Source: Pseudeuparius sepicola
Lineage: Eukaryota > Arthropoda > Insecta > Coleoptera > Anthribidae
Direction of reading: 5' to 3'
Length of the DNA stretch: 64,000 bases
Assembly (NCBI GenBank): GCA_963920635.1
Contig: OY987299.1
Span: 117,367,373-117,431,372, forward strand
The position numbers were made by a program, and so were the translations under genes. The notes beneath the pieces were generated by a model that worked only from the letters and a program-made list of their open reading frames with translations, made no database searches and was not told the DNA's origin. This document shows positions 1-64,000 of this stretch, one piece after another; within the stretch, counting starts at the first letter, position 1, and each line of letters opens with the position of its first letter.

Positions 1-59
1 GGCACCTCAAACAAAATCTTACCTTTCAGGGTCTTTAGGAAATGAAAATAAGGTAATAT

Positions 60-239
60 CGTTGACTGACGTATTTATAGGACTTCTCACGGCTCTAGCT
101 TCATGTCCTGGAAAACAGATTGCTCTGATGGCTAACAATGTGTTTTGCATTGTATTTTGTCTCCGGAAAGCGCATGGTGAGTTGAAAAAGTGTCAGGCGT
201 GACAGCCATGAGCAATCTTTATTAATACGTCAATCAACG
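60..239. mobile_element. 180-bp MITE with CGTTGACTGACG termini and 7-bp target duplication
   Basis: Seen: inverted termini CGTTGACTGACGTATT on the left and the complement of AATACGTCAATCAACG on the right, differing at one position in 16. Both sides are flanked by GTAATAT (53-59 and 240-246), a perfect 7-bp duplication. An internal inverted repeat (GATTGCTC...GGCT against AGCC...GAGCAATC) lies near 116-135 and 204-219. No coding capacity. The terminus is shared with the tiny palindromes at 16817 and 24499. A related, reverse-oriented copy is at 44101-44247. The superfamily is not recognised. Confidence 0.75.
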
Positions 240-368
240 GTAATATAGTCTTTTGAACGGGTTTTACAGCCATCCGCACTGCAGTAAAAAGCGTCACTAC
301 AACACGCAGTCACGGTCGGTCGGTAATATTTTGCGGTAATATTTTGCGCGAACCCGGTAGAATGCGTA

Positions 369-465
369 CGAACCGCTCTCAGCTACACTGTGTACAGCTT
401 ATTTCTTATATTATAAGATATCGTTCGGCTCGATGAGGAGGGGAGCGGGAGACTGCAAGAGGGAA
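369..465 (+). repeat. Dispersed repeat, uninterrupted copy
   Basis: The run CGAACCGCTCTCAGCTACA, then AGCTTATTTCTTAT, then GGGAGCGGGAGAC recurs at 39358-39377 and 40036-40115. There a 654-bp foldback (39380-40033) separates the two halves. This copy is therefore a paralogous empty site. The rest of 247-867 shows no gene that I can support. I found no convincing further cadherin exon there. Confidence 0.55.
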
Positions 466-867
466 TTCGTTTTACTTCAGTGATATTTAAAATGCTACGA
501 TAAAAAAAAAGGCAGGTTCACAGCAGTGCTCTTTTTTATAGCTTTATTTGTGTTATTTACTCTCACTAGGATTACTATGGTGTTCTAGGATTGTCTTCGG
601 TACTTGAGCAATCACTAGATCCTATATATCTTGTAGATCCAAAGAAAAAACGTTACAAGCGTGTGCTTGCTTCTGCTGTATTCCTAATGGGGAATATTGT
701 GAGGGTGATAATAATAATTAATATTAACTTACTATTCACATCTCTTTGTATATATAATTACCAGGGAGTTTCATCTTAGTCGCCTCTATCAAAAATTTGA
801 AAATAGACAAAAATCTACAGATGTGTAAAATTCCGTCTATCTTGAAAATAATGACTGTTAAACTTAC

Positions 868-3800
868 CGTTGCCGTCAAAGTCAATGTAGTGTCCTCAGT
901 GTACGTTATGGGCTTCTTAGCCTTAAACGATGGCCTAAAAGTTTTTTCGCTTATCTTGTTAGAAGAAACTTCAAAATCGTCAGGACTAATGGTGAACGTT
1001 ATATCCGAGTTGGTGAAATCCAAATCTGTTGCTTCTATGGGTTCGTCCGAATATATTGTAAAGTCGCTACCTGTCATAATGGGCATCGGAGCCGATATCT
1101 GGTATTTTTCGTTATTAGAAAACGTTGGATCGTTGTTATTGGTATCATCAACAAATATGAAAGTCTGGAAATATGGACTTAAGTTCCCTATACACTCTAT
1201 AACCAGCGACTATACACTGTGTTTCATTTTCATGAATACGCCCCCATATCCCAGGAGAAAAACGGATTAATTTAAAATTTATTTGAGAAGTACATTCTCA
1301 AAATGTAATGTGGAAAATGTTGGTGGATTTTCCAATAATAATTATATTAGTGATTTTTTATACATATTTTGATTTTAGATTCGAATTCAGCATCATCAAA
1401 AACCCTCTTATACCAAATCTGAACAAATTTATTACGGTAATATTATCATAATATCCCGTTCTCCTGTTTTATTTGTTAAAAATTTCTTAGTTATAATTAC
1501 ATTTTTATTAAAAGGACTAAAATAAATAGAGCAACGAAGCAACATTTCCGAGTTTTTAAAACAGTACCTACCTACATTGAGTAAAGGAATAAATTATTCC
1601 ATTGAGTAAAGGAATAAATTATTCCTTTACTCAATAAATTATTCCTTTACTCAATGCTACCTATTAAAAATAGGCGCTCGTATCTCTGAAAAACAATGAA
1701 ATAGGTACCTACTTTATATTATTATATTTTGTTCAAATTTGTTATAAAAGGGTTTGAATACGAATTTAAAATCAAAAACTCTATAAAAAATGGCTAATTT
1801 TTTTACCCCCCAGGGTCGAACGCAAATGAGCAATGTCAAAGGTGATTGAATTACATTTTGAGTAGGTATATATTATTTGTCACCTATCTTTTTATATAAT
1901 AATCCTTTTTTCCTCAAATACGATTCTGTATTTACTCGCAAAATGAAACACAGAGTGGGCTTATGGTTACTGTTACACCACAATATAGTATGGTAGGTAT
2001 ACGTGGTATCGATAAAAAAAATGCAACGCCAGAAAAAGGAGAGTTGATCAGGGCCGTATATCGTTCAACTCCTCCTACCACCATTGAAAAAAAAAACATA
2101 TAATGTTGCCGCACGCCCTATGCCTCACTTAAACTGTTTAATTTAACAACAATAAATATTATAATTGGATAGGAAAGAAACATCAACAACAACCAGCAAA
2201 CACATAACAACTTTGTATTTTCTGTAAAAAATTTAGTTGGTCCACAAATGGTTGTAGCCCATTGTTAGGGATTGACGATTTTTCAAATTTAGTACCAAGA
2301 GAGTTTAGTTAATGCTGTCGCCTTGCCTCTTTTTATCTTTTTATTTTCAAATTATTAATTCATGCGACACTTTTGAGGTATGTTATACAAGGTAGCTTAT
2401 ACAAGACTAGCTTTATAAATCTATTAACTTTTTATTGCTAAATGACGCTATTGGTGTAAGTTGATGAATCATGAAGCAGTTAGGATATAAACTTACATTA
2501 AATTTTCCATTACTAAATTGGTGCCAAATTAATAATAAATTGAAATCTCATCAAATTATGTATCTAATCAAAATTCAGGACCTTGTTCGGAACAGTATAG
2601 AACCTTTTATCTTAATAATTGTATTTTAGCCGTAAAAAGTGTAAATTTTGGTTAGGATGGTTAGGTACGTGAAATAGTATGACGATATTTTAATTTAATA
2701 TTATTTTGGCATCAATTTTGTACTGGCAAATTTAATGTAAATAAATTTAAATCCTAAATGCTTGACGGTACATCAACTTTGCATCAAACCATAGAAGAAC
2801 CTAAAACGACGATTCAAATCATAACAGAATTTTAAAGCCTTCAGATAATTTTCTTTTGAAAAAGGCATATATATTCTTATCGATATTTAGCAATAAAAAG
2901 TTTATAGGATTATAAAGCAAGTAATATAAAATAGTTTGTAGGAAGTTCCAAGTTTTTAAAATTTTCAGAAATTCCACTAATATTAAAAAATGACAAGAAA
3001 TTTTAATAGGGGGTTAAAATTTGGTGCAATTATGTAGAATTGGAAAAGAAACAACTTATTGAAGTAAAACTTTTTGAAATTGTAACAAATAAACCCATTT
3101 TAGCGATTTTATTTTTAAATGTCATTTTTGACTGTTGGCTCGTTGTAAAGAAAAAGGTAACCCCCAAGTTGAATTTTAATAAATCGTTAATTAAAAATGT
3201 TTCCCCAAGATGCAAACTTTTCGGAGGACACTTTTTTTAATTCCTCCTTTATAAACTGTTTTTGAAGAGGGGATGCAAACTTTTTTCCGAATTTACCTAT
3301 ACACTTACACTGGCTTCCACTGATTCTCCTCTGCAAATGAATTCTACCCTAAAAGTAGTAATCGCGTATTGACCACCAGTAATGATGGACGTCACATCGC
3401 TATCAACTTTCAGTATGTCTTCGGTTGTTTCCAGGTTTACGTAAAGGCCATCATCACTCTTAGAAATTTTAAAATAATCTACGGGTTTTGTACCGTCAGT
3501 AATGGATAAGTCGGAGCTGAATTTTACGATCTCTGTAAAACGACTTAGAAATTAATTGCAAGAATCATCTGCGAAAAGCAAAATGTCACAGCAGTGTTCG
3601 AGGAATACCTTATCCGAATAAAATGCTTGTACAGAATAGTCAGTCGTCATTATCTTGTTCTAGATCACAGATCACAAAATATTGTAAATAACAAGTAGAC
3701 TTAAACTTATTCCAAAGTTATTATAGTACTATAATTATTCTTAAATAAAAATGTTTCATGTACATGTTTACTACCCCAACAAAATATTTATAGTACATAT

Positions 3801-6800
3801 ATCCCAACTTTATATTGAAAAAGCTTTTGCATTCCAAATAAATCACAAGGTCGGGACCTTCCGCATACCACATACCATAAAGTTCACATCAAATGAAAAA
3901 AATATATGTTGTCAGATTTTTTTGAAAATCTGATGTTAGGCTACTGGGTTCTTTTTTGTACTCTATTGCGCATAAAGAGAGTCGTGACGTCGAGCCAATC
4001 CCTGGCAAATATTACATTTAAAATTAAATATTGAGAAAAATCGGGTTTACCTTGGAAATATCGGAAAAAGTTATTGAGAAAATGTGTTCGTATTTTATCA
4101 TTGTGCACATTTTTTTAATAACTTTTTCTAATATTATACAAGCATGAACTGTGATGTTACGACCCTCTTTAGGCGCAATAGTGTTCGCAAAATATGCAAC
4201 AACATAGCCCAAAATCAGATTTTCAAAAAACTAGCAATAATTTTTTTATTTGGTAAAAACTTTACGAATGCACTGTATATATTTTGTTGACCAAAGTAAA
4301 ACGATTAAACCCAATAGGTATGCTCATACAAATCATATTGTTTTAAAATACATGAAAGTTAAAATTTTATTTTGAATTTCCTCAAGCTTTTATAGCGACT
4401 TAAAAATTAGCAATTTTTTTTTGGTGTAACAAATAAGAATTTGAAACCAGCAACATTTGTTTAATATGTTGGCATGTTAGGTTCAGTGTTTTATTTTGGT
4501 CTTCATTATCCCTAAATTGAACATTGCCAATTCATAATTAATCACAGTGTATTTGCATCATTGCCATGTGCCCAAAAAAAATAAATAATATTATGTTTAT
4601 TATACCACTAATTACACTACTTGCCTACTTTTAATGAATTTTCTAATAATTACAAGACATCAGTAAGTACAAATTTTATCTCTGTGAAGTTCGTAAACTT
4701 TTACAATTGGGTTACCTACTTCTATTTTTATATATTAATTTTATATCGAATTTTAAAAAAATGCTTGGGTGTGTACCTACCTAACTCATCTGGCAATATA
4801 TTATTTAATGAAACCATAAGAAGACTTGTATCTACATCTCGAACATTTTTAGGCATTTGTACAGGCCAATTCTCGATACAATCTGCAATAATGGTAAAAT
4901 GTTTTATATAAATAATTTTGAACTAGCTACCTCGAGTACATAAAATGCATAATAGGCATATCCGTGATCATAGAAAATAGACTATATATTGTTTTGATAT
5001 AGATTTCAATTATTGTATACAAAAATGTCGCATCGGTATTTACCCATTCAAGGAACTGGGTACTTTTGACGATACAGGATCTAAAACATTTAGGGAAGAC
5101 GTTTATATCACGCTCTGAATATCTTGAAAAAGTAATGGCTTGAATGGGAAAGAGCTACTTCGTTTAAAGTATGAAACACATATTTTTACAGTGTGACAAA
5201 AACTAAACTGTATTAAAATCCTAGGAGTTTGTTTATTTAAAAATGAATCACTCTGTATTTCCCCAATGAAAATATAAAATGAAAAGTTTTCACATCACAT
5301 CTGAAATTGTCGGGAGCCTCTTTGATTTATTTTTTATTTCTCTGTCTTCCCTAAAAGATTAGAAGTTTATATTTTTTATTCAATCGCATGGAGTAAAAAG
5401 CACAAAAGCTTCCTTAATAGGTGCAAATTATTTTTTATTGTCAAAAAAATTCACTGAGAGAATGCAGATGGCTAACTGTCGTCCATGGCCAACTTATACA
5501 GAACAAAACTTCATATGGGTGAAGGGTTTATTTTGATAGATACATAAAATGGGTCAAAATTATTGAGGCCTCGAGAGAGCTCAGCGTCGGTGCAATTTTT
5601 TGAAATTATTTTAGTCAATTGCCCTCAATTTACTCTTAATGTTTTTCTATGTGTATCAAAATAAACACACTACGGTCATTTAAAATTTTAACCCAAACAT
5701 ACAAAATCGTCTCGTACAATACAAAATAACTAGGTACTTTTTCCAGCTGAGATATAGGCTTTAAAAGGTTATCTCTGTGAGTCTCCAATGACAAACTTGA
5801 TAGATTTTTAATCTAAGAGTGAAAAGTGAATTAATGGTGACAGTTATCATTGAATTGACAAGTAGATGGAAGGAGTGTAGAGAGAGAAACTGGCAGCCAA
5901 ACTTGAGTAAGTGAAATAGTAAATAAATCAGCTGATTCCGGCAAAAACCACATAACACAAAAGAGGTGCTTGTCCTAACTTTCTATTTTTGTGTCCTGTG
6001 CTTCAAACGAGTTCCGTTGTCAAACGTCATTTTCCTTCTGTCCCAAGTCCAATACGAGTAATTACAATTATTGTATTATTTATATAATTTGAGTTCGTGT
6101 CGTGGTGGCAGTTTCGTATAAAACGGCGTTGAGTTTTCTTAGTTGGTATTTGGTTTAATATTATTTTTAGATCGGAGAGAAAATTTACAAAAAAGATGGT
6201 CAACTCCTGTTGTTTATTTGGATGTACCAAACGGGACGGAAATAATAAGAATAGTGGGGTTTCTTTTCATTCGTAAGTCTTAAAAATCTTTGCTAATAAC
6301 TTTGCAGTTTTCCAAGAGATAAGGTGATATTAGAGACAAGTGGATTGCAGCAATAAAAAGGAAAAATTTTGTAGTCTACAAGTATTTACTTGCATTTGTA
6401 GTCAACAATTTATTGAGAGCAATTTCATAGAGAATTTTGGGCAGCGCAAACTTAAAAAGTATGTAATTACTTACTACAGTTTTTTATTTTCCAAGTCATG
6501 ATAGAAACTATCAAGGGAAAAACTGGCGAAATATTGTGCTAATGAACCTATCTCTTCGTAGTCAAAGATGGAATTAATCTTGAGGTTCTGGTCCCTTTAA
6601 TAAGGTAATTATTTGTAATTCTTTTTGTTAGATGCCTAAGTAATATAAAATATATATAAAAATATGTAAAAGCTACCTGTCTTACATGCTTTACCTATAA
6701 AATTGAATTTTAAAATTAATAAATCAATTAAGATAAGTAATTAAAGTTGAAAATGTATACCTTATCCTAGATATTTTGTCGTTTTGTTATTTTAAAATAA

Positions 6801-8247
6801 ACTTTTATTTTGTAATTTGTATTTTATTTGTCTCAATTTACTTCCAGGTACATAAAATTGCCATGTAGGTACTTTTTTTTAATCAATTCACTACTTTTTT
6901 TCTGTGCAATATTTACATAATTGTGGTTATATAGAAAAATTCTCATTCCTACAAACAAGCCCCGAATTTCGGAATACAGATCATACAATAAAGAGAATTA
7001 CGGAACATGCCCATTAAATTCGCCCATTAATATGCAACATCCCTATATACCACCTTTGCCTGAATCAGCTGACACGTTCATTAGGCGTCCTTGTCTTACT
7101 TATTGCCATTTGAAACCTATCTCTCTCTAGAGTTGGCTGCCCCAAACAACAATGAAAGTGGTACCTGTGCGACTTCCATTGTACTTATCAATTCGATGAC
7201 AGTTATCATCAGTTTTATAATTGATTACCCATGTCAAACAAATAATTATTGTGTGCACTCACCTCCGCCAAAGCACATGCATGCGTTATTTGATGTCAGC
7301 TAGTGACGCTGTCTCCTTTTTTTCTAAGTATAAAACAAATCACTGTTTCCGAGCGAAGAAAGCGCCTGCAAGTGCAAGCAGCTTGATATATCTGTCTTTG
7401 TTTTATACGTAGAAAAATTAAGACGTCACTAACTGAGCGCATGCATGCACCTTGGTGACGTTAATTCTTTGAATAAAGAACCCCAGGAAGGAGCAAATTT
7501 GGGCTTAACGCACAGGCAAAACATTATAAGTCACGTTTATGTCTTTAAGTATAGGAATCCTTGATAATACATCAATTCTAATTTTACCTACACAAACGCC
7601 TATGCCACTTTGGCGCATGTCCTCAAAAGTTAATTTAAATTAGAAAATTACTTAGCGTTGGATTATTATATCCTTAAACGGTTTAATTTTGGCGCTCAGG
7701 AAAGTGCCACAAGCCGCACAGCTAAGCATAATAACTTGAAAAAGTATCTAAATACCGTATACTGACACCTATCACCGTGTCAGATATCAAAATATTGTGT
7801 CAAAACTTGGCTACTACTCCGATTTCCGTCTCACGTATTTTATAATATACATAGAGCTTTGACTCCTTCCTGAGATTCTTTATTCAAATCGTTAATTGCA
7901 CCCATAGACAGATATGTCAAGCTGTTTTAAGCACTTCCTTCCCTCAGTAACAGTGGTTTCACCCAATATTCTGCCGAAGTTAAACTTTAAACTTTAAAAA
8001 ATATATAATGTGCCTACTGATTAACATCTCTATTTCTGTTAGTATTTTCCCACAAAAATCACAAATCACTTTCAGATGTTGTAAAGCTAGTTTCCAGTAC
8101 GTTGATATGGTTGGATTAATTTTGTTGTTATATGTTATAGCTACCTACACCGTTTATTTATCAGTCTCACTTACCTGCTATATCACAGTGGCCAAAATCT
8201 GCGATCCATAGGATCGTGAAAACGAAGAAAATCCTCACATTGCACAT
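868..8247 (-). CDS. Cadherin-repeat protein, N-terminal part (gene continues left of window)
   Basis: Four exons read right to left: 8247-8175, 4882-4781, 3532-3309, 1164-868. All have GT-AG borders (GTAAGT, GTAGGT, GTAAGTG, GTAAGT donors) and compatible phases, giving 232 codons with no stop. Exon 1 encodes MCNVRIFFVFTILWIADF, a typical signal peptide, so the product should enter the secretory route. Exons 2-3 form an atypical first extracellular cadherin domain (DGLYVNLETTEDILK where the family has a Y-F-I...L-D-R block). Exon 4 starts with the calcium-binding linker VDDTNNNDPTF, a clear match to the cadherin D-x-N-D-N-x-P-x-F signature, and begins the second domain. Known of the family: calcium-dependent adhesion or membrane-receptor ectodomains. 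Which cadherin this is cannot be told; a Cad99C- or Cad89D-like or midgut-cadherin relative is possible. Further exons lie beyond the left edge. Intron 1 holds a THAP relic on the other strand. Confidence 0.78.
1575..1656. mobile_element. Micro-palindrome family 1, copy nested in itself
   Basis: Begins CATTGAGTAAAGGAAT and ends ATTCCTTTACTCAATG, flanked on both sides by CTACCTA (1568-1574 and 1657-1663). The 82 bp are explained by a 37-bp palindrome carrying a second 36-37-bp copy of itself, with the target part AAATTATTC repeated. It lies in a cadherin intron. The flank is in a CCTACCTA low-complexity run, so this duplication is weaker evidence than the others. Confidence 0.7.
1657..3308. 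other. Cadherin intron 3 sequence without recognised content
   Basis: AT-rich, with stops in all frames apart from short chance ORFs. Weak imperfect inverted similarity occurs around 2440-2790, too degraded to delimit. No gene, RNA or bounded element seen. Confidence 0.5.
3533..4780. other. Cadherin intron 2 sequence
   Basis: AT-rich, no coding exon recognised. A loose inverted repeat around 4050-4135 (AAAAAGTTATTGAGAAAATGTG against CACATTTTTTTAATAACTTT) may be an old foldback remnant. Confidence 0.4.
5070..5200 (+). repeat. Fragment of a foldback-element interior
   Basis: The stretch with GATCTAAAACATTTAGGGAAG, CGCTCTGAATATCTTGAAAA and TTTAAAGTATGAAACACAT matches 35602-35735 inside the foldback at 35102-36219. 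It is therefore a diverged second copy of that family in cadherin intron 1. The rest of 4883-6195 contains nothing recognised. Confidence 0.5.
6196..6466 (+). pseudogene. THAP zinc-finger domain relic, frameshifted
   Basis: The first exon (6196-6272) opens MVNSCCLFGCTKRDG and ends SFHS before a GTAAGT donor. This is the canonical THAP start: C-x(4)-C pair, then S-F-H. After an acceptor at 6307 the next exon reads FPRD, then shifts frame to DKWIAAIKRKNF, then shifts again to CICSQQFIESNFIENFGQRK. All three blocks are classic THAP motifs, but two frameshifts separate them and the last zinc ligand, normally the H of C-x(2)-H-F, is Q. THAP domains are DNA-binding modules of host factors and of P-type transposases. 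The product would stop after about 40 residues. It sits antisense inside cadherin intron 1. Sequencing error could mimic one frameshift, less easily both plus the lost histidine. Confidence 0.65.
7272..7925. repeat. Degenerate foldback repeat
   Basis: Inverted matches link 7382-7497 (GCTTGATATATCTGTC ... TTGAATAAAGAA ... AGGAAGGAG) with 7858-7925 (CTCCTTCCTGAGATTCTTTA ... GACAGATATGTCAAGC). A smaller palindrome pairs GCATGCGTTATTTGATGTCA near 7280 with TGAGCGCATGCATGC near 7435. Ends and target duplication not found. Confidence 0.45.
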
Positions 8248-8440
8248 TGTTAACTATCCAAAACTAACATATTGCAAAAAACAATGAATCGATTTTAATG
8301 ACTAGTCAAGTAAAAATAAAATTATATCTAATCAGAACGCAAGGGATTCATAATACCTACTGACAAATTTTATTGATAAAGGATTTACGTTCATTTTCGA
8401 TAATGAAATTCGATAATTATGTGATATGGGCATATAGGTA

Positions 8441-9285
8441 CAGTGTTGTCATTTAAGTGTGCAACATATACGACTTTTTTTATTGATTGCACAACCAAAA
8501 TACAGACATTGCCGAAAGTTGATGCATGTTCAATAATAATATTAGGTGCACTTAGAATGGTTGCGAGTTAAACAGCATACAGGCGGGTAGGTCAAGAAAT
8601 ATAAAAATTGCACAAGAGTAAAGTACCCTTATTTCAAAAAATTCCGCAAAAGGTTATTAAGAAAAGTTGTTTAGAAGTAAAAGCTACGCCTAAATACCAA
8701 AACAGAGCCTCCTAAGAAAAACAAATTTTTTGTCAATTAATTCCCAGTTTCTTAATAAACATTTAAAATAAAAAATTTGCAACTTAAATGATAGTTTTTT
8801 AATATACACATTATCATTACTAATGTTTTACACAAGCATGAAGTTTGTGATTCCCTAAAAAATTAAAAATCTAAGTTAATTTTACAAATATGCTTGAATT
8901 TTAACAAAGTTATGCGAAATTGATATAATTATTTTGATTGACTTGTTTAGGGTGAATATTAAAACACATTTTTTTAGGAAATTATTGTTTTTCAAAAAAT
9001 TTATATTTATTTTTCTTAGGAGGCCATGATTTGTTATTTAGGCATAACTTTTAATTCTGTTCAACTTTTCTTAATAACGCTTTGCTGAATTTTCTGAAAT
9101 AAGGGTACTTTACTCTTGTACAATTTTTATATTTTTTTACCTACGCATACTTGCTGTTTGACTTGCAACCATTCAAAATGCGCCTAATATGATTATCGAA
9201 CATGCACCAACTGTCGGGAATATTTGTATTTTCGTTGTGCAATTCTTAAAAAAAACATATGTTGCACACTTAAATGACCACACTG
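8441..9285. mobile_element. Tc1/mariner-type foldback MITE
   Basis: Starts CAGTGTTGTCATTTAAGTGT and ends in the inverted form (ACACTTAAATGACCACACTG), with TA on each side (8439-8440 and 9286-9287). Inverted similarity extends about 300 bp inward on each arm (for example CAAGAGTAAAGTACCCTTAT against ATAAGGGTACTTTACTCTTG). CAGTG termini and TA duplication are characteristic of Tc1/mariner. No transposase ORF. It lies just upstream of the cadherin first exon. Confidence 0.8.
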
Positions 9286-10058
9286 TATACATATATAGAG
9301 ATATATATGCGCTGAAAGCTAATTTTTTTAGAAATTTTGAAGAAAAATACTTGAAATGAGAAATGAGGCAATCGCAAACCCTTCTGATTTACAAGCTGCA
9401 CTGAATATTTTCAAATTCCGAAATAGTTTTGGCAGATTATATCAGAACAAGCTGACTGAAGCGCGGGGTTGGTAAATACTATTTGACCGAGTCCAACTAC
9501 TGTTACTGTGGTACCTACTATCTAGATATTATAATCAAAACACACTTTTCTTTTCAATTCAAGGAAGAAGTAAGAACTGATTTGTTATTAACTTTACTCA
9601 AGCTTTCGTTTCTTTTTTTTTAAATAAGTTTTCTCATTTCTTAGTAAGAAATGCATAGCCAATACCTTCTCAAGCTTACAAGCCCTGCGCAAACATGTGG
9701 CAACGCCGCAGCGGGACGCTTCAACAAACAAAACAAATTTATAAAAAAAAGCTGTCGCCAGCACTTCGAGCTGTCTGTTTCCACCCAGAGACACACTGCC
9801 TCGTCGTAGCAATCTGGCGACGATAGCACTACCCGCGCTACACAAATTAATTCTGGTAAATTTCTTGTAAAATCAAGTCAGGGCACGCGACGTGGACCCG
9901 CATCCCTTGTTGCCAGTTTTCTCTACTTCAGGGCTTCTCCTAGAGTCGGCTGTGGCATAGCTGATTAACAGCTTAACTTAAACAGGTTACAAATTTTGTC
10001 ATGCATTGTCAAACTTAAGGGGGAAATGCTTTATTTGTCGAAATGACGAAAATGAAGC
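9286..10058. other. Intergenic stretch between cadherin and LRR genes
   Basis: The 83-codon minus frame at 9594-9845 has no recognisable domain and I do not call it a gene. Somewhat GC-richer than its surroundings at 9690-9960. No element ends found. Confidence 0.4.
10030..10035 (-). terminator. Likely original poly(A) signal of the LRR gene
   Basis: AATAAA on the minus strand. If the hAT-like insertion 10067-12132 is removed, this hexamer lies about 40 bp past the stop codon, a normal 3'-UTR position. With the insertion it is more than 2.1 kb away. The signal is seen; its use is inferred. Confidence 0.45.
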
Positions 10059-10378
10059 GTTAGTTCCAGTGGCGGATTAAGAAGTTTGCCGCCCCTAGGC
10101 CTTTCAATAATTGCCGCCCGTAACTTGGTAATAATAATAACAATAATACCCTTTATCTTATTATTATTATAGATTATAGTTTATTGAACATAGAAAATCT
10201 AAATTGTAATTCCTAAACAATAACAAGTTGGTAAAGCTACACAAACAAAAATAAATGTATGATTGGTTATTCGACAATTAAAATTTTTTAAAAAATTTTT
10301 GTTTAGATAAAATCTTGCAAGCTGAATTAGAACCACATCCAATTGAGCAGAAATGTTGCATACACATTTACTTCTGGC

Positions 10379-10640
10379 CGCCGCTCCAAGATAACGGATG
10401 ATGTATTTGTTGTCAACCCCCATATATTATGGGTATGAAATTAAACGGCTTGAAAAGTAGAAAACGATAAAGTTAGTGAGATCACACTAAATTCAATATA
10501 TCCGCCACTCCAAGATGGCAGATTACATTTCCTTTTCAACCTTTTTAATATGGGTATCAAATGAAAAGGCTTGAAGAGTAGAAAGCGATAAAGTTAGTGA
10601 CATCACACTAAATTCAATATGGCCACAGTTCCAACATGGC
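10379..10640 (+). repeat. Tandem repeat, unit about 110 bp, inside the hAT-like element
   Basis: Repeats of GTAGAAAACGATAAAGTTAG, GATCACACTAAATTCAATAT and CGCTCCAAGATGGC-like blocks. The same monomer family recurs at 30555-30865, also preceded by CTTGCAAGCTGAATTAGAAC (10316 and 30452). Shared flanks plus monomers show the two loci descend from one mobile element. Confidence 0.65.
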
Positions 10641-10948
10641 GGATAAATTTTCTTGAACTAAAAAATAATAAATAAGTTATTAGTAAAAAATATTTATAAA
10701 AACAAGCTTCTATTTAAATGCTCTGAAAAGAAGAAAATAAACTTTTGATTAAATCAAACCAAAGCAAAGCCATAATTTTGTTACATTATACAATAATTGT
10801 ATGATATATAAAATGATAATATATATTATGATACATATATATAAAAGCTTGTCGCGAGAATATATATAGGTATCTTGAAAGTAATCCTAAGTAGAAAACG
10901 TATTTTTCTATAAAAGAAATTTACACACGAAAGTTTCGCGAGAATATG

Positions 10949-11600
10949 CAAGATGGGTCCAGATCGACTATACGATAGGTGTGAAAGACAAAAAAAATTC
11001 GAGTTGAAACTTGACCTTTGGGGGATCAGCCTTGCTTGATTAGAAACTATTTTGCACCATATTTTTATATTTTAAAAATCAAGCAGGCCTTGACAAGGGC
11101 AATTTATTCATTTTCAGTTCAGGTAAATTACCTTTTCGTTAAGAGTTATCGAAAAGTTTGATTAGAAAATGTTGTCCGAATGCAAATCTAAGTTTTCGTA
11201 CCAAATTTTAAAATAATCGGCACACTTTAATTTTTCGAATTTTTTTGATTTTTGCGGTTTTAGCGCAAATAAAGTACATTTATCGAAAAATTTTATCAAA
11301 AAGAGTTGTTCAGAATGAAAGTTTAAGGCCCCGTGCCAAATTTTAAAACAATCGGCATACTTTGATTTTGTTTTCCATTTGGTACGGGGACTTAGATTTG
11401 CATTCTGAACAACTTTTTCTAATAAAACTTTTCGATATCTCTTGAGGAAAAGGTAGTTAATTATTAACTGAAAATAAATAAATTAAATAAATTGCCCCTG
11501 TCAAGGCCTGCTTGATTTTTAAAATACCTATAAAAATATGGTGCAACTTTCAACTCGAATTTTTTTGTCTTTTACACCTATCGTATCTAGGTCCACCCTG
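10949..11600. mobile_element. Foldback element nested in the hAT-like element
   Basis: Right end GGTCCACCCTG followed by TA. The left end is eroded (CAAGATGGGTCC). Arms pair ACGATAGGTGTGAAAGAC with GTCTTTTACACCTATCGT and continue for about 280 bp. The flanking sequence 10872-10945 is directly repeated at 11606-11691, suggesting a duplication on insertion or afterwards. Related to the CAGGGTG foldbacks elsewhere in the window. Confidence 0.55.
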
Positions 11601-12138
11601 TATAATATCTTGACGAAAGTAGTTCTAAGCAGAAATTATATTTTTCTATAAAAGAAATTTATCTCGAAATTTACACACGAAAATCTCGCGACAAGCTTTT
11701 ATATCATGTATAATGTAACAAAATTTTGGGTTTGCTTTGGTTTGATTTATTTTAAAGTTAAAGTAAAGCATCTAAATAAAAGCTTGTTTAAAAAAATATT
11801 TTTTTACTATTATTTTTTCTTTGGCAAATGAATTTTGCGGATTTATGCTGCGCGCGTCCTGTACCCAATTCTTTTATAAATTCGAGTTATCTTACAAAAA
11901 AGATTAGGCGCTCGGCGCACCTATACATTTTAAAATTATTTATGATATAAATTAATACAAAACTGTGAAAGCTTAACATAATATATTATTATTCATTTAA
12001 GTGGTTTACTGGTTTACCGGGTGGCTCACCATAGGGATTTTCTAAACTACATACAGTTTGGTAAATTGCCGCCCCGTAAAATTTGCCGCCCCAGGCCCGG
12101 GCCTTGTTGGCCTTAGTGTTAATCCGGCCCTGCCTAGT

Positions 12139-15100
12139 TCATTGGCCGGGTGTGTCTGTGCCGTTTCCGAAACCGCCCTCCTCCTCTTCGGCCAGCGCGC
12201 CTGCGCGCACCGGTATCCTGGCCGCCAGGCTGAGCATGCTGGCCCACTGGCCCTCGCACAGCTTGTCGAAGGTCATGCCCTTCAGGGGGTGGCCCCCCAG
12301 GTTGCCCGGCCCCCTGCAGCTCGGCTCCGAGTCCCACAGCTTGTCGGGGTTGGCTTCCGACCACCTGCAATAGGGGAAATACGCGATGAAGCAGCACAAG
12401 AAGCATTGCGAATAAGCACTAAGGATTCGGGGTGGTCGAATTATGGTAGATGACAAACCGCGGGTCTACCTACACCATTTGTAGAAGTTTCGTAGTTTCT
12501 GATTTACTGTCTGTAATGTAGGTACTGGCTTCAATATTTCTGTCGACGTCAATCTTTAATTCATTCTAAAGTTTCTAAACGCGTTAAAAATGCAACTAAA
12601 CAAATAAGTTAATAATAATTATGTGAGAACAATCGATTTTGTGATAACAATGAATCCAAGATAATCTGGCATTTTGCTTCTTGTCCTGCCTTCTTCAGAA
12701 GAAGTCAATTCAAGATGACTGGAACATGGACTCAGCTGCTTCCGCTTAAATGACTAGTAAATTAGACCTTTTGAGAGATATGAGTAATTACAGTTAATAA
12801 AGAAGATATTATAAAGTTTCGGTAGGTTGCAAATTCCAATATCAGAAGTTTTGTAGTCAGGATAATGTACCTAAACTGCTAAAAGCTAAACGTTCAATCG
12901 AATTTCTTCAATATCCTAATATAACATGTTACTTACATTGCCAGATACAATATGTTGCAATCACAGTGCCATGGGTTTTTGGCCATCTTCAAAGATACTA
13001 GTTGAGTCAGAGGATCTAACACTTTTGCTGGCAAATAATGGAATTTGTTGCTGTCCAGCTGTCTAAAAACATGTACTGTTAAAGCAAGTACTACCACAGA
13101 GAAGACCAAAATACACAGAGTTCATCTTGTCAAATATGTCGGATGGAGACCAAATTTATACGGTAATTAATCCATTGGATGTCATTCTGGATCTCCTTTC
13201 TCAGTTTTAAATTAATCTATAATTAACGAAGAACGCATTGTACTTCATAGTTTATCTGAACGATCTGATCGGGTGTGTGAAAAATTAAGTTGGGCTCCAT
13301 TTGATTATTTGACGAGATGGACTCTCTGTATTCTGGTCTTCTCTGTGGTACTACTGATTCTAAGGGTAAAACTTTTGACGTTTCTAAAAAAACGTCTGGA
13401 AGAAAAAAAATATGCCGGAGCATTTTATGACAATTTTCCTTATGAAGGAACAGCCAGTAAGAAACTAATGATGTTGTGACTTTTTCCAATTGTTATGAAA
13501 TCCCAGGTAGCCATATGTATGTACCTACCTAATCCTATCTATGTTAATCATAATTAGAAGAGCAAAGATAAGTACAGACCAAAGACATAAATATACATAA
13601 TATGTCTTTGGTACAGGCACTACAATATTATTTTCAAATAGGTACATATTCCATGTCCCCAAAATCGACTATCAAACAATAGTCATCGCATTTATCAGAA
13701 TTCCGTTAAGAGCAGGTAGTATCTAGTATCTAACCAATATTTATTAATAGATACTTACAATTTTTGTAAACTGGGAGTGTAAACAAATAATCTTGAATGG
13801 ATGTCTTTCAAAATATTGTTGTTGATTAACAGATATGTTACACTAATAAGTCCATTAAATGTTTTCTCTTTCAACTCTTCCAAATTATTGGAAAAGAGGA
13901 ACAGTTTTTCAAGATTTTTGTTTCGGATGAAGGCATTCTCAGGCAGCTCCATTATCATGTTTTGGCCCAAATGCAATTCCACCAGGCTAGTTAATCTAAT
14001 AAAATCGTTGACATCTACCTACAATATTTCTGATGAAAAACTGTAATAAAATGGGTATGTACCTAGAAGAAAAACTAGAAAACTACGGACTTAATCTTGA
14101 TTGGAAACTTCCACAGGCAGAATGTGATGAATCTGAGTTTCTTCCGGATGGATCCTGCGTCAGCGAAACTTCTCGTTCCAAGCTTTAGTCCTCGACTACA
14201 CGGGACATCCGCAGGGCGCGACGATCACACTGAGACACTGAAACGATCACACTAAGACATTGAGACTGAGTCTCAGTGTGATCGCCTCGCCCTGAAGATG
14301 TCCCGTGCAATCGAGGATGAAAGCTTGGAACGAGAAGTTTTCCTGACACAGGATCCATCGGGAAGAAACTAAAATTCAACTGCGTACTTATATAAATAGT
14401 GCAGATCGACCATGTTTTATAAGCATTATTATCAGTATGTGTCGTGCCTCAAAATAAGGGTAAGAAAACCATAATAGTCCTCAATAAAATAATGCCAAAT
14501 AATGTTCCTAATATTGGCGCAAATCACTATATTTTGTGTAGGGGAATACTACAATTTTTTACCCTTGATCTGCATTTACTAACTAATTTCATTGAGTAAA
14601 GGAATAATTAGTCCCTTACTCAATCCCAATATTTTTATATCATGACTAGTGTCCTTAAAAGTAGATACACACCTGGGCTATTTTGTTATTTGTTAGCTGT
14701 AGAACCCTCAAATTTTGCAGCTTGTCGAATAAGTTTGGTGAAATATGTGATATTTTATTTTTCCTCAAATTCAGCATTTCTAAGTTTGAGAGCTTATCGA
14801 ATATTCCTAAAACATTAAACCTATGTAGGTAAGTTTTCCTACGTCCCCGTAATTTCAGTATCTTGGTAGTACCTAAGTTATTTATATTGTTTGTTTCTAA
14901 TACCTAAACTCTTGTTCTAATTTAGAATTTTTGAATCTGAATATGAGCATAATCAGAAACGGTGGTAAGACTATAAAATAGATATGCTTTCAGGGCATGG
15001 TGTTGCCTGAGGCCGTTGAGTGTAATTCCTTCATTCAACGCTAAGGCCCTATAGCTATACCTACTGTGAACTGTAATGCTGAGCTTTTGTAATTTCCTAT

Positions 15101-18100
15101 CCCTCATTTAAACTATTCCTCAGTCTTTCTAAAAAAATTCGACTGTGGTGCATTTTATTCAACTTCAGTTTCAAAGAAAATTACCAGAAAATTATTAAAA
15201 TCGGTAATTCAATAAAAAAAGTTAGGGCATAATTGACGACTGGATATAGCTAAATCATTAATCAGCGGTTTATCAAAATATTATCGATCATCATTAAAAA
15301 AATTGCAACAATCAAAAGCTGTTTATATATATTTTATCATTGAGCATTAACGAAAATTAATGGATTTTGTATAGCATCAGTAATTAATGACAAAACAACG
15401 ATGATAACGTTGTAGTTTCGAAAATGGAATTATGTCCATAGGTAGGTAAAAAAATTGTTCAGTGAGCCAAGATTTTTGTTACCTACATACTTTCCAAAGC
15501 ACTTTTGCTTGTCAAAAGTTAACCACAAGTGTGTTTTGTACCTGTGGGTAGTAGGGAAATATTGTTTTCCGCCAAATGCAACCTTCTCAGTGCTATCAAA
15601 TCGTTGAACACAAATTTCGGCAGCATTTCGAGTAGATTGTTACTAAAATCTAGATCTTCCAAGTATTCCAACTTATTTAAAAGTGACTCTCTCAAAAACG
15701 TAATCTTGTTCCTGGAAAAATGTAGTAGTATCACGTTGGGATTTCCTGTGAGAAAGTTAGAAGGTATATCTTTTATCATATTGTCAGACATGTCCAAAGT
15801 TTGAAGGTTTCTTAAGTTCAATAGCAAAGTTTCTGGAATTTCTTCTAAGTTGTTTTTGTGCATTCTTCTACAAAACATGTAAGGTACGCATAAGTATAAT
15901 TAGGTAAAATAAAATATGGTCATCTCACAGATACTTGGTACTTACAAATATTTTAAGCTATCCAGATGCTTGAAGATATCATTGGGAAGATAATCGATTT
16001 TGTTATCAAATAAATCCAATTCGGTTAGATACGACAACATCCTAAAGTCATTTTTATTCAATGTAGTTAAGTGATTTATTCCCAAATCTCTAAAACAGAT
16101 AAAAAATATTTTATGCGCAACAATATTGAAACATGCGTCACATATTTAAACAACAAATTAATATCAGTTGAATATTGATCTTTCCATTCTTTCCTATCTC
16201 CTCTATTGTAGATTTAGATAATACGTTTGGACATACATAGCATTAATGTCATTGGGCAAAACTTGTTCCTCGGGCAACTGGGAAATATTTTGCTGCCAAC
16301 AGCTCAAGCTCTTTGTTTCGGGTTTACATTTGCAAGGTCCTTTAAGACATTCTATCCATCTTTCGTTACTTTTTGAGATTTCCCACACTGAAAAGAGAAA
16401 AAAATAGGGAGAGAGAGCACAATTGTTTACAACAAATATTGTAGCGAAACGATAAGATTTTGTATTATAGTTTGTATATTTTAGGTAACATTACTGAATA
16501 TTTGACATGATTATGATTGAATTCCACTATTGTAGGGGTTCCAAGTCCAAACCCCTTAACATATGACAAAAGGTTGGAATTCAAGCCCCCCTTTTTAATT
16601 TCAATTAAGAAGTAACAACAAACGACTTTTCTATAACAGAAAAAAGAGTAGGTACTTCTTGGTTTCGACTGAAAAAGATACAGCAAAAATTGTTTTTCAA
16701 AAACTAATATAAATTTCAGTTATTTAAACACTGATTTAGAGAAAGGAACCTGTAATGAGGTATATGCGTTAAATGATATGAACACAGCTAAACTCTGTTC
16801 AACCATTGAGTAAAGGCGTTGACTGAAATTTCAGTCAACGGTAAAGGAATAATTTATTCCTTTACCCAATGGTTCAACGAATGTTCATACCGACGTCTCA
16901 ACTCCCGTCCTTGTCTTACTCATGAATATACGATGGATATCGGAGGTATATTCACGACTCGTGAATCACGAGTCAAACAAAGACGGGAGTTGTGACGTAG
17001 GAATGAACATTCGTTGAACAGAGTTTTACATGTATTTTGATAGATAGAATTTCGATGCGCATAAAGGAAAATTGTTATGAAAAGGTTTTGTCTCACAACA
17101 TGTGAACTGGCAACACTGTCGACTTTGGTTGTTAACGTGTTGCTAAGTATGAAGTTAGGTTTGTGTGACTTTTGTAATCTGACATTTGACAATGACAGCA
17201 ATGATATTAAGTCAGTCTTTGTTGATATATAGACATGTGTATGTCGTACTTTTTGAAGTAGACTAATTTACGTTTGTTAATCACTACCAATTATACTGTT
17301 ACTCTGTGAAAGAATAAATGCTTTCTAACTTCGACTCCAACACTGGCATATCTCATTTTATCAAACAGGTTATGGGCCCAGTTATGCCCATGTGAGTCGT
17401 AAGTTGAAAAAAAGTTGTCGGCCATTATCATCAGGTGTGTCCTGTGCAGGAGGTCTCCACGTTTGTCGTGAGAAGCTGATAGTTCCTCGTACCAAAAATG
17501 GCAGACAAGGTCGACTTTGGAGTGATTAGCAAGTTCGACGGCACGAACTATCCACAGTGGAAGTTCCAAGTTAAATGTGGCTTGAAGGCCAAGGGCATTT
17601 ACGACGTGGTTAATGGAACTTTGCCGAAACCCACCAGCGGAGCGCAAGACATCAGTGCATGGAACAGAAAGGATGCTCAAGCAATGTTTACCATAACAGC
17701 TGCAATGGATTTCAAACAGATTACGTTGATTGAAAACTGTGAATCGTCTCAGGAGATCCTCAACAAGTTAGACTCCATCTATCAACAGAAATCAGAAACA
17801 AATAAGATGCTTGTGCATGAACGTTTTGCACAATACAAGATGGATTCAAAAGATAGTGTTGCTCAACATATCGCAAAGGTTGAGAACCTAGCCAAACAAA
17901 TAAAGGAAGCAGGTGAAACGATAAGTGAAGCAGCGGTAATGACCAAAACACTTAACACACTTCCTCTGAAGTATAGAAATATACGACAGGCTTGGTTATC
18001 CCTTGATGACAGCAAGCAGACAATTGCGAATCTCACGGCACGGCTCATCGACGAAGAAGCGAGTTTGACAGCTTTCGAAGAGACTGAAACAGCCCCAGCT

Positions 18101-21100
18101 TCAGTTAGATTGAGGGTAGCAGGCCAGAAGAGAAACACAACAAGTAGTAGAGGAAAAGGTATTGTTTGCTACAATTGTCGGCAGCGTGGGCACATTTCTC
18201 GAGACTGTACCCAGCCGAAGAAACCTGTTAACAAGAACGATGGTGATGGGAACAACACAGGTGGTAGCAGGAGGAAAAACAATTCCCAGGACAGTGCGTT
18301 TACTACATCAAGTAATGAAACCGCTTTCAACGTTGTTGAGACAAATCAGTTTCATTTAGACGATGATACGTGGACCTTGGACAGTGGTGCCTCAGTGCAT
18401 ATGTGCTACCGACGTGAGCTATTTGCTACTTTCACCGAAGATTGTAATTCAACTGTAACGTTAGGCAACGACGCACCTTTGATGGCAAAAGGGCGTGGTA
18501 CCATAAATATTCAGAAGCTTATAGATGGACAATGGTTTAATTCTACCATTAACGAAGTTTTGTACGTACCAGACCTCAAGAGAAATTTACTGTCAGAAGG
18601 TGTACTCACGAAGAAAGGTATGGAGATTGTCAAAGTAAAAGAGCATGCCAAGATATACAACGATGGACAGCTGAGTGCTGTTGGTATCCGTGGCACAAAT
18701 AACCTATACAGAATGCTATTCCGGACGGTTGTGTACCAAGCAAATGTTACAGCTAGTGAAAGTTTGCGTCTATGGCACGAGAGACTTGGTCATGTCAACA
18801 TTGGTTCCTTGTGTCAAATGGTTTCAAAAGGGCTTGTCAAAGGTGTCAATCTTAGTGACAAACAGAATTTCTTCTGCGAAGCATGTTGCTACGGCAAGCA
18901 ACACAGACAGCCTTTCAAAAATAACAGCCATGTTAAAATGAAACCCGGTGAACGTGTGTACAGTGACGTATGCGGTCCTATGTCTGTTCCTTCAGTACAA
19001 GGGGCAAGATATTTCGTCACGTTCAAAGACGAAAACACAGGTTATCGTGTCGCATACTTTATCAAGCACAAAACAGATGTGCTTGACTGTTTCAAAGTGT
19101 ATAATGCGAAGATTAAAAACAAATTCAACCGATCAGTTAAAGTTCTTCACGTGGACAACGGAACTGAGTATCGGAATCACGACTTCAAGGAGTACATGGA
19201 TACAGAGGGTATCGAGTTGGAAACAACAGCACCATACACGCCACAACAAAATGGTAGGGCAGAACGGGACAACCGTACCATAGTAGAAAGCGCTCGATCG
19301 ATGCTATACAAGTTAGGAGTGTCACGCCATCTCTGGGCGGAGGCAGTTAATACTGCTGTATACTTGTTGAATCGAACACCAACTACCCAGGCGCCGAATT
19401 CTACTCCGTATGAACTATGGTGTGGTCAGAAAACCTCTCTCGAACATGTCAAGGTGTTTGGATGTGACGCATTCACACATGTACCAGATCAGAAAAGATC
19501 AAAATTAGATGCGAAAAGTCAAAAGCTTATTTTTGTGGGATATGACAAAAACTCTACGAACTACAGGCTGTATAATCCAGAAAACAGAAAAATTGTTGTT
19601 TCTAGAAGTGTCAAGTTCAATGAAGATAGCCATGGATTGGTTCAGAATAATCGAAATGTCAAAATTACATTGGAGAGCGATGACGTAACAGAATTAGAAA
19701 CTGATGAAGTGGAACACATTGCTGCAGAAAATATGGGAGCTGACGAAAGCGATTTGAACATAGAAGCTCCAAACTTGAAACCACAAAGATCGATTAAATT
19801 ACCAGCCAGATTCAATGATTACGAGTTAAATTTTGTGGAAGTCGATATACCAAACACCTATGAAGAGGCAGTGCATTGTAGGGATGCAAAACAGTGGGAG
19901 AAAGCTATAAAAGAAGAGCTAATGGCCTTACAAGAAAATGAAACATGGGACTTAGTACCACTTCCGGCAGAAGAAAAGGTGATTGATTCGAAGTGGGTGT
20001 TCAAAGTCAAGAGAGGCCCAGATGGTTCCGTCCTTCGTTACAAGGCGCGACTATGTGCCAGAGGGTTCGAACAACGAAAAGGCATTGACTATAACGAAAT
20101 ATTTTCTCCAACAACCAGGTATGATTCAATCAGAGTCCTTTTAGCTTTAGCTGTCAAGAATAATTTCAAAATAATGCAATTTGATATCAAAACTGCCTTC
20201 CTGAATGGTGATTTGAGTGAAGTTATTTACATGAAGCTACCAGAAGGTTTGGAAGAAGAAGAATTGTCAAATGACAGCAATTCTAACCTCAAATTCGTTT
20301 GTAAACTAAAGAAATCACTCTATGGTTTGAAACAGGCGCCGCGATGTTGGAATCAAAAGTTCCACATGTTTTTGAGCAGTTTTGGCTTTACGCAAGCACA
20401 ATCTGATAAGTGTATCTACAACGGCATTGTGAATGATATAAGAGTGCTATTGATTTTATATGTTGACGATGGACTTGTTCTTTCAACAAGTTTGCAAGCA
20501 ATTGATTTGGTTTTGCAAAAACTGAATAGTATGTTCAAGATGACTATTAGTGAACCCGAATGTTTTGTCGGACTGGAGATTGCCCGAGACGAAGATGACT
20601 CCATGTTTATCAGTCAAACAAACTACATTCAGCGACTTGTGAAGCATTTTGGCTTTGAAAATGCTACTCCAGTAAGCACACCAGAAGACCCGAATTGCGA
20701 TCTTACAACCGAGATAGGCTCAATAATGAACGACGACCAAATACCTTACCGACAAGCAGTTGGCTCGTTAATGTTCCTAGCTGTTGTCAGTCGTCCGGAC
20801 ATTTCCCATGCAGTGGGAGTAGTAAGTCGTTTCGTTAACAACTACACAACTGCACATTGGAATGCTGTGAAGAGAATCTTCAAGTATTTGATAAAAACTC
20901 AAGATTACGGCATTACGTATCGCAGGCAACAAGGCACGTGTCCAGAGTTGATAGGATATTCCGATGCCGACTATGCAGGAGATGTTCAGTCTAGAAGATC
21001 TACGAGTGGATATGTGTACAAAATATGTGATGGTCCAATTACATGGTGCAGCCGAAGGCAACAGAGTATCGCTCTATCTACGACCGAATCTGAATACATC

Positions 21101-24100
21101 GCTGCATCCGAAGCTACGAAAGAAGCACTGTGGCTGCAACAGTTGCTAAGAGATATCGGAGAAAATACTTCGAAACCTACTACGCTCCTGATAGACAATC
21201 AGAGTGCGATAAGACTAATACGAAACCCTGAATTTCACAATCGTACCAAACACATCGATGTTAGATTTCATTACATCCGAGAGAAATTCGAGAGTGGAGA
21301 TATTTTACCAAAGTACGTCGAGAGTGCTCGTCAAGAAGCAGACATCTTTACGAAGGCACTACCGAAAGCGAAGTTTGAAAAACTCCGGCAGTTACTTGGA
21401 CTGAGTAAGAATAAAAAAGGTTTAGACCTTGTGAAACAAAAAGTGGGAGTGTTATGAAAAGGTTTTGTCTCACAACATGTGAACTGGCAACACTGTCGAC
21501 TTTGGTTGTTAACGTGTTGCTAAGTATGAAGTTAGGTTTGTGTGACTTTTGTAATCTGACATTTGACAATGACAGCAATGATATTAAGTCAGTCTTTGTT
21601 GATATATAGACATGTGTATGTCGTACTTTTTGAAGTAGACTAATTTACGTTTGTTAATCACTACCAATTATACTGTTACTCTGTGAAAGAATAAATGCTT
21701 TCTAACTTCGACTCCAACACTGGCATATCTCATTTTATCAAACAAAAATGCTAAAACAGTAGCTGCTAAGAGAAAATCAGAAACTAGTAAAAAAGATTGG
21801 ATTACACCAGGTTAACTATTAAATGCTGCCTACAACAAATATAAAAATTTAATCAGATTGTTAATAAAAAGATCGAAACAAAATTTTAAGTAAGTTCTTC
21901 GGGTCTTTAGGAGTGTGTTAATAAAATCTGTGGCATATCCAGACCTGAAACAAAAATTGATAAAATAGTAGTTGACCAAAATGAGACTAAGAGAATAAGT
22001 ACTATAGCGAGTAGTATAGAGAGTGAAAAATACAACATAATTAAATTATCATCGGTATACAAAAAGAATATAAGAAACTTTGAGAACAGTTTAATCTTAA
22101 CCGACACAAATAATAGCAAAGGAATTGAAAATATTTTAATAAAATAAAATGAGTGAAACTAAAGAAAGCACTGGACTGGGATAGCTATAAACAAATCGCC
22201 ACAAAAATCGCAAATCCTTTGGTATTTATTATTGACAAGTGTTTTTGTAAAGGCTGCTTTCCAGATTGTTTGAAAAGGAGTACTACGACCACTATTTAAA
22301 AAATGAGAGAAACACAATGTTGAAAATTACCGACCAATATCCCTTTTATCAGTTTTTCAAAAAATATATGAGAAACTGTTGAAATCTATAATTCTTAATT
22401 TTCTAGAAAAATACAACATTCTGCCACAAAAAGAGTACGGTTTCAAGGAAAACAAACCTACTAAAGATGCTATCATGCCTCTAACATCGAAAATCATTCA
22501 CTATGAGTTTTTGTTGATTTAGGTACCAATAAGTATTTATTTTGTATTGTCTTTATGGCAATAATATATATACGCTTTTCCATTAAGAGGTGTCATTTAA
22601 AATTTTGCTCAATTTTTCTACTTAGCCCGATAAATATGTCAGTTTTCCAAAAAAAATCCAAACAGGATGATTTTTTCAGGGTTGCTTGGGGACTGCCTCC
22701 TGAGTGTCCAACCAAAAGATCACACTCGAACTCCTGGAACGAATTGCGCTATAGGGTGGTTATAAGTGTTAGAGACACAAAAAGATTTTGTAAGAAGAAG
22801 TTGACCAGAAGTTCATCATCTAAAACTTTTATCAAGGTCATTTTTTTTGCAAAAGTACCCCTGCAGCGTGCTGAATTTTTGTTATATAAATAATGCGCTC
22901 TAACTCGATAGTATTATAGAGATACAAAAAAAATATGGGGAAAAGTTGTTCATACTTTGATCCCCTACAACTTTTATTAGGGTCATTTTGTTCTAAAAAA
23001 TGTTATAATATCATGGCATTCTAGGTAATATTTCATCTTCATTCATTGAATTTTAATTGGGATTTTCGCCATCAAACTGGTTAAAAGACAACTTTTTCAA
23101 GTTGCCTGGAAAATTAATAAATTCTTAACAGTAAATGAACTAAACTTTGAACTTGTAACTCAAAAAATATCTTCAACAAATTTGTTTCCTGAGCTTTCGG
23201 AGAATAAATCTTCCTCCTTTCTCAAAGATCATGTCACGTCAAAGTGAAACGGCAGAATAATAAATTTCAGCTTAAAATGCCATGACAACAGAAACAATAG
23301 CCTAGTCACCTGCCTGATATTGTATTTGTATTTGTATTAATTTCTCTTTGAATCCTAGAATAAATGCTGATTCTTTAATTTTTCGTCTATTTCCTACTTT
23401 GAGAATTGGTTTGGACCTATCCCACAATATCCTATGATTGTTATTAAAAGAATGTTCACATATTTTTGACTTCGAAATTTGATTTTGCCTGATATAATTT
23501 TTATGTTCTTTTAAACGAACGTTAAATGGCCTACAAGTGTCCCCAACATAGAACTTTCCACATTCACAAGGAATTTTATAAATGCAATTTTTTGAACTTT
23601 GTACCTCATTAAATGGTTTCGTTTTAACTAGCATCGATCTTAATGTATTTTTAAATACTGTTCGGACATTAAAACGATTGCCTATGCGTTTTAGCTTATC
23701 TGATAGTCCAGGAATACCTCTAAGGAATAATTAAATTTACTGGTCGGTCCACCAGATAAATAAATAAAATAAGAAATAAATTTTCTGGATGCTCAGATGT
23801 GCTAGCTAACTACCTATTTAGAAATTTTCAGAGGTAATTCGAAGATGATTCCAATTTAGATGGAATAGGTCCTACTCAAAACCATTGTGAGCTTACCAAA
23901 AAGTAGTTGTTTTGGTATTAGTAGATCTCGAGTTGGTTGCCACCATAAGTAAAAAGTTTTAGCTCAAACCATGTTTGGGTAAAGTCAACTCGAAACCAAG
24001 AACTCTATAGTGCGTTTCTCCGAACGACCGTAGACATTCTCTTCTGAATCGCATCGTGTGGGATATACCCGGTACGTTCTAGAAAACGCTAAAATTTCAC

Positions 24101-27100
24101 TGTCTTCCTATGTTACTGTCTCCCTTTCAGCGAAGCTTCAGTCTTCCAGTAAATCATCCCGCTCAATGGATCTAGCACATTCAAAAACCCAAGACTGTAA
24201 TATAAAACCGTTGATTGAGTCCATCGACGATAAAACCAAGCTTTTAGGTGAAATCTACACAAAGGCACTGCTTATTCAATGTAAAAATACATACCTATCT
24301 TATTAAAATTTTGTAGTACGTAAACTCTATAGCCTTTGTGAAATGAAAAGTATAAAAAGTGTTCTTGAGACTTCCATGGGTTTAGAAACATAACTGTCTG
24401 ATTACTAACAATCAATGGTGCATGGTGCCATTGAGTAAAAAAATATTATATTATTAAATATTATATTCTTTTACTCAATGATGGTGCTACTGTATAATCG
24501 TTGGGTGAAGATTAAACCTTCAGTCAACGGTATAATATTATTGGTAAGGTAATTTCAAATTTTGGTGAAAGCCTCGGGAAAGCGGCACCTAGCACTTTGG
24601 GAGCAAACACACACAGATAGAAAGATCGGGCGTACATTTTTCGTACGTACATTTTTCCTGCTACCGACAATTTCATATTATAGGTACTTTGAATTAAATT
24701 TTAAATACACTGTGGAGTAGATTGTGACTAATAATTTTCATAATAACCATTGTTCAATTACAACAAATGATACTGAGTGATAAATAAATATACAGGGAGA
24801 GTTTTTTTCGATGCCCACTATGGGGATCTCGGAAACCAGCAGAGCTAGAACAAAGGTTAAATGAGGAAAGAATTGCAGTTTTGAATGTTCAATCTAAGGC
24901 CCCTTTTGGATTTTTAAAAAAGTTCATGGCTCACTCTATATTTTGAAGAGTGATTTTTTGCTATTTGATCTGATCTCTGTAGCTCCGTTATTTCTGATTA
25001 TACAGAAAAACTGTAGAGACAAAAATTGTAGATAATTTTTGGCTTAATAAGATAATCGAATCCAATTTTTTATGTTGTTTGTGATCTTTGAGATATGACA
25101 TAAACTTTTGTTTTTTTAAATGTAAATCATAGTTGTCTGTGGCTTTATAAAATCGGACATTTTTTGAGCTTTCCAAAGATATAATACTCGGCATAGTTAT
25201 TATAAAAAATAAAGGAGCTTGGCCAATTTCCTGATTTTTTTTTAAATTTTCACGTAGTCAGCCATGGAATATTTTCATAATTACGTCCTATTTTAAAATT
25301 AGACATACTTCAAACTTTTTAATATTTTGTTTTTAGCTGGTAACAAAATGTAACAAAATAAAACAAAAATTAAAAAACTCAAATGCAAATTATTATTATT
25401 TTAAAAGGTCACCTTTTAAAATTAAAAAGGTGTCTAAACAATCCACCATTATTATTTATGCAAATATTGCATCTTTATAGAACTGAATTTGTCGCCTTTC
25501 TTAGGCAGCGCCTGTCAATACTGGAATTGCTTCCAAAACAGCTACTCTTAATTCAACAATAATTGTCTGATACTTTATTTTGTACTGTTCCCCAGAAAAA
25601 GAAATCCAAAACAGACAAATCGGGGGATCGGGGCTGCCAGGAAATAGGTCTATTTCTCCCTATCCAACTATTTGGATAGAGCTGACCTTACGGCCAAATA
25701 ATTATGTGGTGGAGCTCCATCATGATAATTTTTGTTTTATTTTGTTACATTTTGTTACCAGCTATAAATAAAATATTTGAAAGTTTGAAGTACCTATGTC
25801 TTATTATAAAATAGAATGTAATTATGAAAAAATTCCATGGCTGACTGTGAAAATTTAAAAAAAAAATCAGAAAATTATCCATAGCTCGTTTATTTTTTAC
25901 AATAACTATGACGGGTATTATATCTTTGGAAAGCTCAAAAAATGGCCGATTTTATAAGGCCACTGCCAACTATGATTTACATTTAAAACAACACAAGTTT
26001 ATGTCATATCTCAAAAATCACAAACAACATAAAAAATTGGATTAGATTATCTTATTAAGCCCAAAATTATCTACAATATTTGTCTCTACAGTTATTCTGT
26101 ATAATCAGAAATAATGGAGCTACAGAGATCTGATGAAATAGCAAAAAATCACTCTTTTCAAAATATCTAGTGAGCCATGAACTTTATCAAAAATCCAAAA
26201 GAAGCATTAGATTAAGCATTCAAAACTGCAATTCTTTCCCCATGTATTCTTTGTTCTAGCTCTGCTAGTTTCCGAGATCCCCATAGTGAGCATCGAAAAA
26301 AACTCATCCTGTATAAGAGGCAGAATGCAGCGATAATAGAAAGTAATTTAAAAAGTTGGGATTTGTGTCGGATTTGAACCTGGGATCTACGAATTACTAG
26401 TCGCGTAGTCTCACACCCTGCGGTTATAGCGGGGTGCCTGTCAAACTTGGTCTGTAAGGCGGCTCTTATTCGACGCCAGGTAGACATTGATAATATTAAT
26501 TTTTCTTTGGTATAATTCGTGTTGTTTCTAGTCAAAAACCAGTTTGTAAAACGATTTTTGTGAAACCTATAAACCTATTAAAATTAAAGTTTTGCGTTGC
26601 GCGTTGCTACATATAGGTATTTTATTAATGGTTTTGAGGTCCTTGCTGCGTAAGAGTTGCTAAGCGATACACTTTTTGTACCTAGCAACCAAAATAACAG
26701 GACACCTCGAATATTTCACTGTAATTTGTGCTTTGTTGTACCTATATCAGTGTGCAACTTAGAGAAATTATTTCTGCATATACATAATGAGCAAACACCA
26801 TTTCTTTTTATGCAATACAATATCTCACCTTTTAGTTTTTCCCACGTGCAGAAAAACTCATTATAAGGTGGGTCGCTTATATAAACATAGACCCTAAAGT
26901 TCTTCGTTTCTGAGATACAGGGAGTTGTAGTTCTCTTTTTAAAATTAAATTATGGCAATATCTCCCAAAATAATCAAGTTGCTGAATTGAAATTTGGCAC
27001 TGCTTTGTTTTCGGAAATGCAGAATAAGCCGTCAATTTCTACGTATCTCACAGAGGGCGCCACTTGCGCTATTTTAGAGTGGTGCTGTTACTTGTAACTT

Positions 27101-28397
27101 TTTTAAGGTTACATTTTTGGTCTTGCAGATTCATCATTTTAGTGCACCTTTTTATTCTGCAACAAAAAGGTACTCTTGTTTCATAACGATAAAATCAGCC
27201 GTTTCCGTTAAAATTGACAAAACGTGCCCCAAAACTCCAGTTAACTCCAACATTCCGAAACATAAAATTTTCACCTACCGCTTTCAAAGGTTACAGATCA
27301 ACCGTACCATTTAAAATAAGAAAAAATCCCTATGCACAATGAACCAAAAATTATTCGTTCTCAAAATGGAAAGGATTGAATTTGACAAAATTTGTACGCT
27401 CTACTACAAGAAAGCCAGTGGTGGTTTCACCAATGTCTATTTGGCATTTTTTTCATCATTTTGACTATACAGTTGATCTATAGCATTTGGAAGTACTAGG
27501 CGACAATTTTATATTTCGAATGTTGGAGTTAACAGGTGTTTTGCGGCCCGTTTTGTCAATTTTAATGCAAACGGTTTATTTTATCGTTATGAAACAAGAG
27601 TACCTTTTTGTTGCAGAATAAAAAGATGCATTAAAATGATGAATCTGCAAGACCAAAAAGATAACCTCAAAAAAGTAACGAGTAAAAGCACCACCCAAAA
27701 ATAGCGCAAGTGGCGCCCTCTGTGAGATACGTAGAAATTGACATTTTCAGCTTATTCGTCATCTCGAAAAACAATGCAGTGCCAAATTTCAGTTCAGCAG
27801 CTTGATTATTTTGGGAGATATTGTCATAATTCAATTTCAAAAAGAGAACTAGAACGCCCTGTATCTCAGAAACGAAGAACTTTAGGACCCATGTTTATAT
27901 GAGCAACCCACCTTATAATGATTTTTTTCTACAAAATGTCAAAGTCCTGATCAAAAGACCTAGGACACCCTGTACCCTGTATATCTAGAGGAAGTGAAAA
28001 ATCAAAAGAAGATTTAATTACATTTATGTTTTATTTATTATTTAAAACAGAGGTAGCCCATATATTTGCGATTTTGCTAGAAAATTTTTTGAAAAAAGTT
28101 ACATTTTGGAGAATATAAAGTAAACATTATGAGAAAAGAGTCGAATTTTAATAAGTAGATATTTGTTAAAAAATGAAACTCTAAATGAAACCTACCTGGT
28201 TGCTCCAATGACCTCAATCTCCTCTCCAACATTTTCAAATATCCAGTGTCCTCGTTCTTCTCGAATCTATCCAAAATTTTTATTAGTGTATCCATGCTTT
28301 GGTCCAACGCCTGGCAAGCATTAATCTCGCATGCTGCATTGTCGCTTTTGACGGAGAATGCGCAAAATGCGACCACAAGGAAAATTTCGAAGAGCAT
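12139..28397 (-). CDS. Secreted leucine-rich-repeat protein, complete, eight coding exons
   Basis: Coding exons: 28397-28196, 16387-16237, 16089-15946, 15867-15542, 14806-14673, 14018-13759, 13062-12937, 12364-12139. All seven introns are GT-AG and every junction keeps phase; the total of 1569 nt gives about 522 residues and TGA. Order of parts: signal peptide MLFEIFLVVAFCAFSVKS; a helical stretch with two cysteines (residues 20-67); an N-terminal LRR cap (CLKGPCKCKP, SLSCW); about 13 LRRs of L-x-x-L-x-L-x-x-N type (LDLFDNKI, LDMSDNMI, LNLRKNKI, LHLGQNMI and others); a C-terminal cap starting NPWHCDC; a short GC-rich acidic tail. No membrane segment, so probably an extracellular binding protein. 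Ligand and orthologue not recognised. Intron 1 (11.8 kb) contains an antisense Copia element. The link of exon 1 to exon 2 rests on phase and strand alone and is the weakest join. Confidence 0.82.
14116..14390. repeat. Large perfect-looking palindrome in LRR intron 5-6 region
   Basis: Arms pair GAAACTTCTCGTTCCAAGCT with AGCTTGGAACGAGAAGTTTT and GATCACACTGAGAC with GTCTCAGTGTGATC around a short centre near 14265. One arm recurs at 32650-32770 as a single copy. The encoded string RALRMSR followed by VED resembles the 3' region of Penelope-like elements, an inference from memory. It lies between exons 14673 and 14018. Confidence 0.55.
14590..14624. mobile_element. Micro-palindrome family 1, decayed copy
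   Basis: CATTGAGTAAAGGAATAA opposed to CCCTTACTCAAT. Arms mismatch at two places and the last base is missing. No 7-bp duplication visible. Counted by sequence similarity only. Confidence 0.5.
15014..15040. mobile_element. Micro-palindrome family 2, 27 bp
   Basis: CGTTGAGTG ... CATTCAACG, flanked by CTGAGGC (15007-15013) and CTAAGGC (15041-15047), 6 of 7 identical. Lies in the LRR intron between exons 15542 and 14806. Confidence 0.55.
16804..16871. mobile_element. Micro-palindrome family 1 hosting a family 2 insertion
   Basis: Outer copy is CATTGAGTAAAGG ... CCTTTACCCAATG, 37 bp once the inner 24-bp element and one 7-bp repeat are removed. Flanks are GTTCAAC on both sides (16797-16803, 16872-16878), an exact 7-bp duplication. 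Inside LRR intron 1. Confidence 0.8.
16817..16840. mobile_element. Micro-palindrome family 2, 24-bp perfect palindrome
   Basis: CGTTGACTGAAA followed directly by its reverse complement, no loop, flanked by exact GTAAAGG (16810-16816 and 16841-16847). It lies inside the family 1 copy, so it arrived later. It is the smallest unit here. Confidence 0.8.
17073..17367 (+). repeat. Copia 5' LTR
   Basis: TG...CA ends. Contains AATAAA near 17312, a likely poly(A) signal, followed by the LTR end. Identical to 21450-21744. Confidence 0.93.
17368..17381 (+). other. Primer binding site for initiator methionine tRNA (half-tRNA priming)
   Basis: GGTTATGGGCCCAG starts immediately after the LTR. It is complementary to the anticodon stem-loop of insect initiator tRNA-Met (CTGGGCCCATAACC), the internal priming used by Drosophila Copia, rather than to a tRNA 3' end. 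Confidence 0.85.
17498..21457 (+). CDS. gag-pol: Copia gag-pol polyprotein, intact, 1319 residues
   Basis: One continuous frame in normal Copia order. Gag of the copia type (about residues 1-215) is followed by a CCHC zinc knuckle (CYNCRQRGHISRDC, about 223-236). The aspartic protease has DSGASVHM near 295. The integrase has the GAG-pre-integrase motif LWHERLGHVN near 425, then D near 490, D in VDNGTEY near 553 and E in GRAERDN near 588. Reverse transcriptase starts near 817 (WVFKVKR) with YVDDGL near 988. RNase H has SDADYAGD near 1154, STTESEYIA near 1194 and DNQSAIRL near 1233. All catalytic residues checked are present. The protein is made as one unit; any Gag excess would need splicing or processing. 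The TGA stop lies 8 bp inside the 3' LTR. The start is the first in-frame ATG, about 115 bp after the primer site. Confidence 0.95.
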   Translation: MADKVDFGVISKFDGTNYPQWKFQVKCGLKAKGIYDVVNGTLPKPTSGAQDISAWNRKDAQAMFTITAAMDFKQITLIENCESSQEILNKLDSIYQQKSETNKMLVHERFAQYKMDSKDSVAQHIAKVENLAKQIKEAGETISEAAVMTKTLNTLPLKYRNIRQAWLSLDDSKQTIANLTARLIDEEASLTAFEETETAPASVRLRVAGQKRNTTSSRGKGIVCYNCRQRGHISRDCTQPKKPVNKNDGDGNNTGGSRRKNNSQDSAFTTSSNETAFNVVETNQFHLDDDTWTLDSGASVHMCYRRELFATFTEDCNSTVTLGNDAPLMAKGRGTINIQKLIDGQWFNSTINEVLYVPDLKRNLLSEGVLTKKGMEIVKVKEHAKIYNDGQLSAVGIRGTNNLYRMLFRTVVYQANVTASESLRLWHERLGHVNIGSLCQMVSKGLVKGVNLSDKQNFFCEACCYGKQHRQPFKNNSHVKMKPGERVYSDVCGPMSVPSVQGARYFVTFKDENTGYRVAYFIKHKTDVLDCFKVYNAKIKNKFNRSVKVLHVDNGTEYRNHDFKEYMDTEGIELETTAPYTPQQNGRAERDNRTIVESARSMLYKLGVSRHLWAEAVNTAVYLLNRTPTTQAPNSTPYELWCGQKTSLEHVKVFGCDAFTHVPDQKRSKLDAKSQKLIFVGYDKNSTNYRLYNPENRKIVVSRSVKFNEDSHGLVQNNRNVKITLESDDVTELETDEVEHIAAENMGADESDLNIEAPNLKPQRSIKLPARFNDYELNFVEVDIPNTYEEAVHCRDAKQWEKAIKEELMALQENETWDLVPLPAEEKVIDSKWVFKVKRGPDGSVLRYKARLCARGFEQRKGIDYNEIFSPTTRYDSIRVLLALAVKNNFKIMQFDIKTAFLNGDLSEVIYMKLPEGLEEEELSNDSNSNLKFVCKLKKSLYGLKQAPRCWNQKFHMFLSSFGFTQAQSDKCIYNGIVNDIRVLLILYVDDGLVLSTSLQAIDLVLQKLNSMFKMTISEPECFVGLEIARDEDDSMFISQTNYIQRLVKHFGFENATPVSTPEDPNCDLTTEIGSIMNDDQIPYRQAVGSLMFLAVVSRPDISHAVGVVSRFVNNYTTAHWNAVKRIFKYLIKTQDYGITYRRQQGTCPELIGYSDADYAGDVQSRRSTSGYVYKICDGPITWCSRRQQSIALSTTESEYIAASEATKEALWLQQLLRDIGENTSKPTTLLIDNQSAIRLIRNPEFHNRTKHIDVRFHYIREKFESGDILPKYVESARQEADIFTKALPKAKFEKLRQLLGLSKNKKGLDLVKQKVGVL
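21438..21449 (+). other. Polypurine tract of the Copia element
   Basis: AAAAAGTGGGAG directly precedes the 3' LTR; plus-strand DNA primer site. It is coding as well (last residues of the polyprotein). Confidence 0.8.
21450..21744 (+). repeat. Copia 3' LTR
   Basis: Same 295 bp as the 5' LTR by direct comparison. The first 8 bp hold the end of the gag-pol frame and its stop. Confidence 0.93.
21750..22522 (+). pseudogene. Non-LTR retrotransposon (Jockey/CR1-like) reverse transcriptase relic
   Basis: Broken frames read KKDWITPG (linker before the RT), then NYRPISLLSVFQKIYEKLL and EKYNILPQKEYGFKENKPT followed by KDAI, which are RT blocks 1-3 of Jockey/CR1-type elements. Stops and shifts separate them and the YADD part is absent. 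The Copia target site lies at its left edge. Confidence 0.7.
22645..22895 (+). repeat. Dispersed repeat shared with 62345-62630
   Basis: Both copies contain AATCCAAACAGGATGATTTT, then GCCTCCTGAGTGTCCAACC and TCACACTCGAACTCCTGG. The copies diverge after the CTATAG block. Function unknown; probably a transposon fragment. Confidence 0.6.
23302..23721 (-). pseudogene. Penelope-like element 3' fragment with GIY-YIG endonuclease
   Basis: An open minus frame reads IPGLSDKLKRIGNRFNVRT, then CIYKIPCECGKFYVGDTC (GIY-YIG core of PLE type with the CxC zinc-like insert), RPFNVRLKEHK, KICEHSF and a terminal KIKESAFI block. This order is typical of the region from the end of the RT to the endonuclease in Penelope-like retroelements. 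The reverse transcriptase itself is missing and the N-terminal part is truncated at about 23721, so it is dead. Inside LRR intron 1, same strand as the gene. Confidence 0.8.
24429..24480. mobile_element. Micro-palindrome family 1, 52 bp
   Basis: CATTGAGTAAAA ... TTTTACTCAATG with an AT-rich centre. Flanked by exact ATGGTGC (24422-24428, 24481-24487). Confidence 0.78.
24499..24529. mobile_element. Micro-palindrome family 2, 31 bp
   Basis: CGTTGGGTGAAG ... CTTCAGTCAACG, flanked by exact GTATAAT (24492-24498, 24530-24536). Only 18 bp from the family 1 copy. Confidence 0.75.
24793..26311. mobile_element. CAGGG-type foldback element, 1.5 kb
   Basis: Left CAGGGAGAGTTTTTTTCGAT, right inverted ATCGAAAAAAACTCATCCTG, TA on both sides. 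Arms pair over several hundred bases (24793-25400 with 25700-26311; for example GGGGATCTCGGAAACCAGCA against TAGTTTCCGAGATCCCC). No ORF of note. In LRR intron 1, where a transcript would form a long hairpin. Confidence 0.8.
26317..26728 (-). mobile_element. tRNA-related SINE-like repeat, copy 1
   Basis: On the minus strand a Pol III B-box-like GGTTCAAATCC follows an A-box-like region ending in ACTAGTAATTCGTAG. The body has CTTTGGTATAATTCGT and GGTTTTGAGGTCCTTGCTGC. Shared with 47846 and 60364. The GGCAGAATGCAGCGATAATA end is common to copies. Confidence 0.65.
26861..27918. mobile_element. Foldback element with TTATAAGGTGGG ends
   Basis: Termini TTATAAGGTGGGT and inverted ACCCACCTTATAA. Arms of about 450 bp match closely (CTTGCAGATTCATCATTTTA against TAAAATGATGAATCTGCAAG; GCAACAAAAAGGTACTCTTG against CAAGAGTACCTTTTTGTTGC). 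A TA duplication inside TTATAA is possible. No ORF. In LRR intron 1, near the first exon. Confidence 0.7.
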
Positions 28398-28416
28398 TTT
28401 CACGGTGTAGATGGAG

Positions 28417-28456
28417 GACTGAGTTACAAAAATTCTAACGGCTGTTATCTTATTTA
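28417..28456 (-). promoter_or_regulatory. Candidate core promoter of the LRR gene
   Basis: Minus strand: an insect initiator-like TCAGTC at 28422-28417, 20 bp before the ATG, and an AT-rich TATA-like TTAAATAAG about 30 bp upstream (28450-28456). Spacing fits a TATA-Inr promoter. Prediction only. Confidence 0.4.
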
Positions 28457-29329
28457 AGTGGTAATATCATTTCGTTCTATTGAATAATTCTGGTTGGACT
28501 AACTGGAAAAAATTGCTGATTGCGATGTTGACAACGTGTAAAGCCACGTAGACCTCCCACAAGTCAAAATTAAGATCGTGCCGTTTATCCTTACAACATA
28601 TTGTGATGAAACGGTAACGGTGTAGAGAAAGAGAAAATTATATTTACCGGACGTTCCGAATTCAGAATCAGGAAGAGTTACATATTTTTGTGAAGATGTG
28701 GTTTTATGTTAATATAATTAAATTAAAACATTATGGTGATTTTATTGTGGGCAATCTAATAAAGAAAATCCTATTTTCATAATTTACTCACCCTACGGGT
28801 CAATATGGCCACTTGCAAAAGTTGCTGGTATCGACTGTTAGCATGAAAACGATGTAAATTTTCAAATTTTTTCAATACAAATTGTGGCTTTCATTATTCT
28901 AATTATTGTGTGTATATTCCATTAAGATATTTTTAGATTTGTTGTTTGGAAAATACACGTATAATTTTCAGGACTAGACCGGCCCAAGGGCTGCCGAGAA
29001 GTTACCCTTTACCGATCCTTGATAGATCAACAGAGCTGAAGACAAGTGATCATAAAAATCAAATTTAGGCTCACTTCAAACGTTCTACTTCAATTCTGCA
29101 GTTGCCATACAAATTAGACCTAATCACTAATCATTGAATAAGGAATTCACCTTAATCAATGACCTAATTTAGTGATATTTTTCTTCAACTTTCAACTTCT
29201 TAAATGCCAAATAATGAAAATAATGCCGCACTTCTCCACAGAATAATAGTGGCCTTTGGTAGAACCATGGTAGAACCAATATTATTTATGTATGGGGGTA
29301 AGATCGAATTTTAAAACAATTAATAAATG
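28457..29329. other. Upstream region of the LRR gene
   Basis: AT-rich, no gene recognised apart from the small palindrome at 29132-29161. Confidence 0.4.
29132..29161. mobile_element. Micro-palindrome family 1-like, 30 bp
   Basis: CATTGAATAAGG ... CCTTAATCAATG with one arm mismatch. Flanks CACTAAT and ACCTAAT agree at 5 of 7. An older or coincidental member. Confidence 0.45.
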
Positions 29330-29822
29330 GCGTTTGGGATGGCATATTAGCTACTTATTCTGCATATAACAGCATAAAAAAATCTATAGGTTACATAAGG
29401 AAAATTTTGAGAATTAAATTATTTTTATTTTTTCCGATTTACTTATTAGTGGACGTTATCAGAAAACTCGATGGAGGCAAAAAAATATGCTACATTAAAA
29501 TTGTTTGATGGTTGTGCCATAATGAGAATGGTAAATCTTTCGAATTCAGTTAAATGTACCATTTTAACTTGCAGGACATAAAATACCTACTGATTAAATT
29601 TATCAACCAATGAGAATTTTTTTATAAGAAAAGCAAAAAGGAAAGAAGCAAAACCATCAAACAATTTTATTGTAGCATATTTTTTGCCTCCATCGAGTTC
29701 ACTGATAACGTCCACCATTAAATCGGAAAAAATAAAAATAATTTATTTCTCAAAATTTTCCTTACCTATAGATTTTTTTATGCCGTTCTATGCAGAATAA
29801 GTAGCTGATTCCAAAAATCGGT
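29330..29822. repeat. Foldback repeat, arms about 180 bp
   Basis: GCTACTTATTCTGCATATAA and CTCGATGGAGGC on the left pair with GCCTCCATCGAG and TTCTATGCAGAATAAGTAGC on the right. Exact ends unclear. The next stretch, 29823-30450, includes a lone CACCCTG-TA element end at 30015. Confidence 0.6.
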
Positions 29823-30554
29823 TAAAAATGATATGATCCCATTTGAAAAAAAAACAGTTTGTTGCCATAGCAACCACATTATGAGAGGTAAAACAAAATC
29901 GACTTGTTAGGATTGTGCAGAATAGGTCACACTGTAAGTTTTATTTAAACCATTTTTTTCTAAATATATTTTTTAAGAAGATATAAGCATTATTCCATAC
30001 ATATGGGGCACCCTGTATAAGTATAGGAAGGCTGCTTTAAGTATGTTTTAACCTTACTTATTTCCGGTTTTGCCGGAAGAATCACTTGTTCATTTTTCAA
30101 GATACCCTGTATATTTTGTGTTCTGTAAATTCCTTTGGTCTTCCCAAATCCAACGATATGTAGTTTTATATACATACTTGTCTCTTATGTTAAGGGAAAG
30201 GGAGATATAAAATACCTCTTTACCAAATTTTTTAAAGAAATTATCTCGATTATTGAAAAGATAAAAACACAAATCTATATATTGTTGCAATTTTAAATTA
30301 AAATTTGACATTTATTGTTAATTGTTTTTGGAAATAATTTTGTGATCACTGAGATCACTTGCCGTGCATACATTTTGAAAATTCTGTTGGATTCGGATTT
30401 TGAAACACATTTTCTTTTATTTAACTTCACCTGTTAGTGTGGGTCGAATCTTGCAAGCTGAATTAGAACCACTTCCTGACATCCGATTGAGCTGAAATTT
30501 TGTATACACCTTTAGTTCCGGTGACCATACAATATGCAATACTCAATATTGTAA

Positions 30555-30865
30555 TACTTTCAAGAAGGCCGCTGCTCCAAGCTCCAAGATGGCGGATGAT
30601 GGATGATGTACTTTTTGTCAACTCCCTTAATATGGGTATCAAATGAAAGGGCTCGAAAAGTAGAAAACGATAAAGTTTGTGACATCACACTAAATTCAAC
30701 ATGGCCGCCGCTCCAAGATGGCGGATGATGTATTTTTTGTCAACCCCCTTAATATGGGTATCAAAATGGAAGGGCTTGGAGAGTAGAAAACGAAAAAGTT
30801 AGTAACATCACATTAAATTCAATATGGCCGCCGCTCCAAGTTGGCGGATTACCTATTTGATACCC
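30555..30865 (+). repeat. Tandem repeat, same unit as 10379-10640
   Basis: Three units of about 115 bp containing CCGCTCCAAGATGGCGGAT, AATATGGGTATCAAA and CATCACACTAAATTCAA. CTTGCAAGCTGAATTAGAAC precedes the array as at 10316. Confidence 0.7.
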
Positions 30866-30942
30866 AACATGGGTATCAAATTATCCGTATTTTATCCTGT
30901 TCCCTCCATTTCCGTTTTCCTATAAATACCATCACAGGTAAT

Positions 30943-32629
30943 CATGAGCGCCCATAGGGGGGGGGGGGGCAAGGGGGGCACGTGCCCCCGCCCCTGGAGA
31001 TTCTCAAAATCCCTTCGCATTATATTTTATATTGTTATAGTTGAGGAAAAGATTATTTTCATATCCTTCCAGGTATACAGGGTGTCCCGAAATTAGCCTG
31101 CCGTAATTTACGAGCGTGTTTTACGACCTAAAAAAAATGAAAAAAGTTCCTATAAACATGGCTTTAAAAATTCCCTCTAATGGGGCTATAGCCCCGAAAA
31201 GGGGCAGTTTCACAAACGGTTTTTTCCAAATTTTTCCAGAACGAACCAAGGTAACATTCTGAAATTTGGTACGTGATGTACCTGTGAGATTTGACATAAT
31301 ATGTCAATTATGCATATTATGCCGGGGTAGCGATAGTTAGACATTCTTAATCATAGGCGTCCTAAATGGGGGGTTAAGGGGTTAAAAATACCCTAAATAT
31401 TTTGTGTGTGCTTTTTCCCCAAATTTATTGCGAAATTATAAAATTTCAGGGTATTCTACGAAAAAATGGTGCTCTTGTTAAACTTTAATAGCGTGCACAG
31501 TTTTCGAGTAAAATCGTATTGAAATTTTTTTGCAGAGGGCCATGAAAATGCGTATTAGAAATTAGCCTGCCATATTTTACCAGCGTGTTCTGCGACCCCA
31601 AAAAATGAAAAAGTTCCTATAAACATGGCCTCAAAAGTGCCCCCTAAGAGGGCTATAGCTCCCGAAATGGACACTTTGGCAAACGATTTTTCTAAATATT
31701 TCCAGAACGAGCAAAGATAAAATTCTGAAATTTGGTATGTGACATACCTGGGAGAATAAACCATGAAAAAAGCGCAGAAAAAATTTTGGGATATTTTTAA
31801 CCCCTTGACCCCCCTTATTTGGGACGCCTATGATGAAGAATGTCAAACTCTCTCTACCTCGGTAAACGTCAAATCTCACAGATATATCACACCAAATTTC
31901 ATAATTTTACCTTTGTTCGTTCTGGAAATATTTAGAAAAAACCGTTTGCCAAAGTGTCCATTTCGGGGGCTATTATAGCCCTCTTAGGGGACTTTCTTGA
32001 GGCCATGTTTATAGGCACTTTTTTAATTTTTTTGTATCAAAAAAACGTGGTGGTAGATTATGGCAGGCTAATTTCTAATAGGCATTCATGGCACTCTGCA
32101 AAAAAAATTCTTTTTACTCGAAAACGATGCATGCTATCGAAGTTCAACAAGAGCACCTTTTGTTCGTAGAATACCTTCAACTTTCATAATTTTGCAAGAA
32201 ATCTGGAAAAAAGTATACAAAAAATGGGGGTAATTTTAACTCCTAAACCCCCCCATTTGGGACGGCTATGATTAAGAATGTCTAACTATCGCTACCTCGG
32301 TTGGTGTTCGTTCTGGAAATATTTATAGAAACCCGTTTGTGAAACTGCCCCTTTCGGGGGCTATAGCCCTATTAGGGGGTATTTTTGAGGCCATGTTTAT
32401 ATGAACTTTTTCATTTTTTAGGTCGTAGAAGTCGCTGGTAAATTATGGCAGGCTAATTTCGGGACACCCTGTATAAAACAAACCCCTAAAATATTTTATA
32501 CAAAATTTAACTGGGCCACAAGCACATAAACTAATTATCGATTCAGAGCTAGGTAGTTCTAAAAAGAACAAGGTTAGATGAGATAATTTTGTCCCCCCCC
32601 CCCTAAAATATTTTCTATGGGCGCCCTTG
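30943..32629. mobile_element. hAT-like element with G-tract, hosting a foldback
   Basis: Left CATGAGCGCCCATAG then a 14-G run; right a C-run then CTATGGGCGCCCTTG. Exact 8-bp duplication CAGGTAAT (30935-30942, 32630-32637). Most of its length is the foldback 31078-32471. Confidence 0.8.
31078..32471. mobile_element. CAGGGTG foldback element with nested second palindrome
   Basis: CAGGGTGTCCCGAAATTAGC ... GCTAATTTCGGGACACCCTG, TA on both sides (31076-31077, 32472-32473). The TTAGCCTGCC motif recurs inverted again at 31559-31572 and 32060-32075, giving two palindromes one inside the other. No ORF. Confidence 0.85.
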
Positions 32630-32649
32630 CAGGTAATAGAACAATCATT

Positions 32650-32770
32650 CTCAGTGTGATCGTTGCGCCCTGAGGATGTCCCTTGCAATCGAGGACGAAA
32701 GCTTGGAACGAGAAGTTTCGCTGACGCAGGCAGGATCCATCCCGAAGAAACTCAGATTCATCACAATCTG
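32650..32770 (+). repeat. Single-arm copy of the 14116-14390 palindrome
   Basis: GAGGATGTCCCTTGCAATCG, AAGCTTGGAACGAGAAGTTT and CATCCCGAAGAAACTCAGA match 14285-14370. Possibly Penelope-derived. It lies directly upstream of the GC-rich exon. Confidence 0.55.
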
Positions 32771-32879
32771 ACTACTAAATATCAATATCGATATTGTCTC
32801 TCTTTTATTCCCCGTCAAAACAACCTATATACTTACCTATTTTGTGGTCAAAACAATATAGTAGCTCATCAACGTAATA

Positions 32880-33041
32880 ATAATGAATGCGCGGTGCGAG
32901 ACCCTCGAGCGGGCGGAGCCGCCGCCGCCCGCCGCCGCCGCCGCAGTCGTTGTCCGACGGTCGCGCAGGTGACGTCGCAGACGGCGGCGGCAGTGCGCGG
33001 GCCACGCGCCATGACCTAGACGTCACTCGCACGCGGGAACT
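32880..33041 (+). promoter_or_regulatory. CpG-rich 5' UTR or promoter region
   Basis: Strong jump in GC with many CpGs and CCG runs, ending at the ATG at 33042. A two-codon upstream ORF (ATGACCTAG, 33011) precedes it. Such a local GC peak is unlike anything nearby and fits a first exon. Confidence 0.5.
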
Positions 33042-33128
33042 ATGCGCACCCGCGTCGCGCTCTCCGCGTTGACGGTGCTGGTTGTCGCGCGCTGCTGCCT
33101 GCTGGGGACGGCCGCCAAGCACCACGGG
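33042..33128 (+). CDS. First coding exon of an unidentified secreted or membrane protein
   Basis: ATG opens MRTRVALSALTVLVVARCC, then LLGTAAKHHG: basic start, hydrophobic core and small residues before a cleavage site, a textbook signal peptide. A GTAAGAAAT donor follows at phase 0. The base composition is far richer in G+C than the surroundings. The family cannot be told from 29 residues. Later exons must lie to the right. The candidate at 51181 does not fit the phase directly, so either an exon between them is missed or they are separate genes. Confidence 0.6.
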
Positions 33129-33370
33129 GTAAGAAATGTCACGATGATGATGGTACTTTCTGAAGAAATAAGTGGCACATCGCACAGCGTACTTATTTTG
33201 TTATTTTAGGTGTTTTTTATCGTCGTTTGTGGGTGCCGACAAAAGCAGGTTTCGACTCAAAGCAGGCGCGGTCTTAGGGGGGGGGGCATAGGGGCCCCCC
33301 TAACAAAATGAAAAACAATATAATAAATAAAAAATAAATACAAATATTATTACTAATATTACGTAACCTA

Positions 33371-34131
33371 GAGTGTCCACGGAACGTAAGGTGTAAATAA
33401 CAAAAAAAGTTCTACTTGAAATTTGAGCTTCTGGGGTTTGGAACTAATTTGTGACATAATTTTACTTTAGAAAAATCTCCTTGGAAATTATGAAGAAACT
33501 AATCTTCCACATCAGTAAAGTGTCCTTTTTGTAGATTTTACGGTCAAATGTTATTAGGGAAACTTGTTCAGAGTGAAAAACTGGGTAGGTTTGCGAAATT
33601 TTTAGGATTTTTCCCACTTTTTTAGAAAAGTGCATTTTGTGTAGTTTTCACATCAAAATGTTAGTAAGAAAACTTGTTCACAAGGGAAAACTGGATATGT
33701 GGGAAAAATTCCAACAACCTGGGTCTACTATTTTTCACACCTATCCAGTTTTTCATTATCAACAAGTTTTCTTAATAACATTTTGATGCGAAAACTACAC
33801 AAAATGCACTTTTCTAAAAAAGTAGGAAAAATGCCAAAAAATCAAAGTAGGCCTAGACTTTCGAAATTTCGCAAACCTACTCATTTTTTCATTCTAAACC
33901 AGTTTCCTTAATAACATTTTGCCGTCAAACATACAAAACGGGCACTTTACTAAGATGGAAAATTAGTTTCTTCATAATTTCCAAGGCAAGTACGTGATTT
34001 TTTGAAAGTAAAATTATGTCACAAATTAGTTTCAAACCAAGCAGGGCTGATCTCCAGAAGTTCAAATTTCAACTCGAAAATTTGTTGTTATTTACCTACA
34101 TCTTATATGAACTCAATCGGTGGATACACTG
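33371..34131. mobile_element. TA-type foldback nested in hAT-like element
   Basis: Ends GAGTGTCCAC and GTGGATACACTG with TA on both sides. Arms pair over about 250 bp (ACTAATTTGTGACATAATTT against AAATTATGTCACAAATTAGT). Confidence 0.65.
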
Positions 34132-34289
34132 TATATAACCTACGCACATGCAAAAAAAAATTGTTTACATAATTTTTATTTTAATTTTTTTATTTTTGTT
34201 ATTTTTTGTAGGATTATATTTTTTTGTGATTAGTTCTATTGTTAGGGTAGGTACCTAAAGGAGTACGTATAGACCTAAAGGAGTACATA

Positions 34290-34835
34290 TAGACCGTCAG
34301 ACAGTGACAGATTTTCCTTACTGATTTTGTCATTTATGCCTTGGAGAGGGTTGAAAGGTAAATCGAGTCTGAGTCGGAAAATAGTAATTTTAAGTTTGAC
34401 CCCCGAGGAAAACATGGAAAATTCTATTTTTTAAAACAGAAAAAAAAAGGTACTAATTCTTACTTATGCCATGTTCACCGTATGATTTCTTATACTATTC
34501 CAACTTCGAAAACCCAAAGGCATAAGTATAGCGTGTGGAAAAAAGGGTTTTTGTGTGATTTGACAAACCCTTAATTCAATCATTTTTCCACACGCTACAC
34601 TTATGCCTTTGGGTTTTCGAGGTCGGAATAGTATAAGAAATCATACGGTGAACATGGCATAAGTGAGAATTAGTACCTTTTTCCCATTTTGAAAAATGGA
34701 ATTTTCCATATGTTTTCCCCTGAGGCCAAACTTAAAATTACTATTTTCCGACTCAGCATCGATTTACCTCTCAACCCTCTCCAAGGCATAAATGAGAAAA
34801 TCAGTAAGGAAAATCTGCCATTGTCTGACGGCCTA
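34290..34835. mobile_element. TAGACCG foldback element, copy 1
   Basis: TAGACCGTCAGACAGTGACA and inverted TGTCTGACGGCCTA. Arms of about 250 bp meet at a short centre near 34540 (TTCCACACGCTACACTTATG). Related by its termini to 39380-40033. Confidence 0.7.
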
Positions 34836-35101
34836 ATACCCAGATATGCCCCCCCCCCCCTTCGCAAATGGATATGACCGCGCCTGACTCGAAGGCACTT
34901 TTTTCTTCACACAACTCTGATACTAATCATCGAATTAAGCGACAAATGAACGAGTAATTTTGAATTGCCATTGGTTATTTAGTTTTGTCTTTTTTATACA
35001 TAAAATTCAAAATAAAAAAATGCCGACAATAAAAGAAATCAATCGGAACGATTCAGCGCATAGATATATCCTCGGATATATCATAACAGCATCATAATAT
35101 A

Positions 35102-36219
35102 CAGGGTCGTTCAGTTTTATTCTTGGACACTTCAACAGGTGATAGAAAACCAAAAAATAACCGCACTTTCTTCTATAAACTATATCTTTTTAAGGCCTTA
35201 TAAAAAAGTTACAGGGTGTTAAAGTTGTAAAAAATATGTGGACTTCATTGAATATTTACCAAACTAGTTGAGATATTTAAGTCATATTTGGGACACGCAT
35301 GGGTTAGCATAAAACCTGATAATATCAAACACCTTTAACAACCAGTGGCGGAGAAGTGGGTAATTATAGTAAAATAATTGTTTTTAGAAGAAATGAATCA
35401 CCTTGTATATAGTAATAAAATAATGTATTAGATTTCTTATGTAAATTTTAATTGTAAACAAAAACGTCCCCTTGACATTTTTTATGGGTCACGGTTTCGT
35501 GGCAAATTTGATTTTTTGTATTATTTCGGGGTATTTCTGAAAAATTATCTAAAAAAAAATTGCTCCATAAGTAAGCCTTAAAGTAAAAATAATGTGTTTA
35601 CACAGGGTCTAAAACATATAAGGAAGTTAAAATTATGGTTATCTACGCTCTGTATCTTGAAAAGAAAAACCTTAAATGGGGAAGTTTATTGGGGAAAGTT
35701 ACTGTATTTAAAGTATGAAACACATTTGTTCTACTTTGAGTCTTACTTATGGAGCGAATTTTTAAGTTAATTTTTCATAAATACCCCGAAATAGTACCAA
35801 AAAATAAAATTTGCTATGAAACCATGACACATGAAAAATGCTAAGAAAACGTTTATGTTTACAATTAAAATTTACATGAGAAATTGAATACACTTTATTT
35901 TTATTGCTATACAAAGTTATTAATTTTTTCTAAAAACAATAATTGTACTAATTACCCACTTCCCCGCCACTGGTTGTTCAAGGTGTTTGATATTAACAGG
36001 TGTTATGCTAACCCATGCCGTTATAACGTGCACCAAATATAACTTAAATATCTCAACTAGTTTGATACTTAAATATTCAAGTCCGCATATTTTTTTCAAC
36101 TTTAACGCCCTGTAACTTTTTTATAAGGCCTTAAAAAGATATAGTTTATACAAGAAAGTGCGGTTATTTTTTGGTTTTCGATAACCTATTGAAGTGTCCC
36201 AAAATAAAACTTCACCCTG
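35102..36219. mobile_element. CAGGGTC foldback element
   Basis: CAGGGTCGTTCAGTTTTATT and inverted AAAATAAAACTTCACCCTG, TA flanks (35100-35101, 36220-36221). Arms of about 500 bp (GGCCTTATAAAAAAGTTACA against TGTAACTTTTTTATAAGGCC). No ORF. A diverged interior fragment lies at 5070-5200. Confidence 0.82.
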
Positions 36220-36324
36220 TATACGGTTAAAAACAAATAAAGAATAATGGAGTTGGGGATTTTAAGAGAAATACGATGCACTTCAGAGATGACTTATCAA
36301 ATTTAAAAAAATATATCTTTCTTG

Positions 36325-36882
36325 AAATCGGCAGTGAAGTGTCTCAAAATCGTCATTAAAAGCTCAGAAATCGGCACTGAAGTAGCCCATTATTGTACGA
36401 TTTTTTCAATAGTCAAAAGTGACCAAATATTGAAAACCCGGCCAATAAATCCCATTAACTTTTCGTACACATTGCGAAATTGTTACCTATAGCCTATAGC
36501 AGCGCAATAATCATTATAAATATTTTAGTAGGTTTGAATATTATTCTATTTTACATGAAGGTAGCACAATAATAGGCAGCAGGTTGGATTTTATGTCAGA
36601 AAGTGCCGTGTCTCGTCATAGGTACTTGACCTAGGTAGAGCGATCGTCAAAGTCAAGCAACGCCGCGCGTAGTCAATTCTTGGACGGGTGATCCCTTATG
36701 ATTATTTTTTCTCCTAATAAAACATTTTTTCCCGATTTAAAAAAAATATATAATATGTACCTCGGCATTGAAGTTCTTTTTATGACTCATGTGGAATTTA
36801 GTTGCCGAGGCCTCTGGCCGAGGCAAATAAACCACATGAGTCATAAAAAGTTGAACTTCAGTGCCTTGGTACATAAATAACT
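36325..36882 (+). mobile_element. 5S rRNA-related repeat (SINE3-like), copy 1
   Basis: 36638-36693 aligns without gaps to the internal promoter part of arthropod 5S rRNA (AAGTCAAGCAACGCCGCGCG, then GGACGGGTGATCCCTT). It is followed by a long hairpin (TTTTTATGACTCATGTGG against CCACATGAGTCATAAAAA, 36776-36852). Preceded by AAATCGGCACTGAAG motifs. Two more copies are at 57955 and 60968. Confidence 0.68.
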
Positions 36883-36889
36883 ATTGTAT

Positions 36890-38115
36890 TGATAATATTT
36901 ATTTTGATTAGGTATGCCCGAGTATGCCCGAGGGTATGCCAATTGTTTTTGCTTAAAATATCAAGTTAAACCATTTTAAAAACGCTGAAAATGGCATTAT
37001 TTCTCAAAATGTCGAAAAATTCGGTAGATAAAAGATGTTTACCTTTCAATTTTATACCGTTATACCAGATTTTAAACTTCTATTTTTTTTAAACATAGAT
37101 CAAGAAGACATAGCTAGTTCGAAGCATTGTTGAAACCGTCCGCAAAAAAACCCGACATACCAACTTTCAAACTTTAATTTTGGAACGAAAACAGATGTCT
37201 TGCATTTCTTTAGAATACTAATATGTGGTATAGGTATGTTAATTTAGTTTTTAGTTTTTATATCTACACGATCTACACTTACACTACAATATTTTATGCC
37301 AAATATTTTGTGTGCCTCGCGGAAATTTCGACAATGGTTCTGACAGTCTACGTATATGTGTAGCTTTGTCTAACAGCACATAAATATTTCATTCAAATGA
37401 ATTTTAATAATCCAACATATTATTATAATATATAATATATAATAAACAATAGTTAGTAACATCATAATTTAATTCTCTATATTATATGATGTAGACTAAA
37501 AACAATATTTATATCAAAACTAGTAATGTCATGAATGATCAGGTATTTCTGTAATACGCTGTTTCGCTGTTTGTTTTGTATTTTACTTACGAAATATGTA
37601 TTCGCCTTATCGTAATCTCCACAATTTTATTTGTGCATAGTAACGCGTTGTTCAATAGTTAATAAACAAAGAAAACTCAATGAATTACGAAATATAATGA
37701 AATCTATACAGTCAATCAATAAACAACAAATAATTAGAAAGGATTTTAACTTCGCAGTCTCGCCATCGCTATTAACTAAATCGAGTAAACAAAAAGAAGC
37801 GGTTTTTATAAGAAAAATACTTAAAAAGAGTACCAACACCAAATAATTATACACTTACACTTTTAACGTTCATGTTTTGTTAAACCATTTATACAGTTAT
37901 ACAATATTTTTTTGTATCAAATTAAAACTTTTTTACTTTTTTTTACTTCCTTTCGACAATGTATACGTCGAGGTATACGTACTTGTTAATATGGAATAAT
38001 TAATTAATCAAAAAGTTTAAAATGGCTTAATTTATGTACCTACCTACTCGTACAAGTAAAATGTTACAAATTTTCGAATAAATGAAAACCAGAATTTCCA
38101 AAAATAAAAATTATA
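36890..38115. other. AT-rich stretch without recognised gene
   Basis: 37129-37182 (ACCGTCCGCAAAAAAACCCG ... CAACTTTCAAACTTTAATTT) recurs inverted at 56891-56945. Both lie at the same side of a 5S-related copy, so the repeat unit may be longer than annotated. Overlapping short ORFs at 37627-37854 have no recognisable domain. Confidence 0.4.
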
Positions 38116-38890
38116 TTTATCACAGACCGGGTGGCCACGGGATGTGGCTCACCCCCATTTTTTCTTTTATTTTTTAAGATATTAATTTGATATTTGGGGT
38201 ACAAGTATTTCATGTAAAAGGGTTTTTTGACATATAAGTAGTAACATTTTTGTACTTCCGGTTTTACCGGAAATAACATCAACTTTGGATTTTTAAATAG
38301 AACGCACTGTATATTTTTACATATTCGGATTCAGCATAAAATTCTGTTTGTCCCACCACATTTCTGTCAAACTTTGCAGCTCTGTCAATTTTTATTTAAA
38401 ATTTTATGTTCGCATCTAGAACACCACGATTTTGCTAAAAATATGCCTAATTTGCCTTCCCTAACCACAGGAAAATTGAAATTTTAGCAAACAAAATTTT
38501 TTGACATTTTTACATGTAGAGTTTAATTTTTTGCAAAATACCCACTTTTTTGAACAGGACCACTTGTGGCTCCTAATGTGTTCATCAAAGAGTATTTTGT
38601 TGTCTTTAATTTCTAAAATCAACCCACAAATGCGGCCCCAGTACTATTTTTTAACCATAAAGTTTCAAGGAAGTGGGTATTTAAATTTGCAGAGTTGTCA
38701 ACACAAGGCGTTCCATAAAAAATCCAAAGTTGATGTTATTTCCGATAAAACTGGAAGTAGAAGAAAAAATGTTACTAGATGTAAAAAAAATATTCCCATG
38801 AAATACCTACTCAAATTTAAATTCGTTACCTTAAAAGATAAAAGAAAAATTGGGGGTGAGCTACCTACATGCCGTAGCCACCCGGTATAG
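38116..38890. repeat. Foldback repeat with GACCGGGTGGCC ends
   Basis: GACCGGGTGGCC and TGGCTCACCCCCATTTTTTC pair with AAAAATTGGGGGTGAGCT and GCCACCCGGTA. The inner arms share CTTCCGGTTTTACCGGAAAT. A related motif is at 30063-30085. No ORF of note. Confidence 0.6.
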
Positions 38891-39357
38891 CTTGAAGCTA
38901 GATAGGTCTGTGATATTCAAAACCACAGGAGATATAGAATAGTATTTCACACATCAGAAACCTCTAGAACCGAAATCGGCTAAGTATATCCCGAGGCTGC
39001 AATGAAAGTTCTACCGAGACGTGTAGGTATATTTTATCCACAATCTCATGTAGTCTTTGCAAAATTATTCACAGAAAAGAATCATTTAATATAATTTTCG
39101 TTGAAAATATAGGTATATACTTTCAATCAGAATACGTGGCGAGAAATAGAATATCTATGCTGTTGACCGAGACCGCCGTATTGGCATTCGCCTGCTGAAA
39201 TAGTGGTAACAAATTTTTAAATTTATTGGTTTTGACTGTATTTTTATCAAAGTCTAGAGAATACTATTATCAAAGTCTAGAGAATACTATAAGTCAGCTC
39301 CCTTCTTTGTTCTCTCGGAGAAAACAACAATTTTTTGCGACTGGTCGTAAATCAGCC

Positions 39358-40130
39358 TCGAACCGCTCTCAGCTACATATAGACCGGGAGATAGTGACAG
39401 ATTTTTGGACGTGATTTTACTCAGTATGCCTTGCGGCTATTATTGTCACGTGAACTTGTATTTTAATAATTAGTTTTTCCACGTTTCTGAACAGGCTGCC
39501 AAGGAGAAGTATGCAAGTGCTTGTTATGAAAATGCTGAAAAAAGGATGGCATACCTTTTACGCTTGTCCAAGTACTGTTTAAATTGAATGTTATTTAATA
39601 ATTTAAACGATTTATTCGATGTTAAGTGTACTTGGATATGCGCAAACGGTATGCCATCTTTTCTTCAGCAGTTTCATAACAAGAACTTGCATACTTCTCA
39701 TTGGCAGCCTGTTTAGAAACGTGGAAAAATTAATTATTAAAATACAAGATCACGTGGCAATAATAGCCCTTTGGACCCACCCTAACGGTTTGCCTATGAT
39801 TTTCCGAGGAATTTTCTATTTGAACTTCATTATAAAACACATGGCAGCCTGTATAAAATCATATCAATGCGCATATTTTTCGAATAATTGAAAACTCAGT
39901 TTTTCACATGAAGAACCCAGGATGACTCTCTGATTCATACCTTATTATTGTCAGAATATGTGCCACATAATGCCCTTTGCAAGGCATACTGAGTAAAATC
40001 ACGTCCAAAAGTCTGTCACTATCTCCCGGTCTATAAGCTTATTTTCTTATCAAATCAGATATCGATCTCCGTACTCAGATGACGGCGGGCCGAGGGAGCG
40101 GGAGACGGCAGGGGGGAAACGTTTGTTTAC
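39358..40130 (+). repeat. Host repeat split by a foldback insertion
   Basis: The same repeat as 369-465, interrupted by 39380-40033. An outer inverted pair (AAAGTCTAGAGAATACTAT at 39248-39290 against ATAGTATTCTCTAGACTTTG near 40160-40190) encloses the whole. Confidence 0.6.
39380..40033. mobile_element. TAGACCG foldback element, copy 2
   Basis: TAGACCGGGAGATAGTGACA and its inverted match, TA flanks (39378-39379, 40034-40035). Arms of about 300 bp, including GTATGCC and CACGTTTCTGAACAGGCTGCC-like blocks. The insertion site is confirmed by the uninterrupted copy at 369-465. Confidence 0.8.
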
Positions 40131-40199
40131 ACAAGGCCGAGTGCGCCGACTTATAGTATTCTCTATAGTATTCTCTAGACTTTGCTATTATCTCTGGAC

Positions 40200-41217
40200 G
40201 CTGTTTTTATAAATGTTTACCAAAGAGTGGTCATGTAGAATCTGTAGAATAAATTAGAATATTGATTTAAAAATGTGTGTATTCAGGCTTTAGTTTATAT
40301 TCATAAAAAATTGTTTTATGAATCTAAAATAATAAATAATGATATTTCTCTTTTGAAACATTCTCTTGTTTTCTTAATTTATTGACACCCTGCACATCTG
40401 AATTCACATTTTATATATTACGATAAACTCATTTTTTGACAAGCAGGATTTCCGTTGACAGACTGTATATTACATTACTTATACATATAAAAAAGTGCCG
40501 TTTTCTACCTTAGATTTCTTCCTCTCCACGTCGGGTATTGGTATCATCAAAGTATCCTCGGAAGAAAATGATGACTTTCCTCCCTAGTTTTACAAGTAGC
40601 TATTTTTCCTGGGAAATTTGTGTTTGAATGAAACATATTCCAACGTTTTAAAAGTTCAAAGTGTCCCGAATAAAGTATCCGCTTTATTTTTATGGCTAAA
40701 GACGCTAAAGTATTAATAACTGTATGACTTTCGGGAACTGATAAGACACGACAGATGTCCGATCTCTAGCTTTAGTGCATTTTCTTATCTTAAATAATTA
40801 TAAGGTTCCCGTGAAACAGTCACTGAAAGGTATAGATATTTTATCAACAATATTTTTTTTTTTGTAATTTGCCATGATGCGGATTTATAAATTCTTATCT
40901 TATAACAATAGGTACAAGTTCAGCCTTCATCTTTGCACCTTGCACCAACTTCGATATGAGTGTCTCTAATAATTATTATTGTTATAGATCAATAATTAAA
41001 CCTAGAATTAGGTAAGGCGAATGAATATGGCCTGGATTTTTTACTGATTTTCATATAAAGCACTAAGGAAACATGAAATACAAAATATGATAAATTTCAA
41101 ATACATTTTCCAAAAGTTGCTCAATAAGCGGGCCGTGACCTCCGAATGATGTTCAGCAAAAAACGCGCAAAATCAAAGGTTCACCAAATCTTATGTGATA
41201 CTAGGCCACATATAATA
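40200..41217. other. Stretch without supported gene
   Basis: AT-rich. A minus-strand open block at 40520-40590 (GKSSFSSEDTLMIPIPDVE) looks coding-like but lacks a good acceptor and is left uncalled. Confidence 0.35.
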
Positions 41218-41752
41218 TGGCGACTTTGTGGACCTCTCTAAAGCATTCGATACAGTGTGCCACAAAAACTTGATGGATAAGCCCGAGGATAAGCCACTTC
41301 GGTATGGAATTAGAGGAAATGCATATCAATTAATAAAATCGTATCTTTCAAATAGGGAGCAGATTATTGTAAGTGCCAACGGTTGTGTGAGTGGTTCCAG
41401 GGTTGTTTCTCTTGGGGTCCCTCAGGGAACGGTCTTGGGACCATTGCTCTTTGCCTTGTATCTGAATGGCCTTCTTCAAATGAACACCTCCGGAAAGATT
41501 CTGAGTTTTGCTGATGACACGGTCATTTTATATCGAGATCAATCCTGGAGTACCCTAAAAGATAAAGCTGAAAGGGATTTCCTTCAAATAAAAAAGTGGT
41601 TTCAATACAATAAACTGAAATTAAACTGCTCAAAAACTAAATATTCGCCGTTTACCTCTTACGTTTCTAATCTTCGGCAAATGGGCCCATTAAATGTTGA
41701 TCAAGAAACCGTCATACCAGAAACGGAGCAGATTAAATATACCTTGGTATAA
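41218..41752 (+). pseudogene. Non-LTR retrotransposon RT fragment
   Basis: Open frame of 175 codons reading VDLSKAFDTVCHKNL (RT block 3), YGIRG, SYLSNREQ, VPQGTVLGPLLFALYLN (block 4), FADDTVIL (catalytic block 5, F-A-D-D) and NKLKLNCSKTKY. This is the centre of a Jockey/CR1-type reverse transcriptase. Endonuclease, N-terminal RT and C-terminal thumb are missing. A decayed C-terminal tail (DVKKLWDREAIVNKIKSL) occurs at 42148-42230 after a 200-bp palindromic insertion. Truncated, probably dead. Confidence 0.82.
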
Positions 41753-41935
41753 TAATAAAAATACATGTGAGGTGGTACCTACAAGTAAATCACATTGTAA
41801 CAAAACTCAAATCTCAAAACTCATTCATTCCTCTAATGAGAAGTAATATTTCTCTACCTAGGTAAATAATGATAATAAAAAAATACCTAGGTTTAGTGTC
41901 ATTTTATCAGCTTGAGAACTGAACTCCCAGGCTAC

Positions 41936-42145
41936 TTGATATTTTGAAGTATTTGAAAAAAGCGAGAAATGACTAAAAGATGGCAATATTTCAATGTTAG
42001 TAGTAAAAAAATTCTATATACACTTCGGTTGAGAAGGCCATTATTTAGCTCGCATATTATATTTTTCGGCGCTACGCGCCTCAGGATATAAAAATGCTCA
42101 GTAAATAATGGCTCACTTCTCAACCTAGGTGTATAAAATACTATT
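41936..42145. repeat. Short foldback inserted in the non-LTR relic
   Basis: TATACACTTCGGTTGAGAAG and GGCCATTATTT pair with AAATAATGGCTC and ACTTCTCAACCTAGGTGTATA. Loop near 42075 with GGCGCTACGCGCC. Confidence 0.5.
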
Positions 42146-42941
42146 TTCTTATACCGAGATGTCAAAAAGCTGTGGGACAGAGAGGCTATTGTTAATAAAA
42201 TAAAGTCACTTGATTCAATAAAAAGCTTTAAACTTTAAATGTATGTTAAAAAATGGATAATAAATAGGTAACGATACAATCAACTGTAAAATTTTAATTT
42301 TATATTTTGTTGTGATTTATTACTGAAAATGGTCTGCAAGGAGATGGACACTGTTTACTTTGAAACTGCTAGTGTGTTTTTGTGTTTTTGTGCAAGTATG
42401 ACTGTCACACACAAAAGCAGTACTAAAATTGTAAATAAACTATTATTAATATTATTATTTTTTGTTCGTTTCACATTTCCCCATGAAAATAACTCCAAAA
42501 TTTGGATTTTTGGTGTCATAGGATATCGATTTTTCGACATATCGACAAAAGTTAATATTTTTTGGTGTTCAGCGAAAAAAATTGTAGCCTAGGATTTGAT
42601 GGACCTTTGATTTTTCGCTGGACACCGGGTACAGAGTGTTTACGCGAAAAATCCCCATTATTTCTCTAATTTTTGCAGATAGAGAAAACAGTTTTATATA
42701 AAAGTTATGAAGGTAACTATCGAGCTTTAGAAACGTAATCTTGTGGATTATACAGGGTGTATAGTACAAGTGGGGCAAAATTTTTTTTGTTGAAAGCTCT
42801 GTCAAAGTATTTACAAATAGACAGGGTGTTTACTACCTTTCAAAAGCCTGATATAGTTACCTTACAACATTTATATATAATTTTTTCGCTACCTGCAAAA
42901 ATTAGAGAAATAGGGGGGTCGCAGTTTTCGAAGACTCTGTA

Positions 42942-43944
42942 CAGGGTGGTCAGATAAGAATGCAAAGTGCTGTATCTCGGAAACTATTCGTCGTAGAGAC
43001 TTGCGGTAAACAATTTTTAGAATAAAGTGGCCAAGAGAAAAACCTGGAAATTATTTTCAGATTTCCAAGATAGTCACCAGGGGGCGTAACCGCCATATTA
43101 GGCATTTGTTTGTCCTCCATGGCCTACCCTTCGTATTTTGCCTACCTTGCACTTGCATATTAAATGCATTGATTATTATGCCCCTACACGTTTTTTTTTT
43201 AATTTATTGAACTAAGTATACTTTTATAATTAAAAATGATAAAATTATGAAAGTTTATCATTAAATCTTAAAAAGACAAATAAGAATAAATACCGGTGTA
43301 ACAGCGTCTTTTTAAAATTTTATGATAAAACTAAATTTTCTTTCTTTGATATTTTCAGCTAGGAATAGGATATCGAGATACGGTTTTCACTAGCCTATTT
43401 AGGTATCATTTCACTACATTTTTATGAAAAAAAAGTAATATTACTGCATTTAATTTTTCGAGAATTTTGAAATTTTCTGTTATTATATCAAAAAACGCGC
43501 TATAGAGGCATCACTGAGACTTAGACATATCACGGGTAAAATGGGTTTGATGGACCAATAAATACTTTTTCCAACGAGACTAAGTTTGTTAAAATCCGTT
43601 CAGTCATTTAGGAGTTACAGCTGTTTATTTAAAAAAACATTGAATCACTCCCCACCACTTTATTTTAATAGATATGTCAAAAAGTGTTAAACAAAAATTA
43701 CTCGAAAAAAGCTTACCTTTAAAAAGCATATATTATTTTGGTAATATTACTAGGTGGATTTCAGTGAAAAATCACTTTAAAAGTTTAAGATGGCGGTTAC
43801 GCCCCCTGGTGACTATCTTGGAAATCTGAAAATAATTTCCAGGTTTTTCTCTTGGCCACTTTATTCTAAAAATTTTTTACCGCAAGTCTCTACGACAAAT
43901 GGTTTCCGAGATACAGCACTTTGCATTCTTTTCTGACCACCCTG
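42942..43944. mobile_element. CAGGGTGG foldback element
   Basis: CAGGGTGGTCAGATAAGAAT and inverted ATTCTTTTCTGACCACCCTG, TA flanks. Arms of about 170 bp or more with near-identical sequence (GACTATCTTGGAAATCTGAA against TTCAGATTTCCAAGATAGTC). Partial CAGGGTG ends of neighbours lie at 42754 and 42824. Confidence 0.85.
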
Positions 43945-45138
43945 TACATACTTACCTACATGTATTTTTTTCAAATTACAAACTACATTGCAAATCATTG
44001 AAATTTGAAAACACCATGTTATTTTTATAAACAACGCAAAATGTTTCTTGAATAAATTTTCTTTTTCTTTTCTTTAAATAAATTATTAAAGACTTCTGGC
44101 GGCTGTCACGTCTGGCACTTTTTTTATACATATATATATATATATATATACAATGCAAAATATATTGTTAGCCATCCGCGCCATCTGTTTTCCAGAACAT
44201 GAAGCTATAGTCGTGAGAAGTCTTTAAAAATACGTCAGTCAATGCTATTATGCAATAACAGAGATAATGATTACGATGTTTGACAACAATAATGTTAGAA
44301 ATGCCAAATTGTTTGACTGACAGAATGTGCTTGCTCATTGCTGTATTTTCCACGGCCCAGAATATTTTTGTGCTAAGAGAGTAACCCACTAAACCGTGGC
44401 ATTTTTCCAAATTCTGATAAAGTAATCATAAAGCAATCAGTTTTTGTTTTCATCACGAAAGTTTTTCGGTAAAAATATGTTTTTACACAAAGCTAGACCA
44501 TCAAAAAGGCAATTTTTCTTTCAAATAAAGAAAAATTCATATTTGCGGAGGTATTTCGAGTGGTCCTCCATCAAAAGACATTCTGTGACGTAATGTTTCC
44601 ATTGCAATATGGCAATTTTGTAATTTTCAAATCATTTGATTGGTCGGTGTCGGTGCAATGTGGTAATCGTGTCCCAGCGCGCAGTTGCGTCCGCGATATT
44701 TCGGTCGACAATCTAGTTGTTAAATAATGTGTTTATAAATTGCGCTCATTAAATAATACAATTAAGATTTGACTAATAAGAAACCGTGGCCAAGGCTCTA
44801 GATTTATATTTTGCAATTCCGCCATGCGCGCATCTCGAGTGGTACGCGCCGGGTCTTGACCGGTCCATTTTTACTTTTGTTTTTGCAGCTTCACAAACAC
44901 TTGACTTATGAGGTACGAGGTACAACCAGTTTCAATATATCAATTAAATGGGATTTTTGCAGCTGCTGTTTATCGGTTGTTCTGCGGGCATTGCATTCTA
45001 TGATTGCAGAGGAAGTTCCCGCATCCTGTGTTTTTCGAGGTCATTAACGCATCGTTTGTTTTTAAATTTGAAAGTCCTAAATTGATTTGTTCTGTTCTGC
45101 AAACCTTCTTTATTTCTCGTCTCTCCCATATGCATATA
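43945..45138. other. Mostly unrecognised stretch
   Basis: Holds a (TA)n run at 44133-44150 and the one-ended MITE below. The region 44640-45050 is more GC-balanced with a CpG-rich patch, but no exon could be defended. Confidence 0.35.
44101..44247. mobile_element. Diverged, one-ended copy of the 60-239 MITE
   Basis: In reverse orientation: GGCTGTCACGTCTGGCACTT, TTGTTAGCCATC, CTGTTTTCCAGAACATGAAG, GTGAGAAGTC and terminus TACGTCAGTCAATG match the complement of 60-239. The other end is lost or replaced by the (TA)n run. No duplication visible. Confidence 0.6.
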
Positions 45139-46996
45139 CAGGGTGTTAGAAAAAAAACTAGGTCAATACGATTATTTCGACTAAAATAATGTGGTTTTTC
45201 TTAGGACATTTAAAAGTTTTACTTCAAAATACATCGTGTTAAAGTTCAATTTAAAAAGAAATATTTTGTCTCAATTCCTGTAATCTTTAAGATATTGGGT
45301 TGCAATTTGCAGTGATGTAACAGATACATTTTTTTCGGTATCTAGATACAGATACAGATACTGTCTGGCAGATGTATCTAGATACAGATATCGATACATT
45401 TTTTCCAAAGTATCTGGGTACAGATACAGATACGTTAAAAAAGTATCTAGATACTTCCAGATACTTTCAGATACTATCAGTTAATTAAGAACATTTCAGA
45501 CCTCATAAGGCAATCAGTATATTTACCTACTTAGATATTTATGAAACAAGTGTGTGTGTGGGTAAAGTAGAACTGTTTAGACGAATGTGAAGTTTAGATT
45601 GTCACTAATCAAAACAAGTTGTGGATTAGTAGTTTACCGTGTACGTCACTCCAAAGTGAGCACTGAGTAGTTACTTTATGTACGGTATTTTAAAAAAATC
45701 ACTAAATCACATCCCATTTTATTATTTGTATTGTTTATTTTTTTAAATTAAATGTAGGCATGTGATACGCCTTGGCATCTTGGCTAAAAAATGTATCTAA
45801 AGTATATCCAAGTTACAGCGGCAGTAGATATAAACTAATTCTTTTAGAAGTTCTAAAATTTGTGTTTCTACCTTTCGTGGATCTTTATAAATTTTCTTAA
45901 ATTAAGTAGCAAAATAAATTTACAGAATATACTGCTCGCGATCCGATCTAAAATATGCAGGAAACTCGACTGAGGGAAGAGCCGGCCCTGAATTCTGCTC
46001 GCCGCCTAAACACTTGACATTTTATGACGGCCAGACCAATAAGAAAATAGGTCATGTGGTGGCCAATGTTTTGATCCACTGCCTCTGTAACTTGGATAGA
46101 CTTAAGTATCTAAGTATCCTGATACTTTCAAAAGGATCTAGATACTAAAGCAGATCCTGATTTTTGTTAGTATCTATATATGTATCTAGGTACATAAAAA
46201 GTATCTAGATACAGTATCTAGATACAGTATCTAGATACATGTATCTCGATACATTACATCACTGCCAATTTGCCATATGGATTTTTCTTATGGAAACACA
46301 AATTTGTGTAATTTTAGTCAAAATATTCTAAGAACAATCGGAAAGAAGGGGGGTGATGTACACTTTACTCACTCATATGATAAATAATCATTAGATTCAG
46401 CGATAATTTTCGTGTACCTATAATTCGTTTAAGAGATATTACATTTTATTTGGATTTTTTTGTTAATTTTAGATTTTGCACCTTTAAAAAAATCGAGTTT
46501 GGCAGTTTTCGATAAACACAATCTCTTAATTTGCCTAACCTAAAATAATAATAACAATAATATACGAGTAATAATATTATATGCCTACGAGGTCTAGCAT
46601 GATATCAAGTCATATCTAACTACTCGACCTCTATAGCCCAATCTTACTTGAGAAATAAAACTATTTGGAAATGGGAGATTTTCGAAACATTTTCCCCGAG
46701 CTTCTTACTACAGCTATGAATTTAAGAACTGTGAATTGCTGAAATTGAAATTGATATTAATTTAGGCGAATTACAAGATTTCGGATAACTCATACCTTTT
46801 ATTCCGTTTGTTTTTTAAATTTTGACTAACATTAGGTACACACAAAAGGTATTTGTATATAAATATTAGGATGGAAACACAGGATGATTAATTAATAAAA
46901 TTCGTTTTCCTCTATATTTTTAATTAAAAAATGGCTTAAGAAACGTTAGTCAAAAGAATCTGTGGTGAATAGATTAACTTACCTTTTTGTAACATC
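45139..46996. mobile_element. Possible CAGGGTG element split by a hAT insertion
   Basis: Left CAGGGTGTTAGAAAA preceded by TA; a weak right match TAACATCCTG followed by TA near 46997. Arms only roughly similar. The hAT element 45310-46264 lies inside. Confidence 0.35.
45310..46264. mobile_element. hAT-like element rich in GTATCTAGATAC
   Basis: Ends CAGTGATGTAAC and TTACATCACTG. Flanks GCAATTTG (45302-45309) and CCAATTTG (46265-46272) match at 7 of 8. Both subterminal regions carry many direct and inverted copies of (T)ATCTAGATAC, itself palindromic, likely transposase-binding repeats. No transposase. Confidence 0.78.
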
Positions 46997-47845
46997 CTGT
47001 ATGTGCGAAATTTGCGTAATCACTTCTGCAGAATTTAACCTAAGCCCAAATACAGCAAAAAAGGTTGAATATAATGTCCAAGTCATCTGGTCAATAACTT
47101 TTTTTATTAACACAATTTAACATATATATTGGTATAATTGATCCTCCAAAGTTTTATAGAGATTACCATGGAGGACGACGGACACAGGCTCCTGATCATC
47201 CCTATATATACCACAATTTTATGGAAGCATCTTGAAAACTATTAGAAATATTATTTGTTGAATTTTTGCGACTTTTATTAGATATGTGGTTAAGTGTGCA
47301 ATGCCCATCGCCAAATATTTTTTTATAATTTGGTTGCCTTTTACAAGTAGAGTTTAGAGATACACCTAGTATATTACGGCTGTTGATGACATTTTACTAA
47401 TTAGGTATGCGAGCCAAAAAAAAGGGCAAAAAAACAATAAAAACTATATACAGTGTGTCTGGTTTTTCGTATTAGCACCCCTGAAAATGTAAGTAGGCTG
47501 GAGAATTGAATACGCTATTGCTATTACCCCATGAATACGCTATTACCCTACGCGACAATTTCTGATCACTGTTTTGCATAATTTGGTGCCGAAATCAAGA
47601 AGAAAAACTATTCTTCCTAAACCTGCACTTCATGGTAGAACCAAAAGGCAAAAGTGTTTCTTTAAATTTGGAATTGCGTTTGAACATATATTGAAGTTCG
47701 TTAACAAAATTGTTTCTGCCTCACTGTAAATTGTAAATTATTGTCAATAAACCTTACTGCCATTAATGTGTGTTTGATTTCTGATTCCTAAAAGTAAACT
47801 TGTGACTTATGACACCATACACCATTTTACAATTAAAATAAGTAG
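46273..47845. other. AT-rich stretch without recognised gene
   Basis: No bounded element or exon found. A CAGTGTGTCTGG block at 47449 after TA may be a lone element end. Confidence 0.35.
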
Positions 47846-48111
47846 AATGCAGCGATAATAAAAAAAAGGGTTTTGTGTGGGACTCGAACCCGTGACCTAC
47901 GGTTTACTTTTTGTTTTGCATAATTCGTATTCTTTTTGATCAAAACCAGTTTATAAAACAGTCGACATGAAACATATTAAATTTGACGCCAGTTTCAAGT
48001 TGCTACATATTATGTTATTAATGGTTTTGAGGTCCTTGCTGCATAATCGTTTCATCGTTGCTAGGCAATACTTTTTGTACCTATAAAACAGAGCACCTCG
48101 AACATTTCACT
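47846..48111 (-). mobile_element. tRNA-related SINE-like repeat, copy 2
   Basis: Minus-strand GGTTCGAGTCCCACA (B box) is kept. The A-box half is deleted between CGTAG and ATTCGTATTC on the plus strand. It shares GGTTTTGAGGTCCTTGCTGC and the AGAATGCAGCGATAATA end with copy 1. Confidence 0.65.
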
Positions 48112-49158
48112 TCCGCTTTCGGACCTGTTGGCGAGTATGTAAAGTGAACTTACGGGGGAGAGAGCAGGTAAAATATTTTTTTTTTGTCAGAAGGTCATAA
48201 TAATTTGGCTTTTGCATTATCATCCTGAACATAAAGTGTTATTTTAATATTCCTAGAAAAAAATAATAAATGAAACCAATATGTCAAATTTAAAAAAGTG
48301 TCATGCTATTGCCCCACATTCCACTATTGATTTGGCATTGCCGCGAAATTCTTGCCTACAGTTAAGTACTGAGATTTTTTTATAAAGGTGCGTTTTTCAA
48401 AAAAACTATATTACTTAGGCATTTTTTATTTAGCGTTTATCAGGACAGACCAAAACCCCCACATACCAAATTGAACAAAAACTATATAGGGAGTTCCGTT
48501 CTGGAGGGTGTCAAAGTTGAGCAAAATAGTACTTGTAAAGGCACCTGGCGAACCAAGTGGTATGCCATGGAATTACTTCGAACTAGTTGGATGGTCAACA
48601 GGACCACTCAAAGTGTTGCTGTGCAAAAATTCAATACAAAAATATACAGTGTGTTTTCTCAGGGCCATCTCAAAATACTGAATTCTTGTAAAATAATTTT
48701 ATACCGGTCAAGAGTGCTCTAGAATTTTTGAAGAGATATTAATAAACACAAAAGTAATTATTTTTTTACAAAATGCTAACTAATAGATAAAAAAACAATT
48801 TAAATTATTGGAGCTTTCTCTATAAAGTCCGTATCTAAAATGGTACATTTTCTATGCGTTTCCTGTTGTGGCACACCAGCCACTTATGGACACTCATGTG
48901 GACTTACTGACTGGCAGGCGTCTGTATTTTTTAGACTTAGTTCGTATATTTCCGAGTATATTTTTTGTTTAAATTTGGTATGTGGTTTTTAAATTTTTAG
49001 GGAAACATTTTTCTGCTGTGGCGATAAAAAATCATGATCTAAGTTAATTTATTGCCTCTTATTGACTCGCTTTTTGATTTTACTTTCTTCTTTTGTAAAT
49101 CTCAATGTAATGTCCATCCAAGTTAATTTATTACCTTTTTAACTCTCTACATCGAGTA

Positions 49159-51000
49159 CAGTGGCGGACAATTGCTTTAGGACGACCTGAAGCGGTTTCT
49201 CGTCGATTCGTGGCGAACTCCCACCCACCTGGCAACACCGCACGTGGCCGGTGCGTCATCGATCGGCCCACCTGCTATAAGATCGTAAACTTTGCAGTAT
49301 AATTTGAATTATAGATTTTTTTTTCGGATTCGCCATCGAATGCTTCAACTTCCTGGTCGTCGCAGACCGCAATGTATTCACTCATTAAAACATTTGTTTT
49401 TCAATTTATTCCGAAAAAGTAAATTATTTTAGGGATATAACATAGCGTAATCGTGTGATCAAAATAATTGTGCAATATATACAGGGTGTTCCGGTTTGTT
49501 TCGAAGGAACCTTCACAGTTTATAGAAAAAGTAATTTTAATGTGGTTTGCTCATAAAACATTATATGTCGTATAGTTATTCTTTTTTGAGGAAAAAAGTT
49601 TTTATTTATTTATATTATATTTATGGACGAACATAACAATGTGTAATATCTAGTTTCTAAATTAACCAGTGGTGGAGATACGGATAATCGGTACCACTAA
49701 TTAGATAAAAAAAATTAGTACAGCTCTGAACAAAATAAAAAATAATTATTTTTAGACAGAGAATTCAATTTGGAGCAAAAAGTGCCTCTTGGCATTTTTT
49801 CGTGTCTGTCACCGTTTCTCGCGGCAATTTTTTGGATAAATATTTTCCGCAAAATTATTGGTAAATTTATGTTGACAAATGGAATTTGCCCTTCAAATTA
49901 CTGGCTTTTTGTAAAAAATTAGAAATTTTTAGAAATTTTTCCAGGGGCGTAGACATGCGCGAGCCTGGGATTAATTTTGAGATTTAATTTATCTAAATGC
50001 ATTTAATAATGTTGTGTGCTGTAAAAATATTAAAGGTATGAGAGTGATGCCTCAACATATTATTAAACCATTTAAATAAATTAAGTTATCTGAAAATTAA
50101 TCCCATGCTTGCGAATGTCTCAGCCAATGTAAAAATTGCTAAAATTATTTTTTGCAAATTGCGACGAATTTGAATGGCAAAAAACACATGTTTCATTCTT
50201 CAACATTCTTTTACTATTAATTTTGTCGCAAAAATTGTTGCAAAACATGGGGGCGTTTATCGATCTTTTTATACATACTACACATCGTATCTCCCTCTTT
50301 TTTTCTACAATATTATGTATAATAAATGTTTAATTTCATGAATTATTTTTTTGGGTTATCTCCATGATTTTTGTCTCTGGTAGCCCTTTTGTGACCTATC
50401 GTTTTGGAAGTCAGCTCAATAAATTAAATATTCTTAAAGTTGACTTCTAATTAGGAGCTAGCTCCGTAAACATTGCACTTTTTGATTTTTTGAAAATGTA
50501 AAATTTAATCTTCGATATTCTTTCAAATTCCTCTATCGGTTTTATCACATTTTACAGAAAAACTAAATACAAAAGTTGTAGATATTTAGAAGTAAAAATA
50601 AATTGTTTTAATCATATTTTTTAGTAAGGACACATTTCAATTTTTATTTAGAGCTAGAGGCATTTAAAAGAATATGAAAAATTCAGTTAGAACAAAAAAT
50701 GCATTGAGTAAACGAAAAATCTTTCCCCATTTAACCTTCCGTCAAGCTGTGTTAGTTTCCGAGATCCCCATACTGGCAATCCAAAACAACAGTGTATACG
50801 AAAATATCAAAAACCAATAATAAAATTTATTATTGAATGTTTAAATAGGCTGAAATTGAAACAGCAAAGTTTATGGTCTTACAGCAGGTGGGCCGATCGA
50901 TGGCTCACCGGCCACGTGCGGTGTTGCCAGGTGGGCGGGAGCTCGCCACGAATCGACGAGAAACCGCTTCAGGTCGTCCTAAAGCAATTGTCCGCCACTG
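49159..51000. mobile_element. Long Tc1/mariner-type foldback
   Basis: CAGTGGCGGACAATTGCTTT ... AAAGCAATTGTCCGCCACTG with TA flanks (49157-49158, 51001-51002). Near-perfect inverted arms of about 140 bp. The interior holds debris: a lone CAGGGTGTTCCGG end at 49482 and, at 50690-50790, a fragment of the 24793-26311 family right arm. No transposase. Confidence 0.8.
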
Positions 51001-51180
51001 TACACACACAAGTTATACGGTAATATGCCCATTGGCATACCTATAAGAAACCTGCGAGTCCAGGATGAGATATTTCCATAAGATTGTACGGGTAGCAACT
51101 TTCTCGTGTAGGTGGCCGATTCTACCTAGCATTTTATTTCGAAATTCAATTAGGGGAAACTTCCTTATTTTCGTTTTAGC

Positions 51181-51238
51181 CGACCCAAGACAAACGGAGG
51201 GCGATCAAGTATACAAGTGTATAAAATATCCGGAGTCC
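51181..51238 (+). CDS. Possible short coding exon
   Basis: A good acceptor (TTCGTTTTAG) and a strong donor (GTGAGT) bound 58 bp whose open frame reads DPRQTEGDQVYKCIKYPES. Base composition is coding-like and the following intron is GC-rich. It needs one base from the previous exon, whereas the signal-peptide exon at 33042 ends in phase 0. It therefore belongs to that gene only if another exon lies between. No family recognised. Confidence 0.35.
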
Positions 51239-54200
51239 GGTGAGTGCAACGATAAAATGCGGGCCGCTGCATGCATCCCAAACGGGAGGGGGTACGCGAT
51301 ACGCTTGTATTTCGGTCGCGCGCCCGCCCGCCCGCCGTCGGGCAATCCTGCTACGGGCCACGGCGGCGGCACCTTGAACTTGAATGAACCCACACGGACT
51401 TCGTTTACTTTTGTAGACGCGCGCGCAGCGCACATGCACGCGGCCGCCGACCGCCGTCGGTCGACCCGTCACCAAACGCACCGGCTCCCATCCATTACGA
51501 CCGCCAGGCCAATATTTATTTGTCTGGGCCGATTATGGAGCTCATTTTCTATTGCCTTAGAAAATACTTCAATTCTAATTTAAACCTTAGCACACGGCTT
51601 ACGCCTCCTCTTCCTGATTAGTGTATTTTCCGAGGTAGGTATTTTCGGTATGTTTTGTTTAGCCCCCTTTCAGATCAAGCATTTAGAAGGTCCAAATATA
51701 ACAACTCGACCAAGTTTGTCACATTTTAGATATTAAAACATGGCAACACGGGCCAAGGAATAGACCAACAAATTTATTGTTTTTTAAATCGGCACTAAAC
51801 ACTCAAAATCGTCATTAGGTAAAAGGTTTGTGGACGATTTGTGCTCTTTGCGTTGAAATATTTTCTGGAGTTGGTACAGACATAACTCCTGTAAACCTTT
51901 TTTTCATAAGATGTAAGCATAGCCGAACGATAACGATACTTGTTCAGCTATGATGTAAGACTTGACGCATGTCATAACAAAATGCAGTAACTTTGATTAG
52001 TACACAAATTTTAACTGGCAGTATATGTTCTAAAAACGCCACCAAGAAAGTTTCTTTTTGATATGCAGAAAATAAAATGTTATGGTCATTCAAAAATTGT
52101 CCCGAATTTTATAGACAGTTTGAGAACCACTGGTCGCAAGAACTCTTCATTATTGAAGCGATGGCTTCCTACTACAGCGTTGCCATATCGTCAGATAATT
52201 CCTTGAAAGAATAATAATATCAAGACTCACCTAATACAGAATACAGAAGCACTCTATACCATAACTTAGTAATAATCTCATTTACCACTTCACTAAACCA
52301 TTAAAATTGTTATTTCACTTTTCATTATACATTCACGACACAACACACCACTTCTTAATGACAGCACTCACCATAACGTACTAAAAATTTAACACTTACT
52401 AATTTATTTTCAGCACTCCACTTCAAAATATCATCCTCTAATACAAGCTTCCACTCTTAGCTGTATAGATTTTTATTGAGACTGAGGAGAGTGATGCGCG
52501 ATGAGCTGGATTCTGAAAGTTTGTACTGTACGTTCTGCACCGGGCAGTTCGAACGCGATGGTATTAACTCGCGATCCTATAGCACCTACCTGTAATAGGT
52601 GTGTATATACCTGAATTTTCGTATAAGAATCTGCCAAATCAAGGAAATAATGGACGGGGTTAGGCCAAAGAAAATTGCTAGAAATGTTTGTTACTTCATC
52701 GACGTTTTGACCTTTATAAGGTCATCTTCAGGAATAGAAAAATGTTAAATCTCATCCTAAATTGAACAGTATGAAATTTGCCCTATAAGCCCAATGGTTT
52801 ATAAAGAAAATCTTATTTTTTTACTAATGCTAATTTTAGCTTGATTCTTCTAAACTGGAACTCCCTGATATACAGGGTTCTCCACATAAAACTCCCACCT
52901 CCCTGTAATATTTCGGTATATAAACACCATGTCGCGTTGAATATTATTCATCACTTAACGACCATGTTCAGTAAATTCGCTAATAAATACTTTTACCCCA
53001 TTGGACCTTTTACTGCCTACGAAGCCAAATCATTTTCACCGATAAGTTAAAATGTCACTTGGTGATCACAACACAAGGAAAAGCCTACCGCCTACCTCTT
53101 CGCTTTGCTGTTTGCTAGAAAAACCTACTTAAATGCAACTGCTATTATGTTTAATCCAAATTCGTATGTTTGATGGCGATGTTGGGAGCATTGCAAACTA
53201 TTATTTGGATCGCATCCAGAGTCGGGGCACACTGCATTGCATGCGCATATCTTTATAGAGGGCCAAGAACGCTGTTCAAAATGTGGATTCACGGTGGCTT
53301 TTTATCCGTGTGTTTTCTCGCGTTTTCCGCAGTACTTAAGCGAGTGCTTGCTCTATCGTGAAAAGTCGACCTTATTAGCCGCAAATGGAATTAATAATAG
53401 TAATTGTCACCCCTCCCCCGAACAAGCATTCGGGTGCTTTTGAGGTATTTCCAGTTTGGAGTATTCTGAGGGTGAGAATTATCATTATTGTTAAACTCCA
53501 CCGTTTATCCTCAAACCACCAGTTAGTCACATTTACTGTTGGATGTTTTTGGGCCAGATGAAATTGATGCTACTATTGCCTCACACATTTACAGGCAATA
53601 AATAAGAACTTTCATGAATATCAAAGATATCAACAAAATTATTTCTGACTGTCAGTGCGGTTTCCGCCATCAATAATAGTCTGGCAATATTTATGTAGGT
53701 ACCTACTACCGTCGATGGAAGAAGTAAATCAACGCTACTCTACTACCTACTATGTGTTGACGCGCAAAACTCGTAGGTATTATCTACTATGTTCATATGT
53801 GCCTAATTTGGCTGAATAAATCTATTTATATTACTGACGACTGCAATTTGGCTTTGGAATAAGCATGGTAGATGGTAGATCGCTGCACGTTGGTTTTTTA
53901 ATGGTGTCCCGAATAACAGACATATATTTAATTACCGGTATCGAAGGGAGAAAAGGGTTGACCATTAAAATATATAGGTTAGGTACAGAAATTACCATGT
54001 CACAAAAAATTGACCACGTCGGGATTTCTAAAACAACATCATTAACTTATTTCAGATTTGAAGCATGCACCAAAAATAAGAATACATTTCAGTACTGATA
54101 CTGCTGATCCGACCAGTTTCAGTTCACATCAATTTTGATTACCGGTAATTGGCTCGTAATTTCATCCATAACCAAAGCTTTTGTGCAAAAATGCACGAAA

Positions 54201-54601
54201 TAAATTTCCCAGTGAGCACAGCTTGATTATGGACGGGACGCCAGCAGCCATTGGACATAAGAGTTATTACCCGTAATTGTGCTTTATGCCTGCAAATTAA
54301 AAATTAACTCTGCATTACCTACCTGTAATAGCGGTTGCATCGAGGATGGCCAGGGGATATGGACTTTTAGCTTAGATAACTACAGAAGAACGTAATTGAG
54401 AGGTTTATGCAGTGGTTATCCACGGTTAGTGCGTAACTGAGATATTTTGTAACTTAATACGAAACTAAGTAGATATATGATTTCGATTTCGAAATAGTTT
54501 CTATGTTTTGTTACAATTAGGCCAAACTCAAAGTTCTTTGTCTTCCATTATCGATAACAACTTAGCTATAAATTAGAATTGATTACCTCCAACAGGTTAG
54601 A
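51239..54601. other. Intron-like stretch
   Basis: GC-rich patch 51290-51490 (CGCGCCCGCCCGCCCGCCG) with long frames on both strands that look compositional rather than coding. Then AT-rich DNA with a lone CAGGGTTCTCC end at 52873 and a small palindrome (GACCTTTATAAGGTC, 52711-52725). 53395-53460 recurs inverted near 60820-60880. Confidence 0.4.
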
Positions 54602-54608
54602 GTTATAC

Positions 54609-54642
54609 CATTGAGTAAAGGAATTTATTCCTTTACTCAATG
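54609..54642. mobile_element. Micro-palindrome family 1, 34 bp
   Basis: CATTGAGTAAAGGAAT, two bases, then the exact reverse complement. Flanked by exact GTTATAC (54602-54608, 54643-54649). The cleanest family 1 copy. Confidence 0.82.
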
Positions 54643-55348
54643 GTTATACTTAATTATTAAATTTATTTTAGAGTCACGAACAAATCGCACAACGTAAAAC
54701 CAGCACTAAACTACGAAAAAAATCCGGCTAAAGTCTAGGCTTACAAAAATAAATACGTATCAACTTGAAAACATTGTCGCAGCACTCGAACACAAAGGTA
54801 GGACAACAAAAATAAACGTCAGCTCGATGTGCGCGCGGTCCATGATTGACTCGTTTGTTTATTCATTATTCATGAGGGTTTACACAAAAAGTTAGTAAGT
54901 AGCCACCATCAGCGGTCGAGAACAATAATTCGAGACTATGGCCCGTTCTTGAGATTGACCTCCTGTAAATTCCATGCAAATTAACTCGTTCTGGGCGAAG
55001 AGATCCAAATCAGTGCACATATACTCGTAGGAGCTATTTTTGGACAATGGACGATGGATAGGATAGGATGACCACATGCTATAATAGATGCAGTTTATAA
55101 TTGGCCAGCCTAATTTGTAGTTTAATTATAACGAAGTGCCTAATAATAATTATCTTATAGAATGAACACTGCTGTCTGGGATGGGAATGGATGCTTTCAT
55201 TTTCATTCTTCGTGATGCTCCAAGCTTCGTTTATCCGTTTTACAATTAGCTCAACAATCTCGGCATTTTATAAAATAATTAAGTTATTAGGTACCTAATG
55301 AAATTTAAAATTTTCCTGTTTCCAACCATATTACAAAATGCAAAGTCA

Positions 55349-56770
55349 CAGTGGCGGTTCCAAGGGGGGGGGGGCAGGCCCCCCTGCCCCCCCTCCTTCG
55401 GATATTATTTAATAAAAAAAGACTATTAGCCTATTTGTATAACCAGATCTTATTGCATCAAATAATAATAAAAGCAGCAATGCAATATTCAATATTCCAT
55501 CATGTGATAAGTTGTGATTTTTTTCTTTTTCTCCTTTTTTTTAAATGATGACTCATTTTTTATACTTTGTTAATAGTGTGAATTTTAAGTTTTATTAACC
55601 GACTTCAAAAAAGGAGGAGGTTATCAATTCGGTTGTATGTTTTTTTATGTTTGTTACCTCAGAACTCCGTCATTTATAAACCGATTTGGACAATTCTTTT
55701 TTTATTTGAAAGGGTAGGTATACCTACAGAATGGTCCCATTTAAATTTGAAGAAAAAATTCCACCCCTAAGGATGGACAAATAGGTGAACCAATTTCGAT
55801 GATTATTTTTTTATTAGAAAGGGAGTACCTACCTTAGAGGTGCCCCATTAGAATATGAAGAAAAAATTCCACCCATAAGGGTGGAAAAATAGGGGACGAA
55901 ATTTCATATTGGACCAATTTCGATGATTTTCTTTTTATTAGAAAGGTGTTACCTTAGGGGTGGTCCCATTTAAATTTAAAGAAAAAAATTCCACCCCTAA
56001 TGGTAGATAAATAGGGGATGAAATTTCATGTTGGACCGATTTGGATGATTCTTATTTTATTAGAAAGGGGTTACCTTAGGGGTGGTCACATTTAAATTTG
56101 AAGGGAAATTAAATTTGAAAAGAAAAATTTCAATCCTAAGGGTGGACAAATAGAGGATGGAATTTTATATTGAACCGATTTCGATAATTCTTAATATGTA
56201 ATTCACTAAAAAATAAGAAATAAAAAAATTTTAACAAAAAAATTAAAACCGACTTTAAAAATTTGCCCGTATGCACAGCACACTCCACTAAAAATTAAAA
56301 AAAAAAATAACACCAACTTCATAAATTTGCCCGTATGCACATGTCAACTAAAATTTTATAAATATTTTTCTCTTTCTAAATTGTGTTATCTTTGGAGTCG
56401 GTGACAGTAAGGTATGATGTATGTAGGATATTATGTATTCATATTATCTAAATAGATTTAAATTCCTTGCCTTGACTGTTGACTGTCACCAAATCCAAAG
56501 AAAACTCAATTTAGAATGAGAAAAATATTTCTATAATTTTAGTTGAAATGTGCATACGGGCAAATTTGTGACGTCGGTTTTAATTTTTTTGTTAAAATTT
56601 TGTTATTTTGCTCTTTTTATTTTGTTAAGAGTACCTAATAAATAGGTTGTCAACCATGACTCAGTGTTTTCATTAAAAAAATTAAATTTGCTCCCCTCTT
56701 AAATTTGTGTAACTAATCATTGATCGTCGCCCCCCCCCCCCCCCATGTTAAAATCCTAGGACCGCCACTG
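55349..56770. mobile_element. hAT-like element with G-tract and internal tandem repeats
   Basis: CAGTGGCGGTTCCA and inverted TAGGACCGCCACTG, exact 8-bp duplication CAAAGTCA (55341-55348, 56771-56778). An 11-G run lies just inside the left end and a C-run of about 15 just inside the right. Contains a segment with CTTCAAAAAAGGAGGAGGTT, a sequence type common in insect repeats, and an inner inverted pair (GCCCGTATGCAC against GTGCATACGGGC). No transposase. Confidence 0.85.
55735..56165 (+). repeat. Tandem repeat, unit about 110 bp, four copies
   Basis: Each unit has TTCCACCC, GGACAAATAGGG-like, ATTTCGATGATT, TTATTAGAAAGG and TTACCTTAGGGGTGG blocks. Lies within the hAT-like element. Different from the 10379 and 30555 arrays. 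Confidence 0.7.
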
Positions 56771-56778
56771 CAAAGTCA

Positions 56779-57954
56779 TCTAGAAAGATACAATACTTTT
56801 ATAAAATGACGATCTTATAATTTGACCGCGAATGGATAGGTTATTAACTAAAATTAAAGACATTACTATCTGTTTTAATTTGTTTTCCCTCCAAAATTAA
56901 AGTTTGAAAGTTGGTGTTGTGGGATTTTTTGCGGACGGTTTAAACCTTAGACAAGGGAGTGGAAAGGACGCGTAAGTAACGTGTATCTACGGACCATAGC
57001 AGAGAGTGTGCCCAAATATCAATGCGACGCCATAATTTGGTGCCAGACGTCGTGTGTGACAGCAGGTTTAGTTTTGTGATTTTGTGCTAATACGTAGGTA
57101 AATATTTATAGTTAGAAAAATAAGCTTCAAGGAAAAAAGACATTGTATTATTTGTATAGGTACAACTAAAATTTTGTTGCTTTGTCAAAATTTGGTCCCT
57201 TTATAAACCAAAGTAATGCTTTATAGGCATTTTTCATTATCTACCAGTCCCACGCGATACGCCACTGGTAGTGCCGAACTGGGCACACTCAATTTGGCCG
57301 GATTATGCGTCCTCTCTCCCTTGTCTATGATTTCAACAATGCTTCTGACTATCTATGGCTTTTTTAATCTATGTATGCTGTCAAGAGTGACAAAAAAATG
57401 GCCTCAAACCGAGATGCTGTGAAAATGAAACAGATCAATTAATATACAGTATGACCCAATGTAAACCGGAACACCCTCATAAAATTTGTATTTATCATAC
57501 GATTTTGATCTTGATCTAGTTTTTTTAAGGATAGAGCATCAAAAACTGTACTTTAGGGCAAGACGGCGCATTTTATTTTAAAAAACCAAGGCCTACTGCG
57601 ACATATTTTTTTGTCAAAATTGGACAAATCCTATTAGCCATATTTTTTTTAAATTCTGACTACGTCACTGGATTGGACATCCCTTAAGACGGGTTTGTCC
57701 CAAATTTTGTTAAAAAAAATAACGAACAATAAAAAGTGAAAATCGCGAGTTAACTACCTACCTATTTTACCTTCCTACTCGCTTAAATCAAGTTGCATGT
57801 GGATTACAAACAATATTAAAACTGCGTAACTTACTTTATTACAAATAATAGTAATGTCCATAGGACTAAATACAAAAACCCTAATGTAAATATTATGAGG
57901 TACAAAACTTTTTTTATGGAAATAGATAGTGGATTAGTAGAATAGTTATTTATG
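56779..57954. other. AT-rich stretch without recognised gene
   Basis: 56891-56945 repeats 37129-37182 inverted. 57445-57475 has an isolated CCGGAACACCCT resembling an element end. No exon supported. Confidence 0.35.
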
Positions 57955-58490
57955 TACCAAGGCACTGAAGTTCAACTTTTTATGACTCATGTGGAGTTTA
58001 GTTGCTGAGACCTCTGGCCGAGGCAAATAAACCACATGAGTCATAAAAAGAACTTCAGTGCCGAGGTACATATTATATCTTTTTTGAAATCGGAAAAAAA
58101 TGTTTTATTAGGCAAGAAAATAATATTAAGGGATCACCCGTCCATGAACCGACTACGCGCGGCGTTGCTTGACTTTGACGATCGCTCTACCTAGGACAAG
58201 TATGATGAGACAAATTTACTAAAATATGTATACTGAAGGATTGCGCTTCTATAGGAAACAATTTCGCAATGTGTACGAAAAGTTAACTGAGCCTTTATCG
58301 GCCGGGTTTTGAATATTTGGTCACTTTTGACGGGCGATTTCTCCGCGTCTGACGTTTGATGTTTACATCTCGCCAAGGCCTACTTATTGAAAAAATCGTA
58401 CAATAATGGGCTACATTATTGTACGATTTCTGTGCTTTTAATGACGATTTTGGGACATTTTAATGCCGATTTCAAGAAAACAAATTAAAA
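57955..58490 (-). mobile_element. 5S rRNA-related repeat, copy 2
   Basis: Reverse of copy 1: hairpin at 57977-58052, 5S-like GGATCACCCGTCC ... GGCGTTGCTTGACTTTG at 58130-58182, then TTCGTACACATTGCG-like and CATTATTGTACGATTT blocks in the same relative order. Confidence 0.65.
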
Positions 58491-58699
58491 TTTCATTCTT
58501 ACTTTAGGTTTTTTTGTATTTAGGTACCTATTTGTTATAAAACTATGCCTAATATGATTTGTCCAATTTTGACCCAAAAAATATGTCCGGTTGGAAGTGG
58601 TATATTATAAAGGGTGTTTTCGGGCTATTTAAAATACTCATCGAAAGCAAATTATGAGTAATTTTCCCTTTTTTCAAAGATAAGTATAAAAATGTTATA

Positions 58700-59337
58700 C
58701 AGGGTGTCCCAGGATAATAGCCTAATAGGTGTAATAGCCAATAGGTGTAAAAGACAAAACATTTTCGAGTTCAAATTTGATCGTTTGAGGTTTGACCTGT
58801 TTTACTTTGACTGGAAACTAATTTCTAGCATATTTTCGCTTTTGAAAAAGCGAGATGGCGTCGACAGCGACCATTTATTTATTTTCATTGTAGGTGAAGT
58901 GCCTTTTCCTTTAAAGATAGTGAAATATTTAATTAAGGAAAATTGTTCTCAATTAAAAATTACCCTCGGGTACCAAATTTTGGAAAGATCGACCTACTTT
59001 GTTTTTCCCACTCTTTTTCTTTTTCTAACGCGTTCAAGTGGCTTTTAAATACAACGTACCTATCGGAAAATTCTATAAGAAAAAGTTGTTTATAATTAAA
59101 AGCTATCCCCGTGTACCAAATTTTGAGAAAATCAGCTTTCTTTATTTTTTTACTTTACCTACAATGAATATAAATAAATGGTTGCTGTCGTCGTCATGTT
59201 GATTTTTCAAAAACGAAGATATGCTAGAAATTAGTTTCCAGTCAAAGTAAAACAGGTCAGAACCTCAAATGATCAAATTTGAACTCAATTTTTTTTGTCT
59301 TTTACACCTATTGGCTCACTTATTCTGGGACACCCTG
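58700..59337. mobile_element. CAGGGTGTCCC foldback element
   Basis: CAGGGTGTCCCAGGATAATA and inverted TATTCTGGGACACCCTG, TA flanks (58698-58699, 59338-59339). Arms over about 150 bp and more (ACTTTGACTGGAAACTAATT against AATTAGTTTCCAGTCAAAGT). A 118-codon chance frame runs across one arm. Confidence 0.82.
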
Positions 59338-59339
59338 TA

Positions 59340-60363
59340 TACTTATTTTAATCTTTTTTTAATACATTCACGTCTTCCAGTACCCATAAGACTCAAACAG
59401 AAAAAACTACTTATTAAAAAATCAAAGCATATCTATTAAGAAATAAAAAAAATGTGGTGTTACGTTTCATGGCTCTGTATCGAAATAGCGCTGGACAAAA
59501 TAGCGCGAAACGAAACAAAGGAACTTAGAGCCGGGGTCAAAAACATGACTTTCATATGTTATGGCCTAAATTTATTTTTTAAAACTATGGCACAGAAATT
59601 TAGAATGAAAGCATAGGCAGAACTGAAAATACACAGAATCACAAAGCCACAAACGCAGATCGAACCAAATAACATTTCGCATGCCTTTGTACTGACTCGC
59701 ATTCAACATCAACAACCATTACTTTCACGATCGCATGCGACGACGTTTCCTTACGATCTAACATAATTAATGGGACACCCTATATCCTCTAATGGCTGTT
59801 AACATCATTTTTCATTTACGGCCCTCGTTACTTGACGTACGAGAACGTTCATTATTATTGGAGCTATCGTCTTTTTTGCCTCTTAATCGACGTTGCTCTT
59901 TATTAACAACGAATTAAAGTGCGGTCGACGACATAAATATGGTCATCTAGATAGCATTAATAATTGTATTAAAGGCGACAATGCGACAATTTTTTGTTTG
60001 TTTTTGGCTTTGTTAGAAATCAAAACGCGTTTGCAATTTATGTATTTCTTAACATAATAATAATTATTTAATAATACTTACATAATAGCAAATACGTCCG
60101 TCAATTAGACAGTAGGAAAAAACGCTTCCTAACTAAAGTAGGTAATAGTTATTTGCATTTAAAAGTACCATCAAGGCAAAAAAGAGCTTGCGCATCGTGC
60201 AATGTATTATTACATTACAATTTCATAATATAAGTACTTTCAATTAAACTTTAGATACGCCATGTAGTAGATTTCGAGTAATAATCTTCCAAATAACCAT
60301 TGTTCAATTTCTAAATCTGATGGAATGATTCTCACCCAACGGTGATAGTCAGTAAATAGGTAT
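59340..60363. other. Stretch without recognised gene
   Basis: AT-rich; no exon. Similarity of 60235-60325 to 24665-24760 (TTTTAGATAC, AATAACCATTGTTCAATT) marks another dispersed repeat. Confidence 0.35.
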
Positions 60364-60633
60364 GAGGCAGAATGCAGGGATAATAAGAAATAAAAAAAGC
60401 TGGGTCTTTGTGTGGGACTCGAACCCGGGACCTACGATTTACAAGCCGGGTGCTTTAACCCGCTACAGCAACGGCTTGTCGATTTTATTCTATTAGCCTA
60501 TTTGACACTGAAATATTTATATTATTAATTTTTCTTTGGCATAATTTGTATTCTTTTTGATCAAAACTAGTTTATAAAACGATCGATGTATGAAACCTAT
60601 TAAAAATTGTCGCAAGTTTTGCGTTGCTACATA
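60364..60633 (-). mobile_element. tRNA-related SINE-like repeat, copy 3 (best tRNA part)
   Basis: Minus strand reads GCGGGTTAAAGCACCCGG (A-box region), CTTGTAAATCG (anticodon-like TGT loop) and GGGTTCGAGTCCCACA (B box), most like tRNA-Thr or -Lys. The element continues to the GGCAGAATGCAGGGATAATA end. Confidence 0.7.
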
Positions 60634-60967
60634 CGAAGAGCTGGGGAAGCGCCCCAAGCCGAAATAACATCGCTGTAGCTCAATGACAATTTTTGACAAA
60701 ATCGCGACATTTTCGGAATAATTTTTCGAATGTAGCATATTATTTTTTTGTCGGATGAATAGTTTCTAATAATAATAATAATTTGCCAACCTAGGAGTAA
60801 GGTACTCCAGAAGCAACTACATGCTTGTGTGGGGGATGAGGAGTGGCAATTACTATTATTACTATCATTGAAATTTGTGGCTAGGGCCACTGTAAAAAAA
60901 GTGAAAGTTAGTATAGTTAATTTAGCAGCTATGACTTTTAAAATAGTGTCATTAATTAGCATGTGGA

Positions 60968-61220
60968 ATTCAGTGCCGAGGTAGATATTATATTTCATAA
61001 GGGAACCGACTGTGCGCGGCGTTGCTTGACTTTGACGATCGGTCTATATCTAGGTCAAGTATGACGAGGCACGGCGCTTCCCAACAGAGACTCCAAACTG
61101 CTGCCTGTTGTGCAGCCCGCAGCCTCTACAAGGCTGACAATAATGAGCTGCTTCAGTGCCGATTTCTGAGCTTTTAATGACGATTTTGAGACACTTCACT
61201 GCCGATTTCAAGAAAATAAA
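60968..61220 (-). mobile_element. 5S rRNA-related repeat, copy 3
   Basis: CAGTGCCGAGGTAGATATTA, then GCGCGGCGTTGCTTGACTTT and GATCGGTCTA (61001-61050), then TGCCGATTTCTGAGCTTTTA and ATGACGATTTTGAGACACTT. The hairpin section is lost. A non-repeat insert lies at 61085-61150. Confidence 0.62.
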
Positions 61221-62344
61221 CGTTACAAATGCACTAGCTTTTTCAGTTAGTTGTAAGTTGTAAGTACAATTCTATTGATACAGGCAACCGAACATACTTT
61301 TGATGACGTTTTATTTCCAGCCTCAATAAATCCGTTTTTCTTTTCTATGTCGATGCAACCTTTATATTTTGTGGTCTATGCTACCAATTAGAGTTGGTGT
61401 GACAACATTTTGTATCATGCCGAAGTAACTGGTTGGAGACATATAAACTATCAATGAATAGTATACATCTATATACGCAATCATGTAAAACCAATGAAAT
61501 GGTAGGTACTTTTAAAAATAGTACTTACCTATTTTGTCCATTTCAATTTAATTTTTTTCATCGGCCTGATTGAAACAAAAATAGGTAGACCGTGGATTAT
61601 TGTTGGGTATTTTTAGTTACAGGAAATTCTCTCTTGCCAAAATTTCCTTAAAACTTTCCGCAAAATGAAAGAGTTCGGAATTTTTTTATACACCTAAGTA
61701 CCTATTAGAAATATTTTTTGCACAGAACCACAGAGATAGTCAGGAATCACGGAGTTCCATAAAAGATTATAGAGGTGGATCTTCATTAAGAAATCAGCAT
61801 CATCTATCTCCGCACGGGAATAGTTTTATTGTAGTTTACAACCGAGGTTCTATTTATAAACAACGAGTCAGCGCATAACATTGTTTTGAAACAATACGCA
61901 ACACTCGCGATATGCCCTATTTACTATGCACAGAAGTATGTAGTAATGGGATTTATTTAATGAGTATACCTAATACCTATATCATATTTAGTCTAAATTA
62001 ATACAAATAAGTTCCAGTTTTCGTGGGCTCGACAGCTAAAATTACTAGATAACACACAGTAACAACAGTTTATTTTTCAAAAGATGCATCTAGTCAAAGA
62101 AAATAATACTACGCATATTATATTCTTTGATGTACTTAGTAGAATTTCTTATCCCGCGAGAGGAGTCAATATAAGCTTCTCAGTCTCAGTTGTTCAATGA
62201 AGTAAATTGGAACTTAACTCTATTTTAGAATTTACTATATCGAGTTTTATTGACGGGGAACTATAGAGTTTTTGCATCAGCTCAATATAGATTGAAATGT
62301 GTACAGCTAGTCCAATAAAAGTTGAGCTCTACTCATAGGGGTCG
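61221..62344. other. Stretch without recognised gene
   Basis: AT-rich, no supported exon, RNA gene or element boundary. Confidence 0.35.
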
Positions 62345-62630
62345 CAAAAAAATCCAAACAGGATGATTTTTCAGGGTTGCTTGCGGACTGCCTCCTGAGT
62401 GTCCAACCAAAAGATCACACTCGAACTCCTGGTACGAATCATGCTATAGAGGGGTTTCTTAAACAATAGGGGTTGTTTTCTAAACATTTTTTAAGAGCAA
62501 AATGAACCTAACAAAAGTAACATTTTTTTACAAAAAAATTACATTAGTAAAAGTTTTATGGGACGAACTTCAGGTCAACTTTTTCTTATAAATTGTTTTT
62601 GTGTCTCTAATACTTAAAGTTTTACAGGGC
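62345..62630 (+). repeat. Second copy of the 22645-22895 repeat
   Basis: Shares AATCCAAACAGGATGATTTT and TCACACTCGAACTCCTGG. Its right part (AACTTCAGGTCAACTTTTTC, GTGTCTCTAATACTTA) is the complement of the first copy's right part, so the family is palindromic. Confidence 0.55.
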
Positions 62631-62844
62631 ATTATATGACAAAAATTAAGCCTTGTTTTCACAGCTGACGGCAGCTGCTGCCCTCTTTAGTATTTACTAT
62701 ACAGTCCAAAAATCACAGCTGTGTCCCCGGTTTTCTTAGACAAACTTTGACATTTACTTATTTATGCAAATATGCAACTAGTGAGCAAAGCAAATGACAA
62801 ATAAATCAATAACAAATATCATTCGGGTGCGCTTAAGGTGCTTT

Positions 62845-63205
62845 GTACGAAAGCGTAGAGCGGCCACATGCGATTTTTTTTATCCTTGACACTTTTTTCT
62901 GTCAATTATACATCGTTGACACTTTTTCTGTCAATTATACACAATTGACACTTTTTTCTGTCAATTAGATATACATAATTGACACTTTCTTCTGTCAATT
63001 ATACATCGTCGACAGTTTTTTCTCTAAATTATACATAATTGACACTTGACAACGACAACGACAACGATGTATAATTGACAGGAAAAAGTGTCAATTATGT
63101 ATAATTGACAGAAAAAAGTGTCAACGATGTATAATTGACAGAAAAAAGTGTCAAGGATAAAATAAATCTCGTGTGGCCGCCCTAAGCTTTCGTAGCTTTG
63201 CATAC
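62845..63205. repeat. Palindromic minisatellite inside a foldback
   Basis: About five units of TTGACACTTTTTTCTGTCAA plus TTATACAT(C/A) on the left and three complementary units on the right, meeting at ACGACAACGACAACG near 63055. The outside is bounded by AAAGCGTAGAGCGGCCACAT and its inverted partner ending near 63200. Confidence 0.7.
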
Positions 63206-63252
63206 CAATTGCATACAATATTTTTTCTACAACTGTTATGTAAGTACATATA

Positions 63253-64000
63253 CAGGGTGACCGTATTTCGGGTCTATGCATGGGGATCTTGGTTATCTTA
63301 AGAGATACGAGGTCGGTTAAATTGGGGCAAAGTTGCGGAATTTGATGCCGAGTAACATGGTGAAAAGAAATTTTGTCTGTCCCTTTTCGCTTTGAAAATA
63401 ATGCGAAAAAACTGAAAATTGTCGTTTTCGTTTTTATTTTTTTAAACGAAAACGAATAGCGCTGTACATTTCTAAGTTAAACATTATTAAAGCACTTTTT
63501 TACAAGGAATCTAAATATGGCCTCGCATTTTTTTTTCTCGCCTCCCTGGACAAAGCTATGACGATCAACTTTTATTTTTCTTATGAGCGCCATATTGGAT
63601 TTTTGCATTTTTGAAAAGAGGATTTTTTCTGGTTAAAATGATATGTCACACATTATGCTTTACTTTGTTTTTTTTTGCCGTAATATCAAATTAATCGTTT
63701 TTGCATAGTGCCTTGGAAACGTAACCCCCATAATGTTTGACTTTTTTGCATAGAGTGCCTTGTAAACATAAACCCCATAATGTTTGACATTTTTTCATAG
63801 AATGCCTTGGAAAGATAAGCCCCATATAACGTTTGATCGTTTAGTATAATTTTAAGTGTTACTGATACTTTATTTTACTGAAAAATGTCATTTTCACATG
63901 AAGAAAAGCGTGACATGATTCAAATTTATTATTACTCAAATATAAATGACGTCGAATGGATATTGAACGAGCCATAAACAATTTAAGGAAGTGTGTTGCA
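63253..64000 (+). mobile_element. Left part of a CAGGGTG element, continues past window
   Basis: CAGGGTGACCGTATTTCGGG preceded by TA at 63251-63252. No right end before the window stops. Contains three copies of a roughly 64-bp unit (GCCTTGGAAACGTAACCCCC ... TGTTTGAC) at 63698-63840. Confidence 0.5.
63885..63977 (+). pseudogene. Start of a transposon-type helix-turn-helix ORF, decayed
   Basis: MSFSHEEKRDMIQIYYYSN resembles the opening of the DUF4817 N-terminal domain found in many insect transposon proteins (E-K-x-D-M-I-x-I-Y). The frame then reads into unrelated sequence and stops after 30 codons. Its place inside a CAGGGTG element suggests what the autonomous relatives encode. Confidence 0.4.

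Follow-up and report, generated by a model that had tools for sequence, protein, structure and literature searches.

Transposons of the P superfamily typically have termini that begin with CA(T). Repaired excision sites of the Drosophila P element have been described (PMC2895639) as a target site duplication (TSD), a stub of the 17-nt tail, a short join or filler, a second stub, and the other TSD. In Table 1 of that paper, both TSDs were kept in 63 of 66 isolates, and the sequence between them fell within 20 to 52 bp in 39 of the 63, 16 to 17 bp in 4, and 4 to 7 bp in 20; the both-TSD junctions tabulated there have a median of 30 bp and a maximum of 44 bp, and the table includes 19 perfect palindromes of at least 20 bp. 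One perfect palindrome of 30 bp came from 14 independent events, a 37-bp product (17 + 3 + 17) is listed twice in Table 3, and Table 2 gives templated fillers of 42 and 49 nt. These scars came from a Rad51-deficient germ line; in the same assay, wild-type products were reported to result mostly from incomplete gap synthesis and then joining. According to PMC7776569, the 17-nt staggered cut sets P elements apart from other characterised cut-and-paste transposons. Galileo, also of the P superfamily, has 7-bp TSDs with the consensus GTAGTAC, GTATTAC, or GTANTAC (PMC2775673 and PMC4168063), and Galileo copies of two-TIR and solo-TIR form exist (PMC3573991); the portions consulted of PMC3573991 and PMC12910113 held nothing else bearing on excision scars.

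The 11 palindromic sites described here lie in a 64-kb window (the whole stretch of DNA analysed), which is AT-rich eukaryotic DNA (66% A+T). Like the Drosophila P footprints available for comparison (PMC2895639), they can be read as two TSDs around stubs of at most ~17 nt that were annealed, bluntly joined, or connected by short or templated filler, and they are often perfect palindromes. Their lengths also overlap, 39 of the 63 fly junctions and all 11 sites here measuring 20 to 52 bp in a search that was blind to shorter units. The TSD, however, is 8 bp in the fly and 7 bp here, and the terminal sequences differ. The fly footprints are laboratory events in a Rad51-deficient germ line, whereas those in the window would be old natural scars; moreover, the fly class that keeps only 4 to 7 bp (20 of 63) would be unrecognisable here, where the parent of the A type of palindrome is unseen.

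We consider it probable, at roughly three chances in four, that the palindromes are fossil excision footprints of several P-superfamily-like transposon families and not transposons themselves. A full-size element would insert, duplicating 7 bp of target, and a transposase, presumably of P type, would later excise it by a long stagger, probably of 17 nt in this species, so that ~17 nt of each end stays as 3' single-stranded tails. As the likely last step, end joining would fuse the two tails, which may be trimmed, annealed over a short stretch, or linked by a few filler nucleotides. Because the tails are nearly identical in inverted order, the joint would form a palindrome, limited to ~34 bp plus any filler and enclosed by the two 7-bp repeats.

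Palindromic sites and their 7-bp flanks

A strict scan of the window (inverted termini with 10-bp arms, at most one mismatch, unit length of 20 to 160) returned 1,214 inverted units, six of which have flanks of exactly 7 bp, every one of them starting with CAT or CGT. About 0.4 such flanks are expected among 1,214 units at the background rate of the window, which is 1 in 3,092 (848 of 2,621,786 placements, spacing of 20 to 60). This rate replaces the figure of 1 in 16,384 given in the earlier note, and the excess is still far beyond chance. Zero flanks of at least 7 bp were found by the same scan in 20 Markov-shuffled windows, which understate the background somewhat because they contain only 376 inverted units on average. 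Five of the six units with 7-bp flanks are among the six palindromes that the note had named, and the sixth is 51918 to 51952.

The view that the palindromes arose by chance in AT-rich DNA draws on the fact that 7-bp flanks are commoner here than had been assumed and that the window holds three times as many inverted units as the shuffles. It is opposed by the six exact flanks where ~0.4 were expected, by termini common to several sites, and by the nested and empty-site cases described below. We rejected a chance origin, which has a negligible probability, on the basis of the strict scan against shuffles, the nested case, and the empty-site comparison. The window also contains 152 inverted-repeat pairs of at least 16 nt within 400 bp. 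A 75-bp inverted-repeat unit occurs in two 96% identical copies (36776 to 36850 and 57976 to 58050) and, because the inverted symmetry extends into the flanks, probably represents the centre of a larger foldback element.

At other flank lengths, the strict scan gave one unit with 6 bp (56367), two with 8 bp (56368 and 62900), and one with 10 bp. The first three were set aside as AT-rich or tandem-repeat units, and the last is the inner palindrome of the unit at 1575. Short palindromes such as TGTCAATTATGTATAATTGACA form a cluster with CTTTTTTC-like spacers at 62846 to 63194, apparently a satellite-like array in which a 22-bp palindrome is repeated.

Broader scans gave similar excesses. Exact flanks around units of 14 to 600 bp were found in 17 cases versus 5.0 per shuffle; nine of these have the termini described here, and the other eight, whose termini are AT-rich or unrelated, were set aside. 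Termini of the form C-A/G-T-A/T-G with a flank of at least 6/7 yielded 11 units versus 0.3 per shuffle, two of which, at 19759 and 43986, were regarded as background. A loose scan (exact flank, up to 4 mismatches in 10) gave 30 units versus 4 to 12 in 8 shuffles. The units at 24209, 16817, 24499, 54609, 51918, and 24429, with A, B, or C termini, were kept, 29125 was counted as the known 29132 unit, and 23 further units were set aside. A scan for 6/7 flanks (up to 3 mismatches) gave 77 units versus 25 to 40 in shuffles and added no new site.

The termini of the 11 sites fall into three types: the A pattern is CATTGAGTAAAGG, the other patterns are CGTTGACTGA and CATAGCYGAAC, and the C type starts with CATAGC. 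The A and C types begin with CAT, as do the ends of Drosophila P and zebrafish Pdre2 (PMC10983969); the B type begins instead with CGT. The CATTGAGTAAAGG terminus occurs at four sites, whose left arms are identical over 16 bases: the compound unit of 82 bp at 1575 to 1656 (TSD CTACCTA); an old 36-bp unit (17 + 2 + 17) at 14590 to 14625 with flanks of 5/7; a 37-mer (17 + 3 + 17), interrupted by a B-type 24-mer, at 16804 to 16871 (TSD GTTCAAC); and a 34-bp unit (17 + 0 + 17) at 54609 to 54642 (TSD GTTATAC). A variant of the A type, at 24429 to 24480, is 52 bp long and can be parsed as two 17-nt stubs around an 18-nt AT-rich filler (TSD ATGGTGC), and an old A-like unit of 30 bp with flanks of 5/7 lies at 29132 to 29161. 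On the left side of the 24429 unit, ATGGTGC stands twice in tandem (24415 to 24428), as would be expected if an earlier excision had been nearly precise and a new insertion had then hit the same spot.

The B type comprises a 27-bp unit at 15014 to 15040 with flanks of 6/7, the perfect 24-bp palindrome CGTTGACTGAAATTTCAGTCAACG at 16817 to 16840 inside the A-type 37-mer (TSD GTAAAGG), a 31-bp unit at 24499 to 24529 (TSD GTATAAT), and probably a 21-bp unit at 24209 to 24229 (TSD ATAAAAC). The last is weaker than the other sites, with 2 mismatches in 10 terminal bases; the 24499 unit, picked up by the looser scans, has 2 mismatches among 12 terminal bases. An ORF with leucine-rich repeats, possibly a host gene exon, is located at 15522 to 15899; a search for its homologues returned none at E <= 0.001. 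The single C-type unit, at 51918 to 51952, is 35 bp long (17 + 1 + 17), with the termini CATAGCCGAAC and CATAGCTGAAC and the TSD ATGTAAG.

In all, eight sites have exact flanks, one has 6/7, and two have 5/7. The exact flanks of the six palindromes named in the earlier note and the 6/7 and 5/7 flanks at 15014 and 29132 were all recovered, and the sites at 14590, 24209, and 51918 had been missed, as had the two full-size elements with exact flanks described below. The duplication is 7 bp long, the eighth base matching in only 3 of 10 exact cases (eight palindromes and two full-size elements), which is in line with the 7 to 8 bp duplicated by the P superfamily.

The units can be read on one plan, in which the two TSDs enclose two stubs, each no longer than about 17 nt, with 0 to 18 nt of filler between them. 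The un-nested lengths are 21, 24, 27, 30, 31, 34, 35, 36, 37, 37, and 52 bp. The lengths of the six longest would fit two putative 17-nt stubs with 0, 1, 2, 3, 3, and 18 nt of filler, and the remainder are shorter than 34 bp. That the ends of the 30- and 31-bp units overlap had also been considered as evidence for 17-nt stubs, but the argument was dropped as tautological, since any string of length 34 - k overlaps itself by k.

Nested insertions and full-size elements

The sites reported in the earlier note as near-perfect palindromes of 24 to 82 bp are real, but two of them are composite. Removal of the 24-mer at 16817 together with one GTAAAGG restores a 37-mer at 16804, so that the 68-bp unit there is a 37-mer with a nested 24-mer. 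This 37-mer equals the 37-mer from 1575 in the opposite orientation, with one base changed. The 16804 palindrome, in turn, interrupts the left arm of a further inverted-repeat element, the arms of which are located at 16872 to 16925 and 16966 to 17019. Joining the flanks of the palindrome via one GTTCAAC gives a sequence that aligns with the right arm through the joint (75% identity over 134 query bases, of which 14 lie to the left of the joint), and the intact right arm therefore represents an empty site for the 16804 unit. Both events, the 24-mer into an A-type palindrome and the A-type unit into the arm, duplicated 7 bp and are real insertions. Together with the exact flanks and the TSD motif, the nested case and the intact opposite arm support the claim of insertion with a 7-bp duplication. 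Next to this element, at 17060 to 21736, lies a copia-type retrotransposon with an uninterrupted ORF of 1319 amino acids (17498 to 21457); its 300-bp end repeats are 98% identical, and it is therefore probably young.

The 82-bp unit at 1575 contains an inner palindrome (1600 to 1635) without its last G, with repeats of 9 to 10 bp around the inner copy, and subtraction of the inner unit and one 9-bp repeat leaves the 37-mer. It would be either a nested scar or a single scar with 48 nt of templated filler. The missing G and the 9- to 10-bp repeats make the inner copy odd as an insertion and natural as templated filler, and the fly fillers of 42 and 49 nt (PMC2895639, Table 2) make a one-step origin possible.

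Full-size elements with 7-bp TSDs occur in the same window. A non-autonomous element of 180 bp on the forward strand (60 to 239) has the B-type termini CGTTGACTGACGTATT and CGTTGATTGACGTATT, beginning with CGTTGACTGACG, and is flanked by the TSD GTAATAT (53 to 59 and 240 to 246); 1 of its 12 terminal bases is mismatched, and its TIR is about 16 bp long with one mismatch. A decayed second copy is present on the reverse strand at 44082 to 44244 (blastn within the window, 88% identity over 95 bp and 81% over 42 bp), with the outer end CATTGACTGACG and the other end lost. A 253-bp non-autonomous element on the forward strand (13095 to 13347), with the termini CACAGAGAAGACCA, has the exact TSD GTACTAC and a 14-bp exact terminal repeat that begins with CAC. 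Transposons with B-type ends and 7-bp TSDs thus exist alongside the palindromes. Beyond the palindromes, the next exact-TSD unit whose termini read C-A/G-T-A/T-G is the 180-bp element; the window holds no such unit of 83 to 179 bp, none longer than that element up to 6 kb, and none with a flank of even 6/7 between 83 and 169 bp.

The TSDs are similar to those of Galileo. GTACTAC at the 253-bp element is the reverse complement of the Galileo consensus GTAGTAC, and the eight exact TSDs of the palindromes match GTANTAC at a mean of 3.375 of 6 positions (background mean, 1.65; P = 2e-5) or 3.43 without the nested one (P = 4e-5), for a motif that was picked after these TSDs had been seen. Three of the eight (CTACCTA, ATGGTGC, and ATGTAAG) fit it poorly. 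The earlier note knew of no named family with TIR-only units of this size. For the palindromes themselves, the matches listed from the literature covered (without most subscription papers and bioRxiv) included no corresponding named family or natural genome-wide P-type scars, and a literal search for the terminal sequences returned only matches unrelated by title. With respect to the TSD, however, the statement was too strong, since 7-bp GTANTAC duplications have been published for Galileo. Unlike Galileo, which has long TIRs and a known transposase, the full-size elements of the window end in short TIRs (an exact 14 bp in one, about 16 bp in the other). In this respect they recall zebrafish Pdre2/THAP9 as described in PMC10983969, whose short 13-bp TIR likewise starts with CAT (CATACC, compared with CATAGC in the C type); Pdre2, in contrast, has an 8-bp TSD, and when zfTHAP9 carried out excision in fly cells, flanking DNA tended to be lost.

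Among 20 ORFs of the window searched in Pfam, none encodes a P-type transposase, which would combine THAP with RNase H-like domains; such a partner may be encoded elsewhere. One fragment of a reverse transcriptase (RVT_1) is located at 41216 to 41749. No full-size element with an exact A-type terminus (CATTGAGTAAAGG, parent ends CATTGAGTAAAGGAATA) is present in the 64-kb window, so that the commonest type of putative scar is the one whose parent is unseen. As the 20 ORFs hold no transposase and the window no A-type parent, membership in the P superfamily is something that we infer, whereas the resemblance in working to P excision scars is well supported. An argument for membership from subterminal repeats was dropped as not significant against shuffles: the 9-bp inner inverted repeat AGATTGCTC of the 180-bp element was trimmed to 8 by the test, a level reached by 26 of 300 shuffles, and the inner inverted repeat of the 253-bp element was matched in 97 of 300. 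The A-type palindrome patterns had no match in viral and prokaryotic contig collections, nor did the terminus of the 180-bp element among viral contigs, results that say little for a eukaryotic element.

It is rather improbable that the palindromes are excision scars of another superfamily, one whose cuts likewise fall well within the element and whose target duplication is 7 bp long. The lack of a transposase among the 20 ORFs would suit such an origin, as would B-type termini that start with CGT where the ends of Drosophila P and zebrafish Pdre2 start with CAT. On the other hand, the 17-nt staggered cut is listed as distinguishing P elements (PMC7776569), and the TSD motif fits Galileo.

Excision scars or mobile units

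The earlier note regarded the palindromes as TIR-only units that appear to be mobile themselves; at 21 to 52 bp, they would depend on a transposase acting in trans from another locus. Their TSDs are exact at 7 bp, there are more palindromes than full-size elements in the window, and no A-type parent occurs in the 64 kb, all of which agrees with this proposal. The same 37-mer at 1575 and 16804, and once more, nearly complete and apparently self-inserted, at 1600 within the 1575 unit, counts against excision scars, and a mobile unit would predict it. The ratio of eleven scars to three elements in 64 kb is also high and counts against the scar reading.

Nevertheless, the proposal of self-mobile units fared poorly, and we regard it as unlikely. 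Copies of a MITE should share one interior and one length; among the 11 sites, which span 21 to 52 bp un-nested, only the 37-mer recurs, and lengths and centres otherwise differ from copy to copy. The arms of the 51918 unit match over 11 bp with one mismatch and diverge further in, as would stubs from the two ends of a short-TIR element, and the unit is not palindromic past its first 11 bp. Transposase binding sites of P and Galileo were placed 41 to 80 bp inside the ends (PMC3688188), and the palindromes therefore lack room for internal sites of this kind. A 24-bp unit is too short for two 17-nt staggered cuts, which would overlap. At 1600, the inner copy, with its terminal G missing and repeats of 9 to 10 bp at its sides, does not look like a clean insertion. 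Recurrence of a palindrome need not mean mobility, because flies form identical scars repeatedly without the scar moving, as with the 30-bp palindrome that arose 14 times (PMC2895639). Finally, full-size elements with 7-bp TSDs are at hand, and the anatomy of the palindromes is that of the published P excision scars.

A more specific form of mobility is also doubtful: the 37-bp palindrome might itself move in trans via a P-like transposase, through a nearly single-stranded or hairpin-like intermediate. Such an element (17 + 3 + 17) would consist almost entirely of the two 17-nt tails and would possibly be the smallest eukaryotic transposable element.

Interrupted gap repair, in which an element loses all but its ends, would leave internally deleted copies. 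The wild-type fly products mentioned above, mostly incomplete synthesis followed by end joining (PMC2895639), lend it some weight. A broad spread of leftover lengths would then be expected, but the un-nested units end at 52 bp with putative stubs of ~17 nt, and units that combine C-A/G-T-A/T-G termini with exact TSDs are absent from 83 to 179 bp; we consider this origin very unlikely.

If the palindromes are excision scars, a natural genome can be read as an archive of P-type excisions, with eleven scars and at least three terminus types in 64 kb. Such scars would reveal departed transposon families, the stagger of the cut, and the end-joining habits of the host (microhomology, blunt joining, and templated filler) with no experiment needed. 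A count of eleven scars to three elements would imply that excision was frequent in the past, although extrapolation from one window is unsafe. They also call for caution, as minimal mobile elements can be mimicked by short palindromes with perfect target duplications. Among the other repeats of the window is a 90-bp sequence of unknown kind, found at 22672 to 22761 and, with 92% identity, at 62367 to 62456.
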